Positions 1 through 64,000 of a DNA stretch of 64,000 nucleotides are shown here, in pieces. A model generated the notes under the pieces. That model was not told where the DNA came from and made no database searches. It saw only the letters and a program-made list of their open reading frames with translations. The position numbers were made by a program, and so were the translations under genes. The stretch comes from Sphaerotilus hippei (lineage in GTDB: Bacteria > Pseudomonadota > Gammaproteobacteria > Burkholderiales > Burkholderiaceae_C). Numbering within the stretch: the first letter of the stretch is position 1; each line of letters opens with the position of its first letter. The stretch spans positions 248,001 through 312,000 of the forward strand of contig NZ_QJJS01000001.1 of NCBI RefSeq assembly GCF_003201595.1, read 5' to 3'.

Positions 1-223
1 CCGCGCCGCGCTCGATGCGGCCCAGGACGCCAACGACGCGATGACCGCCACCCACCTGCTCAAGGCGGCCTTCCAGACCGATGTCACGCCGCTGCTGCAG
101 CGGGTGCGCCTGGAGGCAGGCGGAGCGATCGATCCGGTCGCCGCCTACCGCGCCAGCGGCTACCGCCAGCGGGTGGCCGTGCAGCGCCCCGCCGTGGCCG
201 GCGGCAGCGGCGGCATCGTCTGA
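1..223 (+). CDS. rhaI: L-rhamnose isomerase, C-terminal fragment (probable)
   Basis: The reading frame is open from the window edge (frame beginning at base 2) to a TGA, giving the last 73 residues of a larger protein. The tail ends with an Ala-Ser-Gly-Tyr-Arg motif and a Gly-rich terminus, which I associate with the RhaI-type (Rhizobium/Pseudomonas) L-rhamnose isomerase that converts L-rhamnose to L-rhamnulose. The assignment leans on context: the next six genes are a complete rhamnose importer, mutarotase and kinase. The start and catalytic residues lie outside the window. It could instead be another protein of the same operon; family certainty is moderate. Confidence 0.6.
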   Translation, partial: RAALDAAQDANDAMTATHLLKAAFQTDVTPLLQRVRLEAGGAIDPVAAYRASGYRQRVAVQRPAVAGGSGGIV

Positions 224-347
224 ACCTCGCCACCCTGGCGATCCCGCATCCTGCGTGCCGGCCCGCCCGGGCCGGCACCGGAGCCCGAGCCCGCGTGGCC
301 TGACGCCGCGCGAGGCCCACCCTGCAACGAGAAGAGGAGACAACACC

Positions 348-1340
348 ATGAACAAGCGCCTGTCCATCCTGACCGCCGCCGTGCTCAGCCTGGCGGCTGC
401 CCAGCCGGTCCTGGCCGCCGACAAGATCGCCCTGGTCGTCAAGAGCCTGGGCATCGGCTTCTTCGACGCCGCCCACCAGGGCGCGCAGGAGGCGGCCAAG
501 GAGCTCAAGGACGTCGAGATCATCTACACCGGCCCGGCCAAGGCCACCGCCGAGGGCCAGATCGAGATCATCAACTCGCTGATCGCGCAGAACGTCAAGG
601 CCATCGTGATCTCGGCCAACGATCCGGATGCGCTGGTGCCGGTGACCAAGAAGGCGATGGCCCGCGGCATCAAGATCATCTCCTTCGACTCGGGCATCCG
701 CAAGGATGGCCGCCTGATGCACCTGGCGCCGTCGTCGAACGTGCTGATCGGCGAGAAGCTGGTGAAGATGGCCGAGCAGGCCGGTGGCCGCAACGCCGAG
801 ATCGCCGTGCTGTCGGCGACCGCCCAGGCGACCAACCAGAACACCTGGATCGGCGAGATGAAGAAGGTGCTGGCGCAGCCGGCCTACTCGGGCATGAAGC
901 TGGTCAGCGTGGTCTATGGTGACGACCAGACCGACAAGAGCTACCGCGAGGCCCAGGGTCTGTTCAAGAGCCACCCCAACCTGAAGGTGGTGGTCGCACC
1001 GACCACCGTGGGCGTGGCGGCCGCGGGCAAGGCGGTGCAGGACGAGAAGAAGATCGGCCAGGTCTTCGTGACCGGCCTGGGCCTGCCCTCGGAGATGGCC
1101 GGCCACGTCAAGAGCGGCGCGGTCAAGTCCTTCGCGATCTGGAACCCGATCGACCTGGGCTACTCGTCCATCCAGGCCGCCTACGCCTTCGTCAAGGGCA
1201 CGGCCAAGGGCACGCCGGGCGAGAAGATCTCGCTGGGCCGGGTCGGCACGGTGACGCTGGACAAGGACGGTGAAGCGGCGATGGCCGAGCCGTTCACCTA
1301 CGACGCCAGCAACGTCGAGAAGTTCGCCAAGTTCTTCTGA
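348..1340 (+). CDS. rhaS: Rhamnose ABC transporter, periplasmic substrate-binding protein
   Basis: A 330-residue periplasmic binding protein of the Peripla_BP_4/RbsB class that would capture L-rhamnose and deliver it to the RhaPQ channel. A Sec signal peptide occupies about residues 1-23, with an Ala-x-Ala type cleavage site (VLA|AD), and the mature protein begins with the usual beta-strand (KIALVVKSLG). The ATG is preceded by a strong purine-rich ribosome site (GAAGAGGAGA at 331-340). It is the first gene of a tight rhaSTPQUK series. The symbol follows Rhizobium leguminosarum naming; substrate identity is inferred from the mutarotase and kinase downstream, since CUT2 binding proteins are hard to separate by sequence alone. 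Confidence 0.85.
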   Translation: MNKRLSILTAAVLSLAAAQPVLAADKIALVVKSLGIGFFDAAHQGAQEAAKELKDVEIIYTGPAKATAEGQIEIINSLIAQNVKAIVISANDPDALVPVTKKAMARGIKIISFDSGIRKDGRLMHLAPSSNVLIGEKLVKMAEQAGGRNAEIAVLSATAQATNQNTWIGEMKKVLAQPAYSGMKLVSVVYGDDQTDKSYREAQGLFKSHPNLKVVVAPTTVGVAAAGKAVQDEKKIGQVFVTGLGLPSEMAGHVKSGAVKSFAIWNPIDLGYSSIQAAYAFVKGTAKGTPGEKISLGRVGTVTLDKDGEAAMAEPFTYDASNVEKFAKFF

Positions 1341-1425
1341 TCGGCTGTCGATCCTGCCGGACCCGGCGGGCGCCCGACGGCGCCGCGGCCGGGGTCCGGT
1401 CTCCTGTTTCCTGGGTGCTACCGAG

Positions 1426-3015
1426 ATGAACATGAACGACGCGGGCCTGCCGTCCACCCCGCCGGTGCTGCAGCTGCGTGGCCTGCACAAGCGCTTCGGC
1501 GCCACGCATGCGCTGCGCGGGGTCGACCTCGACCTGGTGCCGGGCCAGGTGCTGGCCCTGATCGGCGAGAACGGCGCGGGCAAGTCCACGCTGGTCAAGA
1601 CGCTGACCGGCATCCACCAGCCCGACGAGGGCGAGATCCTGGTCGACGGCCGGCCGCTGCGGCTGGACCGGGTCGATGCGGCGCGCGAGGCGGGCATCGT
1701 CGCCGTGCATCAGGAGACCGTGATGTTCGAGGCGCTGAGCGCGGCCGAGAACATCTTCGTCGGCCGCCAGCCCCTGCGCAGCGGCCTGCCGGGCCGGCTG
1801 GGCATGATCGACTGGCCGCGGATGAACCAGGAGGCGCAGCGCGTGCTCGACCAGGTCGGCGCCGGCTTTTCGGCGACCACCCCGGTGCGCCAGCTCAGCT
1901 TGGCGCAGCGCCACCTGATCGAGATCGCGCGCGCGCTGTCGCAGCAGGCCCGGGTGGTGATCCTCGACGAGCCCACCGCGGCCTTGTCCCAGCAGGAGAT
2001 CCGTGATTTCTACGGCCTGGTGCGCGGGCTGCGCGACCAGGGCCTGGCGGTGCTGTTCATCACGCACAAGTTCGACGAGATCTTCGCGGTCTGCGACCGC
2101 TACGTGGTGCTGCGCGACGGCGCCTCGGTCGGTGGCGGGGTGATCGCCCAGGCCAGCGAGCCGGCGCTGGTCGCGCTGATGGCCGGGCGCACCATCGAGC
2201 AGATCTACCCGCCGGTGCCCGGCGCATCCGGCGAGGTGCTGCTGCAGGTCCAGCACCTGAGCCACCCGACCGAGTTCCGCGACCTGAGCTTCGAGCTGCG
2301 GCGCGGCGAGATCCTGGGCTTCTACGGCCTGGTCGGCGCCGGCCGCAGCGAGGCCATGCTGGCGCTGATGGGGCTGAACCCGGCAGCCACCGGCGAGGTC
2401 CGCCTCGACGGGCAGCGGCTGGACATCCGCCGCCCGGGCGACGCGATCGCCGCGGGCATCGCCTTCGTGCCCGAGGAGCGCCAGCGCCAGGGCGGCATCC
2501 TGGGCTTCTCGGTGCGCCACAACATGAGCCTGGCCGGCCTGGCGCGCTGCGCCCGCGGGCCGTGGCTGTCGCCGCAGCGTGAATCGGTGCTGGCCGCGGG
2601 CATGATCGAGCGGCTGCGCATCAAGACCGCCAGCCAGGACACGCCGCTGTCGGGCCTGTCGGGCGGCAACCAGCAGAAGGTGATCATCGCCAAGTGGCTG
2701 GGGCTGAACCCGCGCATCGTCATCCTCGACGAGCCGACCAAGGGCATCGACGTCGGTGCCAAGCAGGCGGTCTACCACCTGATCGCCGAGATGGTCGAGC
2801 AGGGCCTGTCGGTCATCCTGGTCTCGTCCGAGCTGCCCGAGGTGATGAACCTGGCGCACCGCATCGTCGTGATGCGCCGCGGCGTGGCCGTGGCCGAGTT
2901 CGACCGGGCCCAGGCCCAGGCCGAGGCCATCGTCGCGGCGGCCTCCGGCGCGCAGCTGTCGCCGCCGGCCGGGCCGGCCGCCTTCCGTCCTTCCGTCCAG
3001 GAGCTTGTGGCATGA
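1426..3015 (+). CDS. rhaT: Rhamnose ABC transporter, duplicated ATP-binding protein
   Basis: A 529-residue CUT2-family ATPase with two fused nucleotide-binding domains, as in RbsA, XylG and AraG. The first half has Walker A GENGAGKST at residues 47-55, a degenerate signature (LSLAQ) and Walker B ILDEPTAALS. The second half has the degenerate P-loop GLVGAGRSE typical of the second CUT2 domain, a good signature LSGGNQQK, and ILDEPTKGID. It energises import through RhaP/RhaQ on the cytoplasmic face of the inner membrane. Start chosen at the first of two nearby in-frame ATGs (1426, 1432). Its stop overlaps the rhaP start (ATGA), indicating translational coupling. Confidence 0.88.
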   Translation: MNMNDAGLPSTPPVLQLRGLHKRFGATHALRGVDLDLVPGQVLALIGENGAGKSTLVKTLTGIHQPDEGEILVDGRPLRLDRVDAAREAGIVAVHQETVMFEALSAAENIFVGRQPLRSGLPGRLGMIDWPRMNQEAQRVLDQVGAGFSATTPVRQLSLAQRHLIEIARALSQQARVVILDEPTAALSQQEIRDFYGLVRGLRDQGLAVLFITHKFDEIFAVCDRYVVLRDGASVGGGVIAQASEPALVALMAGRTIEQIYPPVPGASGEVLLQVQHLSHPTEFRDLSFELRRGEILGFYGLVGAGRSEAMLALMGLNPAATGEVRLDGQRLDIRRPGDAIAAGIAFVPEERQRQGGILGFSVRHNMSLAGLARCARGPWLSPQRESVLAAGMIERLRIKTASQDTPLSGLSGGNQQKVIIAKWLGLNPRIVILDEPTKGIDVGAKQAVYHLIAEMVEQGLSVILVSSELPEVMNLAHRIVVMRRGVAVAEFDRAQAQAEAIVAAASGAQLSPPAGPAAFRPSVQELVA

Positions 3016-4073
3016 GCGCCGTTTCCTTTCCCGCCGCCGCGCCCTGGCGCGAGCGGCTCCTGCAGCGTGAATCGCTGCTGCTGCTGATCATCGTGGCCAT
3101 CGTGCTGATGGTCGGTGCCCGCGCGCCGGTGTTCCTGACCTGGCGCACGGCCCTCGACGTGGCCAACGACTCGGCCATCCTCGCCATCCTGGTGATGGGC
3201 CAGATGCTGGTGCTGCTGACCCGCGGGGTCGACCTGTCGGTGGCCTCGAACCTGGCGCTGACCGGCATGCTGTGCGCGCTGGCCGGTCGCCACTGGCCGG
3301 CGCTGGGCGCGCCCGCGCTGATCGCCCTGGCGATGGCCATCGGCGCGGCGCTGGGCGCGCTCAACGGCTGGCTGGTGACCCGTTTCCTGCTGCCCTCCAT
3401 CGTCGTGACGCTGGGCACGATGTCGGTCTACCGCGGCGCGATCTTCGTGGTCAGCGGCGGGGCCTGGGTCTCGGACCACCAGATCCACCCGGCCATCAAG
3501 GCCTTGCCGCGCGAGACCTGGCTGGGCCTGCCGGCGCTGCCCTGGCTGGCGGCGGCGGTGGTGCTGCTGGTGTGGTGGCTGCTGACCTGGCGGCGCGAGG
3601 GGCGTGACCTCTACGCCTTCGGCGGCCATCCGAGCGCGGCCGTGGTCGCGGGCATCCCCGGGCCGCGCCGGCTGATGCTGGCCTACACCCTGTCGGGCGT
3701 CTGCGCCGGGCTGGCCGGCCTGCTGTGGGTGGGCCGCTACGCGATCGCCTTCACCGAGCTGGCCGCGGGTTTCGAGCTGACCGTGATCGCCGCCTGCGTG
3801 ATCGGCGGGGTCAGCATCGGCGGGGGCGTGGGCAGTGTCGCGGGCGCGGTGCTGGGCGTGCTGTTCATCGGCGTGATCAACGGCGCGCTGCCGGTCATCC
3901 AGGTCTCGCCCTTCTGGCAGCAGGCCATCGCCGGGGCGGTGATCCTGATCTCGGTGGTGCTGAACTCGCGGGCCGGGCGCCAGGCCGGACGCCAGATCCT
4001 CGAGGTCGGCGGGCCCGCCGCGCCGACCCCTTCCATCCATTCCCGTCCGGCAGGGCAAGGAGCCGCCGCATGA
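3012..4073 (+). CDS. rhaP: Rhamnose ABC transporter permease 1
   Basis: A 353-residue inner-membrane permease of the BPD_transp_2 family (CUT2 sugar importers). Successive hydrophobic segments begin at about residues 22-40 and continue to near residue 325, and the conserved cytoplasmic loop signature GRDLYAFGGHPSAA is present, where CUT2 permeases contact the ATPase. It would form a heterodimeric channel with the next gene product. The ATG overlaps the rhaT stop and its own stop overlaps the rhaQ ATG, so the three genes are translationally coupled. The hydrophilic tail of about 30 residues after the last membrane segment looks unstructured. Confidence 0.87.
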   Translation: MSAVSFPAAAPWRERLLQRESLLLLIIVAIVLMVGARAPVFLTWRTALDVANDSAILAILVMGQMLVLLTRGVDLSVASNLALTGMLCALAGRHWPALGAPALIALAMAIGAALGALNGWLVTRFLLPSIVVTLGTMSVYRGAIFVVSGGAWVSDHQIHPAIKALPRETWLGLPALPWLAAAVVLLVWWLLTWRREGRDLYAFGGHPSAAVVAGIPGPRRLMLAYTLSGVCAGLAGLLWVGRYAIAFTELAAGFELTVIAACVIGGVSIGGGVGSVAGAVLGVLFIGVINGALPVIQVSPFWQQAIAGAVILISVVLNSRAGRQAGRQILEVGGPAAPTPSIHSRPAGQGAAA

Positions 4074-5038
4074 AAGTCCATGACACCTGGGAGCGGGTCC
4101 TGCTGGTCCTGCTGCTGCTGGTCTACCTGGGCTTCGGCCTGGGCGTGGAGGGCTTCCTGAGCCCCTACGCGCTGGCCGACAGCACCTACAACTTCTCCGA
4201 GAAGGCGCTGATCGCGCTGGCCATGGCGCTGCTGGTGATCGCCGGCGAGATCGACCTGTCGATCGCCGCGACGATGGCGCTGTGCTCGCTGGCGATGGGC
4301 GTGGCGATGAAGCTGGGCGCGAGCCTGCCGGTGATGGTGGCGGTCGCGCTGCTGACCGGGGCGCTGTGCGGTGCGCTCAACGGCTGGCTGGTGACCCGCT
4401 GGGCGCTGCCGTCCATCGTCGTCACCATCGGCACGCTGTCGCTGTACCGCGGCATCGCGCTGGTGGCATTGGGCGACCAGGCGATCACCGGTTACCCCGA
4501 GGCGCTCAGCGTGCTGGGCAACGGCACGCTGGGCGACCTGATCGGCCTGCCGGGGCTGATCGTGCCCATCGAGTTCGTGATCATGCTGGTGGCCGCGGCG
4601 GTCATCGGCCTGGGCCTGCACGCCACGGTGCACGGCCGGCGCCTCTACGCGATCGGCGCCAACCCGGTGGCCTCGCGCTTCTCGGGCATCGAGGTCGACC
4701 GCTACCGCCTCGGGCTGTTCGTGCTGGCCGGCGTGATGGCCGCGCTGGCGGCCATCCTGCTGACCGGGCGCATCGGCAGCACCCGGCCCAACCTCGCGCT
4801 GGGCTGGGAGCTGGAGGCGGTGACCATCGTCATCCTCGGCGGCGTGGCCATCGAGGGCGGGCGCGGCAGCATCACCGGCACGGTGCTGGCCGCCGTGCTG
4901 CTGGGCAGCTTCACCTTCGGGCTGGGCATGCTCAACGTCTCCGGCATCGTGATGTCGATGATCGTCGGCCTGCTGCTGGTGCTGGCGATGGTGCTGCCCC
5001 GCCTGCGCCTGAGGCTGCGCCGGCCCCGCCTGGCCTGA
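4070..5038 (+). CDS. rhaQ: Rhamnose ABC transporter permease 2
   Basis: A 322-residue CUT2 permease, paralogous to the preceding gene (shared motifs such as LNGWLVTR and SIVVT.GT). It has about eight to ten hydrophobic segments and the loop signature [14 protein letters not shown]. It should pair with RhaP to form the rhamnose channel. It starts inside the previous gene's stop (ATGA) and ends 17 bases before the mutarotase. An alternative reading as one half of another pentose importer cannot be excluded by sequence, but the operon contents favour rhamnose. Confidence 0.87.
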
Positions 5039-5055
5039 ACCCGGAGTCCGCCGCC

Positions 5056-5412
5056 ATGACACGTTCCTTTTCCCCGTCGCCGTCCCCGGGCCGGCCGGCC
5101 GAGCAGATCGCCTTCTGCATGTTCCTGCGCCCGGGCCTGGCCCAGGAATACCGCCGCCGCCACGACCTGATCTGGCCCGAGCTGGTCCGCCTGCTCGGCG
5201 ACAGCGGCGTGCGCGACTACAGCATCCACCTCGACGAGAGCACCCACATGCTGTTCGCGGTGCTGCGCCGCACGCCCGACCACCGCATGGACCGGCTGCC
5301 CGAGCACCCGGTGATGCAGCGCTGGTGGGCCCACATGGCCGACCTGATGCTCACCAACGAGGACCGTTCGCCCGTGGTGCGTGCGCTCGTGCCGATGTTC
5401 CACCTCGACTGA
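5056..5412 (+). CDS. rhaU: L-rhamnose mutarotase
   Basis: A 118-residue protein of the RhaM/RhaU mutarotase family (alpha+beta dimeric barrel), which interconverts the alpha and beta anomers of L-rhamnose in the cytoplasm so the isomerase and kinase can act. Recognisable features are the N-terminal [18 protein letters not shown], where the conserved His of the family follows the Arg run, the acidic segment IWPEL, and the late WWAHMADLM tryptophan pair. Length is a little above the usual 104-106 residues because of a Ser/Pro-rich N-terminal extension of about 14 residues, so the true start may be slightly downstream. It lies between the permease and kinase genes. The E. coli orthologue is named rhaM. 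Confidence 0.87.
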
Positions 5413-5431
5413 CGGCCCCGACCGCTGCGAC

Positions 5432-6868
5432 ATGTCCCTGCCTGTCCACCATTGCGCCGTCCTCGATGTCGGCAAGACCCGCGTCAAGCTGCTGGTGATG
5501 AACGGCGCCGGCGAGGTGCTGCACCAGTGCGATCGCCCCAACGCGCCCGTGCCGTCGTCGCTGGGCTATCCCGCGCTGGACGTCGCGGGCATCGAGGCCT
5601 GGCTGCTCGAGCGGCTGGCGGGCCTGGGCGCGCTGCGCTCGCGCATCCGCCACCTGATCGTGTCGACCCACGGCGCGGCCTTTGCCGCGCTGCAGGACGA
5701 CACGCTGCTGCTGCCCGTGCCCGACTACGAGAGCGAGGTCTACGAGTGCACGCCGCTGGCGCCCTGGGCCGACGAGATCGATCCCTTCGAGCAGACCTGC
5801 TCGCCGCTGCTGCCGGCCGGGCTGAACGCCGCCCGCCAGTGGCACTGGCTCGAGCAGGCGCACCCGGCGCTGTGGCAGCGGGTCGACACGCTGCTGCCTT
5901 ATCCGCAGTACTGGGCCTGGCGCCTGACGGGCGAGCGCTGCGCCGAGCTGTCCTCGCTGGGCTGCCACACCCAGCTGTGGCAGCCCGGGGCGGCGACCTG
6001 GTCGGCGCTGGCGCAGCGGCGCGGCTGGGCGCGGCGCATGCCGCCGCTGCGGCGGGCCTGGGACGTGCTGGCGCCGCTGCGCAGCGACCTGGCGAGCCGG
6101 CTGGGCCTGCCTAGCGACTGCGCGGTGCACGTCGGCGTGCACGACAGCAACGCCTGCCTGGCGGCCTACCTGCGCTCGATGCCCCGCATGACGCTGGTCT
6201 CCACCGGCACCTGGATCGTCATCATGGCCCCCGGCGGCAGCACCGCCTCGCTCGATGCCGGGCGCGACATGCTGGCCAACGTCTCGGTGCGCGGCGAGAC
6301 CGTGCCCACCGCGCGCTTCATGGGCGGGCGCGAGCTCAAGCTGCTGCTGGCCGGCGCCGATCCGGCCGCCGCCGACGAGGACACGCTGGCGGCGCTGCTG
6401 CGCCGCGACGTGATGGCGCTGCCGGCCTTCGTGCACCAGGGCGGTCCGTTCGGCGAGCGGCCCGGCGAGGTGCGCGAGGCGGGTCGCCGCATCGACGCCG
6501 TGAGCACCCTCGACGCGGCCGAGCGTGCCACGCTGGGCGCGCTCTACTGCGCGCAGGTCACGGCCTGGCTGATCGAGCACCTGCGCGCGCCCGCGCCGGT
6601 GGTGGTCGACGGCCCGTTCGCCGGCAACCCGGTCTATGTGCGTGCGCTGGCGGCGCTGCTCGATGGCGCCGAGCTCAGCGTCAGCGCCGATCCGCTCGAG
6701 GGCACGGCGCGTGGCAGCTGGCTGCTGTCGCGCTGGACGGCGCTGCAGGCGCCCGCGCCGCGCCTGCAGCCGGTCGCCCCCAGTGCCGCGGGGGCGGCGC
6801 TGCGGGCCTATCACGCCCGCTGGCTGACCCTGCTGCCCGACGAGGCCCTGAGCGTGGCCGCGGCGTGA
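5432..6868 (+). CDS. rhaK: Rhamnulokinase, FGGY-family sugar kinase
   Basis: A 478-residue FGGY-family carbohydrate kinase expected to phosphorylate L-rhamnulose (or rhamnose, as proposed for Rhizobium RhaK). The N-terminal phosphate-binding loop is atypical, LDVGKTRVKL rather than the usual DxGTxS. The catalytic-region motif VGVHDSNACLAAYL and the phosphate motif STGTWIVIM are clear. The start at 5432 follows the mutarotase stop by 19 bases and gives the N-terminus the family expects; a longer in-frame ATG overlaps the upstream gene and is rejected. It closes the rhamnose operon and converges with queD, only 10 bases away, leaving no room for a classical terminator. Confidence 0.85.
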   Translation: MSLPVHHCAVLDVGKTRVKLLVMNGAGEVLHQCDRPNAPVPSSLGYPALDVAGIEAWLLERLAGLGALRSRIRHLIVSTHGAAFAALQDDTLLLPVPDYESEVYECTPLAPWADEIDPFEQTCSPLLPAGLNAARQWHWLEQAHPALWQRVDTLLPYPQYWAWRLTGERCAELSSLGCHTQLWQPGAATWSALAQRRGWARRMPPLRRAWDVLAPLRSDLASRLGLPSDCAVHVGVHDSNACLAAYLRSMPRMTLVSTGTWIVIMAPGGSTASLDAGRDMLANVSVRGETVPTARFMGGRELKLLLAGADPAAADEDTLAALLRRDVMALPAFVHQGGPFGERPGEVREAGRRIDAVSTLDAAERATLGALYCAQVTAWLIEHLRAPAPVVVDGPFAGNPVYVRALAALLDGAELSVSADPLEGTARGSWLLSRWTALQAPAPRLQPVAPSAAGAALRAYHARWLTLLPDEALSVAAA

Positions 6869-6878
6869 GCCGGCGGCT

Positions 6879-7244
6879 TCAGCGGGTCAGGCGGCAGGCG
6901 TCGCCGCTGGCTTCGCGGCGCACCTCGATGGCCGCCAGCGTCGTGCCGTAGATCGCCTCGAAGGCACGCCAGAGGTAGGTGCAGAGGTTCTCCAGCGTGG
7001 CCGGACCGATGCCGTCGACCTCGTCGAGGAAACGGTGGTCCAGGCGTTCGCGCACGGTCTCGATCTCGCGGCGCAGGTGACCGAGGTCGACCACCATGCC
7101 CGACTCGGGGTCAGGCGTGGCCGACAGCGTGACCTCGGCCAGGTAGGTGTGGCCGTGGATGCGCCGGCTCGGCTCGGCGTCGACCTGGCGGCGCAGCGTG
7201 TGGGCGGCTTCGAAGAAGAAACGTTGGCTCAGGGCGTACTTCAT
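6879..7244 (-). CDS. queD: 6-carboxytetrahydropterin synthase-like protein (QueD family)
   Basis: A 121-residue member of the PTPS/QueD fold, which makes 6-carboxy-5,6,7,8-tetrahydropterin from 7,8-dihydroneopterin triphosphate in queuosine synthesis. The zinc ligands are visible: His15 in FEAAH, and His30 and His32 in IHGH. The Asp-His pair of the active site is in LDHRFLDE. Odd feature: the catalytic Cys that in E. coli QueD lies four residues before the HGH motif (KCxxxHGH) is Ser26 here (EPSRRIHGH); the only other candidate thiol is near the C-terminus. It lies next to queE on the same strand, supporting a queuosine-related role, but the missing Cys leaves the exact reaction open. Confidence 0.75.
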   Translation of the reverse strand: MKYALSQRFFFEAAHTLRRQVDAEPSRRIHGHTYLAEVTLSATPDPESGMVVDLGHLRREIETVRERLDHRFLDEVDGIGPATLENLCTYLWRAFEAIYGTTLAAIEVRREASGDACRLTR

Positions 7245-7263
7245 GGTCGTTCTCCGGCGGGGC

Positions 7264-7900
7264 TCAGCGGATGCCCATCACCTTGTGGGTCTGCACGCTC
7301 AGGCGCCAGCGTGGATCACGCAGGCACAGCTCGATCGCCAGGCGCTGGTGCTCGCGGGCGAGCAGGTCGTCCATCGGCTGCAGGAAATGGTGCTCGAAGG
7401 GCAGGGCGGCGAGCGCCTCGAGGTCCTGCCCGGCCTGCGGCACGACCACCTTCAGCTCGTGGCCGCTGGTCTGCACGAGCGTGCTGCCGGCCTTGGGGCT
7501 GACGCAGATCCAGTCCAGCCCGGGTGGCGCGGCGATCGTGCCGTTGGTCTCGACCGCCAGCGTGAAGCCGCGCGCGTGCAGCGCGTCGATCAGCGCGCCG
7601 TCGACCTGCAGCAGCGGCTCGCCGCCGGTCAGCACGACCAGTCCGGGCCGCGTGCCCGCCGGCCACTGCGAGGCCACGGCATCGGCCAGCGTGTCGGCTC
7701 GTTCGTACTTGCCGCCCAGCGTGCCGTCGGTGCCGACGAAGTCGGTGTCGCAGAAGCGGCAGACCGCGCCGGCGCGGTCGGCTTCGCGGCCGCTCCAGAG
7801 GTTGCAGCCGGCAAAGCGGCAGAACACCGCCGGCCGGCCGGCCGGCGTTGGCGCCTTCGCCTTGCAGGGTGTAGAAGATTTCCTTGATGGCGTAGGTCAT
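7264..7900 (-). pseudogene. queE: 7-carboxy-7-deazaguanine synthase, frameshifted
   Basis: QueE is a radical SAM enzyme that contracts carboxytetrahydropterin to 7-carboxy-7-deazaguanine in queuosine synthesis. The N-terminal part (ATG at 7898-7900, MTYAIKEIFYTLQGEG) and the rest (from VFCRFAGCNLW to the end at 7264) are in different frames. The break lies at four tandem CCGG units at 7830-7845; three units would join the frames as GANAGRPAVFCRFAGC, which is what the family has. The cluster cysteines of the radical SAM motif (CRFAGCNLW) and the later CRFCDTDF lie downstream of the shift. As read, translation from the ATG gives a truncated non-functional product. A sequencing error, a real mutation, or reversible slippage are all possible. 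Confidence 0.8.
7830..7845. repeat. CCGG tetranucleotide repeat, 4 copies, at the queE frameshift
   Basis: Four perfect tandem copies of CCGG interrupt the queE coding sequence. Because each copy is four bases, gain or loss of one unit changes the reading frame. Removing one unit restores an uninterrupted queE; the present count puts the 5' and 3' halves out of frame. Confidence 0.9.
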
Positions 7901-7960
7901 CGCGGGCACGTGTGGCGGAAAACCCGCCAGTATGACGGCGAAATGGTCGATCGTGCCGGA

Positions 7961-9157
7961 TCAGACCCTTCTGGCCCCGAGGGCGAGCAGTCCGGCCGCC
8001 ACGACGATGAGCGCCATCGCGACCGTCAGCGAGGTGGCGTGGGCGATGCCGCCGATCAGCGGCGGGCCGACCAGGAAGCCCGAATAGCCGATCGACGAGA
8101 CCGAGGCGATCGCCGCGGCGCGGCTGGTGCCGGGCACGCGGGTGGCGGCGTTGTAGAGGATGGGCACGACCAGCGCCAGGCCGGCGCCGACGCAGACGTA
8201 GCCGGGCAGCGCCAGCTCAGGCTGGCCGCTCAGCAGCACCACCGCCATCGCCACGCCGGCCAGCAGCGCGCCGCGGCGCAGCAGCAGTCGCTCGGCAAAA
8301 CGTGCCCGCAGCGCGTCCCCGCCGAAGCGGGCCGCGGCCATCGCCGCCGAGAAGGCCGCGTAACCCAGCGCGGCCCGGTCCTGCGGCATGCCGACCTCCT
8401 GCTTCAGGTAGAGCACGCTCCAGTCGTACATCACCCCTTCGGCCGTCATGCCGGCGAAGATCAGCAGGCCGATGACCAGCAGCGGACCTCGGGGCCAGGC
8501 GAAGTGGGCCTGATCCTGCCCGCCTTCCTCGTGGTGGGCGTGCGCGGGCAGCATGCCGCGCGAGGCGAGCAGGCTCACCACCGCCATCAGCAGCGGGATC
8601 AGCAGCAGCTGCTGCGGCGCAGTCACGCCGGCGCGCAGCAGCGCGGCGCCGAGCGCCGCGCCGGCCATGCCGCCGAGGCTGAACATGCCGTGCAGCTGGC
8701 CCATCACGGCCCGTCCGCCCAGGCTCTCCAGGGCCGTGCCTTCGGCGTTGATCGCGACGTCGAACTGGCTCATCGCCGCGCCGAACACCACCATCGCCGG
8801 CAGCAGCAGCGCCATGCCGGGCCACTGCAGCACCAGCGCGAGCATGCCGCACAGGATCAGCATCGCCAGCGCCGTCGTGCGCTGCACGCCCAGCCGCGCG
8901 ATCACCCGGCCGGCGAACAGCAGCGACAGCAGCGCGCCCACGGCCGCGGCCAGCAGCACCACCGCCAGCGTGCCTTCACCCAGGCCGTACTGCGCCTTCA
9001 CCGACGGGATGTGCACCCCCCAGGCGCCGCCGATGATGCCCAGCGCGCCGAACTGCACCCGGGTGGCGCGGCGGGCGCGTGACAGCGTGCCGTCCGGCAG
9101 CGGCAAGGTCGCGGGGGCGGTGGCAGGCAGGGGGGGGGTGGCGGCGTGGGCGCTCAT
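7961..9157 (-). CDS. MFS transporter (12 membrane segments)
   Basis: A 398-residue major facilitator protein. After a Pro/Ala-rich N-terminus of about 30 residues, hydrophobic segments alternate with short loops, including the typical motif-A-like loop FAGRVIARLGVQ after segment 2, and a longer central loop containing HAHHEEGGQD around residue 200. It resembles YbjJ-type putative efflux or sugar/drug transporters; the substrate cannot be told. It starts 122 bases from the divergent AraC regulator, which may control it. A run of nine C residues lies at codons 7-10, close to the start, so slippage there would abolish expression. No obvious link to the neighbouring queuosine genes. Confidence 0.75.
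   Translation of the reverse strand: MSAHAATPPLPATAPATLPLPDGTLSRARRATRVQFGALGIIGGAWGVHIPSVKAQYGLGEGTLAVVLLAAAVGALLSLLFAGRVIARLGVQRTTALAMLILCGMLALVLQWPGMALLLPAMVVFGAAMSQFDVAINAEGTALESLGGRAVMGQLHGMFSLGGMAGAALGAALLRAGVTAPQQLLLIPLLMAVVSLLASRGMLPAHAHHEEGGQDQAHFAWPRGPLLVIGLLIFAGMTAEGVMYDWSVLYLKQEVGMPQDRAALGYAAFSAAMAAARFGGDALRARFAERLLLRRGALLAGVAMAVVLLSGQPELALPGYVCVGAGLALVVPILYNAATRVPGTSRAAAIASVSSIGYSGFLVGPPLIGGIAHATSLTVAMALIVVAAGLLALGARRV
9130..9138. repeat. Homopolymer tract of nine G (C9 in the sense of the MFS gene)
   Basis: Nine G residues on the plus strand read as a C9 tract spanning codons 7-10 of the MFS gene. The present length keeps the MFS frame open. It is the type of tract that can slip during replication. 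Confidence 0.8.
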
Positions 9158-9279
9158 GGGCGGGTGTGGTGCGGGGGCGTGGGTCGGGACATGACAGAAA
9201 TCCGGCCGCCGACCAGAATGGCGGGCCGACCGGTGATCGGGCCTTGCAGCTTAAGGGGCCGTGGCCTGCGGAGACAACG

Positions 9280-10338
9280 ATGAACGCTGCGACGAAACCC
9301 CGATCGATGCAAAAAAACCAGGATCCTTGTGCCAGCGCCCGACGGGTGCCGGCCGCCCATCAGGGCGGTCCGGACCAGGCCCGTGCGCTGCGCGAGGGCC
9401 TGGCCGCCTTTGCGCTCGCCGCCGCCCGTGGCGAGCTGGATCTGCTGCTGCCCAGCCCGGCCGGGGCGCTGGTGGCCGGCGGGCGCGGGCATTTCCACCT
9501 CGGGGCCGAGCTGTTCCTGCAGCTGGCGGGGCGCACCGACTTCGAGTTCCCCAACGCCCGCCTGGCCCTCGCGGCCGGCCAGGCCATGGTCGTGCCGGCC
9601 CAGGTGCTGCACGACGAGCGGGTGCAGGGCGAGGGCCCGGCGCCGGAGCAGGCCTTCCGCAACATCGTCGTCTACGCCGATGCGGTGGCCGTGTCCTGCC
9701 ACCTCGCGCACGAGGCCTGGCCCGGGCTGCCCGACATCCTGCACCTGGAGGCCCGCCACCATGCGCAGTCCGCGCCGATCCAGTCGTGGCTGGCCGAAGC
9801 GGCCCGGCTGGGCGGCCCGACCGCCGGCGCGACGCGCAGCGGCTGGCCGATGGTGCAGGCCCGCGCGCTGGTCGGGGCGGCCATCGCCGGGGTGCTGCGG
9901 GTGCTGGACGAGCCCGATCCGGCCGATCCGGCCCGCACGGCCGAGCCCGCGCTGCTGTCGCGGGTGCGCATGCTGATCCAGAACCAGCTCGGCGAGCACA
10001 CGCTCAGCGTGCGCCAGCTGGCCGGGCAGTGCGGCTGCACCGCCGATCACCTGTCCCACCTGGTGCGCCGCCACACCGGCGAGCACCTGGCCGCGCTGAT
10101 CAGCCGCCTGCGCATGGAGCGGGCCGCCCGGCTGCTGGCCGACAGCACGCTGTCGGGCAAGGAGATCGCATGGGCCTGCGGCTTCGCCGGCCCCAGCTAT
10201 TTCATCCGCACCTTCCGCAGCCACTTCGGCATGACGCCGCAGGCCTGGCGCGCCGCAGCCGGGACGGATTCCGCCTCGCATGGCCTGTTGTCCTACACGA
10301 CGCAGCGTCCGATGCCGACTCCCCGCACCGCCCCCTGA
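9280..10338 (+). CDS. AraC-family transcriptional regulator
   Basis: A 352-residue regulator. The C-terminal 100 residues carry the double helix-turn-helix of the AraC family: the first helix pair is around LSVRQLAGQCGCTADHLSHL, and the second around KEIAWACGFAGPSYFIRTFR, followed by the hallmark FGMTPQAWR. The N-terminal half (about residues 45-150) is cupin-like, with several His (HFHLGAE, VLHDE), and would bind an effector. The start at 9280 follows GGAGACAACG, a good ribosome site; an in-frame ATG at 9307-9309, just before a run of seven A, is an alternative. It is divergent from the MFS gene, a common arrangement for a local activator. Confidence 0.85.
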   Translation: MNAATKPRSMQKNQDPCASARRVPAAHQGGPDQARALREGLAAFALAAARGELDLLLPSPAGALVAGGRGHFHLGAELFLQLAGRTDFEFPNARLALAAGQAMVVPAQVLHDERVQGEGPAPEQAFRNIVVYADAVAVSCHLAHEAWPGLPDILHLEARHHAQSAPIQSWLAEAARLGGPTAGATRSGWPMVQARALVGAAIAGVLRVLDEPDPADPARTAEPALLSRVRMLIQNQLGEHTLSVRQLAGQCGCTADHLSHLVRRHTGEHLAALISRLRMERAARLLADSTLSGKEIAWACGFAGPSYFIRTFRSHFGMTPQAWRAAAGTDSASHGLLSYTTQRPMPTPRTAP

Positions 10339-10395
10339 TGCCTAGACTGGAACGCTGACGAAGAGCCCTTTGACGACAGCGACGAGGAGAAGCCC

Positions 10396-10605
10396 GTGTC
10401 CATCCTGCATCCGACCAGCCGTTCGAAGGGCGGCCTGCTCGCCTGGTTCCAGCGTCGCGGGGGCGACGAGGTGGATCCGGTGCTGGGCTACGAAGCGGCC
10501 CTGCCCTTCCTGCCGGGCTGCACGGCGGCCCTGCCGGCCCGTGACGAGGACCGGGCGCCCGACACGCCGGCCGATGCCGTCCTGCGGGATCCGCGCACGC
10601 CGTAG
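10396..10605 (+). CDS. Small hypothetical protein, 69 residues
   Basis: A GTG-started open frame preceded at 5 bases by a strong ribosome site (GACGAGGAGA at 10381-10390). The product begins MSILHPTSRSKGGLLAWFQRR and has no membrane segment or recognised domain; a Ser/Lys/Arg-rich N-terminus is followed by an acidic, Pro-rich C-terminus (PARDEDRAPDTPAD). It lies 57 bases after the AraC regulator and before the receiver-domain gene. I do not recognise it. The ribosome site is the main reason to call it; coding by chance remains possible in this high-GC DNA. Confidence 0.45.
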   Translation: MSILHPTSRSKGGLLAWFQRRGGDEVDPVLGYEAALPFLPGCTAALPARDEDRAPDTPADAVLRDPRTP

Positions 10606-10728
10606 GACAGGTCCTACCGCCGATGCAGTCGGCGCCTGATGCCGGGCGGCCGGCCGTTGCGATCAGAATCGGGTCTCGTGCATCGACTTCCTGCGCCGGC
10701 GGGGTCGGGCGTCCAACCGGTCTGCATC

Positions 10729-11148
10729 GTGACTCTGACTTCGCCTGAACCTGCTTGCCCGCCTGCGGCCCTGACCTGTTTCCTCGTCGAGGACAGCCCG
10801 GTCATCCGGCAGAACCTGATCGCCACGCTCGAGGAGATGCTGGCGATGCAGGTCGTCGGTTTTGCCGAGGACGAAGGCGCGGCGCTGCAGTGGCTGCGCA
10901 CCCCCGGGCTGCGCTGCGACCTGCTCATCATCGACATCTTCCTGAAGACCGGCACCGGCCTGGAGGTGCTGCGCCAGGCGCGTTCGCTGCAGCCCGGGGC
11001 GCAGCTGGTCGTGCTGAGCAACTACGCCACCGCCGACATGCGCCGGCGCTGCCTGCAGCTCGGTGCGGACCGGGTCTTCGACAAGTCGGCCGAGCTGGAG
11101 GAGCTGCTGGCCTACTGCGCCGAGCTGCCCGGCCCGGCCTGCCACTGA
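10729..11148 (+). CDS. Single-domain response regulator (receiver only)
   Basis: A stand-alone receiver domain of the CheY/REC family. The acidic pocket is in FLVEDSPVIRQN, the phosphoacceptor is Asp69 (LLIIDIFLKTGTG), the switch Ser is in VVLSNYA, and the conserved Lys is in FDKSAELEELL. There is no DNA-binding or enzymatic output domain: the protein ends about 10 residues after the receiver. The start is uncertain; GTG at 10729 is chosen because upstream bases look like promoter rather than coding DNA, but in-frame starts at 10639 and 10678 exist. It is followed after 14 bases by a HisKA_3 kinase, its probable partner. Confidence 0.75.
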   Translation: MTLTSPEPACPPAALTCFLVEDSPVIRQNLIATLEEMLAMQVVGFAEDEGAALQWLRTPGLRCDLLIIDIFLKTGTGLEVLRQARSLQPGAQLVVLSNYATADMRRRCLQLGADRVFDKSAELEELLAYCAELPGPACH

Positions 11149-11162
11149 GCCGGGAAGCCGTG

Positions 11163-12554
11163 ATGCGCGCCCGGGTGGCCGGACTGAGCGATCGCGTGCA
11201 GCGCAGCGCCTACGCCTTCCCGCTGGCGGCGCTGGCGGCGGCGCTGATGCTGATCATCAGCGAGCTGGCCTACCACGGCGCCGAGTCCCAGCTGCGCACG
11301 CTGATGGCGATGGGCCGCGCCCGGATCGAGCTGCTCAGCGTCGCGCGCCGCATCACCGACGCCGAGTCGGCCCAGCGGGGTTACATGCTGACCTCCCGGG
11401 CGGACTACCTGACCCCTTACCGTTCGGCCCGGCAGTCCGCCCTCGACGGGCTGGTCACGCTGCAGCAGGCCTACCAGCGCCTGGGCAGCTTCGAGGCCGA
11501 GGCGCGCCGCCAGCAGCTCGCCCAGGCGGTCGACACCAAGCTCAGCGAACTCGACGAGGTGCTGCTGCTGTTCGACTCCGGACGCAAGGACGCGGCGGCC
11601 GAGCTGATGCTCACCGGCATCGGGCGCGACCAGATGGAGCTGATCCGCCACCATGTCGACGCGCTGCTGGCCGAGGAGAACCGCCGCATCGGCGCGGGGG
11701 TGCGCGACGTCTTCGACACGCTCCTGCTCAACCGCATCGGCGTGGCGGCGATGACCGTCATCAGCCTGCTGGCGCTGGCGATGTTCCTGCGCCAGAGCCG
11801 GCTGCTCGACCTCCAGCGTGCCGGGCAGCAGGCGCAGATCCTGGCCGAGCGTGACCGGCTGGAAGCCGAGGTCCTGCGGCGGACCACCGAACTGACCGAA
11901 CTCGCCCGCCACCTGCAGACCGCCCGCGAGGACGAGCGCGCCCGCCTGGCCCGCGACCTGCACGACGAGCTCGGCGCGCTGCTGACGGCGGCCAAGCTCG
12001 ACGTCGCCCGCATCCGCCCCAAGCTGCAGCAGAGCGCGCCCGACCTGATGCCCCGCCTCACCCACCTGACCGAGGCGCTCAACAGCGGCATCGCGCTCAA
12101 GCGCCGCATCATCGAGGACCTGCGGCCGTCGACGCTGGACAACCTGGGCCTGGTGCCGGCGCTGGAGATCCTCTGCGGCGAGGTCGGCGAGCGCCTGGGG
12201 GTGCCGGTGCAGGTGCGGCTGGAGCCGGTGTCGCTGACGCCCAGCGCCCAGCTCACGCTGTTCCGCCTGGTGCAGGAGGCGCTCAACAACATCGCCAAGT
12301 ACGCCCGCGCCACCACGGTCGGGGTCACGCTGGCCGAGGAGGGCGGCCAGGCCCGCATCCAGGTGCGCGACGACGGCGTCGGCTTCGATCCCGGGCAGGT
12401 CGAGCGCGCCACCCACGGCCTGCTGGGCATGCGCTACCGCGTCGAGGCCGAACGGGGGCAGCTGAGGGTGCATTCGGCGCCGGGCCAGGGCACGACGGTG
12501 AGTGCCTGCCTGCCGCTGAAACCTGCCGCGTCGCCGGGACAGTCGTCACAATGA
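11163..12554 (+). CDS. Sensor histidine kinase, CHASE3 and HisKA_3 type
   Basis: A 463-residue membrane kinase. Membrane segments at about residues 17-38 and 190-211 flank a periplasmic region with the CHASE3 signature (SAQRGYMLTSRADYL). A short coiled coil leads to the NarL-partner-type HisKA_3 domain with His267 as phosphoacceptor (ARLARDLHDELGALL), then an HATPase domain with N box (QEALNNIAKYA) and G box (DDGVGFDP, GLLGMRYR). It has no receiver. HisKA_3 kinases usually phosphorylate NarL/LuxR-type regulators, yet the neighbouring regulator has no DNA-binding part, so the output is probably protein-protein contact or a remote regulator. Start follows GGGAAG. Confidence 0.85.
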   Translation: MRARVAGLSDRVQRSAYAFPLAALAAALMLIISELAYHGAESQLRTLMAMGRARIELLSVARRITDAESAQRGYMLTSRADYLTPYRSARQSALDGLVTLQQAYQRLGSFEAEARRQQLAQAVDTKLSELDEVLLLFDSGRKDAAAELMLTGIGRDQMELIRHHVDALLAEENRRIGAGVRDVFDTLLLNRIGVAAMTVISLLALAMFLRQSRLLDLQRAGQQAQILAERDRLEAEVLRRTTELTELARHLQTAREDERARLARDLHDELGALLTAAKLDVARIRPKLQQSAPDLMPRLTHLTEALNSGIALKRRIIEDLRPSTLDNLGLVPALEILCGEVGERLGVPVQVRLEPVSLTPSAQLTLFRLVQEALNNIAKYARATTVGVTLAEEGGQARIQVRDDGVGFDPGQVERATHGLLGMRYRVEAERGQLRVHSAPGQGTTVSACLPLKPAASPGQSSQ

Positions 12555-12593
12555 GGTGATCTCGAGCCGCGCCGTCGGGTCCGGAGAGCCCTC

Positions 12594-12956
12594 ATGCCCT
12601 ACCTGCTTCTGATCATCGAATCCACCGGCCCGCGCCGGATCCGCCCCCGGGACGCCACGCAGGCGCGCCAGGCGCGCATGCAGCAGTTCAGCGCCGACCT
12701 GCAGGCGCGTGGCGTGCTGATCGCCGGCCACTCGCTGGCGTCGACCGCCCAGGCGGTGCGGCTGCGGGTGCACGACGGTCGCTGCACCCTGACGGACGGC
12801 CCGTTCGCCGAGGTCAAGGAGACACCGGGCGGATTTTTCCTGCTCGACGTGCCGACCCGCCAGGAGGCCCTGGCGATCGCGGCCACCTGTCCGGCGGCCG
12901 AGTGGTGCACGATCGAGGTCCGGCGGATGGGATCGCCCCACGAGTTCGTGGACTGA
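12594..12956 (+). CDS. YCII/DGPF-domain protein
   Basis: A 120-residue protein of the YCII-related family (ferredoxin-like alpha/beta fold), recognised by the near-diagnostic DGPFAEVKE stretch and the GGFFLLDVPTRQEAL segment. Members are small cytoplasmic proteins sometimes encoded beside extracytoplasmic-function sigma factors; their reaction is generally unknown. Here it sits 39 bases after the histidine kinase and ahead of the HD-GYP regulator, with no sigma factor nearby. It may be transcribed with the kinase. No catalytic claim is made. Confidence 0.75.
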   Translation: MPYLLLIIESTGPRRIRPRDATQARQARMQQFSADLQARGVLIAGHSLASTAQAVRLRVHDGRCTLTDGPFAEVKETPGGFFLLDVPTRQEALAIAATCPAAEWCTIEVRRMGSPHEFVD

Positions 12957-13048
12957 TCCCCACGTTGACCGCATTTCCCCCTGAGATGCGATACGCGTCA
13001 CCGTTCACAATGCAGCATTGTCCGAGCAGAGGGAAGGCAAGAGGCGAA

Positions 13049-14143
13049 ATGCCGATGAACACCAACGCGACGATCCTGGTCGTCGACGACTCACCCGAAA
13101 GCCTGGCGGTGCTGGCGGAGCTGCTGCAGCCGTCCTACCTGGTGCGTGCCGCCAATTCGGGCGACAAGGCCTTGCGCATCGCGAACACCTCGCCACGACC
13201 CGACCTGATCCTGCTCGACGTGATGATGCCCGACATGGACGGTTATGGCGTGCTGTCGCGCCTGCAGGCCGATCCGGCGACGGCCGACATCCCCGTCATC
13301 TTCATCACCGCCATGGGCAGCGTGGCCGACGAGCTGCACGGCCTGGAGGTCGGTGCGGCCGACTACATCACCAAGCCCATCGTGCCGCCGGTCGTGCTGG
13401 CACGCGTCGGTACCCACCTGGAGCTCAAGCGGGCCCGCGATCGCCTGAAGGACCAGAACGCCTGGCTGGAGGCCGAGGTCGGTCGCCGCATGGCGGAAAA
13501 CGACCTGATCCAGCAGGTCAGCATCCGCGCGCTGGCCCATCTGGCCGAGATCCGCGACCCCGAGACCGGCAACCACATCCTGCGCACCCAGGGTTATGTG
13601 CAGACGCTGGCGCTGGGCCTGCAGCACCATCCGGCCTACCGGGACGAGCTCAGCGACCACTACATCGAGCTGCTGACGCGCTCGGCGCCGCTGCACGACA
13701 TCGGCAAGGTGGGCATCCCCGACGCCATCCTGCTCAAGCCGGGGCCGCTGACGACCGCCGAGTGGGCGGTCATGAAGACCCACTCCCGCCTCGGGGCCGC
13801 GGCCATCGAGCTGGCCGAGCGCGACATCGCCACGCCGGTCGAGTTCCTCAAGCTCGCCAAGGAGATCGCCTGGTGGCACCATGAAAAATGGGATGGCACC
13901 GGTTACCCGGACGGGCTGGCCGGCGAGGCCATTCCGGTCTCCGCGCGCCTGATGGCCGTCGCCGACGTGTTCGACGCCCTGATCTCGGTGCGGGTCTACA
14001 AGCCCGCGCTGTCGGCCGAGCAGGCCCGTGACATCGTGCTGTCCGGGCGCGGCGCCCACTTCGATCCGGCGATCGTCGATGTCTTCGAGCAGAAGTTCGA
14101 CACCTTCGTCGCGATCGCCAACCGTTTCCGGGACGCGGCGTGA
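13049..14143 (+). CDS. HD-GYP response regulator, probable cyclic-di-GMP phosphodiesterase
   Basis: A 364-residue two-domain regulator. The receiver (about residues 8-125) has the acidic pair VVDDS, phosphoacceptor Asp57 (LILLDVMMPDMDG), and Lys in ITKP. After a short coiled coil, the HD-GYP domain carries His216-Asp217 (LHDIGKVGIPD), the WWHHEKWDGTGYP motif with GYP at residues 285-287, and VADVFDAL. All metal ligands of active HD-GYP enzymes appear present, so hydrolysis of cyclic di-GMP is likely. A ribosome site (GGAAGGCAAGAGG) precedes the ATG. The stop overlaps the next gene's GTG, coupling it to the PAS protein and hybrid kinase. Confidence 0.9.
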   Translation: MPMNTNATILVVDDSPESLAVLAELLQPSYLVRAANSGDKALRIANTSPRPDLILLDVMMPDMDGYGVLSRLQADPATADIPVIFITAMGSVADELHGLEVGAADYITKPIVPPVVLARVGTHLELKRARDRLKDQNAWLEAEVGRRMAENDLIQQVSIRALAHLAEIRDPETGNHILRTQGYVQTLALGLQHHPAYRDELSDHYIELLTRSAPLHDIGKVGIPDAILLKPGPLTTAEWAVMKTHSRLGAAAIELAERDIATPVEFLKLAKEIAWWHHEKWDGTGYPDGLAGEAIPVSARLMAVADVFDALISVRVYKPALSAEQARDIVLSGRGAHFDPAIVDVFEQKFDTFVAIANRFRDAA

Positions 14144-15266
14144 CCTCCCCGGCCGGCCTGGATCGGGCCCACCCGTTCACCCGGACGGGGGTGCTGAGAC
14201 TGGTGCTGGCCTATGCCACGCTCGCGGGCCTGTGGATCCTGCTGTCCGACCGGGTGCTCGATGGCCTGGTGAGCGACCCCGAGCTGCGCGCCTGGTTCAG
14301 CCTGTTCAAGGGCTGGGCCTTCGTCGCCCTGACCTCGCTGCTGCTCTACGGGCTGCTGCACCGCCTGGCGGTCGGATCGGAGCAGTACCAGACCGAGCGC
14401 CTGCGGGCGCTGATGCTGCTCACCGCCGTGGTCGAAAGCTCGACCGACGCGATCTTCGCCAAGGACATGGACGGGCGCTACCTGCTGTTCAACCGTGCCG
14501 CGGGCGAGTTCGTCGGCCAGCGGCCGCAGGACGTGCTCGGCCGCGATGACCGGGCGCTGTTCCCGGCCGATCAGGCCCGCCTGCTGATGCAGGCCGGCCG
14601 CCAGGTGCTGGCCGACGGACAGGTGCGCACGGTCGAGGAGGTGCTCGACACGCCGGGCGGACGGCGGGTGTTCCTCGCCACCAAGGGGCCGCTGCGCGAC
14701 GAGGCGGGCCAGGTCGTCGGGCTGTTCGGCATCTCGCGCGACATCACCGAGCGCCAGCAGGCCGAGCAGTCGCTGCGCGACCGCGAGCGCAAGCTCGACG
14801 CGATCGTCGGCAACTCCCCGTCCGTGCTGTCGCTCAAGGACGGCCAGGGCCGCTACCTGCTGGCCAACCCCAACCTGCAGCGCATCCATCACCTGGCCGA
14901 GGGCCAGATCGTCGGCCGCACCGACTTCGACCTCTACCCGGCCGAGGTGGCGCAGGTGTTCCAGGCCAACGACGAGCAGGTCTTCCTGAGCCGGACCCGG
15001 CGCACGGTCGAGGAGATCGTGCCGGTGGACGGCCAGCCGAGGCTGCACCTGTCGCACATCTTTCCCATCCTGGCCCAGGACGGAACCGTCCAGTGCGTCT
15101 GCCGCATCTCGTTCGACATCACCGAGCGCCAGCGGGTCGAGGTGGCGCTGAAGGCCCGCAACGCCGAGCTGGAGCGTTTCAACCGCGCGATGGTCGACCG
15201 CGAGCTGGACATGGTGGCCCTGAAGAAGCAGGTCGAGGAGCTGTCGCGCCAGCTCGGACGGGAGGC

Positions 15267-15270
<4 letters not shown>
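14140..15270 (+). CDS. Membrane PAS-domain protein without kinase or output domain
   Basis: A 376-residue protein starting at a GTG that overlaps the preceding stop. Two membrane segments (about residues 17-38 and 55-72) are followed by two PAS domains (about 85-205, with FAKDMDGRYLLFN, and 220-335, with LSLKDGQGRYLLAN), each ending in the usual DITERQ linker. The last 40 residues are a predicted coiled coil (ERFNRAMVDRELDMVALKK). No histidine kinase, GGDEF, EAL or methyl-accepting domain follows. The stop overlaps the start of the hybrid kinase. It probably senses a ligand or redox state and acts through its coiled coil on the adjacent kinase, which itself carries several PAS domains. Confidence 0.8.
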
Positions 15271-19133
<3,863 letters not shown>

Positions 19134-19154
19134 CGGGGCGGTACTGACGCCGCC

Positions 19155-19186
19155 CGCCCGGCCGGCCCGATGGCCGGTGCCGGGCG
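19155..19186. terminator. GC-rich hairpin between convergent genes
   Basis: Arms CGCCCGG and CCGGGCG enclose a second CCGG pair, forming a strong hairpin between the hybrid kinase and the convergent HPF-like gene. There is no T tract on either strand, so intrinsic termination is uncertain; it may protect mRNA 3' ends. Confidence 0.35.
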
Positions 19187-19206
19187 GACTCCCTCGGGGG
19201 CCGGGT

Positions 19207-19578
19207 TCAGCGGGACGGATCGATCGGGGGCTGCTGCGCGGAGTCCGGCGCGCCGACCCGCCGGGGATCGTGCTGCTTGTCCAGCGTGTGCGCCACGGCC
19301 CGCAGCAGCTTGCCGACGGCCCCGTTGATCGCCTGGTGGGCGTTGCCGGCGTGGTCCTTCACGACGACGGGATCGCGGCCGACCAGCCGGGCCTCCAGCA
19401 CGCAGTGGATCTCGTCGGGCTGGGCCTTGGCCGTGCCGTGGGCGTCCGACAGGTGGGCCTCCACCCGGGTGATGCGTTCGCCGAAGCGGCCGAGCGTGTC
19501 CTTCACGACGGCCTCCAGGTGTTCGGCCATCAGGTGGCTGCCATCGGTGTGGGGATCGGTGTTCAACAGGACTTGCAT
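19207..19578 (-). CDS. HPF/RaiA-like ribosome-associated protein
   Basis: A 123-residue protein of the hibernation promoting factor/RaiA fold. It begins with a beta-strand (MQVLLNTD), has an amphipathic helix (LMAEHLEAVVKDTLGRFGERI), then the strand RVEAHLSDAHGT and a second helix (HQAINGAVGKLLRAVAHTL), the beta-alpha-beta-beta-beta-alpha order expected. The C-terminal 20 residues are disordered. Family members bind the 30S decoding site and inactivate ribosomes in stationary phase, though many betaproteobacterial paralogues are uncharacterised. It stands alone, convergent with the kinase gene and 51 bases after the LysR gene's end. Confidence 0.7.
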   Translation of the reverse strand: MQVLLNTDPHTDGSHLMAEHLEAVVKDTLGRFGERITRVEAHLSDAHGTAKAQPDEIHCVLEARLVGRDPVVVKDHAGNAHQAINGAVGKLLRAVAHTLDKQHDPRRVGAPDSAQQPPIDPSR

Positions 19579-19629
19579 GCAGTCTCCTTGCCGGGTGGGC
19601 CCGTGGACGGGTCCCGGACCATCATCGGC

Positions 19630-20577
19630 TCATCCGGCCCGCCTGTCATCCGCATCCGGCGAGGCCTTGTGCGGCGTCAGGTGAGGCGCCATCACCTGCG
19701 CCACCCAGGCCATGAACACCTGCACCCGCCGCGGCAGATGGCGGCGGTGGGCGTGCAGCAGGGAGACGGGCAGGGGCGCGGCCTGATGCCGCGGCAGCAC
19801 CTCGACCAGCTGGCCGGCATCGACCAGCGCCTGCACGCCGAGGGCCGGGACCTGGATCAGCCCCAGCCCGGCCAGGCAGGCGCTGATGTAGGCCTCGGAG
19901 TTGTTGACCGTGACGGGGCCCGGCATCGGCAGGCAGCGTTGCTCGCCGGTGTCGATCTCGACATGCTCGAAACCGACCGGGCGTGCGCCCAGCGTCGGCA
20001 GGTAGTGCACGAGCCGGTGACGGGCCAGATCATCGAGCGTGCGCGGCGTGCCGTGGCGTGCCAGGTAGGCGGGGCTGGCGAGGTTGATCTGGCGATGCAG
20101 GCCGAGCGGGCGGGCGATCAGGCTGGAATCGGCCAGCACGCCCACCCGCAGCACGCAGTCGAAGCCTTCCCGGACCGGGTCGACACGCCGGTCGGTGCTG
20201 CTGATCTCGAGGTGCAGGCCCGGGTGGGCGTCGAGGAACTCGGGCAGGCGCGGCAGCACGATGTGGCGCGCGATGCCCAGAGACATGTCCACCCGCAGCC
20301 GGCCGGACAGCGCCGCGGGGCCGGTGTGGAACAGGGTCTGCAGGTCATCGAGGTCGGCGAGCAGATCCTGGCAGCGCTCGAGGCAGACCTGGCCGTCCTG
20401 CGTCATCCGCACCCGGCGGGTGGTGCGGTGCAGCAGGCGGGTGCCGAAATGCGCTTCCAGCCATTGCACCGCACCCGACACGCTGGCCCTGGGCAGGCCC
20501 AGGCGGGTGGCGGCCTGCGTGAAGCTGGCCAGTTCGGCCACCTGCACATAGATCTGCATGGCTTCGAGCTGGTTCAT
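19630..20577 (-). CDS. LysR-family transcriptional regulator
   Basis: A 315-residue LysR-type regulator. The N-terminal winged helix-turn-helix is clear (MQIYVQVAELASFTQAATRL, then LPRASVSGAVQWLEAHFGTRLLHRTTR), and the remainder is the periplasmic-binding-like effector domain. It has the short linker helix and the conserved RLR segment (GRLRVDMSLG) of the subgroup near DsdC/PA-type regulators. It is transcribed away from an SDR dehydrogenase across a 139-base region that has two inverted repeats, so it most likely regulates that gene and itself. The effector is unknown. Confidence 0.87.
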   Translation of the reverse strand: MNQLEAMQIYVQVAELASFTQAATRLGLPRASVSGAVQWLEAHFGTRLLHRTTRRVRMTQDGQVCLERCQDLLADLDDLQTLFHTGPAALSGRLRVDMSLGIARHIVLPRLPEFLDAHPGLHLEISSTDRRVDPVREGFDCVLRVGVLADSSLIARPLGLHRQINLASPAYLARHGTPRTLDDLARHRLVHYLPTLGARPVGFEHVEIDTGEQRCLPMPGPVTVNNSEAYISACLAGLGLIQVPALGVQALVDAGQLVEVLPRHQAAPLPVSLLHAHRRHLPRRVQVFMAWVAQVMAPHLTPHKASPDADDRRAG

Positions 20578-20600
20578 GGCGTGCAGTGGATTGTTCGTTG

Positions 20601-20649
20601 CTGTTGAACAGTCTATGCCGATGAGGATGATTTATCTCGTCGAATCATC
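20601..20649. promoter_or_regulatory. Two inverted repeats between divergent LysR and SDR genes (candidate operators)
   Basis: CTGTT-G-AACAG at 20601-20611 is a perfect short palindrome. GATGATT (20626-20632) and AATCATC (20643-20649) form a second inverted repeat with a 10-base spacer; its ATC/GAT type arms resemble LysR-type boxes (T-N11-A). The local base composition is lower in GC than the flanks, as expected for a promoter region. Confidence 0.5.
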
Positions 20650-20716
20650 TCAATACAGTGGACTCACTCGACGCGCCGCCGGCCGCCGATATCCGATGCA
20701 CCCGATGGAGTTCGAC

Positions 20717-21499
20717 ATGAGCCGCCAACACGACCACAACCCCCCTCACCAGATCGCGATCATCACCGGCGGGAGCCGGGGCCTGGGGCGCGACATGGTG
20801 CTCAAGCTCGCCGCGCAAGGCGTGCACAGCCTCTTCACCTACCGCAGCCGCGAAGCGGAGGCGGCCGAGGTGGTCGCCGAGGTCGGGCGCCTGGGCGCCC
20901 GCGCACTGGCCCTGCCGCTGGACGTGGCCGACAGTCGCAGTTTTGCCCCCTTTGCCGCGGCGGTGCGCGAGGCCCTGGCCGTGCACTGGCAGCGCGAGCG
21001 TTTCGACTTCCTGGTCAACAACGCCGGCATCGGCCTGCACGCGCCGTTTGCGCAGACCAGCGAGGCCCAGTTCGACGAGCTGATGGCCATCCAGCTCAAG
21101 GGCCCGTTCTTCCTGACCCAGGCGCTGCTGCCTTGGATCGCCGACGGCGGGCGGATCCTGAACGTCTCCACCGGCCTGACCCGTTTTGCGCTGCCCGGGT
21201 ATGCCGCCTACGCGGCGATGAAGGGCGGGATCGAGGTGCTGACGCGTTACCAGGCCAAGGAGCTGGGCGCGCGGGGCATCACGGTCAACGTGATCGCCCC
21301 GGGGGCGATCGAGACCGACTTCGGTGGGGGCCGGGTGCGTGATGACGCCGGGCTCAACGGTTTCGTGGCCTCGCAGACCGCGCTGGGCCGGGTCGGCATG
21401 CCCGACGACATCGGCGACGCGGTCGTGCTGCTGCTGTCGGACGGGGCCCGCTGGATCAACGCCCAGCGGGTGGAGGCCTCGGGCGGGATGTTCCTGTGA
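20717..21499 (+). CDS. Short-chain dehydrogenase/reductase (SDR)
   Basis: A 260-residue classical SDR oxidoreductase. The nucleotide loop is TGGSRGLG, the structural NNAGIG motif is present, and the catalytic Ser and Tyr-x-x-x-Lys are in NVSTGLTRFALPGYAAYAAMK. The C-terminal substrate loop and the dimer-forming end (EASGGMFL) are normal. NAD(P) preference is suggested by Arg after the first strand (TYRSREAE), favouring NADP. Closest general class is 3-oxoacyl-reductase-like SDRs of unknown substrate. The ATG at 20717 follows GATGGAG; an upstream in-frame ATG at 20697 is possible. Divergent from the LysR regulator. Confidence 0.85.
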   Translation: MSRQHDHNPPHQIAIITGGSRGLGRDMVLKLAAQGVHSLFTYRSREAEAAEVVAEVGRLGARALALPLDVADSRSFAPFAAAVREALAVHWQRERFDFLVNNAGIGLHAPFAQTSEAQFDELMAIQLKGPFFLTQALLPWIADGGRILNVSTGLTRFALPGYAAYAAMKGGIEVLTRYQAKELGARGITVNVIAPGAIETDFGGGRVRDDAGLNGFVASQTALGRVGMPDDIGDAVVLLLSDGARWINAQRVEASGGMFL

Positions 21500-21527
21500 A
21501 ACCTCCCGTCCGAGGGCCTGCCGGGCT

Positions 21528-23042
21528 TCAGTACGCCTGGAGCGCCGTCAGCAGCGAGCCGGCGTTGGGGCTGCCCAGCCCGGTCGCGAGGTCGTAGCCG
21601 GTCACCGCCGAGCAGGTGGTGCAGCTGCCGTTGCTGCCGGTGGTGATGTCGAGCAGCGCGGCGGCATAGGTCGCCGACACCGCGGCGATGCCCTGGTAGA
21701 GCGCCGGGTGCGGCTGGCCCAGCACGGCCTTGCCGGCGCGGGCGCGCCGGGCGTTGGCGATCGCCAGGCCGGCGGCCCACTGTGGCGCGCCGGCGCTGGT
21801 GCCACCGAAGACGTACCAGGTGCCGGTGGTCGCGCCCGAGGCGGTCAGGTAGACGTAGTGGCCGCTGTAGGGGTCGGCGTTCGAGGCGACGTCCGGCCCG
21901 GCGCGCTTCGGGCTGCTGCCGTTCTTGCCGGGCACGCTGACGGCGCCCTGGTAGCTCGGCATGGCCACGTAGGCGCTGGTGCCGCCGCCGCTGCCCGACC
22001 AAGTGGTCTCGCTGCGGGCGCTGCCGCTGGCGTAGCTCAGCGTGGTGCCGCCCACCGACAGCACCGAGCCGGAGACGGCTGGCCAGTTCATCTGCGTGCC
22101 GTTGTCGCCCGAGGCCGCGACGTAGGACAGGCCGCTGGCCTTGAAGACGCCGTCGACCTGGCTGGTCCACGTGCCTTCGCTGGCGCCGAAGCTCATCGAC
22201 ACCACCCCCGGGCCCATCTTCGCGGCCAGCTGGATCGCGCTCAGCAGGCTGTTGACCGAGGCGTCGACGGCCTCGATCAGCACGATGCGCGCCATCGGGG
22301 CGACCGCGTGGGCCCATTGCACGTCGAGCGCGATCTCGCTGGCCCAGCCGGCGTTGTACTTGGGCGCGCTCGACGCCAGGCCGGCCTTCGTGCTGGCGTA
22401 GGCGATCGTCAGCGCGCAGCCGGAGCCGGACGCCGGTGTCGCCAGCGGCAGCCGGGTCGAGGCGCTCAGCGTGGTGGTCGTGCAGGTGGGCAGGCCGAAC
22501 TTCTGGTTGAAGACCGCCAGGTCCTTGGCCACGTTCGGGTGGTGGTAGGCGTTGACGATGTAGATCGTCTGCGCCGAGCCGAAGCTGGCGGCCTGGTCCG
22601 CGCTCAGGGTCGTGCCGGTGGCCGCCAGCGTGGGGTAGCCGTAGGCGGCCCGGATCTGTGCCGGCGTGTAGACGGTGGCGGTGGTGCTGGTGGCCAGCGT
22701 GCCGGCCTGGTCGCTGGCGGCGGCGGCGCGTGCGCGCAGCTGGTCGGGCAGCAGCCGGGCGGTCGACAGCGCGGCCTGGGTGGCGGGCACCTGCAGCGTC
22801 TGCGGGGCCGTGCCGGCCGACTGGCTGCTGCCGTCGGCATCGATGTCCGACGGCTCGTCGGGCAGCACCGGGGCCATGTGGAAGACCGGCAGGGCCTCGA
22901 CCCCGTCGGCTTCGGCCGCCGCGATGGTGCTGGTGTCCTCCGCGGCGGCGCTGTCCTCGCCGCCGCCTCCGCAGCCGGCCAGCAGCAGGGCGACCGCCGC
23001 GGCGGTCAGGGTCAGGGTGGAGCGGACGGACGATGCGGGCAT
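21528..23042 (-). CDS. Sedolisin-family (S53) serine peptidase, predicted lipoprotein
   Basis: A 504-residue secreted protease. The N-terminus has a signal with lipobox LLLAGC, followed by a Gly/Ala/Asp-rich linker, so it is probably anchored to the outer membrane or processed. The catalytic domain has the Glu-Asp pair in ASEIALDVQWAH, the oxyanion Asp in SGDNG and the serine motif GGTSAGAPQW, which identifies peptidase family S53 (kumamolisin-like). The usual large N-terminal propeptide is mostly missing or very short (about 100 residues before the catalytic domain). The ribosome site GAGGAG lies just before the ATG at 23042. S53 enzymes usually act at acid pH; the role here is unknown. Confidence 0.85.
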   Translation of the reverse strand: MPASSVRSTLTLTAAAVALLLAGCGGGGEDSAAAEDTSTIAAAEADGVEALPVFHMAPVLPDEPSDIDADGSSQSAGTAPQTLQVPATQAALSTARLLPDQLRARAAAASDQAGTLATSTTATVYTPAQIRAAYGYPTLAATGTTLSADQAASFGSAQTIYIVNAYHHPNVAKDLAVFNQKFGLPTCTTTTLSASTRLPLATPASGSGCALTIAYASTKAGLASSAPKYNAGWASEIALDVQWAHAVAPMARIVLIEAVDASVNSLLSAIQLAAKMGPGVVSMSFGASEGTWTSQVDGVFKASGLSYVAASGDNGTQMNWPAVSGSVLSVGGTTLSYASGSARSETTWSGSGGGTSAYVAMPSYQGAVSVPGKNGSSPKRAGPDVASNADPYSGHYVYLTASGATTGTWYVFGGTSAGAPQWAAGLAIANARRARAGKAVLGQPHPALYQGIAAVSATYAAALLDITTGSNGSCTTCSAVTGYDLATGLGSPNAGSLLTALQAY

Positions 23043-23259
23043 GGGGACTCCTCGGGACGCTGGATCAGCGCAATGCATGACGTTTCGGCGGTTTTTCCGC
23101 GGACCTGAAGCCCTTCAGTGTGAAGATTGATTGCCGAGCGGTCCGGGGGAGGATTCCGCGTACGCCTTCAGCTGGTCTTCAGGCGCCGGGGCTCCAATGC
23201 ATTGGTCGGCCGCACGAGCCGGCACCTCTGAACTCCACCCCGATCACCAAGGATCCACC

Positions 23260-23517
23260 ATGAAGAAGCTGTTCGCCGCCGCCGCCCTGACCCTGCTGGC
23301 CTCCACCGCCTTCGCCGGCCCCGCCTGCAACGTGCCCGAAGGCCAGTGGATGAAAGAAGCCGACTTCAAGACCCGCCTCGAAGGCCAGGGCTACCAGATC
23401 AAGACCTTCAAGGTCAGCAAGGGCAAGTGCTACGAGATCTACGGCTTCGACAAGGCCGGCAAGAAGGTCGAGATCTATTTCGACCCGGCCACCGCCGCCG
23501 TGCTGGAAACGAAGTGA
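23260..23517 (+). CDS. Secreted PepSY-like small protein
   Basis: An 85-residue exported protein: signal peptide of about 19 residues (MKKLFAAAALTLLASTAFA) followed by one PepSY-type domain, with the pattern WMKEADFKTRLEGQGYQI, then YEIYGFDKAGKKVEIYFDPATAAVL. Two Cys in the mature part may form a disulfide. Such proteins are periplasmic and often encoded beside cytochrome b561 and two-component genes, as here (20 bases to the cytochrome gene). Probable role: periplasmic accessory or signal for that redox-linked regulatory unit. Confidence 0.8.
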   Translation: MKKLFAAAALTLLASTAFAGPACNVPEGQWMKEADFKTRLEGQGYQIKTFKVSKGKCYEIYGFDKAGKKVEIYFDPATAAVLETK

Positions 23518-23537
23518 ACGCCTGAGGGGCACGACCG

Positions 23538-24080
23538 ATGAACTCCACTCTGCCTGCCGGTCCGGTCCGGGTCTGGGACCGCTTCGTCCGGGTGTTCCAC
23601 TGGAGCCTGGTGACCTGCGTGGTGCTGAACTACTTCGTCATCGACGACGGCGAGGCCGTGCACCAGTGGCTCGGCTACACCGCCAGCGCGCTGGTGGCGG
23701 CCCGCATCGTCTGGGGGTTCATCGGCAGCCGCCATGCCCGTTTCCGCGATTTTTTCCCCACGCCGGCCCGGCTGATCCGCCATGTGCGCCAGCTGCTGGC
23801 GGGTGAGCACGAGGTGCACGTCGGCCACAACCCGCTGGGCGCGCTGATGATGCTGGCGCTGATCGCCGTGGTGCTGGCGCTGGGGTTGAGCGGGTTCCTG
23901 CAGACCACCGACCGCTTCTGGGGCGAAGAATGGCTCCAGGAGCTGCACGAGCTGCTCGCCTCGACGCTGATCGCGCTGGCGGGCCTGCACGCGGCGGCGG
24001 CCCTCGTCATGGGCCGCCTCGAGGGGGTGAACCTGGTGCGTGCCATGATCACCGGCGTCAAGGACCGGACGACACGATGA
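23538..24080 (+). CDS. Cytochrome b561-family membrane protein
   Basis: A 180-residue protein with four membrane segments, of the Ni/Fe-hydrogenase-type b-cytochrome (Cytb-N) fold. Histidines suited to ligate two b hemes lie in the membrane segments: FHWSLV, VHQWLGY, LHELLA and LHAAAAL. It would move electrons between the quinone pool and a periplasmic partner, plausibly the preceding PepSY protein or a soluble cytochrome. The stop overlaps the response regulator start (ATGA at 24077-24080), so the redox protein is translationally coupled to its regulators. Confidence 0.85.
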   Translation: MNSTLPAGPVRVWDRFVRVFHWSLVTCVVLNYFVIDDGEAVHQWLGYTASALVAARIVWGFIGSRHARFRDFFPTPARLIRHVRQLLAGEHEVHVGHNPLGALMMLALIAVVLALGLSGFLQTTDRFWGEEWLQELHELLASTLIALAGLHAAAALVMGRLEGVNLVRAMITGVKDRTTR

Positions 24081-24730
24081 GACTGCTGCTGCTCGAGGAC
24101 GACACGACGCTGGGCGAAGGCCTGGCCGCCTTCCTGCGCAGCGAAGGCCATCTGGTCGACTGGTTCACCCGCCTGGCCCAGGTCCGCACGCTCGGTGCCG
24201 AGCCGTACGACACGCTGCTGGTGGACTGGCAGCTGCCCGACGGCTCGGGGCTGGACTGGATCGCCAGCCTGCGTCGCCACGGCAACGTGACCCCCATCGT
24301 CGTGCTGACCGCGCGGGACCTGATCCGCGACCGCATCCAGGGCCTGGACAGCGGCGCCGACGACTACCTCGTCAAGCCCTTCGACCCCGAGGAGCTGGCC
24401 GCGCGGGTGCGGGCGCTCGGGCGCCGCTGGTCGGGGCTGGCCGGACACCGGCGCCGCATCGGCCCGGTCGAGGTCGACCTGACGGCCAAGGCCGTCTGGC
24501 ACGACGGCCGGGCCGTCGACCTCACCGCGCGGGAATGGACGCTGCTCGAGGCGCTGCTGCTGCGCAGCGGGCGCATCGTCGCCAAGAGCGACCTGGAGTC
24601 GCTGGTGCACGGCTTCCAGTCCGAGCACGTCAGCAACACGCTGGAGGTGCACGTCAGCAGCCTGCGCCGCAAGCTCGGCCGCGAGCTGATCGAGACCGTG
24701 CGCGGCCTGGGCTACCGCATCGGCACATGA
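24077..24730 (+). CDS. OmpR-family response regulator
   Basis: A 217-residue DNA-binding response regulator. The receiver has the acidic pair LEDD, phosphoacceptor Asp50 (LLVDWQLPDGSG), Thr in VVLTARD and Lys in LVKPFD. The C-terminal winged helix (about residues 125-217) has LTAREWTLLEALL and ends in the typical VSSLRRKLGRELIETVRGLGYRI region. It resembles the QseB/PmrA subgroup. It is linked by 4-base overlaps to the cytochrome gene before and the kinase after, forming a redox-linked two-component operon. Confidence 0.9.
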   Translation: MRLLLLEDDTTLGEGLAAFLRSEGHLVDWFTRLAQVRTLGAEPYDTLLVDWQLPDGSGLDWIASLRRHGNVTPIVVLTARDLIRDRIQGLDSGADDYLVKPFDPEELAARVRALGRRWSGLAGHRRRIGPVEVDLTAKAVWHDGRAVDLTAREWTLLEALLLRSGRIVAKSDLESLVHGFQSEHVSNTLEVHVSSLRRKLGRELIETVRGLGYRIGT

Positions 24731-26058
24731 CGATGCTGCCGTCGATCCGGGCCCGCCTGGCGCGTGCGCTGGGCCTGATCTCCATCCTCTGGTGCCTGGC
24801 GGTGACGCTGGCGGTGGCGCTGGTGGTGCGCCACGAGGTCGACGAGCTGATGGACAACAGCCTGCAGGAGTCGGCCGAGATCATCCACGGCGTGCTCGAG
24901 CTGAATGCCCGCCAGCTGCCGCTGGGGCGGCTGCCCGGCGGGGCGATGGCGGCCGCCCCGCATGAAGAACACCTGGTCTGGCAGCTGGTCGACGCCGACG
25001 GCACGGTGCTGCTGCGCTCGCACCGGGCACCTGACCGGGCGCTGCGCTCCGGGGCGGTCACCGGCCTGGGTGACGCCGGTGATCAGTGGCGGGTCTACGG
25101 CGTCGCGTTCGGTGCGGCGGGCGAGGGCCGCGGCCTGATGCTCTACGTGGCGCAGGAGATGACCGAGCGTGCGGAGGTCCGGGCCGACTCCGCGCTCTAT
25201 GCCATCGTCGCCGCGCTGGGGGTCGGGCTGCTGTGCGCGCAGTGGCTGCGGGTGCGCCTGCGGCGCGAGCTGCTGCCGCTGGCCGAACTGTCCGCGGCGG
25301 TGAGCCGCTTCGATCCGCTGCAGCCCGGTGCCGTGCTGCCGCCGGCCTCGCGCACCGAGCTGGCCCCGATGCAGCGCGCCATCACCGACCTCGGGGAGCG
25401 GCTGGCGCGCCGGGTGGCCAACGAGCGGGCCTTCACCGCCCACGCCGCCCATGCGCTGCGCACCCCGCTGGCCGGCATGGACGCGCAGCTGGCGGTGGCG
25501 CTGCGCGAGTGTCCGCCCGAGCTGCGGCCCCGCCTGGTGCGCTCGCGCGAGGCGGTCGGCCGGCTGCGCCGGGTGGTCAGCGCGCTGCTGACCCTGTTCC
25601 GCAGTGGCGCCGAGCCGCGCTGGGAGGCGCTGCAGCTCGACGAGCTGCTGGTGCACCTGCCGTTCGAGGGCCTGGACCTGCAGGCCCGCCAGACGGGGCC
25701 GCTGCAGGCCGACCCCGACCTGCTCGCCGCCGCCTTGCTGAACCTGCTCGACAACGCCCAGCGCCATGGCGCCACGCAGGTGATCGTGTGCACCCGCGGG
25801 CAGGGCGAGGACACGCTGATCGAGCTGCACGACGACGGCCGCGGCATCGAGCCGGCCGAGCGGCTGCGCCTGCAGGCCGCGCTCGATGCGCAGGACTACG
25901 CCACGCTCAGCGGCCTGGGCCTGATGCTGGCCGATCTGGTGGCGCGCACGCATGGCGGCGCGCTGCACCTGCTCGAGACGCCCGCCGGCTTCGGCGTGCG
26001 GATCCGGCTCGGGCCGCCGCCGGTGCTCAGTGCCCCGATGCCGACGACGACAGGTTGA
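24727..26058 (+). CDS. Sensor histidine kinase, QseC/PmrB-like
   Basis: A 443-residue kinase. Membrane segments near residues 14-36 and 155-175 flank a periplasmic domain of about 115 residues. HisKA has His242 (AHALRTPLAGMDAQ), with Ala where most kinases have Glu directly after the His; the HATPase has LLNLLDNAQRHG, DDGRGIEP and the shortened G2 loop LSGLGLMLADLV. It pairs with the overlapping OmpR regulator. Its 3' end overlaps the convergent SMR gene by 32 bases. The stimulus is unknown, but coupling to PepSY and cytochrome b561 genes suggests a redox or envelope signal. Confidence 0.88.
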   Translation: MTMLPSIRARLARALGLISILWCLAVTLAVALVVRHEVDELMDNSLQESAEIIHGVLELNARQLPLGRLPGGAMAAAPHEEHLVWQLVDADGTVLLRSHRAPDRALRSGAVTGLGDAGDQWRVYGVAFGAAGEGRGLMLYVAQEMTERAEVRADSALYAIVAALGVGLLCAQWLRVRLRRELLPLAELSAAVSRFDPLQPGAVLPPASRTELAPMQRAITDLGERLARRVANERAFTAHAAHALRTPLAGMDAQLAVALRECPPELRPRLVRSREAVGRLRRVVSALLTLFRSGAEPRWEALQLDELLVHLPFEGLDLQARQTGPLQADPDLLAAALLNLLDNAQRHGATQVIVCTRGQGEDTLIELHDDGRGIEPAERLRLQAALDAQDYATLSGLGLMLADLVARTHGGALHLLETPAGFGVRIRLGPPPVLSAPMPTTTG

Positions 26059-26356
26059 TCACCACCACGCCGGCGACGATCAGGCCGATGCCCAGCATCG
26101 CCGGCAGGTCCAGGCGCTGGCGGAACAGCACGGCGGCGACCACCGAGATCAGCACCACGCCAGCGCCCGACCAGATCGCGTAGGCCACGCCGACCGGCAC
26201 GACCCGCAGTGCCTGCGCCAGCAGGTAGAAGGAGCAGGCGTAACCGGCGGCGCTCAGCAGCGAGGGGCCCGGCCGCGTGAAGCCGTCGCTGGCCTTCAGC
26301 GCGCTGGTGGCGGCGGTCTCGAACAGGATGGCCAGCAGGAGTTGGAGCCAGTGCAT
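26027..26356 (-). CDS. Small multidrug resistance (SMR/EmrE-type) transporter
   Basis: A 109-residue, four-helix membrane protein of the SMR family. The essential membrane-embedded Glu of helix 1 is present (LLLAILFETAATSALK), as is the helix-3 region GVAYAIWSGAGVVLIS, both diagnostic. It would form an antiparallel dimer exchanging protons for cationic compounds or guanidinium-like substrates. The start at 26356 gives the usual SMR length; two upstream in-frame ATGs would add a non-hydrophobic leader and are rejected. The last 32 bases overlap the 3' end of the convergent kinase gene. Confidence 0.87.
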   Translation of the reverse strand: MHWLQLLLAILFETAATSALKASDGFTRPGPSLLSAAGYACSFYLLAQALRVVPVGVAYAIWSGAGVVLISVVAAVLFRQRLDLPAMLGIGLIVAGVVVINLSSSASGH

Positions 26357-26426
26357 GGCCGACTCTGCCATGCCGCCCGCGTGGCGCTTGGCCGCAGGCG
26401 ACACGCAATGGCGCGCCGGCGCCACC

Positions 26427-27281
26427 TCAGGGGCTGAGCCGGTCGACCAGCGTCAGCGGCGGGGCCGCCCGCTCGGGGCGCAGCGTGCCGGAGAGCTCGG
26501 CCCCCAGGTCGACCAGCATGTCGCGGGTCAGCACCTGGTTCATCTTGTCGCGGAACCAGTGGCCGTTCTCGTGCGCCTCGCCGGTCAGGCCGTCGACCTC
26601 GATCACGCCGGTGCGCTCCGTGGTCGACCAGAGGAACTCGAAGGCGTAGACCGGCCGCACGAACAGGTGCAGCCGCTCGAAGGTCAGGATGTCGAGCTCG
26701 ATCTCGTCCGCATCGATCGCCTCGGCATTGAGCTGGTCGCTGGCCCGCTGGCGCGCCGCGGCCTGCGGCACCAGCAGCCGCACCAGCTCCGGGCGGTCCA
26801 GCGTGTCGACCTCGGTGTGCGGGTAGCGGGCGAGGTAGTGCTCCAGCAGCGTGGGCCGGATCTCGCGCTGCAGGCCGTCGACGAAGGTCTCGAAGGTGAG
26901 CCGGCGCTGGCAGTGCTCGACCACCGACAGGTCCAGGCGGCCGCGGTCGCCGTGGCGCGTCACCTCGCGGCGCGTGTCGAGCAGCGACACCTCGCGGGCG
27001 TCCGGGTTGTGCACCGGCACCGGGTAGTGCACCTGGCGGTGGTAGTCGACGCTGCGCTGCGCGCTCAGGTGCCAGAAGGGCTCGAGCCGCAGCTCCTGCC
27101 GGACCAGCTCCACCGTGTCCTCCTTGGGGCGGTGCAGCGGGTTCCACCGCGCCAGCAGGCCGAAGGCGCCGAGCTTGCGGCGTTCGGCCAGCGCCTGTGC
27201 CGCGGGCTCCGTGCAGACGGCGTCGAACACGAAGATGCGGTTGGCGGCCGCGTCGAACTGGACGATCTGGGACGTGGACAT
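26427..27281 (-). CDS. Conserved-looking hypothetical protein, 284 residues
   Basis: I do not recognise the family. The product is soluble, has no signal peptide, and is rich in His and Arg, with a Trp/His-rich segment (FWHLSAQRSVDYHRQ) and an acidic C-terminal half that ends in a long helix (NGHWFRDKMNQVLTRDMLVDL). Codon use is like the neighbours, with G/C third positions throughout, so it is a genuine gene. The strand YAFEFLWSTTERTGVIEVDGLTG is a possible beta-rich core. It stands between the SMR gene and the divergent RNA helicase, with no functional clue from context. Confidence 0.7.
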   Translation of the reverse strand: MSTSQIVQFDAAANRIFVFDAVCTEPAAQALAERRKLGAFGLLARWNPLHRPKEDTVELVRQELRLEPFWHLSAQRSVDYHRQVHYPVPVHNPDAREVSLLDTRREVTRHGDRGRLDLSVVEHCQRRLTFETFVDGLQREIRPTLLEHYLARYPHTEVDTLDRPELVRLLVPQAAARQRASDQLNAEAIDADEIELDILTFERLHLFVRPVYAFEFLWSTTERTGVIEVDGLTGEAHENGHWFRDKMNQVLTRDMLVDLGAELSGTLRPERAAPPLTLVDRLSP

Positions 27282-27410
27282 GGGTGCGGATTTCGACGAT
27301 CGCGTCCTCAGGGTGACGCCTTGAACGATGGTACTGCGCGCGTGCTGCCGCGCCGTCCGCCGAACTCGTCACAATCCATCCTCCCGCCCCCCAATTTTTC
27401 CTGACGCCCC

Positions 27411-28670
27411 ATGACCTTCGCCTCCCTCGGCCTGACCCCTGCGCTGTGCCGCGCCGTGCGCGAACTCGGCTTCTCGGCGCCCACGCCCATCCAGGCGGCC
27501 GCCATCCCCGCCGCCCTGCGGGGCGACGATGTGCAGGGGGCGGCCCGGACCGGCTCGGGCAAGACGGTGGCGTTCGCGCTGCCGCTGCTCCAGGGGCTCA
27601 AGGACATCCGCTTCGAGTGGCCGCGCCGGCCGCAGGCGCTGGTGCTGGTGCCGACCCGCGAGCTCGCGGTCCAGGTCGGCGAGGTGCTGCGCGACCTGGC
27701 CGGCGCGATGCCCGAGCCGCCGCGGGTGGCGGTGCTGTTCGGCGGGGTGTCGATCAATCCGCAGATGATGGGCCTGCGCGGGGGCACCGAGATCGTCGTG
27801 GCCACGCCCGGGCGCCTGCTCGACCTGGTCGAGCACAACGCGCTGCGGCTGGACTCGATCCGCACCCTGGTGCTCGACGAGGCCGATCGCCTGCTCGACC
27901 TGGGTTTCGCCGACGAGCTCGCCCGCGTGCTGGCGCTGCTGCCCGAGCGGCGCCAGAACCTGTTCTTCTCCGCCACCTTCTCCGAGGCCGTGCAGGCCCT
28001 GGCCGCCGGCCTGCTGCGCGACCCGGTGCGCATCGAGCCGCCCGCCGGTGGCGAGGACACCCCGGCCATCACGCAGCGCGCCATCGAGGTCGACGCGGCG
28101 CGGCGCACCATGCTGCTGCGCCACCTGCTGGCCGATCCGGCCTGGGACCAGGTGCTGGTGTTCGTGGCCACCCGCTACGCCACCGAGCTGGTCGCCGAGA
28201 AGCTCGGCCGCGCCGGCCTGGCCGCCGGCTCGCTGCATGGCGAGCTGAGCCAGGGCGCCCGCACCGAGGTGCTCAAGGCCTTCAAGCAGCGGCGTGTCCA
28301 GGTGCTGGTGGCCACCGACGTCGCCGCCCGAGGCATCGACATCGCGGCGCTGCCGGTGGTGGTCAACTACGACCTGCCGCGCTCGACCGACGACTACACG
28401 CACCGCATCGGCCGCACCGGCCGGGCGGGCTCGCCGGGCCTGGCGGTCAGCTTCATCAGCGCCTCCACCGAGGCGCATTTCCGCCTGATCGAGAAGCGCC
28501 AGCACCAGCGCGTGCCGCGTGAGCGGATCCCCGGCTTCGAGCCGGTCGAGACCGCCACGCCCGAGCAGGCGGTCGGTGGGGTCAAGGGCACCCGGATGAG
28601 CAAGAAGGACAAGCTGCGCGCCGCGGCCGCCGAGGTCCTGCCCCCGCCACACCCGGTGCGGCGTTCCTGA
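27411..28670 (+). CDS. DEAD-box ATP-dependent RNA helicase, RhlE-like
   Basis: A 419-residue two-domain helicase. Ordered motifs: Q motif (GFSAPTPIQAAAIP), motif I AARTGSGKT, Ia PTRELA, II DEAD (VLDEADRLLD), III SAT, then in domain two IV (LVFVATRY), V RGIDIA and VI HRIGRTGR. The C-terminal tail of about 50 residues is short and basic (MSKKDKLRAAA), typical of RhlE-type enzymes, which remodel RNA during ribosome assembly and decay. It starts 129 bases from the divergent hypothetical gene. Whether it is the rhlE orthologue or a paralogue cannot be settled here. Confidence 0.9.
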   Translation: MTFASLGLTPALCRAVRELGFSAPTPIQAAAIPAALRGDDVQGAARTGSGKTVAFALPLLQGLKDIRFEWPRRPQALVLVPTRELAVQVGEVLRDLAGAMPEPPRVAVLFGGVSINPQMMGLRGGTEIVVATPGRLLDLVEHNALRLDSIRTLVLDEADRLLDLGFADELARVLALLPERRQNLFFSATFSEAVQALAAGLLRDPVRIEPPAGGEDTPAITQRAIEVDAARRTMLLRHLLADPAWDQVLVFVATRYATELVAEKLGRAGLAAGSLHGELSQGARTEVLKAFKQRRVQVLVATDVAARGIDIAALPVVVNYDLPRSTDDYTHRIGRTGRAGSPGLAVSFISASTEAHFRLIEKRQHQRVPRERIPGFEPVETATPEQAVGGVKGTRMSKKDKLRAAAAEVLPPPHPVRRS

Positions 28671-28691
28671 GGCCGGCCGGGCCGGCGCGCT

Positions 28692-29249
28692 TCACCAGGA
28701 GCGCACCCGTCCGGTGTCGAGGTGCACGAAGGCCTCGCGCGGGTAGTAGCCCACGCCCCCCGCCTTCAGCGACAGCGCCGCCTCCCGCAGCTCGGCCAGC
28801 GGCACGCCGGGCAGGCGCACGTCGATGGCCCGGCCGTCCATGTGCAGGCTGTGCCGGGCGACCCCGCCGCCGCGGCTGCCGCGCAGCTGCTCGTTCGTGG
28901 CCGGCGAGCGGTAGGCCGAGATGATCTGGAACGTGCCCGCGTGGCCCAGCACCTGCTGGACGCGGTGCATCAGGTCGAACACCGTCGGGTCGATGCGGCC
29001 GACCTCGCCGCTGTAGTGGTCGCGCAGGAAACGGTTCAGCGTGCCCAGCGCCTCGGGCAGGTAACGCTCGCCGCTGGCGTAGACCAGGTCGATCCGCTCG
29101 TGCGTGTGGGTGTGCGCCATCACCAGGCTGCGGGCCTCGGGGATCGACGCGCGGGCGTGCGCGGCCAGCGTCGGCAGCGCGCCCAGCGTGGCCAGGCGGG
29201 CGGTGTGGTGCAGGAAGCGGCGGCGGCTGCCGGTGCGGGTGTCGGTCAT
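28692..29249 (-). CDS. mepK: MepK-like peptidoglycan endopeptidase (DUF882)
   Basis: A 185-residue M15-like murein endopeptidase closely resembling E. coli MepK (YcbK), which cuts 3-3 (mDAP-mDAP) cross-links. A twin-arginine signal is present (SRRRFLHHTA). The zinc site residues are in SLHMDGRAIDV and FVHLDTG, and the surrounding GGVGYYPR matches the MepK family. It lies 10 bases after the L,D-transpeptidase gene, the enzyme class that makes its 3-3 substrate; E. coli has the same neighbours (ycbB-ycbK). A periplasmic location follows from the Tat signal. Confidence 0.87.
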   Translation of the reverse strand: MTDTRTGSRRRFLHHTARLATLGALPTLAAHARASIPEARSLVMAHTHTHERIDLVYASGERYLPEALGTLNRFLRDHYSGEVGRIDPTVFDLMHRVQQVLGHAGTFQIISAYRSPATNEQLRGSRGGGVARHSLHMDGRAIDVRLPGVPLAELREAALSLKAGGVGYYPREAFVHLDTGRVRSW

Positions 29250-29259
29250 GCGGGCTCCG

Positions 29260-30852
29260 TCAGGGGGCGGGCGGGCGCGGGCGCCGCAGCGCGGCGTCGA
29301 GCAGCCGGTCCAGCCCGTAGAGGTCGTCGAAGAAGTGGATGCGACCGTGCTTGACGAGCGCGGTTCCGTAGGCGATCAGCACCGGCAGCGGCTCGTCCAG
29401 CCGCAGCGTCCTCGACTCGCCGCGCTCCATCGCCTCCCGGATGCGGGCTTCGGTCCAGCCGGGCTGGTGCGCCAGCACGAAGGTGGCCAGCGCCACCGGC
29501 TGCTCGACCCGGATGCAGCCGTGGCTGAAGTCGCGCCGGTCACGCGTGAACAGCCCGGTCGAGGGCGTGTGGTGCAGGTAGATGTGGTCCTGGTTCGGGA
29601 AGACGAACTTGATGTCGCCCAGCGCGTTGCGCGGCCCCGGCCGCTGGCGGATGCGCGACTGGCCGGCCAGCACGGCGTCGAGCCCCGCGGCCGACAGCGC
29701 CGTGTGCACGCTGCCGTCGGCGGCGACGAACTCGAAGCCCTCGCGGCCCCAGTGGCCCGGCTCGCGCCGCAGCCGCGGCACCAGCTCGGCGCGTGCGATC
29801 GACGGCGGCACGTTCCAGTACGGGCTGAACTCGATGAAGCGCATGTCCTCGTCGAACAGCGGCGTGCGGGTGTCCAGCGCCTTGCCGACCACCACCTTCA
29901 TCTCGTGCCGCACCTCGATGCGCCCGTCGTGCACCTCGTAGGCCCGCAGCACGAACTCGGGGATGTTGACCACGACCATGCGGGCGGCCTGGGTCAGCGG
30001 CGTCCAGCGCAGCCGCTCCAGCGACAGCTCGATCTGGCGCACCCGGGCCGCCGGCGTGAACTGCAGCTGCGCCAGCGTGGCCGCCCCGATCACGCCATCG
30101 GCCGTCAGGCCGTGGCGCTGCTGGAACGACTGCACCGCCTCGACCAGTGCCGGGTCGAGGCGTCCGGTCGCCCCGGCCCCGGGCAGCGCCGATCCGGGCA
30201 GATCCCCCAGCAGGCTCAGCCGCTGCGTCAGCAGCGCCGTGCCGGCATAGGCCATGCCCGGCGTCAGCTTGCCGCCGCGGCCGGCCCGGGCGCCGGGCAG
30301 GCCGGGCAGCGCCTGCTGCCAGGCCGGGTCGGGCGCCAGCGTGCGGTAGCGGGCCAGCTCGCTGCGCAGCGCTTCGTACAGCGGCAGCGGCGGGGCCGCC
30401 TCCCGCACCGCCTCGGGCAGGCGCCGGGCGGCCAGCGCGGCCTGCAGGCGGGCCGGCGCGTCGAACTCGCCGCGCCGGGGCGGCGTGAAGTCGTGGTGGA
30501 TCCGCTTCGGATCGACGCGGCCGCCGTGCAGATCGGACAGGTAGCGCACCATCGCCCAGTCCAGCGCCTGCGCCAGTGCCGTGGCGGCGGCCTCGTCGGG
30601 CACGGCCTGCGCCACGGCCCGGCGCAGCGTGTCGACCTGGTAGTCCGCCGGCTCCAGGCCCTGGTCGGCCGCCGCGCCGAGCAGCTCGACCGCCTGCAGC
30701 GCCTGTGCATTGGGGCGATCGGCGTCGAACCAGCGCGGGTCGGCGGCGGGGGCGGCCTGCCCGGCGAGCAGGCCGGCGCACGCCGCGGCGCCGGCGAGCA
30801 GCCCCCGCAGCGTGCGCCGCAGGATCGCGGGGGCTCGTGGCCTCGGGTTCAC
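29260..30852 (-). CDS. ldtD: L,D-transpeptidase, LdtD/YcbB-like
   Basis: A 530-residue murein L,D-transpeptidase that forms 3-3 cross-links. The N-terminus has a signal peptide (about residues 12-38). A large N-terminal helical scaffold is followed by a peptidoglycan-binding domain (FQQRHGLTADGVIGAAT), then the YkuD catalytic domain with Cys446 in DFSHGCIRVEQP. The overall order matches E. coli YcbB. The GTG start overlaps the stop of the metallo-hydrolase gene (GTGA), so the two are translationally coupled; mepK follows by 10 bases. This gives a cross-linker and its hydrolase in one operon. Confidence 0.88.
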   Translation of the reverse strand: MNPRPRAPAILRRTLRGLLAGAAACAGLLAGQAAPAADPRWFDADRPNAQALQAVELLGAAADQGLEPADYQVDTLRRAVAQAVPDEAAATALAQALDWAMVRYLSDLHGGRVDPKRIHHDFTPPRRGEFDAPARLQAALAARRLPEAVREAAPPLPLYEALRSELARYRTLAPDPAWQQALPGLPGARAGRGGKLTPGMAYAGTALLTQRLSLLGDLPGSALPGAGATGRLDPALVEAVQSFQQRHGLTADGVIGAATLAQLQFTPAARVRQIELSLERLRWTPLTQAARMVVVNIPEFVLRAYEVHDGRIEVRHEMKVVVGKALDTRTPLFDEDMRFIEFSPYWNVPPSIARAELVPRLRREPGHWGREGFEFVAADGSVHTALSAAGLDAVLAGQSRIRQRPGPRNALGDIKFVFPNQDHIYLHHTPSTGLFTRDRRDFSHGCIRVEQPVALATFVLAHQPGWTEARIREAMERGESRTLRLDEPLPVLIAYGTALVKHGRIHFFDDLYGLDRLLDAALRRPRPPAP

Positions 30853-32246
30853 AGGTCGATCCGGCTGCCCGGCGCCGGCGCCTCGACGCTCCAGCCCAGC
30901 TCGTCGGCGATGCGGTCGGCGAAGTCGCAGGCGGTCCGGGCTTCGCCGTGCACGACGAAGGTCCGTGCCGGGGCCGAGGTGAAGCCGCGCAGCCAGGCCA
31001 TCAGCGCGGCCTGGTCGGCGTGGGCCGACAGGCCGCCCAGCGTGTGGATCTTCGCGCGCACCGTGATCTCGTCGCCGAAGATGCGCACCTGGCGGTGGCC
31101 GTCCACCAGCCGCCGCCCCAGCGTGCCCTCGGCCTGGTAGCCGATGATCACGATCGCGCATTCGGCGCGGCCGAGGTGGTGGCGCAGGTGGTGCTTGATG
31201 CGTCCCGCCTCGCACATGCCGCTGGCCGAGATGATGATCGCGCCCGCCCGGATCTGGTTGAGCGCCATCGACTCCTCGACGCTGCGGGTGAAATGCAGGT
31301 CCAGCCACTCCGGGTGCTGCTGGCGCTGCGACAGCAGCGAGCGGGTCTGCTCGTCGAACAGCTCGGGGTGCTTCCAGGTGATCTCGGTGACCTTGTCGGC
31401 CATCGGCGAGTCGACGAAGACCTGCAGGTGCGGCAGCCGGCCCTGGCGGCGCAGGTCGGCCAGCAGGCACAGCAGCTCCTGCGTGCGCCCGAGCGCGAAC
31501 GCCGGGATGATGATGTTGCCCTGTCGCCGCCGCAGCGTGTCCTCGATGACGAAGACCAGCTCGTCGACCGTCTCGGCCAGCGGCCGGTGCAGCCGGTTGC
31601 CGTAGGTCGACTCCACCAGCAGCACGTCGGCCTCGGCGATCGGCGTCGGGTCGCGCACGATCGGCCGTCCCGGCTGGCCCAGGTCGCCCGAGAACACCAG
31701 CTTGCGGGTCGTGCCATGCTCGGTGACCCACACCTCGATGATCGCCGAGCCCAGGATGTGGCCGGCGTCACGCAGGCGGCAGCGCACCTGCGCGTGCGGC
31801 TGCAGCATCTCGTCGCAGGCGACGCCCCGCAGCTGCGCCAGGCTGGCCTGGGCCTGCGCCACCGTGTAGAGCGGCGGCTCGACCTGGCGCCGCGGCCCGT
31901 GGTCCCGCTGGCGCTGCGCGCGGGCCCACTCCGACTCCTGGATGAAGGCGCTGTCGAGCAGCATCACCGACAGCAGGTCGGCCGTCGCGTGGGTGGTGTG
32001 GATCGGCCCCTTGAACCCCAGCGCGCACAGCCGCGGCAGCAGCCCGCTGTGGTCGATGTGGGCATGGGTGAGCAGCACGAAGTCGATGCCGCGGGGATCG
32101 AAGCGCCAGGCCTCGAGGTTGCGCGTCCGCGCCTCGCGCCCGCCCTGGAACATGCCGCAGTCGACCAGGAAGCGCAGCCCGTCCGTCTCCACCAGGAAAC
32201 ACGATCCGGTGACTTCCTGCGCCGCGCCGATGAAGCTGATTTTCAT
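30849..32246 (-). CDS. MBL-fold/beta-CASP metallo-hydrolase, RNA-processing type
   Basis: A 465-residue metallo-beta-lactamase-fold enzyme of the group with beta-CASP and RMMBL domains (YsgA-like exonuclease/endonuclease family). The metal motif HAHIDHSG is near residue 60, and later metal ligands include the Asp in FSGDLGQPG and the C-terminal His in FVVHGE, with SAHADQ of the RMMBL part. It would act on RNA in the cytoplasm. Start at 32246 follows GGAGAG. It is the first gene of a coupled three-gene unit with the L,D-transpeptidase and MepK, an odd partner set; E. coli likewise has an MBL-fold gene (ycbL) beside ycbB-ycbK, but YcbL is the smaller glyoxalase-like type. Confidence 0.85.
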   Translation of the reverse strand: MKISFIGAAQEVTGSCFLVETDGLRFLVDCGMFQGGREARTRNLEAWRFDPRGIDFVLLTHAHIDHSGLLPRLCALGFKGPIHTTHATADLLSVMLLDSAFIQESEWARAQRQRDHGPRRQVEPPLYTVAQAQASLAQLRGVACDEMLQPHAQVRCRLRDAGHILGSAIIEVWVTEHGTTRKLVFSGDLGQPGRPIVRDPTPIAEADVLLVESTYGNRLHRPLAETVDELVFVIEDTLRRRQGNIIIPAFALGRTQELLCLLADLRRQGRLPHLQVFVDSPMADKVTEITWKHPELFDEQTRSLLSQRQQHPEWLDLHFTRSVEESMALNQIRAGAIIISASGMCEAGRIKHHLRHHLGRAECAIVIIGYQAEGTLGRRLVDGHRQVRIFGDEITVRAKIHTLGGLSAHADQAALMAWLRGFTSAPARTFVVHGEARTACDFADRIADELGWSVEAPAPGSRIDL

Positions 32247-32461
32247 GAGGCTCTCCGGTGGAGTGGGGCACCCACTGTAGTCCTGCCGGGCCCGGCCGCG
32301 GGCATGCCGGGGCCGCCGGCATTGACATGGGACAAGACCCGCGGGGCGGGTGCTGAACTGCACCGGAAAACACGTGGTCATGGCCGTACCAGCGGTCGGC
32401 GACGACCCGCACACTGGCCGGTTCGATCCGCCCCGTGCGGGTCGGTTGAATGGAGCCCGTG

Positions 32462-34024
32462 ATGAAACTGAACGACTTGCGCATCGGTACCCGCCTCGGC
32501 GGTGGGTTTGCCGTGATCCTGGTGCTGCTGGCGCTGATGATGGCCGTGGGGGTGTGGCGGCTGCACGGCCTGTCGACGGCGATGCAGTTCACGCTGGAGA
32601 CCTCGCTGAGCAAGGAACGCCTGACCGACGAGTGGTTCCGCAACGTCGTGGTCGGCGTGCTGCGTGGCAAGGCCATCGCCAGGAGTTCCGACCCCGGCCT
32701 CGAGGCCCTGTTCGCGCCCGACGTCAAGGCCAACACCCTGCGCGGCAACGAGATCACGAAGGCCCTGAACGCGCTGCCGATGTCGCCGGGCGAGGGGCGG
32801 CAGCTGGCCGACGTCGCCGAGAAGCGCAAGGACTACATCGGCGCGCGCGACGCGATGATGGCCGCCAAGCGGGACGGACAGGGCGAAGAGGCCCTGCGCC
32901 TGTACGAGACCGCCTTCGTGCCCAAGTCGCAGGTCTACGTCGCCAGCATGCAGGCGCTGAAGAAGCACCAGCAGGACCAGATCGATGCGGCGGCCCGCAC
33001 CATGAAGGAGGACGCGGCCCAGGCCCGCCTGATCCTGCTGATGCTGGGCGCGGCCGCGCTGCTGTTCGGCACCGTGTTCGCCTGGCGCCTGACCCGCTCC
33101 ATCACGCTGCCGATCCAGGCGGCCACGCAGCTGGCCGACGAGGTCGCGCAGGGCCACCTCTCGCCGTCCATCCGCTCGGAGGGGCGCGACGAGATGGCCC
33201 GCCTGATGCGTTCGCTGGACACGATGTGCTCGAACCTGCGGGACCTGGTCAGCCAGGTCCGGGCCTCGAGCGACAGCATCGGCACGGCCAGCGTCGAGAT
33301 CGCCTCGGGCAACCAGGACCTGTCGGCCCGCACCGAGCAGACGGCGTCGAGCCTGCAGATGGCGGCCTCCTCGATGGAGCAGCTCACCGCGACGGTCCGG
33401 CATTCGGCCGACTCGGCCCTGCAGGCCAACCAGCTGGCCGTGTCGGCCGCCGAGGTGGCCCGCCGCGGCGGCGACGTGGTGTCTCAGGTCGTGCGCACGA
33501 TGGACGAGATCACGGACAGCTCGCGCAAGATCGCCGACATCATCGGCGTGATCGACGGCATCGCCTTCCAGACCAACATCCTGGCGCTGAACGCGGCGGT
33601 CGAGGCCGCGCGCGCGGGCGAGCAGGGCCGCGGCTTCGCGGTCGTGGCCTCCGAGGTGCGCAGCCTGGCGCAGCGCAGCGCCGACGCGGCCCGGGAGATC
33701 AAGAGCCTGATCGGCTCGTCGGTGGAGCGGGTCGAGGACGGCTCCCGGCTCGTCGCCAACGCCGGCCAGACGATGGACGACATCGTGCGCTCGGTGCAAA
33801 GGGTGACGGACATCATCGGCGAGATCACCTCGGCGGCCACCGAGCAGAGCCAGGGCATCGGCTCGGTCAACAGCTCGGTCACCGAGCTGGACCGCATGAC
33901 GCAGCAGAACGCCGCGCTGGTCGAGCAGTCGGCCGCGGCGGCGGAGAGCCTGAAGGATCAGGCCTCGATGCTGTCCGGGGTCGTCGGGCGCTTCAGGCTG
34001 GGCGCGCAGGCGGGCTCGCGCTGA
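32462..34024 (+). CDS. Methyl-accepting chemotaxis protein
   Basis: A 520-residue chemoreceptor. Membrane segments at about residues 12-32 and 186-206 enclose a four-helix-bundle type periplasmic domain of about 150 residues with the 4HB_MCP feel ([13 protein letters not shown]). A HAMP domain follows (about 207-260), then the signalling hairpin whose tip is the invariant [20 protein letters not shown]. There is no C-terminal CheR-binding pentapeptide. Start at 32462 follows a modest TGGAG site; an in-frame ATG 12 bases earlier is less good. No other chemotaxis gene is near, so it works with che genes elsewhere. Confidence 0.92.
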
Positions 34025-34037
34025 AGCGCCGCGCCGC

Positions 34038-34769
34038 TCACTGCACGTCCAGCTCCGGATGGCAGCGGAAGGCGCCCTGCTCGCTGAACGGCAGGCGCCG
34101 CTCGCTGCGCAGGTAGGCGGCCACCCGCGGCAGGGTCGCCACCCGGTCGTGCAGCTGCACGATGGCCGGCGTGCGGGCCAGCACGCTGGCCGTGGCCTTC
34201 GGGAAGGTGTACTTCAGGCCCTCGATCAGCTGGAACAGCGACAGGTCGGCGTAGCTCAGCTTGCCGGCCACCAGGTGGCGCGAGCCGGCCGGGTTGTGCG
34301 TCACGATGTGCTCGAACCACTTCAGGTAACGCGGCAGGCGCTCGCTGCAGAACGCCTGCGCGCGGCGCAGCGCTTCGGGCGGGTGCTCCTCCCGGGACAG
34401 GTGGTCGCCGCCCGGGTGGTGGGTGTCGTGCGCCTCGGCCGCCACGTCGGCGATGGTCAGCTGGATCTGCTGGGTCCACACGCGTGACTGCTCGCTGCGC
34501 GCCACCAGCTTGAGCTGCGGCGCCAGGTGATGCAGGATGGCCGCGCTCTGCCCGATCACCAGGTCGCCGTCCTTCAGGAAGGGCGGGGCGAAGGGCGGCA
34601 GCACCGCCTTGCGGTCCTGCAGCAGGCGCATCATGGCCGGCACGCCCTGTCCGGACAGCTCGCTGCCACGCGCGACATCGATGTACGGAGCCCCGGCGGC
34701 TTCCAGCGCCAGTCGCACGAATTCGCCATGACCCTGCAGGGTCGGCCAGTGGTGGAGTTCATATGCCAT
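34038..34769 (-). CDS. Glutathione S-transferase-like protein
   Basis: A 243-residue protein of the GST superfamily: an N-terminal thioredoxin-like domain (YELHHWPTLQGHGEFVRLALE, then VLPPFAPPFLKDGDLVIGQSAAILHHL, with the glutathione-binding cis-Pro and Ser in QSAA) and a C-terminal all-helical domain (LSYADLSLFQLIEGL). It would conjugate or isomerise an electrophile with glutathione; the substrate is unknown. It converges with the chemoreceptor 14 bases away. The start is one of two ATGs; the second (34769) is preferred because it matches the family's N-terminus. Confidence 0.85.
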   Translation of the reverse strand: MAYELHHWPTLQGHGEFVRLALEAAGAPYIDVARGSELSGQGVPAMMRLLQDRKAVLPPFAPPFLKDGDLVIGQSAAILHHLAPQLKLVARSEQSRVWTQQIQLTIADVAAEAHDTHHPGGDHLSREEHPPEALRRAQAFCSERLPRYLKWFEHIVTHNPAGSRHLVAGKLSYADLSLFQLIEGLKYTFPKATASVLARTPAIVQLHDRVATLPRVAAYLRSERRLPFSEQGAFRCHPELDVQ

Positions 34770-34802
34770 GGCGCGCACTGTAGCGGGGCGGTCGGCCCGG
34801 GC

Positions 34803-35420
34803 TCAGTCGCCCAGGTCCACCACGCCCGCCCAGGCCACCTCGGCCAGGCCGGCGGGCAGGGTGTGGTCGGCGATCACCCAGGCCGCGTCCCGGCCGTCCG
34901 CGGCCTCGGCCAGCAGCTGCGTCAGCACCCGGCAGGAGCGTGCGTCCAGCGCCGCGTAGGGCATGTCGAGCAGCGTCAGTGCCGCGCCGCTGGCGGCCGC
35001 GGCCACCAGCCCGACCTTGCGCCGGCTGCCGGTCGACAGCATGTGCATCGGCTTGTCGAGGTGCTCGGCCAGCCCGAAGGCCTCGACCAGCGGCGTGAGC
35101 ACGCCGGCGCGCCAGCGTGGCGCCCGGGCGCGCAGCGCCTGCAGCCAGTCCCGGGCGACGAGCGGGTCGTGGGCCGGGTCCGACGGGGTCTCGAAGAAGA
35201 CCGTGCCGGCCGGCCGGTGCAGCGCGCCGGTCGACGGCTGGAGCGTGCCCGCGATCAGCCGCAGCAGCGAGGTCTTGCCCCGTCCGTCGCCGCCGCGCAC
35301 CAGCGTCAGGCCCGGCAGGATGGCAAAGCTCAGGTCGCTCAGCACGGTCTGCCCGGCCAGGGACAGGCCGAGGCGGTCCGCACGGAAGAGGGCGGGAGCG
35401 TCGGATGGAGTGTCGCTCAT
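34803..35420 (-). CDS. Orphan ABC ATPase (CcmA-like) lacking the catalytic glutamate
   Basis: A 205-residue single ABC domain of the small CcmA-type. Walker A is intact (GGDGRGKTS, about residues 43-51), the signature is LSTGSRRK and the H-loop His is present (IADHTLP). The Walker B is LTLLDMPYAALD: the Glu that normally follows the Walker B Asp is Met here, which in well-studied ABC proteins blocks or greatly slows hydrolysis. No permease gene is adjacent. Its ATG overlaps the stop of the DsbA-like gene, so the two are coupled. Role could be heme or thiol export, or a regulatory ATP-binding function; none is established by the sequence. Confidence 0.72.
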   Translation of the reverse strand: MSDTPSDAPALFRADRLGLSLAGQTVLSDLSFAILPGLTLVRGGDGRGKTSLLRLIAGTLQPSTGALHRPAGTVFFETPSDPAHDPLVARDWLQALRARAPRWRAGVLTPLVEAFGLAEHLDKPMHMLSTGSRRKVGLVAAAASGAALTLLDMPYAALDARSCRVLTQLLAEAADGRDAAWVIADHTLPAGLAEVAWAGVVDLGD

Positions 35421-36046
35421 GCCTCGGCCAGCACCTGCCGCAGCACCTGCTCGAACACCTCCGGGGGCTGGCCGCCGCTGATCAGGTAGCGCCCGTCGAC
35501 GATCACCGCCGGCACGCTGCTGATGCCGGCCTGCTGCCAGCGGCGCTCGTTGGCCCGCACCGCGTCGGCGAACTCGTCGCTGGCCAGCAGCGCGCGCGCC
35601 CGGGCCTCGTCCAGCCCGACGCTGCCGGCCACGCGCACCAGCACGTCCGGATCGCTCACGTTCTCGCCGCGGCCGTGGTAGCTCTGCAGCAGCGCCGTCT
35701 TGAGCGCGGGCTGCCGGCCTTCCAGCCCGGCCCAGTGCAGCAGCCGGTGGGCGTCGAAGGTGTTCCAGATGCGCGAGCGGGGCCCGAAGGTGAAGCCCAG
35801 CGCCGCGCCGCGGGCCGCGATGTCCTGCCGCCCCTGTTCGATCTGCGCCGGCGAGATGCCGTACTTGCGCGACAGGTGCTCGACGAGGTCCTCGCCCTCG
35901 GGCCCCATCTGCGGGTTGAGCTCGAAGGGCTGCACGTGCAGCGCCACCGGCACGCCGTCGCCCAGGCGCCGCAGCGCCTCCTGCAGCGAGGCCAGGCCGA
36001 TGGCGCACCAGGGGCACACGACGTCGGAGACGAGATCGATCTTCAT
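35417..36046 (-). CDS. FrnE/DsbA-like thiol-disulfide oxidoreductase
   Basis: A 209-residue cytoplasmic member of the DsbA superfamily, FrnE type. The active site is Cys11-Pro-Trp-Cys14 in VVCPWCAIGL at the end of the first strand, and a Val-Pro cis-proline region (SSVPAVIVDGRYLISGGQ) is near the C-terminus. There is no signal peptide, so it works in the cytoplasm, as expected for FrnE. The best start is ATG at 36046; upstream in-frame starts would fuse promoter DNA to the protein. Translationally coupled to the following ABC ATPase. Confidence 0.87.
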   Translation of the reverse strand: MKIDLVSDVVCPWCAIGLASLQEALRRLGDGVPVALHVQPFELNPQMGPEGEDLVEHLSRKYGISPAQIEQGRQDIAARGAALGFTFGPRSRIWNTFDAHRLLHWAGLEGRQPALKTALLQSYHGRGENVSDPDVLVRVAGSVGLDEARARALLASDEFADAVRANERRWQQAGISSVPAVIVDGRYLISGGQPPEVFEQVLRQVLAEA

Positions 36047-36174
36047 GGGGCGGGCTCCTGTCCCGGGCGGGTGAGGGTGGGCGGGGGGCCAGTATCTCCG
36101 CACGCCCGGCGACGTGCGGGTGGCGGGGTCATGACCCGATGCGGCAGACTCGGTCCCCTCTCCAGGAGCCTCCC

Positions 36175-37242
36175 TTGAACTTCGCATCCGACAACGTCTA
36201 CGGCGTCCATCCCCGCATCCTCGAGGCCGTCGTGGCGGCCAACCAGCCCCTGACCGACGTGCCCTACGGCCACGACGACGGGGCGCAGGCCTGCGAGGCG
36301 GCGCTGTCGCGGGTCTTCGAGACGCCGGTGCGGGCCTTCCTGGTGCTCAACGGCTCGATGGCCAACAGCCTCGCGCTGTCGGCCATGAGCCCGCCCTTCG
36401 GCGGCATCTTCTGCCACGAGGGCGCGCACATCCAGACCGACGAGTGCAACGGACCGGAGCTGTTCACCGGTGGCGCCAAGCTGCTGACGCTGCCCGGCGA
36501 GGGCAACCGCATCACCCCGCAGGCCATCGAGCGCCGGCTGCGCCACTTCGTGCATGGCGAGCACGGCGCCCGCCCCAGCGTCGTGTCGATCACGCAGGCC
36601 ACCGAGCTGGGCACCGTCTACACGGTCGACGAGATCAGCGCCCTCGGCGCCACGGCCCGTGCCCACGGCATGCGGCTGCACATGGACGGCGCGCGCTTCG
36701 CCAACGCGCTGGTGTCGCTGGGCTGCACGCCGGCCGAGATGACCTGGAAGGCCGGCGTCGACGCGCTGTCCTTCGGCGGCACCAAGAACGGCGGCATGAT
36801 CCTGGAGGCCGTCGTCTTCTTCGATCCCGCGCTGGCCGAGGACTTCCTGTTCCGCCGCAAGCGGGCCGGACAGCTGCTGTCCAAGGGGCGCTACCTGTCC
36901 GCGCAGCTGCTGGCCTACCTGCACGACGGGCTGTGGCTGGACAACGCCCGGCAGGCCAACGCGCTGGCGCAGGCGCTGTCGCGCGGGCTGGCGCTGGTGC
37001 CGGGGGTGCGCATCGCGCAGCCGACCCAGGCCAACGAGGTCTTCGCGCTGATGCCCGTGGCGCTGTGCGGCGTGCTGCAGGCCCTGGGCGCGGTGTTCCA
37101 CGAGTGGCCGGTGGACGGCATCGATGCGGGCATGACCCATGTGCGTTTCGTGACCTCGTGGGCCACGCCGATGGCCGACGTGAGCCGGCTGATCGCGCTG
37201 GCGCAGCAGGCCTCGGCCCGGGGCGTGGACGGCGACGACTGA
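36175..37242 (+). CDS. Low-specificity L-threonine aldolase
   Basis: A 355-residue PLP enzyme of the beta-eliminating lyase/threonine aldolase family, cleaving L-threonine and L-allo-threonine to glycine and acetaldehyde. The N-terminus NFASDNVYGVHPRIL and the HMDGARFANAL motif are diagnostic; the Schiff-base Lys204 is in SFGGTKNGG. The start is taken at TTG 36175 because it directly precedes this N-terminus and follows a clear ribosome site (CCAGGAGCC at 36163-36171), while the ATG at 36139 would add 12 non-conserved residues. It precedes the CooA-like regulator by 51 bases and has no evident link to it. Confidence 0.9.
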   Translation: MNFASDNVYGVHPRILEAVVAANQPLTDVPYGHDDGAQACEAALSRVFETPVRAFLVLNGSMANSLALSAMSPPFGGIFCHEGAHIQTDECNGPELFTGGAKLLTLPGEGNRITPQAIERRLRHFVHGEHGARPSVVSITQATELGTVYTVDEISALGATARAHGMRLHMDGARFANALVSLGCTPAEMTWKAGVDALSFGGTKNGGMILEAVVFFDPALAEDFLFRRKRAGQLLSKGRYLSAQLLAYLHDGLWLDNARQANALAQALSRGLALVPGVRIAQPTQANEVFALMPVALCGVLQALGAVFHEWPVDGIDAGMTHVRFVTSWATPMADVSRLIALAQQASARGVDGDD

Positions 37243-37293
37243 CGCGGCGGCGGCGGCCCGGTGGCGGGAGCGCGATTTGCTTGCTCCGGCCTC

Positions 37294-38010
37294 ATGCACC
37301 CCTCCACCCGCCCGCCTGCGCATCCACACCTGGCCCCGCCCGACCCGCACGGCCCCGACAGCGCGGGGTGGATGGACGGATTTCGCGAGCAGCCCGTGGT
37401 GCGCGGGCAGGTGGTGTCGCGCCCCGGCGGCCGGCGTGACGAGATCCTGATCGTGCGCAGCGGCCGGCTGCGCGTCCACCTGTGCGACGAGCAGCGCGAG
37501 CTGACGCTGCTGTTCCTGGAGCCCGGCGACGTGTTCTCCACCCACACCCCGGCCTGGGTCACGGCGGCCGAGCCCGGGGTGCTGGCCGCCATGCCCACGA
37601 AGCAGTTCGCCACCCGCCTGGCGCAGGCCTCGCCGGCCGTCATGTCGATCATGCGGGTGCTGGGCCGCCTGCTGGCCCGCACCATCGAGCTGGTCGAGAA
37701 CCTGGTGTTCCGCGAGGTGCACGAGCGGCTGGCCCGCCTGCTGGCGCTGTGGGTGCGCGAGCAGGGGCGCCACGTCGAGGCCTCCGGCCACTGGGTGACC
37801 TCGCTGCCGTTCACGCTGACCGACCTGGCGCTGATGATCGGCGCCTCGCGCCAGACCGTGTCCGCCGCCTTTGCCGACCTGGAGCGCCGCGGCCTGCTGC
37901 GGCGCCAGGGCCGCCGCACGCTGCACGTGCTGGACCTGCCTCAGCTCGAGGCGCAGGGCCAGCTCGCGATGTCGTCCAGCCGACAGACGCGGCCCGCGCC
38001 CCCCGCCTAA
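37294..38010 (+). CDS. CooA-like Crp/Fnr-family regulator, probable CO sensor
   Basis: A 238-residue Crp/Fnr protein. The effector domain resembles the heme-based CO sensor CooA of Rhodospirillum rubrum: SGRLRVHL and ELTLLFLEPGDVFSTHTPAW match CooA's DGRLRVYL and the GDMFCMHSGC region. His84 falls on the CooA heme ligand His77; the CooA Cys75 is Ser82 here, as in some other CooA homologues. The C-terminal winged helix carries IGASRQTVSAAF, matching CooA IGSSRQT. The first 26 residues are a Pro/His-rich extension that could supply the other heme ligand. The gene directly precedes cowN, a CooA target in R. rubrum. Start at ATG 37294. Confidence 0.75.
   Translation: MHPSTRPPAHPHLAPPDPHGPDSAGWMDGFREQPVVRGQVVSRPGGRRDEILIVRSGRLRVHLCDEQRELTLLFLEPGDVFSTHTPAWVTAAEPGVLAAMPTKQFATRLAQASPAVMSIMRVLGRLLARTIELVENLVFREVHERLARLLALWVREQGRHVEASGHWVTSLPFTLTDLALMIGASRQTVSAAFADLERRGLLRRQGRRTLHVLDLPQLEAQGQLAMSSSRQTRPAPPA
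37970..37985. promoter_or_regulatory. Predicted CooA-type operator upstream of cowN
   Basis: TGTCG-TCCAGC-CGACA is a perfect 5-6-5 palindrome of the CRP/CooA operator class (CooA sites contain TGTC-N8-GACA). Its centre is 68 bases before the cowN ATG. A possible -10 element TAAGCT at 38008-38013 would put the start of transcription near 38019 and the operator at -41.5, the class II activator position. The site lies inside the last codons of the CooA-like gene. Confidence 0.65.
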
Positions 38011-38045
38011 GCTCGGCCCCAGACCCAACCCTCTGGAGTGCCCCC

Positions 38046-38339
38046 ATGAGCAGCCTGACCTCGAACGCCGCGGTGGACCGCTACGTCAGCTTCAAAGGCA
38101 TCGACTACGACGGCAACGTGCGCCGCGTGCTCGATCACCTGGAGCGCTACCGCCGCCGCGATCCGCAGCACCGGCTGCTCGACTACCTCGCCCGCCAGCG
38201 CAGCCTGACCTCCGGCGCCCGGCGCGACGACCTGCTGCTGCTGCACAGCCTGGTCAACCCGATCCGCGACCTGTTCGAGGCCGGGTCCGACCAGCCGGCC
38301 CTGGCCGATCTGGACCGGCTCGAGCAGGAGTGCTTCTGA
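38046..38339 (+). CDS. cowN: CowN-like protein, nitrogenase protection from CO
   Basis: A 97-residue soluble protein matching the CowN family (N2-fixation sustaining protein) by its N-terminal DRYVSFKGIDYDGNVRRVLD, an Arg-rich middle, and the C-terminal pattern LVNPIRDLFEAG followed by LDRLEQECF. CowN keeps nitrogenase active when CO is present. A ribosome site (CTCTGGAG at 38031-38038) precedes the ATG. It follows the CooA-like CO sensor by 35 bases, with a CooA-type palindrome and a -10-like sequence between them. The sequence is a confident family match from memory of CowN proteins; nitrogenase genes are not in this window. Confidence 0.75.
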   Translation: MSSLTSNAAVDRYVSFKGIDYDGNVRRVLDHLERYRRRDPQHRLLDYLARQRSLTSGARRDDLLLLHSLVNPIRDLFEAGSDQPALADLDRLEQECF

Positions 38340-38354
38340 CGGGTCCGCTCCGCC

Positions 38355-38666
38355 TCACGGCAGGCTGCGGCTCGACCACAGTCGCACGCGGTTGAACTCG
38401 ACGTTCGTCACGCCGTCCACGTGGCGCGCCGCCTGGACCGCCCGGAAGCGCTGGGCCTCGTCGTCGGCCCAGCCGCCCAACCGCACCTCGCCCTCCCGGA
38501 CCTGCACGGTGATGTCGGCCGGATGGTGGATGTCCGTCTTCACGATGGCGGCCTGGATCGCCTGCTGAACCTGTGCATCCTGAGCGCTGTCGGCCCACAC
38601 CGGAGCCGCCACGCCCCCCACGATCGCCAGAGCCAGCAGCGCCGGCAGAAATCGACGGTTGTTCAT
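38355..38666 (-). CDS. Periplasmic BON-domain protein
   Basis: A 103-residue exported protein. After a signal peptide of about 25 residues (NNRRFLPALLALAIVGGVAA, cleaved near VWA|DS) it contains one BON domain with the usual alternating strand pattern (ITVQVREGEVRLGGWADDEAQ, then the helix FRAVQAARHVDGVTNVEFNRV). BON domains bind phospholipids or membranes, as in OsmY. It is convergent with cowN (15-base gap) and separate from the sugar operon beyond. A stress role is plausible but not shown. Confidence 0.82.
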   Translation of the reverse strand: MNNRRFLPALLALAIVGGVAAPVWADSAQDAQVQQAIQAAIVKTDIHHPADITVQVREGEVRLGGWADDEAQRFRAVQAARHVDGVTNVEFNRVRLWSSRSLP

Positions 38667-38778
38667 GTGAATTCCTTTCAGACTTCGAAACACATGAGGG
38701 TTAGTGCGGATGGACGGGGCTTGGTTGCGTAAAGGAGTGCAAAGGGGTGGCGGTGCCGCGTGTCCCGCCGGCTGGCCG

Positions 38779-40002
38779 TCAGAACGCTTGTTGACCCGTG
38801 GCCTTCTCGATCAGCTTGTCGATCGACACCGCCAGCACCAGCAGCATGCCGGTCACGATCAGGCGGATCTCGTTTTCCACGCCCATCAGGTTCAGGCCGT
38901 TCTGGACCGTGCCGATGACCAGCGCCCCCAGCAGCGCCGCATGCACCGAGCCGCGGCCACCGAACAGGCTGACGCCACCGATCACGGCTGCCGCGATCGA
39001 CTCCAGCAGCAGCGTGCCGCCGCCGATGCCCCCGCCCGAGAACACGCCCACGCCCAGGGTGCGTGAGGCGGCCAGCACACCGGCGATCGCCGCCACCGCA
39101 CCGGCAATCCCGAAGGCGGCCATCTTGATCCGGCCGACGTTGACGCCGGTGCGGCGGGCCGCTTCGTCGTTGTTGCCGACCGCGTAAAGGTAGAGGCCGA
39201 ACTGGGTCTCCTTGAGCACGTAGCCACCCAGGCCCAGCATCGCCGCGAAGATCAGCACCAGCAGCGGCACGCCCTGGTGCGCGTTGAGCACGGCGACGAC
39301 GCTCACGCTCAGCACGGTTGCGCCCAGCAGAGGCGCCGCCAGTCCCGACAGCATCGACACCGGCAGGCCGACGCGCTGGCGCCGCCAGGCGTTCGAGACG
39401 GTGATGCCGACGTAGATCAGCAGCCCGGCGACCAGCAGGGCCCAGGCCCAGGCGCCCTCGATGCGGGTCTGCGCGATCTGCTCGATGCCCGAGCCCATCA
39501 GGCCGTAGCGGGCCGTGGGCGGAAGCAGCAGCAGCTGGGCGCCATTGAGCGCCAGGCCCAGGCCCAGCGTGACGACGAAGGACGGCACGCCGACATAGGT
39601 CATCCAGCGCGCCGACAGGCAGCCGATCACGGCGCCGGCCGCGACGGCCGAGGCCACCGCCGTCCACGGCGAGAAACCGAACTCGACGATCAGCTTGGCC
39701 ATCAGCACGGCGGTGACACCGTTGATCGCGGCCACCGACAGGTCGATTTCCTTGACCAGCAGCACGAACATCAGGCCCAGGGCCATGATGCCGACCACCG
39801 TGCTCTGCAGCAGCAGGTTGGACAGGTTCTGCGGTGACAGGAAGACGTCGCTCTGGATCGCGAAGAAGATCCACAGCGCGACGAGACCGATGACCACGGG
39901 CAATGCGCGCAGGTCGGAGGCCAGGAGTTCGCCGAATGAGCGGCGCTTGGTCGGCGGCGGGAATGTGCCCGAATCGATCGGGGCGGACAGGACTTGTGCC
40001 AT
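38779..40002 (-). CDS. CUT2 sugar ABC transporter permease (XylH-like)
   Basis: A 407-residue permease with about ten membrane segments of the BPD_transp_2 family. It has a longer N-terminus and central loop than RbsC, resembling XylH/FrcC-type permeases; the conserved loop QFGLYLYAVGNNDEAARRTG and FVVTLGLGLALNG are clear. It is the last gene of the leftward operon, 26 bases after its ATPase. A strong ribosome site (AAGGAG) precedes the ATG; a longer start is possible. The substrate is inferred as a cyclitol or sugar from the co-transcribed IolG-like dehydrogenase. Confidence 0.87.
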   Translation of the reverse strand: MAQVLSAPIDSGTFPPPTKRRSFGELLASDLRALPVVIGLVALWIFFAIQSDVFLSPQNLSNLLLQSTVVGIMALGLMFVLLVKEIDLSVAAINGVTAVLMAKLIVEFGFSPWTAVASAVAAGAVIGCLSARWMTYVGVPSFVVTLGLGLALNGAQLLLLPPTARYGLMGSGIEQIAQTRIEGAWAWALLVAGLLIYVGITVSNAWRRQRVGLPVSMLSGLAAPLLGATVLSVSVVAVLNAHQGVPLLVLIFAAMLGLGGYVLKETQFGLYLYAVGNNDEAARRTGVNVGRIKMAAFGIAGAVAAIAGVLAASRTLGVGVFSGGGIGGGTLLLESIAAAVIGGVSLFGGRGSVHAALLGALVIGTVQNGLNLMGVENEIRLIVTGMLLVLAVSIDKLIEKATGQQAF

Positions 40003-40028
40003 TGTTTTCTCCTTGGATTGCACGAGCC

Positions 40029-40844
40029 TCAGCCCGCCAGATTGACGCTCTCGTTGCCACCGACCATGGCGTTCACGACCTGCTCACCCGTGACTTCGCG
40101 GGACTTGAAGCTGGCCGTGTTGGCGCCCAGGCGCATGACTTCGATGCGGTCGGTGGACTTGACGACGAAGTGGTGGATGTCGTGGCTGACCACCACGATG
40201 CCCAGACCCTCGTCGGCCAGCGTGCGGATCAGCCGGGACACCTGTTCGGCGGCCGAGTGGCTCAGCGCGGCGGTCGGCTCGTCGAGGATCAGCAGCTTGG
40301 GCGTCCACAGGATCGAGCGGGCGATGGCGATGTTCTGCCGCTGCCCGCCCGACATCGCACCCACCGGGCGGCTCAGCGAGAGGTTGCCCAGGCGCATGCG
40401 GGTCATCACCTCGCGCGCCCGGACTTCGCATTCGGCGCGCTTGATGCGCCGGCCGAACCAGCCGGAGCCGGTCAGCTCACGCCCCAGGAACAGGTTCTGC
40501 ACCGCATCCAGGTTGTTGCACAGCGACAGGTCCTGGTAGACGGTCTGGATGCCGTAGCCGGTCGCATCCGACGGGCTGTTGATCCTGGCGGGCTTGCCGT
40601 CGATCTCGTAGTCGCCCGTATCGAAGCCGTGCACGCCCGCCATGACCTTGACGAAAGTCGACTTGCCCGCGCCGTTGTCGCCGACCAGCGCGACCACCTC
40701 GCCCGCGTGAACCTCGACCGATGCGCCACGCAGCGCCCTGACGGAGCCGAACGACTTGGTGATGTTCCGCATTGAAATGAGCGGCGTGCCCTTGCTGCCT
40801 TTGGCAGAGCCGGCGCCGGCGGAGTCTGCAATCTTCTCAGTCAT
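40029..40844 (-). CDS. CUT2 sugar ABC transporter ATPase, single-domain
   Basis: A 271-residue ATPase with one nucleotide-binding domain, like FrcA, rather than the fused pair seen in RhaT of this window. Walker A GDNGAGKST, signature MSGGQRQNI, Walker B LLILDEPTAAL and the H-loop VVVSHD are all intact. The N-terminal 20 residues are Lys/Gly-rich and disordered. It lies between the binding protein (64-base gap) and permease (26-base gap) genes and should work as a homodimer with two permease copies. Confidence 0.9.
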   Translation of the reverse strand: MTEKIADSAGAGSAKGSKGTPLISMRNITKSFGSVRALRGASVEVHAGEVVALVGDNGAGKSTFVKVMAGVHGFDTGDYEIDGKPARINSPSDATGYGIQTVYQDLSLCNNLDAVQNLFLGRELTGSGWFGRRIKRAECEVRAREVMTRMRLGNLSLSRPVGAMSGGQRQNIAIARSILWTPKLLILDEPTAALSHSAAEQVSRLIRTLADEGLGIVVVSHDIHHFVVKSTDRIEVMRLGANTASFKSREVTGEQVVNAMVGGNESVNLAG

Positions 40845-40908
40845 GATGGACCTCTCGGAATAAATGGGGGCGGCGAGACTGCCGCCCCTTGGGCTGTACG
40901 CCCAGGTC

Positions 40909-41976
40909 TTACTTGTTGGCCTGGCAGACCGGCGTGTTCTGGATGCCCTGGCAGATCTGCGGCCAGGTCCACACGCCGGCCTTCACCACGTCCGACAGGT
41001 TGGCGGCGGTGATGTTGCTGACCGGCAGGAAGACCGCCGGCACGTCCATGAACTTGTTGTTCACCTTGCCGTTGACCAGGTTCTTGGGCACGCCCTTGCC
41101 GGCGAGCAGCGAGGCGACCACGTCGGCCGCGTAGGTGGCCTCGACCTTCAGGTCCTTCAGCACCGAGTTGTCCTGCCAGCCCATGGCGATGTAGCGCAGC
41201 GCTTCGACGGTGGCGTCCTGGCCGCCCGTCACCAGCTTCTGGCCGGGCTTGTAGCCCTGGCTGATCAGCGCGGCCACCGAGCCACCCGTGGTGCCGTCAT
41301 TCATGCCGAGGAAGACGTCGACGTCGCCCTTGTTGCGGGTCAGGCAGTCTTCGGCGAAGGACTGTGCCTTCACCGGATCCCAGTTCTCGGTGTACTGCTC
41401 GCAGACCACCTTGACCTTGCCCGAAGCGATCAGCGGCTTGAGGAACTCGTTCTGGCCGGCTTCGTACTGGCCCGTGCCGTATTCGCCCTGGTTGCCCTTG
41501 ATGCGTGCCACCTTGACGACCGGCTTGCTGATCTTGTTGATCAGCTCGGCCGCACGCTTGCCCTGGGCCTGGCCGACCGACAGCGAATCGAAGACGACGT
41601 GGGCGTCGGCCTTGCCACCGACGGCATCGTGGTCGTACAGCACGACCGGGACCTTGGCCGTGGCCGCTGCCGCGAGGCTGCCCGCCGACAGGTTGGCGTC
41701 GGCCGACGTGTAGACGATGACCTTGGCGCCCTGCGAGATGGCGTCTTCCACCAGACGCTGCTGGCGCGACGGATCGCCCTGGGCGTTCTGCACGATGACC
41801 TTGGCCTGCGGGGCCTTCTTCTTCAGCGCGTCGATGAAGAAGGGGGCGTCGCGGCTCTCGAAGCGGATGGTGGTCGAGTTCGGCAGCAGGAAAAAGACCT
41901 TGTCTTCGGCCATGGCCGAGGTGGCTGCGCTGGCCAGGATCGATGCGGCGACGGTGCCGAGGATGCGGTGTTTCAT
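40909..41976 (-). CDS. CUT2 sugar ABC transporter substrate-binding protein
   Basis: A 355-residue periplasmic binding protein of the Peripla_BP_4 class, with a signal peptide of about 23 residues (KHRILGTVAASILASAATSA, cleaved at AMA|ED). The ligand-lining pattern includes QNAQGDPSRQQRLVEDAISQGAKV and the hinge NDGTTGGSVAAL. Similarity looks nearest to the XylF/inositol-binding branch, but I cannot name the ligand from sequence. It follows the IolG-like gene after 108 bases that hold a hairpin, which may allow the binding protein to be made in excess. The ribosome site is GGAGACAA. Confidence 0.87.
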   Translation of the reverse strand: MKHRILGTVAASILASAATSAMAEDKVFFLLPNSTTIRFESRDAPFFIDALKKKAPQAKVIVQNAQGDPSRQQRLVEDAISQGAKVIVYTSADANLSAGSLAAAATAKVPVVLYDHDAVGGKADAHVVFDSLSVGQAQGKRAAELINKISKPVVKVARIKGNQGEYGTGQYEAGQNEFLKPLIASGKVKVVCEQYTENWDPVKAQSFAEDCLTRNKGDVDVFLGMNDGTTGGSVAALISQGYKPGQKLVTGGQDATVEALRYIAMGWQDNSVLKDLKVEATYAADVVASLLAGKGVPKNLVNGKVNNKFMDVPAVFLPVSNITAANLSDVVKAGVWTWPQICQGIQNTPVCQANK

Positions 41977-42033
41977 GTTTGTCTCCAGAGGTATTGAGTG
42001 CGCACTTGGACGGAGCAGGCACGAGTCGACCTG

Positions 42034-42057
42034 AACCCCGGGCCGGCCCCCGGGGTT
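42034..42057. terminator. Strong hairpin between iolG-like and binding-protein genes
   Basis: AACCCCGGG (42034-42042) and CCCGGGGTT (42049-42057) form a perfect 9-base stem with a 6-base loop. The T run lies on the plus strand (TTTT after the stem), while the leftward transcript has few T, so for the operon it more likely acts as a processing or stabilising element than as a full terminator. Confidence 0.5.
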
Positions 42058-42084
42058 TTGTCGGGACAGTGGGCGCGTGGCGGC

Positions 42085-43080
42085 TTAGACGACCACGGCG
42101 CGACCGGTCTTGACCGACTCGATCGCGGCTTCGGCCAGGCGCAGGGCCTGGCGGCCGTCCCACGGGCTGGTGGGCATGGCGGTGCCGGCGTCGAGTGCCT
42201 TCAGGAAGGCGTCGAGCTCATTGCGGTAGGCGTCCGTGTAGCGCTGCAGGAAGAAGTTCAGCAGCGGCGGCAGCGCTTCGGTTTCCTGGGCGTTGTAGCG
42301 GCGCACCGTGCTGGGCCGCAGGTTGTCGTTCATCAGCATGCCCTTGGCGCCGAGGATCTCGAAGCGCTGGTCATAGCCGTAGCTCGCTTCGCGGCAGCAG
42401 TTGATGTGGCACTGCTTGCCCGACGCGGTCTGCATGATGACCATCAGGGTGTCGTAGTCGTCGAACTCTTCCATCAGCGCCGGATCGACGACGCGGCTGG
42501 CCTTGGCGTAGACCTCGACCGGCTCCTCGCCCAACAGGAAGCGCGCCATGTCGAAGTCGTGGATGGCCATGTCGCGGAAGATGCCGCCCGAGTGCGCCAC
42601 GTAGTCGCGCGGCGGCAGGCCGGGGTCGCGGCTGGAGATGATGACCTGGCGCACCTCGCCGATGTCACCGGCGTCGATGGCGCGGCGCAGCTCGATGTTG
42701 CTGGGGTCGAAGCGGCGGTTGAAGGCCATCATGACCTTGGCACCCAGCGCCTTGAGTTCGGCCACGGCGGCATCGGCCTTGGCCAGGTCGTTGTCGACCG
42801 GCTTCTCGCACAGCACGGCCTTGCCGGCGCGGGCGGCCAGCAGCATCAGGTAGGCGTGCGTGTCCGACGGCGTGCCGATGACGACCGCGTCGACGTCGGC
42901 GCGGGCGATGGTGGCTTCGGCATCGGTGGAGGCCTCGCAGCCGAGCTTGTCGGCCAGCTTGCGGGCCGAGGCGTCGATCGGATCGACCACGGCGACCAGC
43001 TGGGCCAGCGGGTTGGCGGCGACGTTGGCGGCGTGGATCTGGCCAATGCGGCCGGCGCCCAGAACAGCGACTCGAATCAT
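42085..43080 (-). CDS. iolG: Inositol 2-dehydrogenase-like oxidoreductase (Gfo/Idh/MocA)
   Basis: A 331-residue NAD-dependent dehydrogenase closely resembling IolG/IdhA, which oxidises myo-inositol to 2-keto-myo-inositol. N-terminal nucleotide fold VLGAGRIGQIHAANVA, the catalytic Lys in CEKPVDN, and the diagnostic SGGIFRDMAIHDFDMARFLL with the catalytic Asp-x-x-x-His arrangement. The C-terminal YGYDQRFEILGAKGML segment is typical of IolG. It is co-transcribed with a TIM-barrel isomerase (20-base gap) and a second family member. Related levoglucosan or glycoside dehydrogenases are a possible alternative assignment; other iol genes (iolC, D, B) are not in the window. Confidence 0.8.
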   Translation of the reverse strand: MIRVAVLGAGRIGQIHAANVAANPLAQLVAVVDPIDASARKLADKLGCEASTDAEATIARADVDAVVIGTPSDTHAYLMLLAARAGKAVLCEKPVDNDLAKADAAVAELKALGAKVMMAFNRRFDPSNIELRRAIDAGDIGEVRQVIISSRDPGLPPRDYVAHSGGIFRDMAIHDFDMARFLLGEEPVEVYAKASRVVDPALMEEFDDYDTLMVIMQTASGKQCHINCCREASYGYDQRFEILGAKGMLMNDNLRPSTVRRYNAQETEALPPLLNFFLQRYTDAYRNELDAFLKALDAGTAMPTSPWDGRQALRLAEAAIESVKTGRAVVV

Positions 43081-43100
43081 GGATGTCTCCTGGTGGGGTG

Positions 43101-43979
43101 TCAGGCCGTGCGGTGCGCGAACTGGCGCATCGCCGTATCAAAGGAACTGCGCGCCATCACGTCCAGCGGCTGCAGTCGGAAGCTCTTCGAGATGATCTCG
43201 ACGCCGTAGTAGGGCGCATCGAAGCCGGCGGCCAGCACCGCGTCGATGAAGGCCGGCACGTTGAAGCAGCCCTCGCCGCACAGACGGCGGCTGAAGCGGG
43301 TGTCCTCGAACAGCGTGCCGACGACCTGCGGGTCGGCGTCGTCGAGCTCCACGCCCTTGAGGAAACGCGCCGGGATCTTGGCGATCTCGTCGTAGGACAT
43401 GCCGCCGCGCGCCACGTGCCAGATGTCGAGCAGGATGCCGCCGTTGGGCTGGTCGGCGCCGGCGATGATGGCCATCGCGGTGTCGATGGTGTTCACGTTG
43501 GTGAACGGCATCATCTCCATGATGATGTTGGTACCGACCTCGCGGCCCTGCTCGCACAGCAGCGCGAACTCGTCGCGCAGGTGCGCGATGTCGGGCGCCT
43601 GCTCGGAGAACAGCTCCGGCGAGACCTTGAAGTTGCGCGCACCGAGTTCGGCCGCCGCTTCGAACAGTTCGTGCCGCATCTGGTCGGAGGCCTGGCGGCG
43701 CGGGTCGGCCGCATCGCAGAACCAGTCGCCCAGGAACTCGACGTCGATGTGGCGGATGCCGTTGTCGGCCAGCACCTGGCGCACGCCGGCCCAGCCCAGG
43801 CGGTCGCGGTTGGCCATCAGATCGGCGTGCACCAGGCCCATGCCGGTGTAGCCGACCTTGGATGCAGCAGCGGCGCGATCTTCCAGGCTGTAGGGGCTGA
43901 CCTCGGTGGGTGCACCGGGGTATACATCGCCGGCCAACGTCCAGTACGCGGCCAGCAGCTCAACTTGTTTGTTGCTCAC
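43101..43979 (-). CDS. Sugar phosphate isomerase/epimerase-fold protein (IolE/IolH-like TIM barrel)
   Basis: A 292-residue protein of the AP_endonuc_2/xylose isomerase-like TIM-barrel superfamily. Metal-ligand type residues are in NIIMEMMPF (Glu), GILLDIWHVARGG (Asp, His) and YYGVEII (Glu). Family members include inosose dehydratase IolE, hydroxypyruvate isomerase and the beta-eliminases of 3-keto-glycoside pathways. It starts inside the stop of the second Gfo/Idh/MocA gene and precedes the IolG-like gene, which suggests it acts on their keto product, by dehydration, elimination or epimerisation. The exact reaction is inference. Confidence 0.75.
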   Translation of the reverse strand: MSNKQVELLAAYWTLAGDVYPGAPTEVSPYSLEDRAAAASKVGYTGMGLVHADLMANRDRLGWAGVRQVLADNGIRHIDVEFLGDWFCDAADPRRQASDQMRHELFEAAAELGARNFKVSPELFSEQAPDIAHLRDEFALLCEQGREVGTNIIMEMMPFTNVNTIDTAMAIIAGADQPNGGILLDIWHVARGGMSYDEIAKIPARFLKGVELDDADPQVVGTLFEDTRFSRRLCGEGCFNVPAFIDAVLAAGFDAPYYGVEIISKSFRLQPLDVMARSSFDTAMRQFAHRTA

Positions 43980-45079
43980 AGGAAAACCTCGGAACCTGCT
44001 TGTGCAGAAGAAGCGAACAGGGCCTCGATCAGCGTGCTGATGTTGAGCGCCTGCGTCGCGGGGATGACCACCGGCGCGCCTTCGCGCACCGACTTGTTGA
44101 AATGGCTCAGCTCACGGTCGAAGAAGACCGGGTTGCCGATCTCGGCGAGCTCGGGTGAATAGACGGTCTTCTTCGAGGCCCAGTTGATCGGGAAGCCGGT
44201 CTCGCTCCACTCGGTCCAGCCTTCGCGGTGGCCATCGACCGTGCCGTTGTCGAAGATCTTGTAGCTAGACGGTGACGGGCGTGAACTCATCATCCCGGCC
44301 GTGCCGTAGGCGGTGATGTCCCAGGCCTCCAGCCAGGGCAACGAGTCCCACGAGAAGAAGTCGACGACGACGATCTTGTCGTCGTAGTTCAGCACCGCGC
44401 CGGCCGCGTCCTCACGCGAAGTCGGACCCATCGCGCCGGGGAACTTGGTGATGCGCGCATTGACCGAACGCGGCATGCCGAAGTGGTGGATCACGCGGTC
44501 GAACAGGTGGCAGGAGATGACGAACATCGCCCCGCCGATGTCGCCCGGCTGCTTCATGTGGTTGGTGTCGGCCTCGTCGTGCGAGCAGCCGCCGTGGGCG
44601 CGCACCTGCAGCACCTTGCCGAGCCGGCCGCTCTGGAGCACCTCCTGCATCTTGTCGACCGATGGCGAGTAGCGCCAGCAGTAGCCGACCTGCACGATGC
44701 CGCCGGTGCGCTCGACCGCCTCGACGATGCGGCGCGCATCGGCCGAGTTGCGACCGGCCGGTTTCTCGCACAGCACGGCCTTGCCAGCCTCGAGCGCCTC
44801 GATCGTGAGGTCGGCCATCGCGTAGCTCTTGGAGTGCACGTAGACCACGTGCACGTCCGGGTCGTCGAGGATCTCCTGCTTGCTGCGCGGCGTCAGTCCG
44901 AGCGCGTCGCAGAAGGGCTGCAGCAGCGGGCTGTCGTCGGCGGCGCCGAGCATGCGGGCGTTGGGCAGGCGCTGCAGGGCGCGCACCCGGCCCGAGGTGT
45001 GCGGGTGCGTGATGCCCAGGCACGCCACGCCCAAGGTGGCGTCGTTGCCAAGTGGCGGGCGTGTGGTGTGGGTGGTCAT
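43976..45079 (-). CDS. Gfo/Idh/MocA-family oxidoreductase
   Basis: A 367-residue NAD(P)-dependent oxidoreductase, a second and clearly diverged member of the family. The N-terminus reads ACLGITHPHTSGRVRALQRL, an unusual version lacking the classical GxGxxG, so the cofactor loop is altered. The catalytic CEKPAGRN and the C-terminal DIGGAMFVISCHLFDRVIHHFG with candidate catalytic His are present. Its stop overlaps the isomerase ATG. The first residues are polar and Thr-rich. A strong ribosome site (CAGGAGACAAGCC) precedes the ATG. Substrate is unknown; it may act before or after the TIM-barrel enzyme. Confidence 0.78.
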   Translation of the reverse strand: MTTHTTRPPLGNDATLGVACLGITHPHTSGRVRALQRLPNARMLGAADDSPLLQPFCDALGLTPRSKQEILDDPDVHVVYVHSKSYAMADLTIEALEAGKAVLCEKPAGRNSADARRIVEAVERTGGIVQVGYCWRYSPSVDKMQEVLQSGRLGKVLQVRAHGGCSHDEADTNHMKQPGDIGGAMFVISCHLFDRVIHHFGMPRSVNARITKFPGAMGPTSREDAAGAVLNYDDKIVVVDFFSWDSLPWLEAWDITAYGTAGMMSSRPSPSSYKIFDNGTVDGHREGWTEWSETGFPINWASKKTVYSPELAEIGNPVFFDRELSHFNKSVREGAPVVIPATQALNISTLIEALFASSAQAGSEVFL

Positions 45080-45141
45080 GGCTTGTCTCCTGTCAGGGCT
45101 GTTCAGGGTTCGATTTTTTTCTCAGGGGGCGGTGTGTCGGA

Positions 45142-46230
45142 TCAATCTCCGGGACGCCGACCTTCCCAGGCGTTGCGCAGCAGCTCGCGGATGGCCTGGG
45201 CTTCGATCGGCCGGGGATTCCAGTACGGGTTGGCCAGCGCGATCTCCGCCGCCCGGTCGAGTTCGGACTCGGGCATGCCGATGTCGCGCAGCGCCAGCGG
45301 CGCCTTCAGTTCCGCGGCCAGGTCGTGGACGCCGGTCGCCGCGTCGTCGCTGCCGAGCGCTCGGGCGATGCGCCGCATCGCCTCGGGTGCCGCCTGCGTG
45401 TTGTAGTGCAGCGCGTGCGGCAGCACGATGGTGTGCGTCTCGGCATGCGGCAGGTTGAAGCTGCCGCCCAGCGTGTGGCACAGCTTGTGGTGCAGCGCCA
45501 TGCCGACATGACCCAGCACCGTGCCGCACAACCAGGCGCCGTAGAGGCAATCGCCGCGAGCGGCCAGGTCCGACGGACTGCGGACGACACCCCGCAGGCC
45601 GACAGCCAACGCACGGATGCCCTCCTCGGCCATCAGCGACATCACGGGATTGCCGTCGCGGGCATAGAGGCCTTCGGCCGCATGGGCGATCGCGTTGATG
45701 CCGCTGGTGACGGACATCGCGACCGGCAGCCCCACCGACAGGTCCGGGTCGTACAGCACGGTGCGCGGCAGCACGCGGGCATCGCGGCCGGTCTTCTTCA
45801 GGCCTGCTTCGGTGATGCCGTAGATCGGCGTCATCTCCGAGCCGGCATAGGTGGTCGGTACCGCGATGATGGGCAGCGACGACTCCAGCGCGATGGCCTT
45901 GCCCAGGCCGATCGTCGAGCCGCCGCCGATCGCCACCGCGCAGTCGGCGCCGACCGCGCGGGCATGTTCACGCGCCAGTCGGGCGCCTTCGATCGGCACA
46001 TGCATCTGCGCGCCGTCGTACACCCCGACGCTCAAGGCGCCCAGCAGATCGGCTGCCGCCTGGGCCTGGTCACGCTGCTGCGGCGTGCACAGCACCAGCG
46101 CCCGGCGCGCGCCCAGCGCCTCGACCTCCTGCGGCAGGCGCTGCAGGCTGCCGCGGGCGAACACCACCCGGGCCGGTTGCGCCGTGAAGATGAAATCGTG
46201 AGTCGGGTCGGCCTCGCGTGTCGTTGCCAT
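45142..46230 (-). CDS. Maleylacetate reductase (iron-containing alcohol dehydrogenase family)
   Basis: A 362-residue enzyme of the Fe-ADH family, maleylacetate reductase subgroup, which reduces maleylacetate to 3-oxoadipate in hydroxyquinol and chloroaromatic degradation. Diagnostic segments are the nucleotide motif AIGGGSTIGLGKAIAL, PTTYAGSEMTPIYGIT, and the His-rich GMALHHKLCHTLGGSFNLPHAETH. It pairs functionally with the hydroxyquinol 1,2-dioxygenase encoded 1.6 kb away on the other strand. The start is ATG 46230, with GTG 46236 (overlapping the Dabb gene's stop) as an alternative. The gene is first-in-line with Dabb in a leftward operon that continues into sugar genes. Confidence 0.87.
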   Translation of the reverse strand: MATTREADPTHDFIFTAQPARVVFARGSLQRLPQEVEALGARRALVLCTPQQRDQAQAAADLLGALSVGVYDGAQMHVPIEGARLAREHARAVGADCAVAIGGGSTIGLGKAIALESSLPIIAVPTTYAGSEMTPIYGITEAGLKKTGRDARVLPRTVLYDPDLSVGLPVAMSVTSGINAIAHAAEGLYARDGNPVMSLMAEEGIRALAVGLRGVVRSPSDLAARGDCLYGAWLCGTVLGHVGMALHHKLCHTLGGSFNLPHAETHTIVLPHALHYNTQAAPEAMRRIARALGSDDAATGVHDLAAELKAPLALRDIGMPESELDRAAEIALANPYWNPRPIEAQAIRELLRNAWEGRRPGD

Positions 46231-46232
46231 GA

Positions 46233-46541
46233 TCACGCGCCCTCGGGGGTGTAGTCGACCTGGAAGCGGGCGATGCGGACGTCGCCCAGTTCCTGGCGGA
46301 TGCGCAGATGCTCGGGATGGCTGCCATAGCCCGCCAGGGACGCCACGCTGTCGAATTCGCTGTAGAGCACCATGTCGCAGGCATAGTCGACGCGGCTGGA
46401 GTCCAGGCCGATCTCCATCCGCAGCAGGCCGGGGATGCGCCCCACCAGCCCTTCGAAGCGGCTCTTGACGAACAACGCGGCCGCGTTGCGCTCGGCTGCC
46501 GTCTCTCCGCGTACGTTCCACATGACGATGTGCTTGATCAT
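46233..46541 (-). CDS. Dabb-domain (stress-responsive alpha/beta barrel) protein
   Basis: A 102-residue protein with a Dabb domain, recognised by the opening MIKHIVMWNVRG, the helix AERNAAALFVKSRFEGLVGRIPGLLRMEIG, and the strand VDYACDMVLYSEFDSVASL. Dabb proteins form dimeric ferredoxin-like barrels; some act as cyclases or isomerases on polyketide-like aromatics (olivetolic acid cyclase), most are uncharacterised. It is the first gene of the leftward operon and overlaps the maleylacetate reductase by a few bases. A ribosome site (AGGTGA) precedes the ATG. Confidence 0.8.
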   Translation of the reverse strand: MIKHIVMWNVRGETAAERNAAALFVKSRFEGLVGRIPGLLRMEIGLDSSRVDYACDMVLYSEFDSVASLAGYGSHPEHLRIRQELGDVRIARFQVDYTPEGA

Positions 46542-46791
46542 TCGATCACCTATGTATGGGCCGCGATTCCGAAGTGACATCGCGCAGTGACAGGTGGCGG
46601 ACGACCGTGGCCAGGGTCCATCGGTGAGCCCCGTCTCCATTCAGCCATCTGCTTTCCTGCGATGGATGAACTGTAGATTCACGCGGAGCGGCAAAAAATG
46701 ACGTGAGGGGAAATGTCTTTGCCGAAAAATGGAAAAATAATGGGGGTTTCCACCAGCTGTGTGCTCCACCCCTCGACATCGATCGTGTGGC

Positions 46792-47715
46792 TCAGCGCAG
46801 CGGCGCGGCCCACTTCTTCTCGAGTTCCAGTGCCTCGAAGCGTTCGACCAGGAAGTCGTTGAAGACCCGGATCTTGGCCGGCTGGTGGTGCCGGCTCTGG
46901 TAGGCGAGGTTGATGGTCAGCGGTGGCAGCTCCCAGTCGGTCAGCACCGGCACCAGCCGCCCGGCCACGATCTCGTCGTGGATGATGTAGAGCGGCTGGA
47001 TCACGATGCCCAGGCCCGCGAGCCCGGCCGAGCAGATCACCTGGCCCTCGTTGGAGTCCAGCATGCTGGTGATCGAGGTGTCGCGGCGCTCGTCGCCGCG
47101 GCTGAAGTGCAGCACGTTCGGGTCCTTGGCCAGGTTGTAGACCAGCAGGCGATGCTGCTTCAGGTCCTCGGGCGTCCTGGGCGTGCCGTGAGCGGCGAAG
47201 TAGCCGGGCGCGCCGGCCAGCACGCGCCGGGTGTGGGCCAGCCGGCGCACGGTGATGCCGGAGTCCCCCTCGATCTCGCGGGTGCGGATCGCCACGTCGA
47301 TGCCGGCTTCGATGAAGTCGGGGTAGCGGTTGGCCGCGACGATCTGCACGCTCAGCTTCGGATAACGGCGGCTGAACTCGGGCAGCCCGGGCGCGATGTG
47401 CATCATCGCGAACGACACCGAACTGGTGACGCGCAGCAAGCCGGTCGGCTGCAGGGTGGTCTCCAGCACGGCGGCCTCGGCCTCGGCCATCTCCGCCAGC
47501 ATCGCGACGCAGCGCCGATGGAACGACTGGCCGGCTTCGGTGAGCCACAAGCGCCGCGTGGTGCGCTCGACCAGTCGCACGCCCAGTCGCTCCTCCAGCG
47601 CGAGCAGCGTGCGGCTGGCCGCGGCGTTCGACATGTCGAGCTTCTCTGCGGCCCGCGACAGGCTGCCAAGTTCGGCGACCTGGACGAAGAACTCGATCTG
47701 CGACCAACGATCCAT
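46792..47715 (-). CDS. LysR-family regulator of the hydroxyquinol genes
   Basis: A 307-residue LysR-type regulator. The N-terminal winged helix-turn-helix is clear (FFVQVAELGSLSRAAEKLDM, then NAAASRTLLALEERLGVRLVERTTRRLWLT), followed by the effector-binding domain (VTSSVSFAMMHIAPGLPEF). It is divergent from the hydroxyquinol dioxygenase over 117 bases. A local role in regulating the dioxygenase and perhaps the leftward operon is likely from position; the inducer is unknown. The start at 47715 is preferred over an in-frame ATG 39 bases upstream. Confidence 0.87.
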   Translation of the reverse strand: MDRWSQIEFFVQVAELGSLSRAAEKLDMSNAAASRTLLALEERLGVRLVERTTRRLWLTEAGQSFHRRCVAMLAEMAEAEAAVLETTLQPTGLLRVTSSVSFAMMHIAPGLPEFSRRYPKLSVQIVAANRYPDFIEAGIDVAIRTREIEGDSGITVRRLAHTRRVLAGAPGYFAAHGTPRTPEDLKQHRLLVYNLAKDPNVLHFSRGDERRDTSITSMLDSNEGQVICSAGLAGLGIVIQPLYIIHDEIVAGRLVPVLTDWELPPLTINLAYQSRHHQPAKIRVFNDFLVERFEALELEKKWAAPLR

Positions 47716-47832
47716 GATTGATTCATCCACTTGGCGGAAAACTGATTTCACCACAGCGCATTTTTTTCCAATCCCTGTCGACTTAAGGTGGCGGCACTGG
47801 CCAGTTCAGACCACCAACAAGGAGACAAGACC
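47716..47832. promoter_or_regulatory. Divergent LysR/hydroxyquinol dioxygenase promoter region
   Basis: This intergenic stretch is poorer in GC than its flanks, with a run of seven T and a strong ribosome site (AAGGAGACAAG) for the dioxygenase GTG. It would hold the LysR binding site and both promoters; no single operator can be fixed by eye. Confidence 0.4.
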
Positions 47833-48717
47833 GTGCGCAACATCAACGAAGACACCATCACCCAGGCGGTACTGGCCGCCATGGACCAATGCCGTGATGC
47901 GCGCCTGCGCACGGTCATGACCAGCCTGGTCCAGCACCTGCATTCCTTCGCCCGCGAGGTCAAGCTGACCGAGGCGGAGTGGTTCCAGGCGATCCAGTTC
48001 CTGACCGCGGTCGGCCACATCACCGACGACGTGCGCCAGGAGTACATCCTGCTGTCCGACGTGCTGGGCCTGTCGACGCTGGTGACCGCGCAGAACAACG
48101 TCAAGCCCACCGGCTGCACCGAGGCCACCGTGTTCGGACCGTTCTTCGTCGAGAACGCGCCCGACTATCCGCTCGGCGCCGACATCTCGAACGGTGCGCG
48201 CGGCGAGCCGTGTTTCGTCAGCGGTCGGGTCACCGGCCTCGACGGCCAGCCGCTGGCCGGCGTGCTGATGGACGTCTGGCAATCGGACGAGGACGGCTTC
48301 TACGACGTGCAGAAAGCCCCGACCGCGGACCAGCCGCACACGCACCGGGCACGCGGACGCATCCGCACCGATGCGCAGGGCCGCTACCACTTCCGCTCGA
48401 TCCTGGCGCAGCCCTATCCGATCCCGCACGACGGCCCGGTCGGCCAGATGCTGGAGGCCCTGGGCCGCCATCCCTGGCGGCCGGCGCACCTGCACTTCAT
48501 GCTGAGCGCGCCCGATCATGAGCGCCTGATCACGCATGTCTTCCGGGACCATGACCGCTACCTCGACTCCGATGCGGTCTTCGGCGTGCGCTCGACGCTG
48601 ATCTCCGACTGGGTCCGGCACGAGGCCGGGACGGCGCCTGATGACACCACGATCGATCGGCCGTTCTACACCTTGAACTACGACTTCGTGCTCAACCCCG
48701 CCAAGCGGGCGGCCTGA
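47833..48717 (+). CDS. Hydroxyquinol 1,2-dioxygenase (intradiol)
   Basis: A 294-residue intradiol ring-cleavage dioxygenase that opens hydroxyquinol (1,2,4-trihydroxybenzene) to maleylacetate. The N-terminal dimerisation domain (about residues 1-110) and the non-heme Fe(III) site are both present: Tyr157 (DEDGFYDVQ), Tyr195 (PYPIPHDG), His219 and His221 (PAHLHF). The GFYDVQ type sequence and the IPHDGPVG loop fit the hydroxyquinol/chlorocatechol group rather than catechol 1,2-dioxygenase. The GTG at 47833 follows AAGGAGACAAG. Maleylacetate reductase, its pathway partner, is encoded nearby on the opposite strand. Confidence 0.88.
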   Translation: MRNINEDTITQAVLAAMDQCRDARLRTVMTSLVQHLHSFAREVKLTEAEWFQAIQFLTAVGHITDDVRQEYILLSDVLGLSTLVTAQNNVKPTGCTEATVFGPFFVENAPDYPLGADISNGARGEPCFVSGRVTGLDGQPLAGVLMDVWQSDEDGFYDVQKAPTADQPHTHRARGRIRTDAQGRYHFRSILAQPYPIPHDGPVGQMLEALGRHPWRPAHLHFMLSAPDHERLITHVFRDHDRYLDSDAVFGVRSTLISDWVRHEAGTAPDDTTIDRPFYTLNYDFVLNPAKRAA

Positions 48718-48877
48718 GCGTGCGGCCGACGACTGGCGGTCTGCCCCGAGGCCGTCAGTCGCCCCCGGCAAGATCACCCCGGCAACAGGGGTCCCTGCTT
48801 CCTTGTCAAAACATTAACGATTTATTATTGCAATCTTTCAAACTGATGCACTGCCGCTCTGGGCGGCACCGGATCCC

Positions 48878-50170
48878 ATGGCACAACAACATGGCCGCCC
48901 GCTGGCGGTCCTCACCTCGCTGTTCTTCATGTGGGGACTGATCACCTCGCTGAACGACATCCTGATCCCGCACCTGAAGGCGCTGTTCTCGCTGAGCTAT
49001 GTCGAGGCGATGCTGGTGCAGTTCTGCTTCTTCATGGCGTACTTCGTGGTCTCGCTGCCGGCGGGCTGGCTGCTGCAGCGCCTCGGCTACCAGCGCGGGC
49101 TGGTGGTGGGGCTGGGCACCATCGGCGTGGGCTGTCTGCTGTTCTACCCGGCGGCAGGCGCGCACGCCTACCCGCTGTTCCTGGGCGCGCTGTTCGTGCT
49201 GGCCGCGGGCGTGACGCTGCTGCAGGTGGCGGCCAATCCCTACGTGACGCTGCTGGGTGAGCCGGAGACCGCCTCCAGCCGGCTGAACCTGACCCAGGCC
49301 TTCAACTCGCTGGGCGCGACGGTGGGGCCGATGGTCGGCGCCGTGGCCATCCTGGGTGCAGCCGACCACGCGGTCGGCGCCCAGGCCGATCCTTCGAGCG
49401 TGCAGGGCCCCTACCTGGTGCTGGCCGGCCTGCTGTTCCTGCTGGCCGTGGTCGTCGCCTGGGTGCGTCTGCCCGATCCGCGCCGACTGGTCGAGGCACA
49501 GCAGGCCGAGCTGCGCGGCAGCGCGGCGTCGGCCGACGCCGGCGAGCAGGGCAGCCTGTGGGCGCACCGCCATCTGGTGCTGGGCGCCGTGGCCATCTTC
49601 GCCTACGTGGGCGCCGAGGTGTCCATCGGCAGCCTGCTGGTCAACCTGATGGGCGAGCCGGCCATCGCCGGCCTGAGCGCGGCCGAGGCCGGCAAGTGGC
49701 TGTCGCTGTACTGGGGCGCCGCGATGGTGGGCCGCTTCATCGGCAGCGCGCTGATGCGCAAGGTGTCGGCCGCCCGGGTGCTGGCCGCCGCCGGCCTGGT
49801 CAACGCCGCGCTGATCGCGCTGGCCATCGCCGTGAGCGGTCCGGTGGCGATGTGGAGCCTGCTGGCCGTCGGCCTGTTCAACTCCATCATGTTCCCGACC
49901 ATCTTCGCGCTGGCCCTCGAAGGCCTGGGCGCACTGACCAGCCGCGGTTCCGGCCTGCTGTGCATGGCCATCGTCGGCGGCGCCATCGTGCCGCTGGCCC
50001 AGGCCCTGCTGGCCGACCACTGGGGCCTGCTGCCGTCCTTCGCCGTGCCGCTGGTGTGCTACCTGTACATCGCCCACTACGGCGGCTGGGGCCACCAGCC
50101 CGCGGGCCCGGCCGTCACCGAGCCGGCCGAGCCGCTGCGCGCTCCCCGCGCCGCCGCGCAGGGGGCCTGA
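48878..50170 (+). CDS. FucP/GluP-type sugar MFS transporter
   Basis: A 430-residue, 12-segment MFS permease of the FucP/GluP sugar-proton symporter family. Characteristic features are FFMWGLITSLNDILIPHLKALF in segment 1, FVVSLPAGWLLQRLGYQRGL in the segment 2-3 loop, and AANPYVTLLG together with LNLTQAFNSLGATVGP in segment 4. It follows the hydroxyquinol dioxygenase by 160 bases on the same strand and ends 403 bases before gyrB. Its substrate is unknown; together with the ABC importer it makes a second sugar-type uptake route in the island. The C-terminus is Pro/Ala-rich. Confidence 0.87.
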   Translation: MAQQHGRPLAVLTSLFFMWGLITSLNDILIPHLKALFSLSYVEAMLVQFCFFMAYFVVSLPAGWLLQRLGYQRGLVVGLGTIGVGCLLFYPAAGAHAYPLFLGALFVLAAGVTLLQVAANPYVTLLGEPETASSRLNLTQAFNSLGATVGPMVGAVAILGAADHAVGAQADPSSVQGPYLVLAGLLFLLAVVVAWVRLPDPRRLVEAQQAELRGSAASADAGEQGSLWAHRHLVLGAVAIFAYVGAEVSIGSLLVNLMGEPAIAGLSAAEAGKWLSLYWGAAMVGRFIGSALMRKVSAARVLAAAGLVNAALIALAIAVSGPVAMWSLLAVGLFNSIMFPTIFALALEGLGALTSRGSGLLCMAIVGGAIVPLAQALLADHWGLLPSFAVPLVCYLYIAHYGGWGHQPAGPAVTEPAEPLRAPRAAAQGA

Positions 50171-50207
50171 ACCCCGCGGGGCGACCCGCGCGCCCCACGA
50201 TCAGCAG

Positions 50208-50235
50208 AAGGCCCAGCGGATGCTGGGCCTTTTTG
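50208..50235 (+). terminator. Rho-independent terminator after the MFS gene
   Basis: AAGGCCCAGC and GCTGGGCCTT form a perfect stem with GGAT loop, followed by a T run (TTTTT). It ends rightward transcription of the MFS gene. The stem is almost identical to the gyrB terminator. Confidence 0.85.
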
Positions 50236-50518
50236 CGTTCTGGGGGACTTCAAGGTGTTCGAGGGGTGTCGGCGGTTGCCAGGGGCGGCGAGCGGACGAT
50301 GCCTGTGCTGCACGTTCCTACTGCAGACGGGCTCGTAAGCTTCCCTGTCAAGAAGACAGTTGATTCCTAGAGTCCGCGGCGGTTGTGTTGATCAATCTGG
50401 GCATGGACTGCTTGGGCGGCACACCGCCCAATGCGTCATGCGGCCGCGTCATTCGTGCCCATGGGGACGGGTTAACCGCACGACCGAACATCTCCAGAAA
50501 AACGGATCACCCCAAAAA

Positions 50519-50546
50519 CAAAAGGCCCAGCATCCGCCGGGCCTTT
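50519..50546 (-). terminator. Rho-independent terminator after gyrB
   Basis: On the minus strand AAGGCCCGGC, GGAT loop and GCTGGGCCTT (one mismatch in the stem), then TTGTTTTT-type T-rich sequence. It ends the leftward gyrB transcript and lies within 30 bases of the gyrB stop. Confidence 0.8.
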
Positions 50547-50572
50547 CCACTTCCTGGGTCATCCGGCCAGCA

Positions 50573-53122
<2,550 letters not shown>

Positions 53123-53160
53123 TCACGGGGCCGTCAGAGGGTGATCTGCGGCGCCTTTCA

Positions 53161-53190
53161 AAAACGCGGAAGCGGGCCGGGGCCCGCTTG
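53161..53190 (-). terminator. Hairpin between dnaN and gyrB
   Basis: AAGCGGGCC and GGCCCGCTT form a strong stem; on the leftward transcript it is followed by a short CG-rich spacer then five T. The distance from stem to T run is longer than ideal, so partial termination after dnaN is likely. Confidence 0.55.
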
Positions 53191-53240
53191 TGCACTGTCT
53201 CGTGGTTTTCGATGGTCGTCGGTCCTGTGGGGCCGGCGCC

Positions 53241-54380
53241 TCAGATGCGCATCGGCATCACGACGTACTTGAAGCCGGCCTGGTCGGGGATGGTGACCAG
53301 GGCGGAGCTGTTGGCGTCCTGCAGCGACAGGGTGACCATGTCGGCGCCGCTGTTGGACAGCACGTCCATCAGGTAGGTGACGTTGAAGCCGATCTCGATG
53401 GCGTCGCCGCCGTAGTCGATCTCGAGCTCTTCCTTGGCCTCTTCCTGCTCGGCGTTGCTCGACGCGATGCGCAGCGTGCCGGGTTCGAAGTTGACCCGCA
53501 CGCCCTTGAACTTCTCGCTGGTCAGGATGGCGGCGCGCTGCAGGCTGGCCAGCAGCGGGGCGCGGCCCAGCGTGATGTGGTTGCGGTGGTTCTTCGGGAT
53601 CACGCGGTTGTAGTCGGGGAACTTGCCCTCGACCAGCTTGGTGACGAACTCCATGCCGCCGAAGGTGAACTTGGCCTGGTTGTCGGCGAAGCGCATCTCG
53701 ATGCGGGCTTCTTCCCCGTCGGCGCTGGCGGCCTTGCTGGCCTTGTCGTCCTTGAGCAGGCGCTGCAGCTCGAGCACGGTCTTGCGCGGCAGGATGACTT
53801 CCTGCTTGGGGATGTCGTGCTCGAGTTCGGCCTGGGCCAGCGCGAGGCGGTGGCCGTCGGTGGCCACCAGCGTCAGCGTGCGGCCTTCGGCGACGAACAG
53901 GATGCCGTTGAGGTAATAACGGATGTCGTGCACCGCCATGGCGAAGTGCACCTGGTCGATCAGGCCCTTGAGCGTCTTCTGCGGCACGCTGAAGGTGGGG
54001 CCGAAATCGGCGGCTTCCTGGACCAGCGGGAAATCCTCGGCCGGCAGGGTCTGCAGCGTGAAGCGGCTCTTGCCACCCTGCAGCGTCAGCTTGTTCTGGG
54101 CGGCGCTGAGCGTGACGATCTGGTCGGCCGGCAGCGTGCGCAGGATGTCGATGAGCTTGCGCGCGCCGACGGTGGTGCTGAAGGTGCTGTCGTCACCGCC
54201 CAGCTCGGCGCTGGTGCGCACCTGGATCTCGAGGTCGGAGGTGGTGAACTCGGCCACGCCGGCCTGCTTGCGGATCATCACATTGGCCAGGATCGGCAGG
54301 GTGTGTCGCCGTTCGACGATGCCCGAAACCGCCTGGAGGGCGCCCAGGACCTTTTCCTGCGGTGCTTTCAACACGATCAT
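53241..54380 (-). CDS. dnaN: DNA polymerase III beta subunit (sliding clamp)
   Basis: A 379-residue sliding clamp, which encircles DNA and tethers polymerase III. Three DnaN-type domains can be followed: the start MIVLKAPQEKVLGALQAVSGIVERRHTLPILAN, the middle FSVPQKTLKGLIDQVHFAM, and the C-terminal YLMDVLSNSGADMVTLSL region ending with VMPMRI, the usual hydrophobic terminus. It is slightly longer than the 366-residue E. coli protein because of a Glu/Ala-rich loop around residue 180. Second gene of the dnaA-dnaN pair, 54 bases after dnaA. Confidence 0.98.
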   Translation of the reverse strand: MIVLKAPQEKVLGALQAVSGIVERRHTLPILANVMIRKQAGVAEFTTSDLEIQVRTSAELGGDDSTFSTTVGARKLIDILRTLPADQIVTLSAAQNKLTLQGGKSRFTLQTLPAEDFPLVQEAADFGPTFSVPQKTLKGLIDQVHFAMAVHDIRYYLNGILFVAEGRTLTLVATDGHRLALAQAELEHDIPKQEVILPRKTVLELQRLLKDDKASKAASADGEEARIEMRFADNQAKFTFGGMEFVTKLVEGKFPDYNRVIPKNHRNHITLGRAPLLASLQRAAILTSEKFKGVRVNFEPGTLRIASSNAEQEEAKEELEIDYGGDAIEIGFNVTYLMDVLSNSGADMVTLSLQDANSSALVTIPDQAGFKYVVMPMRI

Positions 54381-54434
54381 GTCTGTCTTCTCTCAGCTCG
54401 TACCGGACGAGTCATTTTCGCCTGTTTTGCGGGC

Positions 54435-55910
<1,476 letters not shown>

Positions 55911-56211
55911 GTTCTTGTGTGGACAACTACCGGCGAAGGGGCGCGATTGTAGCCACAACCCGACCGGCGAAGACATGGTTATCCACAACTTTGGCCCGGG
56001 GGTCAAGCCCGGTTCGCGAGTCAAGGTCAGGGGGCATCGAGTTGACGTCGTGCTGTGGATTTGCTGTAATCGCGGGTTTCCCGAATTGCCTCGGGTGCCT
56101 TCAGGGGTGCGCGAGTGCGGCGGGATCGGCATCAACGGGCCAGTGCTTGTCATGGGTCCGCAGTGCGGCGCCACTCCACCGGCGCCGCTCAAGTGACATC
56201 AAGGAATAGCA
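55911..56211. other. Chromosome replication origin region (oriC, probable)
   Basis: The gap between divergent dnaA and rpmH holds DnaA boxes: a perfect TTATCCACA at 55979-55987, a reverse TTGTCCACA at 55918-55926 (8 of 9), and weaker 7-of-9 matches at 55949-55957 and 56054-56062. The surrounding gene order dnaA-dnaN / rpmH-rnpA-yidD-yidC is the classical origin context. An AT-rich unwinding element is not obvious in this high-GC sequence. The dnaA promoter must also lie here. Confidence 0.75.
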
Positions 56212-56346
56212 ATGAAGCGCACCTACCAGCCCTCCAAGACCCGTCGTGCCCGCACCCACGGTTTCCTCGTCCGCATGAAGACCCGTGGTGGCCGTCAGGT
56301 CATCGCCGCTCGTCGCGCCAAGGGCCGCAAGCGCCTGGCCGTCTGA
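56212..56346 (+). CDS. rpmH: 50S ribosomal protein L34
   Basis: A 44-residue ribosomal protein. The sequence starts [19 protein letters not shown] and ends [10 protein letters not shown], a full match to the L34 family; it is Arg/Lys-rich as expected. It binds 23S rRNA and stabilises the large subunit. An AAGGA ribosome site precedes the ATG. It is the first gene of the rightward rpmH-rnpA-yidD-yidC operon next to the origin. Confidence 0.98.
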
Positions 56347-56380
56347 GCTCTGGCCTGAACGGGCTCACGCCCCTGCTGCG

Positions 56381-56899
56381 GTGAACCGTGTCGCGCCGCT
56401 CTCCTGGACCTGCCTTGCCGGTCCCGCCCGTTTCCAGGCGGTGATGGGCATGCGGCCCTGCGCTCGAAGTGCCCGTTTCATGGTGCATTTCCTGGCGGCG
56501 GAAGCCGCGCTGCCGCCGGCGGATCCGGAGTTGTCAACAGGCGATGCCGGGGAGACCCCGGAGCTTGTGGATGACTTGCCCGTCGCGGGCACGGCACACC
56601 GCCTGCGGGTCGGTCTGGTGGTGCCCAAGCGCCACGCCAAGCGGTCGGTGACACGCAATCTCGTCAAGCGGCACTGCCGCGTGGCGATCGACCGTCACCT
56701 GCCGCAGTTGGCGGTCGGCGACTGGGTGCTGCGCCTGCGCGCACCGATCGACCGCAAGGTCTTCACCAGCGCCTCGTCGAGCGTGCTGGCGGATGGTCTG
56801 CGGGCCGAGATCGAACAGGTGATCGGCGACGCGATCCGTCGCACCCGTGCGGCGGCCCGGTCGGCCGGGCCTCGCCCGGTGGCGCCCGCGCCGGCCTGA
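56381..56899 (+). CDS. rnpA: Ribonuclease P protein component
   Basis: A 172-residue RNase P protein subunit, which binds the catalytic RNA and helps process tRNA 5' ends. The key RNR motif is present as KRSVTRNLVKRHCR, preceded by the strand RLRVGLVVPKR. The N-terminal leader (VNRVAPLSWTCLAGPARFQAVM) matches the usual aromatic-rich start loosely. GTG at 56381 is chosen; the exact start is uncertain. The C-terminal tail and an acidic insert (about residues 45-70) make it longer than the usual 115-130 residues. It follows rpmH by 34 bases and precedes yidD. Confidence 0.93.
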   Translation: MNRVAPLSWTCLAGPARFQAVMGMRPCARSARFMVHFLAAEAALPPADPELSTGDAGETPELVDDLPVAGTAHRLRVGLVVPKRHAKRSVTRNLVKRHCRVAIDRHLPQLAVGDWVLRLRAPIDRKVFTSASSSVLADGLRAEIEQVIGDAIRRTRAAARSAGPRPVAPAPA

Positions 56900-56905
56900 C
56901 GCGTG

Positions 56906-57298
56906 ATGACGCCCCCCGAGTTGTTCCCCGCAGCGACCCGTCCCGAGATGGCGGGTCGTCGCACATCCGCGCCTGCCCGGGCGCTGATGCTGCTGGTGCG
57001 GGGCTACCGGCTGCTGCTCAGCCCCTGGCTGGGTTCGTCCTGCCGGTTCGAGCCGACCTGCTCGGCCTACGCGCTGCAGGCGCTCTCCCGCCACGGAGCG
57101 GCCACCGGATCCCGGTTGACGCTCTGGCGCCTGGCCCGCTGCCACCCCTGGTGCGCCGGCGGCCATGATCCCGTGCCGGACACGGTGCGCGGACTTTTCA
57201 CTTCCCTGCTCGAACGATCGGATGGCCGTGCCGGCCCCCTGGCGCCGGTCCGTCCCGATGTCGTCGAGCCAACCGACCTGCGAAAGAAGTCTCTATGA
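56906..57298 (+). CDS. yidD: Membrane protein insertion efficiency factor YidD
   Basis: A 130-residue protein of the YidD family, which assists YidC-dependent membrane insertion. The core LLVRGYRLLLSPWLGSSCRFEPTCSAYALQAL, with three conserved Cys and RCHPWCAGGHDPVP, is diagnostic. The N-terminal and C-terminal extensions make it longer than the usual 80 residues; the GTG two codons... one codon before the ATG is an alternative start. The stop overlaps the yidC ATG, so the two are translationally coupled. Confidence 0.92.
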   Translation: MTPPELFPAATRPEMAGRRTSAPARALMLLVRGYRLLLSPWLGSSCRFEPTCSAYALQALSRHGAATGSRLTLWRLARCHPWCAGGHDPVPDTVRGLFTSLLERSDGRAGPLAPVRPDVVEPTDLRKKSL

Positions 57299-58962
57299 CC
57301 GATGTTCGGCGCGCCCTGCTGTGGGGCGTCTTCTCCGTCTCGCTGGTGATGCTGTGGGATGGCTGGAACAAGCACAACGGCCAGCCTTCGATGTTCTCGC
57401 CGGCCACGGCGGTGACGGCGGCGGCCTCGGCACCGGGTTCTTCGGTGCCGGCACCGGTCGCGCTGGGTGCGGCCGCTGCGGCGGGCACGGTGCCCGGCAC
57501 GGCGGCTGCGGCCGCCCCGGCCTCCGAGCTGGTGCAGGTGAGCACCGACACGCTGACGCTGCGTTTTGACACCCTGGGGGCCACGCTGGTCCACGCCGAG
57601 CTGCTCAAGCACCACGAGAGCGCGGACGCGAAGCATCCGATCGTGCTGCTGGACCGTTCGGCCTCGCGGGTCTACCTGGCGCAGACCGGCCTGATCCCGG
57701 CCCAGCCCGGCACCGAGCTGCCGACCCACCAGACCCCGATGACGGTGTCGCCGGGCGAGCGCACGCTGGCCGCCGGCCAGGACGAGCTGAAGATCCGCTT
57801 CGAGTCCGCGGAAGTCGGTGGTGCCAAGCTGGTGAAGACCTTCACGCTGCGCCGCGGCCAGTACCTGATCGGCGTGGAGCAGGAGGTGGTCAACACCGGT
57901 GCGGCGCCGCTGAAGGCGCAGGCCTACCTGCAGCTGGTGCGTGACGGCAATCCGCTGCCGGATGCCTCGAGCTTCTACAGCACCTTCACCGGTCCGGCCA
58001 TCTACACCGAGGCCGGCAAGTTCCAGAAGGAAGAGTTCAAGGCCATCGAGAAGCGCTCGGCCGGCGCCAAGCCCGATCACGAGACCACGGCCGACAACGG
58101 CTGGGCCGCGATGGTCCAGCACTACTTCGCCACCGCCTGGCTGCTGCCGGAAAAGGCCACGCGCGAGTTCTTCACCCGCAAGGTCGACACCAACCTCTAT
58201 TCGGTGGGCATGATCGTGCCGCTGGAGGAGATCGCTCCGGGGGCCAGCCGCAAGCTGTCGTCGCAGCTGTTCGTCGGCCCGCAGGAAGAGAAGCGCCTCG
58301 AGGCGATGGCCCCGGGCCTGGAGCTGGTCAAGGACTACGGCTTCGTGACCATCCTGGCCAAGCCGATGTTCTGGACGCTCGACAAGCTGCACAGCTTCAT
58401 CGGCAACTGGGGCTGGTCCATCATCGCGCTGGTCGTGCTGCTGAAGATCGCCTTCTACTGGCTGAACGCGAACGCCTACAAGTCGATGGCCAAGATGAAG
58501 GCGGTCGGCCCGAAGGTGCAGGAGATGCGCGAGCGCCTGAAGGACGATCCGCAGAAGATGCAGCAGGAGATGATGCGCATCTACCGCGAGGAGAAGGTCA
58601 ACCCGCTGGGGGGCTGCCTGCCGATCTTCGTGCAGATGCCGTTCTTCATCGCGCTGTACTGGGTGCTGCTGTCGTCGGTGGAGATGCGCGGGGCGCCGTG
58701 GCTGGGCTGGATCACCGACCTGAGCGCCAAGGATCCGTTCTTCATCCTGCCGCTGCTGATGACCGCCACCTCGCTGCTGCAGGTCTGGCTGAACCCGACG
58801 CCGCCCGATCCGATGCAGGCCAAGATGATGTGGATCATGCCGCTGGCCTTCAGCGTCATGTTCTTCTTCTTCCCGGCCGGTCTGGTGCTGTACTGGTTCG
58901 TCAACAACCTGCTGTCGATCGCGCAGCAGTGGATGATCAACCGCCAGCTCGGCGTGGCGTGA
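57295..58962 (+). CDS. yidC: Membrane protein insertase YidC
   Basis: A 555-residue Oxa1-family insertase that folds inner-membrane proteins with or without SecYEG. A first membrane segment at residues 5-22 is followed by an Ala/Pro-rich linker, the large periplasmic beta-sandwich domain (about residues 80-345) and the C-terminal five-helix core starting at SFIGNWGWSIIALVVLLKIAFYW, including the loop MQQEMMRIYREEKVNPLGGCLP with the essential region, and ending FVNNLLSIAQQWMINRQ. A terminator follows. Its ATG overlaps the yidD stop. Confidence 0.98.
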   Translation: MTDVRRALLWGVFSVSLVMLWDGWNKHNGQPSMFSPATAVTAAASAPGSSVPAPVALGAAAAAGTVPGTAAAAAPASELVQVSTDTLTLRFDTLGATLVHAELLKHHESADAKHPIVLLDRSASRVYLAQTGLIPAQPGTELPTHQTPMTVSPGERTLAAGQDELKIRFESAEVGGAKLVKTFTLRRGQYLIGVEQEVVNTGAAPLKAQAYLQLVRDGNPLPDASSFYSTFTGPAIYTEAGKFQKEEFKAIEKRSAGAKPDHETTADNGWAAMVQHYFATAWLLPEKATREFFTRKVDTNLYSVGMIVPLEEIAPGASRKLSSQLFVGPQEEKRLEAMAPGLELVKDYGFVTILAKPMFWTLDKLHSFIGNWGWSIIALVVLLKIAFYWLNANAYKSMAKMKAVGPKVQEMRERLKDDPQKMQQEMMRIYREEKVNPLGGCLPIFVQMPFFIALYWVLLSSVEMRGAPWLGWITDLSAKDPFFILPLLMTATSLLQVWLNPTPPDPMQAKMMWIMPLAFSVMFFFFPAGLVLYWFVNNLLSIAQQWMINRQLGVA

Positions 58963-59298
58963 GCGGACGGAGTTCCGGTCCCGCCGCGGCGGGACCGGAC
59001 CGGTCTGGAGGCAGCCTGCGGGCTGCCTTTTTCATTTCCGGCGCCTGATCGTGCAATCGGACCGCGACACCACCCACACTTCGGCGGTTCCGGGTGTTTG
59101 GCTGGGTAGAACTGTCATGGAGCTCCCGCCATCATGCGTACCGCGGGGCAGACCCGAGACCGTCGCTGAAGGCTTGTTGCAGGCCACAGAGCTCCACTGG
59201 CTCGCAGCGACGTTCTCGGCTCGGGAGGGGTTGAATCACACGCCTCCCCCCGCGCGAATTCCAGGCCCGGGCCGCGCCCAGGCGACAATCGCGATCCT
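58963..59298. other. Intergenic region between yidC and mnmE
   Basis: About 340 bases. The first part has a GC-rich hairpin (58975-58998) and the yidC terminator; the rest has no supported gene, repeat or RNA. A promoter-like run before mnmE (ACAATCGCGATCCT at 59284-59297) may be the mnmE promoter. Nothing else seen. Confidence 0.65.
59009..59032 (+). terminator. Rho-independent terminator after yidC
   Basis: AGGCAGCC, loop TGCG, GGCTGCCT, then TTTTC. It ends the rpmH-rnpA-yidD-yidC transcript. Confidence 0.85.
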
Positions 59299-60732
59299 AT
59301 GCTGTCGCACCTCCAGGACCCCATCGTGGCGATCGCCACCGCCGCCGGCCGAGGCGCGGTCGGCATGGTCCGTGTTTCCGGCCCGGACCTGAAGCCGCTG
59401 GCGCAGCGGCTCATCGGCCGGGTGCCGACCGCCCGCCATGCCCACTACGGCCCTTTCCTCGATGCGGCCGGCCAGCCGCTGGACCAGGGCCTGGCGCTGT
59501 ACTTTCCGGCCCCGCACAGCTACACCGGCGAAGACGTGCTCGAGCTGCAGGCCCATGGCGGGCCGGTGCTGATGCAGCTGCTGCTGGCGCGCTGCCTCGA
59601 GGTGGCGGCCGAGCCGCTCGATGCCGACCGGCCCGGCGGGCCGCCGTGCTGCCCGGGCCTGCGCCTGGCGCGGCCGGGCGAGTTCACCGAACGCGCCTTC
59701 CTCAACGACAAGCTCGACCTGGCGCAGGCCGAGGCGGTGGCCGACCTGATCGATGCCAGCACCGAGGCCGCGGCGCGCAGCGCGGCCCGCTCGCTGGGCG
59801 GGGCGCTGTCCCGGCCGGTGACGGCGCTGCACGACGGCCTGGTCGAGCTGCGCATGCTGGTCGAGGCGACGCTCGACTTCCCGGAGGAGGAGATCGATTT
59901 CCTGCAGCAGGCCGATGCCCGCGGTCGCCTCGACCGCCTGGCCGATCGCCTGGCCACGCTGCTCGACGCCGCCCACCAGGGCGCGCTGCTGCGTGAAGGG
60001 CTGACGGTGGTCATCGCCGGGCAGCCCAATGCCGGCAAGAGCTCGCTGCTCAATGCGCTGGCCGGCGCCGAGCTGGCCATCGTCACCGCCATCCCCGGCA
60101 CCACGCGCGACAAGGTCAGCCAGACCATCCAGATCCAGGGCGTGCCGGTGCATGTGGTCGACACCGCCGGCCTGCGGGCCGACCACGAGGCCAGCGACGA
60201 GGTCGAGCGCATCGGCATCGGGCGCAGCTGGCAGGCCATCGCCGATGCCGATGCGGTGCTGTTCCTGCACGACCTGACGCGCCTGGGCGAGCCGGACCAC
60301 GTGGCCGCCGACGCGGCGATCGGGCAGCGCCTGCCTGCCGGTGCGCGGCGCGTGCATGTCTACAACAAGGCCGATGCGGTCGACGCGGCCGTGCTGGCCG
60401 CCCGGCCGCAGGAGGCGGAGCCGTCGGTGGTGCTGTCGGCACGCACCCAGGCCGGGCTGGACGAGCTGCGCCGCACGCTGCTGGAGATCGCCGGCTGGCA
60501 TGCCGTGCCCGACGGCGTCTTCATCGCCCGCGAGCGGCATCTGCAGGCGCTGCGGGTCGCGCAGCAGCATCTGCAGCAGGCCCGGGCGCTGGCCGCGCTC
60601 GACGATGGCGCCCTCGACCTGCTGGCCGAGGAGCTGAGGCTGTCGCACGACGCGCTGGGCGCGATCACCGGCCACTACACCCCCGACGACCTGCTCGGCG
60701 ACATCTTCAGTCGTTTCTGCATCGGCAAATGA
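59299..60732 (+). CDS. mnmE: tRNA modification GTPase MnmE (TrmE)
   Basis: A 477-residue GTPase that with MnmG adds the carboxymethylaminomethyl group at uridine 34 of certain tRNAs. The N-terminal folate-binding domain ([16 protein letters not shown]... region), central helical domain ([10 protein letters not shown]), and G domain with [16 protein letters not shown] (G1), DTAG (G3) and NKAD (G4) are all present, and the C-terminus ends with the conserved FCIGK that carries the catalytic Cys. It lies after yidC, separated by its own promoter-like region; the same order occurs in many proteobacteria. Confidence 0.97.
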
Positions 60733-60842
60733 CATGACCCGGGCTCGCGGCCCGGGTCCCGGTCTTATCATCAGGTGGTCGTCAATTTCAGGCCGACCGG
60801 AGCAGTCCTTGGATGCCTCGGACCCGGTCAGCGGAGCAAGCC

Positions 60843-61310
60843 ATGGATCTCGATGAACTGGTTCGATCGGTTCAGTCACTGAAGACGGAAGACGGCTTCT
60901 ACGCCCGGCTGGGCCTGCCGGAATGGCGCACGCTCGGAACCTACCTCACGCCCTACCAGCTGCGCAGCGGCGACCTGCTGATCAAGCAGGGCGACATCGA
61001 CCGCACGGCCTATTTCCTGGCCAGCGGCAGCCTGCAGATCTACGTGGCCGGAGCGACCCCCGGCAGCAGCCGCATCGTGCTGCTGCGTCCGGGCGCGCTG
61101 GTCGGCGAGACGGGGCTGTTCAGCGATGCGCCGCACACGGCCAATGTCGAGGCGATGACCCCGGCGGTGGTCTGGGCGCTGCAGCTGCCACGCTTCGAGG
61201 AGCTGGCGCAGCGTGCGCCGGGCATCGCGCTCGAGTTCATGCGCGCGGCCGGCGCGGTGCTGACCTGCCGTGCGCGCGCGCAGCAGACCCTGCGCACCGC
61301 GATGACCTGA
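60843..61310 (+). CDS. Stand-alone cyclic nucleotide-binding domain protein
   Basis: A 155-residue protein containing one cNMP-binding beta-roll (about residues 25-135): RSGDLLIKQGDIDRTAYFLASGSLQIYV, then RIVLLRPGALVGETGLFSDAPHTANVEAMT, with the phosphate-cassette-like GALVGETGLFSDAPH. There is no DNA-binding winged helix after it, only a short helical tail, so it is not a Crp-type activator. It may bind cAMP or cyclic di-GMP as a small effector protein. The ribosome site GCGGAG precedes the ATG. It is alone between mnmE and the Kef antiporter, which is on the other strand. Confidence 0.82.
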   Translation: MDLDELVRSVQSLKTEDGFYARLGLPEWRTLGTYLTPYQLRSGDLLIKQGDIDRTAYFLASGSLQIYVAGATPGSSRIVLLRPGALVGETGLFSDAPHTANVEAMTPAVVWALQLPRFEELAQRAPGIALEFMRAAGAVLTCRARAQQTLRTAMT

Positions 61311-61332
61311 GCCGCGGCCAGGGCGCGGCGCT

Positions 61333-63336
61333 TCAGCCGCGCAGCAGCTTGCCCTCGGCCAGGGCCAGTGCCTCGGGGGCGCCGCTGATGACCAGCACGT
61401 CGCCGCCCTGCAGCGCCAGTTCGTCGCTGGCCTCCAGCACCTGGCCGCTGAGCCGGCGCACGTTCACCACCGAGACGCCGACCGCGTGCAGCGCCAGTTC
61501 GCCCAGCGCCACGCCGACGGTCGGCGAGGCCAGCGGCAGGCTGACGGTGTGCAGCCGTGCCTGCTGCTGGTCCCCGCCGCCGCCGAGGTCGTCGTCGGCG
61601 CCGTGGAAATACCCCCTCAGCAGCCCGTAGCGGGCATCACGCGCGTCCTGGATCAGCCGGATCACCCGGCGCACCGGCACGCCCACCAGCGCCAGCGCAT
61701 GGCTGGCCAGCATCAGCGAGCCTTCGATCGCCTCGGGCACGACCTCGGTGGCGCCGGCGGCGCGCAGCTTCTCGAGGTCGACGTCGTCGATGGTGCGCAC
61801 CACCACCGGCACCTGGGGCGCATGGTCGCGCACATGGTGCAGCACCTTCAGCGCCGACTGGGTGTCGTGGTAGCTGACCACCACCGCGCTGGCACGGGCC
61901 AGGCCGGCCGCCATCAGGCTCTGCAGCCGGGCCGCATCGCCGAACACCACGCTCTGGCCGGCGGCGGCGGCCTGCCGCACCCGGTCCGGGTCGAGGTCGA
62001 GCGCCATGTAGGGAATGTGTTCATGCTCGAGCAGGCGCGCCAGGTTCTGGCCCGAACGGCCATAGCCGCAGATGATGACGTGGGCCTCGGTGCGGATCGA
62101 GCGCCGGGCGATGCTGGTCAGCTGCACCGACTGCATCAGCCAGTCGGTCGCCGACAGCCGCATCACGACGCGGTCGCTGTGCAGGATGATGAAGGGCGTG
62201 GCCAGCATCGACAGCACCATGGCGGCCAGCACCGGGCTCATCCACTGGTTGGCGATCAGGTGCTGCTCGGCCCCCAGCGTCAGCAGCACGAAGCCGAACT
62301 CGCCGGCCTGCGCGAGGTAGAGGCCGGTGCGGATGGCCACGCCCGGCGTGGCGCCGAACCAGCGCGCCAGCGCCGCCACCGTCACCGCCTTGGTCAGCAC
62401 CGGCAGCACGCTCAGCGCCAGCACCAGGGCCCACTGGTCGAGCACCGGGCGCCAGTCGAGCTTCATGCCGATGGTGATGAAGAACAGGCCCAGCAGCACG
62501 TCGTGGAAGGGCCGGATGTCGGTTTCCACCTGGTGCTTGTATTCGGTCTCGGCGATCAGCATGCCGGCGACGAAGGCGCCGAGCGCCAGCGACAGTCCGG
62601 CGTGTTCGGTCAGCCAGGCCAGGCCCAGCGTGACCAGCAGCAGGTTGAGCACGAAGAGCTCCTCGCTCTTGCGCTTGGCCACCAGCGTGAGCCACCAGCG
62701 CATCAGCTTCTGGCCGCCCCACAGCAGCAGCGTCAGCAGCACGGCGGCCTTGGCCAGCGCCGAGCCCAGCGTGCGCCAGAGGTCGTCACCGCCCTGGGCC
62801 AGCGACGGGATCAGCACCAGCAGCGGCACGACGGCCAGATCCTGGAACAGCAGCACGCCCATGACCCGCCGGCCGTGCTCGCTCTCGATCTCGAGCCGCT
62901 CGGCCATCATCTTGGCGACGATCGCGGTGCTGGACATCGCCATGGCCGAGCCGAGTGCCACCGAGCCCTGCCAGGACAGCTCCCAGGCGCGGCCCAGCAG
63001 GCTGAAGAGCCAGGCGAGCATCACGTTGCCGACCACCGCGCCGAGCACGGTCAGCACCACCTGCCCCATGCCCAGGCCGAACACCAGCTTGTGCATGCTG
63101 CGCAGCTTGGGCAGGTTGAACTCCAGCCCGATGACGAACATCAGGAAGACCACGCCGAACTCGGCCAGGTAACGCACCCCGGCCGAGTCGCGCGCCAGGG
63201 CCAGCGCGTTCGGTCCGATCACCACGCCCACCAGCAGGTAACCCAGCATCGCGGGCAGTTTCAGCAGGCGGCAGCCGACGACACCCAGGACGGCGGCAAA
63301 CAGATAAAGCAGAGCGAGTTCGAGGTTGGTGGCCAT
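61333..63336 (-). CDS. Kef-type potassium/proton antiporter (CPA2) with RCK domain
   Basis: A 667-residue inner-membrane transporter. The N-terminal 390 residues have about twelve hydrophobic segments of the CPA2 family (AVLGVVGCRLLKLPAMLGYLLVGVVIGP; MSSTAIVAKMMAERLE in the fourth unit). The C-terminal part has a TrkA-N/RCK domain (VIICGYGRSGQNLARLLE, about residues 415-540) and a TrkA-C domain. It exchanges K+ for H+ and is probably gated by glutathione adducts or nucleotides, as KefB/KefC are. It is divergent from kdsD, with about 50 bases between. Confidence 0.9.
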   Translation of the reverse strand: MATNLELALLYLFAAVLGVVGCRLLKLPAMLGYLLVGVVIGPNALALARDSAGVRYLAEFGVVFLMFVIGLEFNLPKLRSMHKLVFGLGMGQVVLTVLGAVVGNVMLAWLFSLLGRAWELSWQGSVALGSAMAMSSTAIVAKMMAERLEIESEHGRRVMGVLLFQDLAVVPLLVLIPSLAQGGDDLWRTLGSALAKAAVLLTLLLWGGQKLMRWWLTLVAKRKSEELFVLNLLLVTLGLAWLTEHAGLSLALGAFVAGMLIAETEYKHQVETDIRPFHDVLLGLFFITIGMKLDWRPVLDQWALVLALSVLPVLTKAVTVAALARWFGATPGVAIRTGLYLAQAGEFGFVLLTLGAEQHLIANQWMSPVLAAMVLSMLATPFIILHSDRVVMRLSATDWLMQSVQLTSIARRSIRTEAHVIICGYGRSGQNLARLLEHEHIPYMALDLDPDRVRQAAAAGQSVVFGDAARLQSLMAAGLARASAVVVSYHDTQSALKVLHHVRDHAPQVPVVVRTIDDVDLEKLRAAGATEVVPEAIEGSLMLASHALALVGVPVRRVIRLIQDARDARYGLLRGYFHGADDDLGGGGDQQQARLHTVSLPLASPTVGVALGELALHAVGVSVVNVRRLSGQVLEASDELALQGGDVLVISGAPEALALAEGKLLRG

Positions 63337-63386
63337 GCATTCCCTAGAATCGCCCTATCCTAAATCAGCCCAGTGCCCGCCTGCCT

Positions 63387-64000
63387 GTGACCTCCTTGCC
63401 CTTCGATGCCGACCGTGCCCTGCAGATGGCGCGCCAGACCTTGCAGATCGAGGCCGATGCGCTCCACGAGCTGCAGGCCCTCCAGGGCGAGAGCTTCGTG
63501 CGCGCGGTCGAGGCCATGCTGCGTGGCACCGGGCGGGTGGTCGTCATGGGCATGGGCAAGAGCGGCCACGTCGGCCGCAAGCTGGCCGCCACGCTCGCCT
63601 CCACCGGCACGCCGGCGCTCTTCGTGCATCCCGGCGAAGCCAGCCACGGCGACCTGGGCATGGTGCTGGCCGACGACATCGTGCTGGCGCTGTCGAACTC
63701 CGGCGAGAGCGACGAGCTGGCCGCCATCCTGCCCGCGCTCAAGCGCCTGGGCGTGACGCTGGTGGCGATGACCGGCCGGGCCGAGTCGACGCTCGCGCGC
63801 CACGCCGACCTGGTGCTGTCCACCCAGGTGCGCCGCGAGGCCTGCCCGCTCAACCTGGCGCCGACCGCCAGCACCACCGCCCAGCTGGCGCTGGGTGATG
63901 CGCTGGCGGTGGCCCTGCTCGACGCCCGCGGCTTCCGCGAGGAGGACTTCGCCCGCTCGCATCCGGGCGGTGCGCTCGGCCGCAAGCTGCTGACCCATGT
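63387..64000 (+). CDS. kdsD: Arabinose-5-phosphate isomerase, N-terminal part
   Basis: The frame begins at GTG 63387 and runs past the window edge. The SIS domain matches KdsD: AVEAMLRGTGRVVVMGMGKSGHVGRKLAATLASTGTPA, followed by ALSNSGESDELAAILP. KdsD converts ribulose-5-phosphate to arabinose-5-phosphate, the first step of Kdo synthesis for lipopolysaccharide. The C-terminal CBS pair expected in KdsD lies beyond the window. Divergent from the Kef gene. Confidence 0.9.
   Translation, partial: MTSLPFDADRALQMARQTLQIEADALHELQALQGESFVRAVEAMLRGTGRVVVMGMGKSGHVGRKLAATLASTGTPALFVHPGEASHGDLGMVLADDIVLALSNSGESDELAAILPALKRLGVTLVAMTGRAESTLARHADLVLSTQVRREACPLNLAPTASTTAQLALGDALAVALLDARGFREEDFARSHPGGALGRKLLTH

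Follow-up and report, generated by a model that had tools for sequence, protein, structure and literature searches.

CooA is a heme-containing dimer of the Crp/Fnr family, known in Rhodospirillum rubrum and C. hydrogenoformans from CO-oxidation genes; the R. rubrum protein recognizes TGTCG-N6-(C/T)GACA, and its distal heme ligand is the N-terminal Pro2. According to the available portions of PMC6955866, activation with a change of ligand from Cys75 to His77 is unique to R. rubrum CooA, and the C. hydrogenoformans protein has Ala2 and His82 as its ligands and undergoes no such change. The gene also occurs beside cowN: the portions of PMC8047169 considered here describe an algH-cooA-cowN cluster in Gluconacetobacter diazotrophicus, where a CooA-type site precedes cowN by 60 bp, report that with CowN nitrogenase turnover continues under CO, and cite CooA control of cowN in Rhodobacter capsulatus. 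In Rubrivivax gelatinosus CBS, according to the account of cooA-cowN in PMC4257681, cooA adjoins cowN, and regulation of cowN by CooA is put forward there as a possibility; IL144 and R. benzoatilyticus carry the two genes as well, with no anaerobic CO dehydrogenase genes. The cooA-cowN pairing is already in print for Gluconacetobacter and Rubrivivax, as is CooA control of cowN for Rhodobacter capsulatus.

We analysed a stretch of 64,000 nt of Sphaerotilus hippei NZ_QJJS01000001.1 (the window, to which all coordinates refer unless stated; the genes and all elements apart from the palindromic operator are given on the + strand). An open reading frame at 37294-38010, ending in TAA, encodes a 238-residue protein that the initial annotation had taken for a CooA-like Crp/Fnr regulator with SRQT in its recognition helix, and both parts of this assignment held. 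A phmmer search against solved structures placed C. hydrogenoformans CooA first (2fmy, E 1.1e-29) and R. rubrum CooA third (1ft9, E 1.8e-27), with the first cAMP-type Crp protein far behind (E 3.3e-12); the recognition helix aligns with that of CooA as GASRQTVS, with SRQT at 37846-37857. No NCBIfam model, for CooA or any other family, exceeded its cut-off on this protein. A maximum-likelihood tree was built from 24 cowN-linked CooAs, the window protein being one of them, together with CooA fragments from R. rubrum and C. hydrogenoformans and 10 further Crp/Fnr proteins; all the CooAs separated from those 10 with support of 95/97. The closest partners of the window protein were two CooAs from Azoarcus (93/88), its own branch being long (1.24); the nearest CooAs by tree path come from Zoogloeaceae, and the best identity to the window protein within the set examined is 39-40%. 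The 24 cowN-linked CooAs were not recovered as a single clade, yet such a clade was not rejected (p-AU 0.117). An AlphaFold2 model of the regulator (mean pLDDT 85.1) had CooA chains as its top four Foldseek matches in the PDB, at low whole-chain TM-scores of 0.40-0.43 and rmsd of 11.7-14.7. Search, tree and predicted fold together confirm 37294-38010 as a gene for a predicted CO sensor of the CooA family; its ATG start has no clear Shine-Dalgarno sequence.

After 35 bases comes the second gene, at 38046-38339, encoding 97 residues and preceded by a Shine-Dalgarno-like GGAG (38035-38038) 7 bases before its start. The proposal that a CowN-family gene follows the regulator at exactly this distance was borne out by two curated profiles, Pfam PF20543 (96.4 bits, cut-off 27) and NCBIfam NF033689 (90.1 bits, cut-off 48), and the product is thereby confirmed by profile match as CowN, a family reported to protect nitrogenase from CO. 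Next to the pair lie genes for a PF01212 protein and for one with a BON domain. The host genome (4.43 Mb in 46 contigs, rated 100% complete) proved, when checked for nitrogenase, to carry the adjoining genes nifK, nifD and nifH on contig C14 (5104-9298 of locus L015), each over its curated cut-off, and the models for V- and Fe-nitrogenase stayed below cut-off for these genes. The nif genes and the cooA-cowN pair lie on separate contigs, C14 and C1 respectively. A CO dehydrogenase operon had been noted as missing near the pair; across the whole host genome, the model for the anaerobic enzyme (CooS, TIGR01702) has no match.

To place the pair among its relatives, we scanned for CowN with one genome per species and obtained 54 loci, 21 of which had CooA within the fetched flanks; with the window and G109 these make 23 linked loci, and with G755 and a Rhodobacter plasmid, both found by CooA searches, 25. 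At cowN loci, CooA was sought with a three-row profile consisting of the window protein plus two PDB fragments; the other 36 cowN loci gave no match reaching E 1e-3, but several of them are truncated by contig ends, beyond which a more distant CooA may lie. Locus L012 was excluded from operator counts owing to its reading on the other strand, and the 35 unlinked loci used for comparison include many from Azospirillum, which are not independent, and have mechanically set cowN starts. In 24 of the linked loci no more than 150 bp separate the end of the CooA reading frame from the cowN start; in the 25th, L017 from Azoarcus, cooA is 2.6 kb upstream and other genes intervene. CowN itself is sparse: with the host's own genome counted in both samples, 1 of 100 relatives has it, as do 5 of 398 genomes from the phylum.

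The palindrome TGTCGTCCAGCCGACA at 37970-37985 is a perfect TGTCG-N6-CGACA and matches the predicted operator sequence TGTCG-N6-(C/T)GACA that is conserved upstream of cowN in relatives. Taken by itself it is unremarkable, since shuffled versions of the 64-kb window, in which it is the only match, gave a mean of 0.17 and at least one match in 15 of 100; the whole 4.43 Mb genome has 20 instances of TGTC-N8-GACA, four of them TGTCG-N6-CGACA, the window site included. Its weight comes from its place and from its conservation in relatives. Of 23 cooA-linked loci, 21 have a perfect TGTC-N8-GACA in the 400 bp preceding cowN, a feature of none of the 35 unlinked ones, and the core GTC-N8-GAC lies within 200 bp upstream in 25/25 linked loci against 1/35 unlinked. 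The two linked loci with imperfect operators are both from Azoarcus, the source of the nearest tree relatives of the window CooA, and keep the core with changed outer bases (as in L022). Of the 19 TGTC-N8-GACA sites outside the window we inspected one, the perfect palindrome at C14:61306 on the nif contig, as a possible second CooA target, and set it aside, as it forms part of a longer inverted repeat flanked by two minus-strand genes and looks unlike a cowN-type promoter.

The sequence and position of the palindrome were correctly described by the initial annotation, which had however placed it between the genes; it lies inside the 3' coding end of cooA, in the codons ATG TCG TCC AGC CGA CAG. 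This placement follows a pattern. Among 23 loci with perfect sites (the 21 plus L072 and L081), positions 12-14 of the operator are the TGA stop of cooA in 17, always in the same register; the operator follows the cooA stop in four (L029, L051, L026 and L070) and lies inside the cooA gene in L044. In the window the codon in that register is CGA (37981-37983), which gives the half-site CGACA and a symmetric operator, and cooA reads through nine codons, the CGA included, to the TAA that opens the −10 element. The simplest reading of this comparison is that an ancestral cooA stop changed to CGA in the window species, the direction of change being inferred.

Downstream of the operator, TAAGCT at 38008-38013, whose TAA is the cooA stop, is the predicted −10-like element of the cowN promoter. 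The element and its class II geometry had been proposed with the operator at −41.5; element and geometry stand, and the distance is corrected, as the operator centre is 30.5 bp away from the first base of TAAGCT, for an operator position of about −42.5. The cooA-linked cowN loci examined share a conserved arrangement: TAxxxT occurs 20-22 bp past the operator in 19 of the 23 perfect-site loci, the distance being 21 bp in 15 of them, 22 bp in three, the window included, and 20 bp in one. The commonest spacing among relatives corresponds to −41.5. Over the 5-34 bp scanned, TAxxxT appears at the remaining offsets not at all, or once at 10 bp. By eye, the other four loci have GACAAT or GAGAAT at 21-22 bp (three Zoogloeaceae) and TAGATA at 22 bp (L056). 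Spacing of this kind matches class II activation, with the site centred at about −41.5 to −42.5. A scan with the sigma70 consensus found no promoter here, as is to be anticipated where a promoter lacks a good −35 and depends on an activator, and this result lends no support.

We then considered the heme-binding side of the protein. The initial alignment of the FSTHT segment was upheld: in Ser82-Thr83-His84 (37537-37545), His84 falls on His77, the proximal heme ligand in R. rubrum CooA, and Ser82 falls on Cys75. The histidine is invariant in all 25 cooA-linked proteins, and the Cys75 position is Ser in nine, Val in 16 and Cys in none, set against a thin contrast of two CooAs tied to CO oxidation, those of R. 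rubrum and C. hydrogenoformans. The Val75 proteins form one clade (100/100), and the Ser75 proteins are intermixed with the two Cys75 references. With Ser82 in place of Cys75, the Fe(III) cysteine ligand and an R. rubrum-type redox switch are most likely absent; judging from these alignments, the redox ligand switch of R. rubrum is unlikely in the window protein and in cowN-linked CooAs generally. Lack of the cysteine is compatible with CO sensing because C. hydrogenoformans CooA works without a ligand change, and Cys75 is a trait of the R. rubrum protein rather than one that defines the family.

The N terminus of the window CooA, MHPSTRPP, is longer and of different make-up. Of 24 cooA-linked proteins, 16 have His-Pro among their first 12 residues, compared with 1.4% of internal windows of the same proteins; the count was not blind, as start codons were partly picked by eye among candidates already seen (L020, cut at its locus edge, was left out of this count and of the tree). 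Five of the eight proteins without N-terminal His-Pro start later, 64 residues before the heme histidine. His2-Pro3 (37297-37302) is a candidate for the distal ligand region, with His-Pro as the candidate ligand.

We read the pair as a CO-switched protection module for the Mo nitrogenase, in which CooA with CO would activate cowN and CowN would protect the enzyme, and put the probability of this reading at roughly 0.87. It builds on the gene identities, the operator, the promoter spacing, nifHDK and the lack of a CooS match, all established above from sequence. By analogy with the characterized families, the regulator would carry heme and bind CO on the face opposite His84; the heme ligands would be His84 and an N-terminal amine or histidine, the N-terminal one being displaced by CO. 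The CO-bound dimer would then bind the 16-bp operator at 37970-37985 and, from about 42 bp upstream of the transcription start, recruit sigma70 RNA polymerase to TAAGCT in the class II manner. The cowN mRNA would start near 38020 and be translated from the GGAG-led start at 38046, and CowN, acting as its family does, would let nitrogenase turnover continue with CO present. Activation of cowN by CO-bound CooA is, among these steps, well supported by the operator and promoter comparison. Against the module reading weigh the modest identity and long branch of the window CooA, the imperfect operators at the loci of its two nearest tree relatives, the 12 congeners that have no cowN, and the cooA start without a clear Shine-Dalgarno sequence.

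Every perfect TGTCG-N6-CGACA also satisfies TGT-N10-ACA, the activator sequence of NifA, so that the palindrome could instead belong to NifA, with cowN induced through sigma54 by nitrogen limitation and CooA acting secondarily or elsewhere; overlapping CooA and NifA sites upstream of cowN are indeed proposed for G. diazotrophicus in the portions of PMC8047169 considered here. We judge this improbable at the present locus. Between the operator and cowN, no −24/−12 element of at least 8/11 was found in any of 25 loci, which leaves a NifA/sigma54 origin of the palindrome unsupported; the −10 at 20-22 bp in 19/23 loci fits sigma70 and class II activation, and the operator core goes with the presence of cooA rather than with cowN as such (25/25 against 1/35). 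NifA sites normally lie further upstream, which also counts against it. Action of NifA on cooA instead of cowN would fit both this account and activation of cowN by CooA. In a scan of 24 loci, a weak sigma54 −24/−12-like element precedes the window cooA at 37266-37281, 8/11 at −28 from the cooA start; it is a lead, equalled in 26% of runs on simulated sequence. Counting the window, four loci have elements of this type at almost equal distances from the chosen cooA start: those of L023 and L038, which are close relatives of each other, score 10/11 at −27, and that of L081 scores 8/11 at −27; almost no leader would remain.

The missing Cys75 and the longer N terminus of different make-up would suit a relative of CooA whose signal is not CO but redox, NO or heme itself, and which regulates cowN, or else its own gene, to some other end. 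We consider this the more remote of the two alternatives, as the proximal histidine is invariant in 25/25 proteins and the adjacent target is a gene for protection from CO. Within the preferred reading, that of a CO-switched module, the same features admit a bolder and more doubtful idea: cowN-linked CooAs might be a distinct functional type of CO sensor without the Cys75 redox switch, many with an N-terminal His-Pro segment as displaceable heme ligand, and with an operator fixed at the cooA stop region, where in S. hippei the stop was lost and the operator made symmetric. If so, these proteins would report CO whatever their redox history, and the C-terminal tail of CooA would be dictated by its own binding site.

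Within a sample of the genus, cowN is present in 1 of 13 genomes and nifD over cut-off in 4 of 13; the 12 other members have no cowN and three of them have nifD over cut-off, so cowN is not needed for fixation in the genus. One such congener (G009, with nifD and no CowN match) is about 93% identical in nucleotides from 38774 to at least 47244; to the left of 38774 the flanks differ, with no match across cooA-cowN, and the 5' flank of the pair matches scattered places in three congeners. We considered horizontal gain, as the pair is unshared in the genus sample, and did not adopt it: the base composition of the region is ordinary and ARAGORN found no tRNA in the window, so that composition and tRNA scan give no sign of mobility. 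The distribution of cowN in the genus may reflect gain in S. hippei or loss in the others.

Several other loci offered observations of their own. On the Azospirillum lipoferum 4B plasmid AZO_p4 (L080, 2765-4528), a gene divergent from 4Fe-4S and aldehyde ferredoxin oxidoreductase genes encodes a 587-residue protein that joins a GAF domain at the N terminus to a CooA-like C-terminal part, the latter 36% identical to the window CooA over 192 columns with His at the His77 and Ile at the Cys75 position; from this architecture it is possibly a two-input sensor of CO or redox. In L011 (G260), a reading frame within 3409-4248 upstream of cowN looks PAS-like by eye and is perhaps RcoM. L012 and L018 have no CooA, and nifK-like reading frames, also recognized by eye, lie one to two kb upstream of cowN, which appears there to belong to a nif cluster.

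A limited literature search on overlap of operator and stop codon and on Cys75 in homologs returned nothing on cowN promoters. The stop-codon register, the near-fixed −10 and the absence of Cys75 were not met in the portions of PMC8047169, PMC4257681 and PMC6955866 considered, nor was an operator, promoter or Cys75 comparison in the account of cooA-cowN in PMC4257681; we make no claim of priority. What the window adds is an organism whose circuit from CO to CowN most likely runs without anaerobic CO oxidation, and CooA therefore need not be tied to CO dehydrogenase. The 25 linked loci, in turn, yield a rule of operator and promoter for spotting CO-protected diazotrophs, and for the importance of Cys75 and the redox switch in CO sensing they offer a comparison that nature has already made.

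Set beside the G. diazotrophicus system, as far as the portions of PMC8047169 considered describe it, the S. hippei locus shares cooA and cowN in one cluster, a CooA-type site upstream of cowN and a nitrogen-fixing host, but has no algH beside the pair; it differs from both G. diazotrophicus and R. capsulatus in that the operator lies wholly inside cooA, with the usual stop turned into CGA, and in that cooA-cowN and nif are on separate contigs. With Rubrivivax gelatinosus CBS, on the account of cooA-cowN in PMC4257681, it has the adjoining genes in common, whereas CO dehydrogenase genes are present in that strain and the S. hippei genome has no TIGR01702 match. With the CooAs of R. rubrum (1ft9) and C. 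hydrogenoformans (2fmy), finally, the window protein shares its predicted fold, proximal histidine and helix-turn-helix, and its predicted operator has the sequence known for the former; both of those proteins have Cys75, in contrast to the window CooA, which has serine in that position and cowN as its adjacent target.
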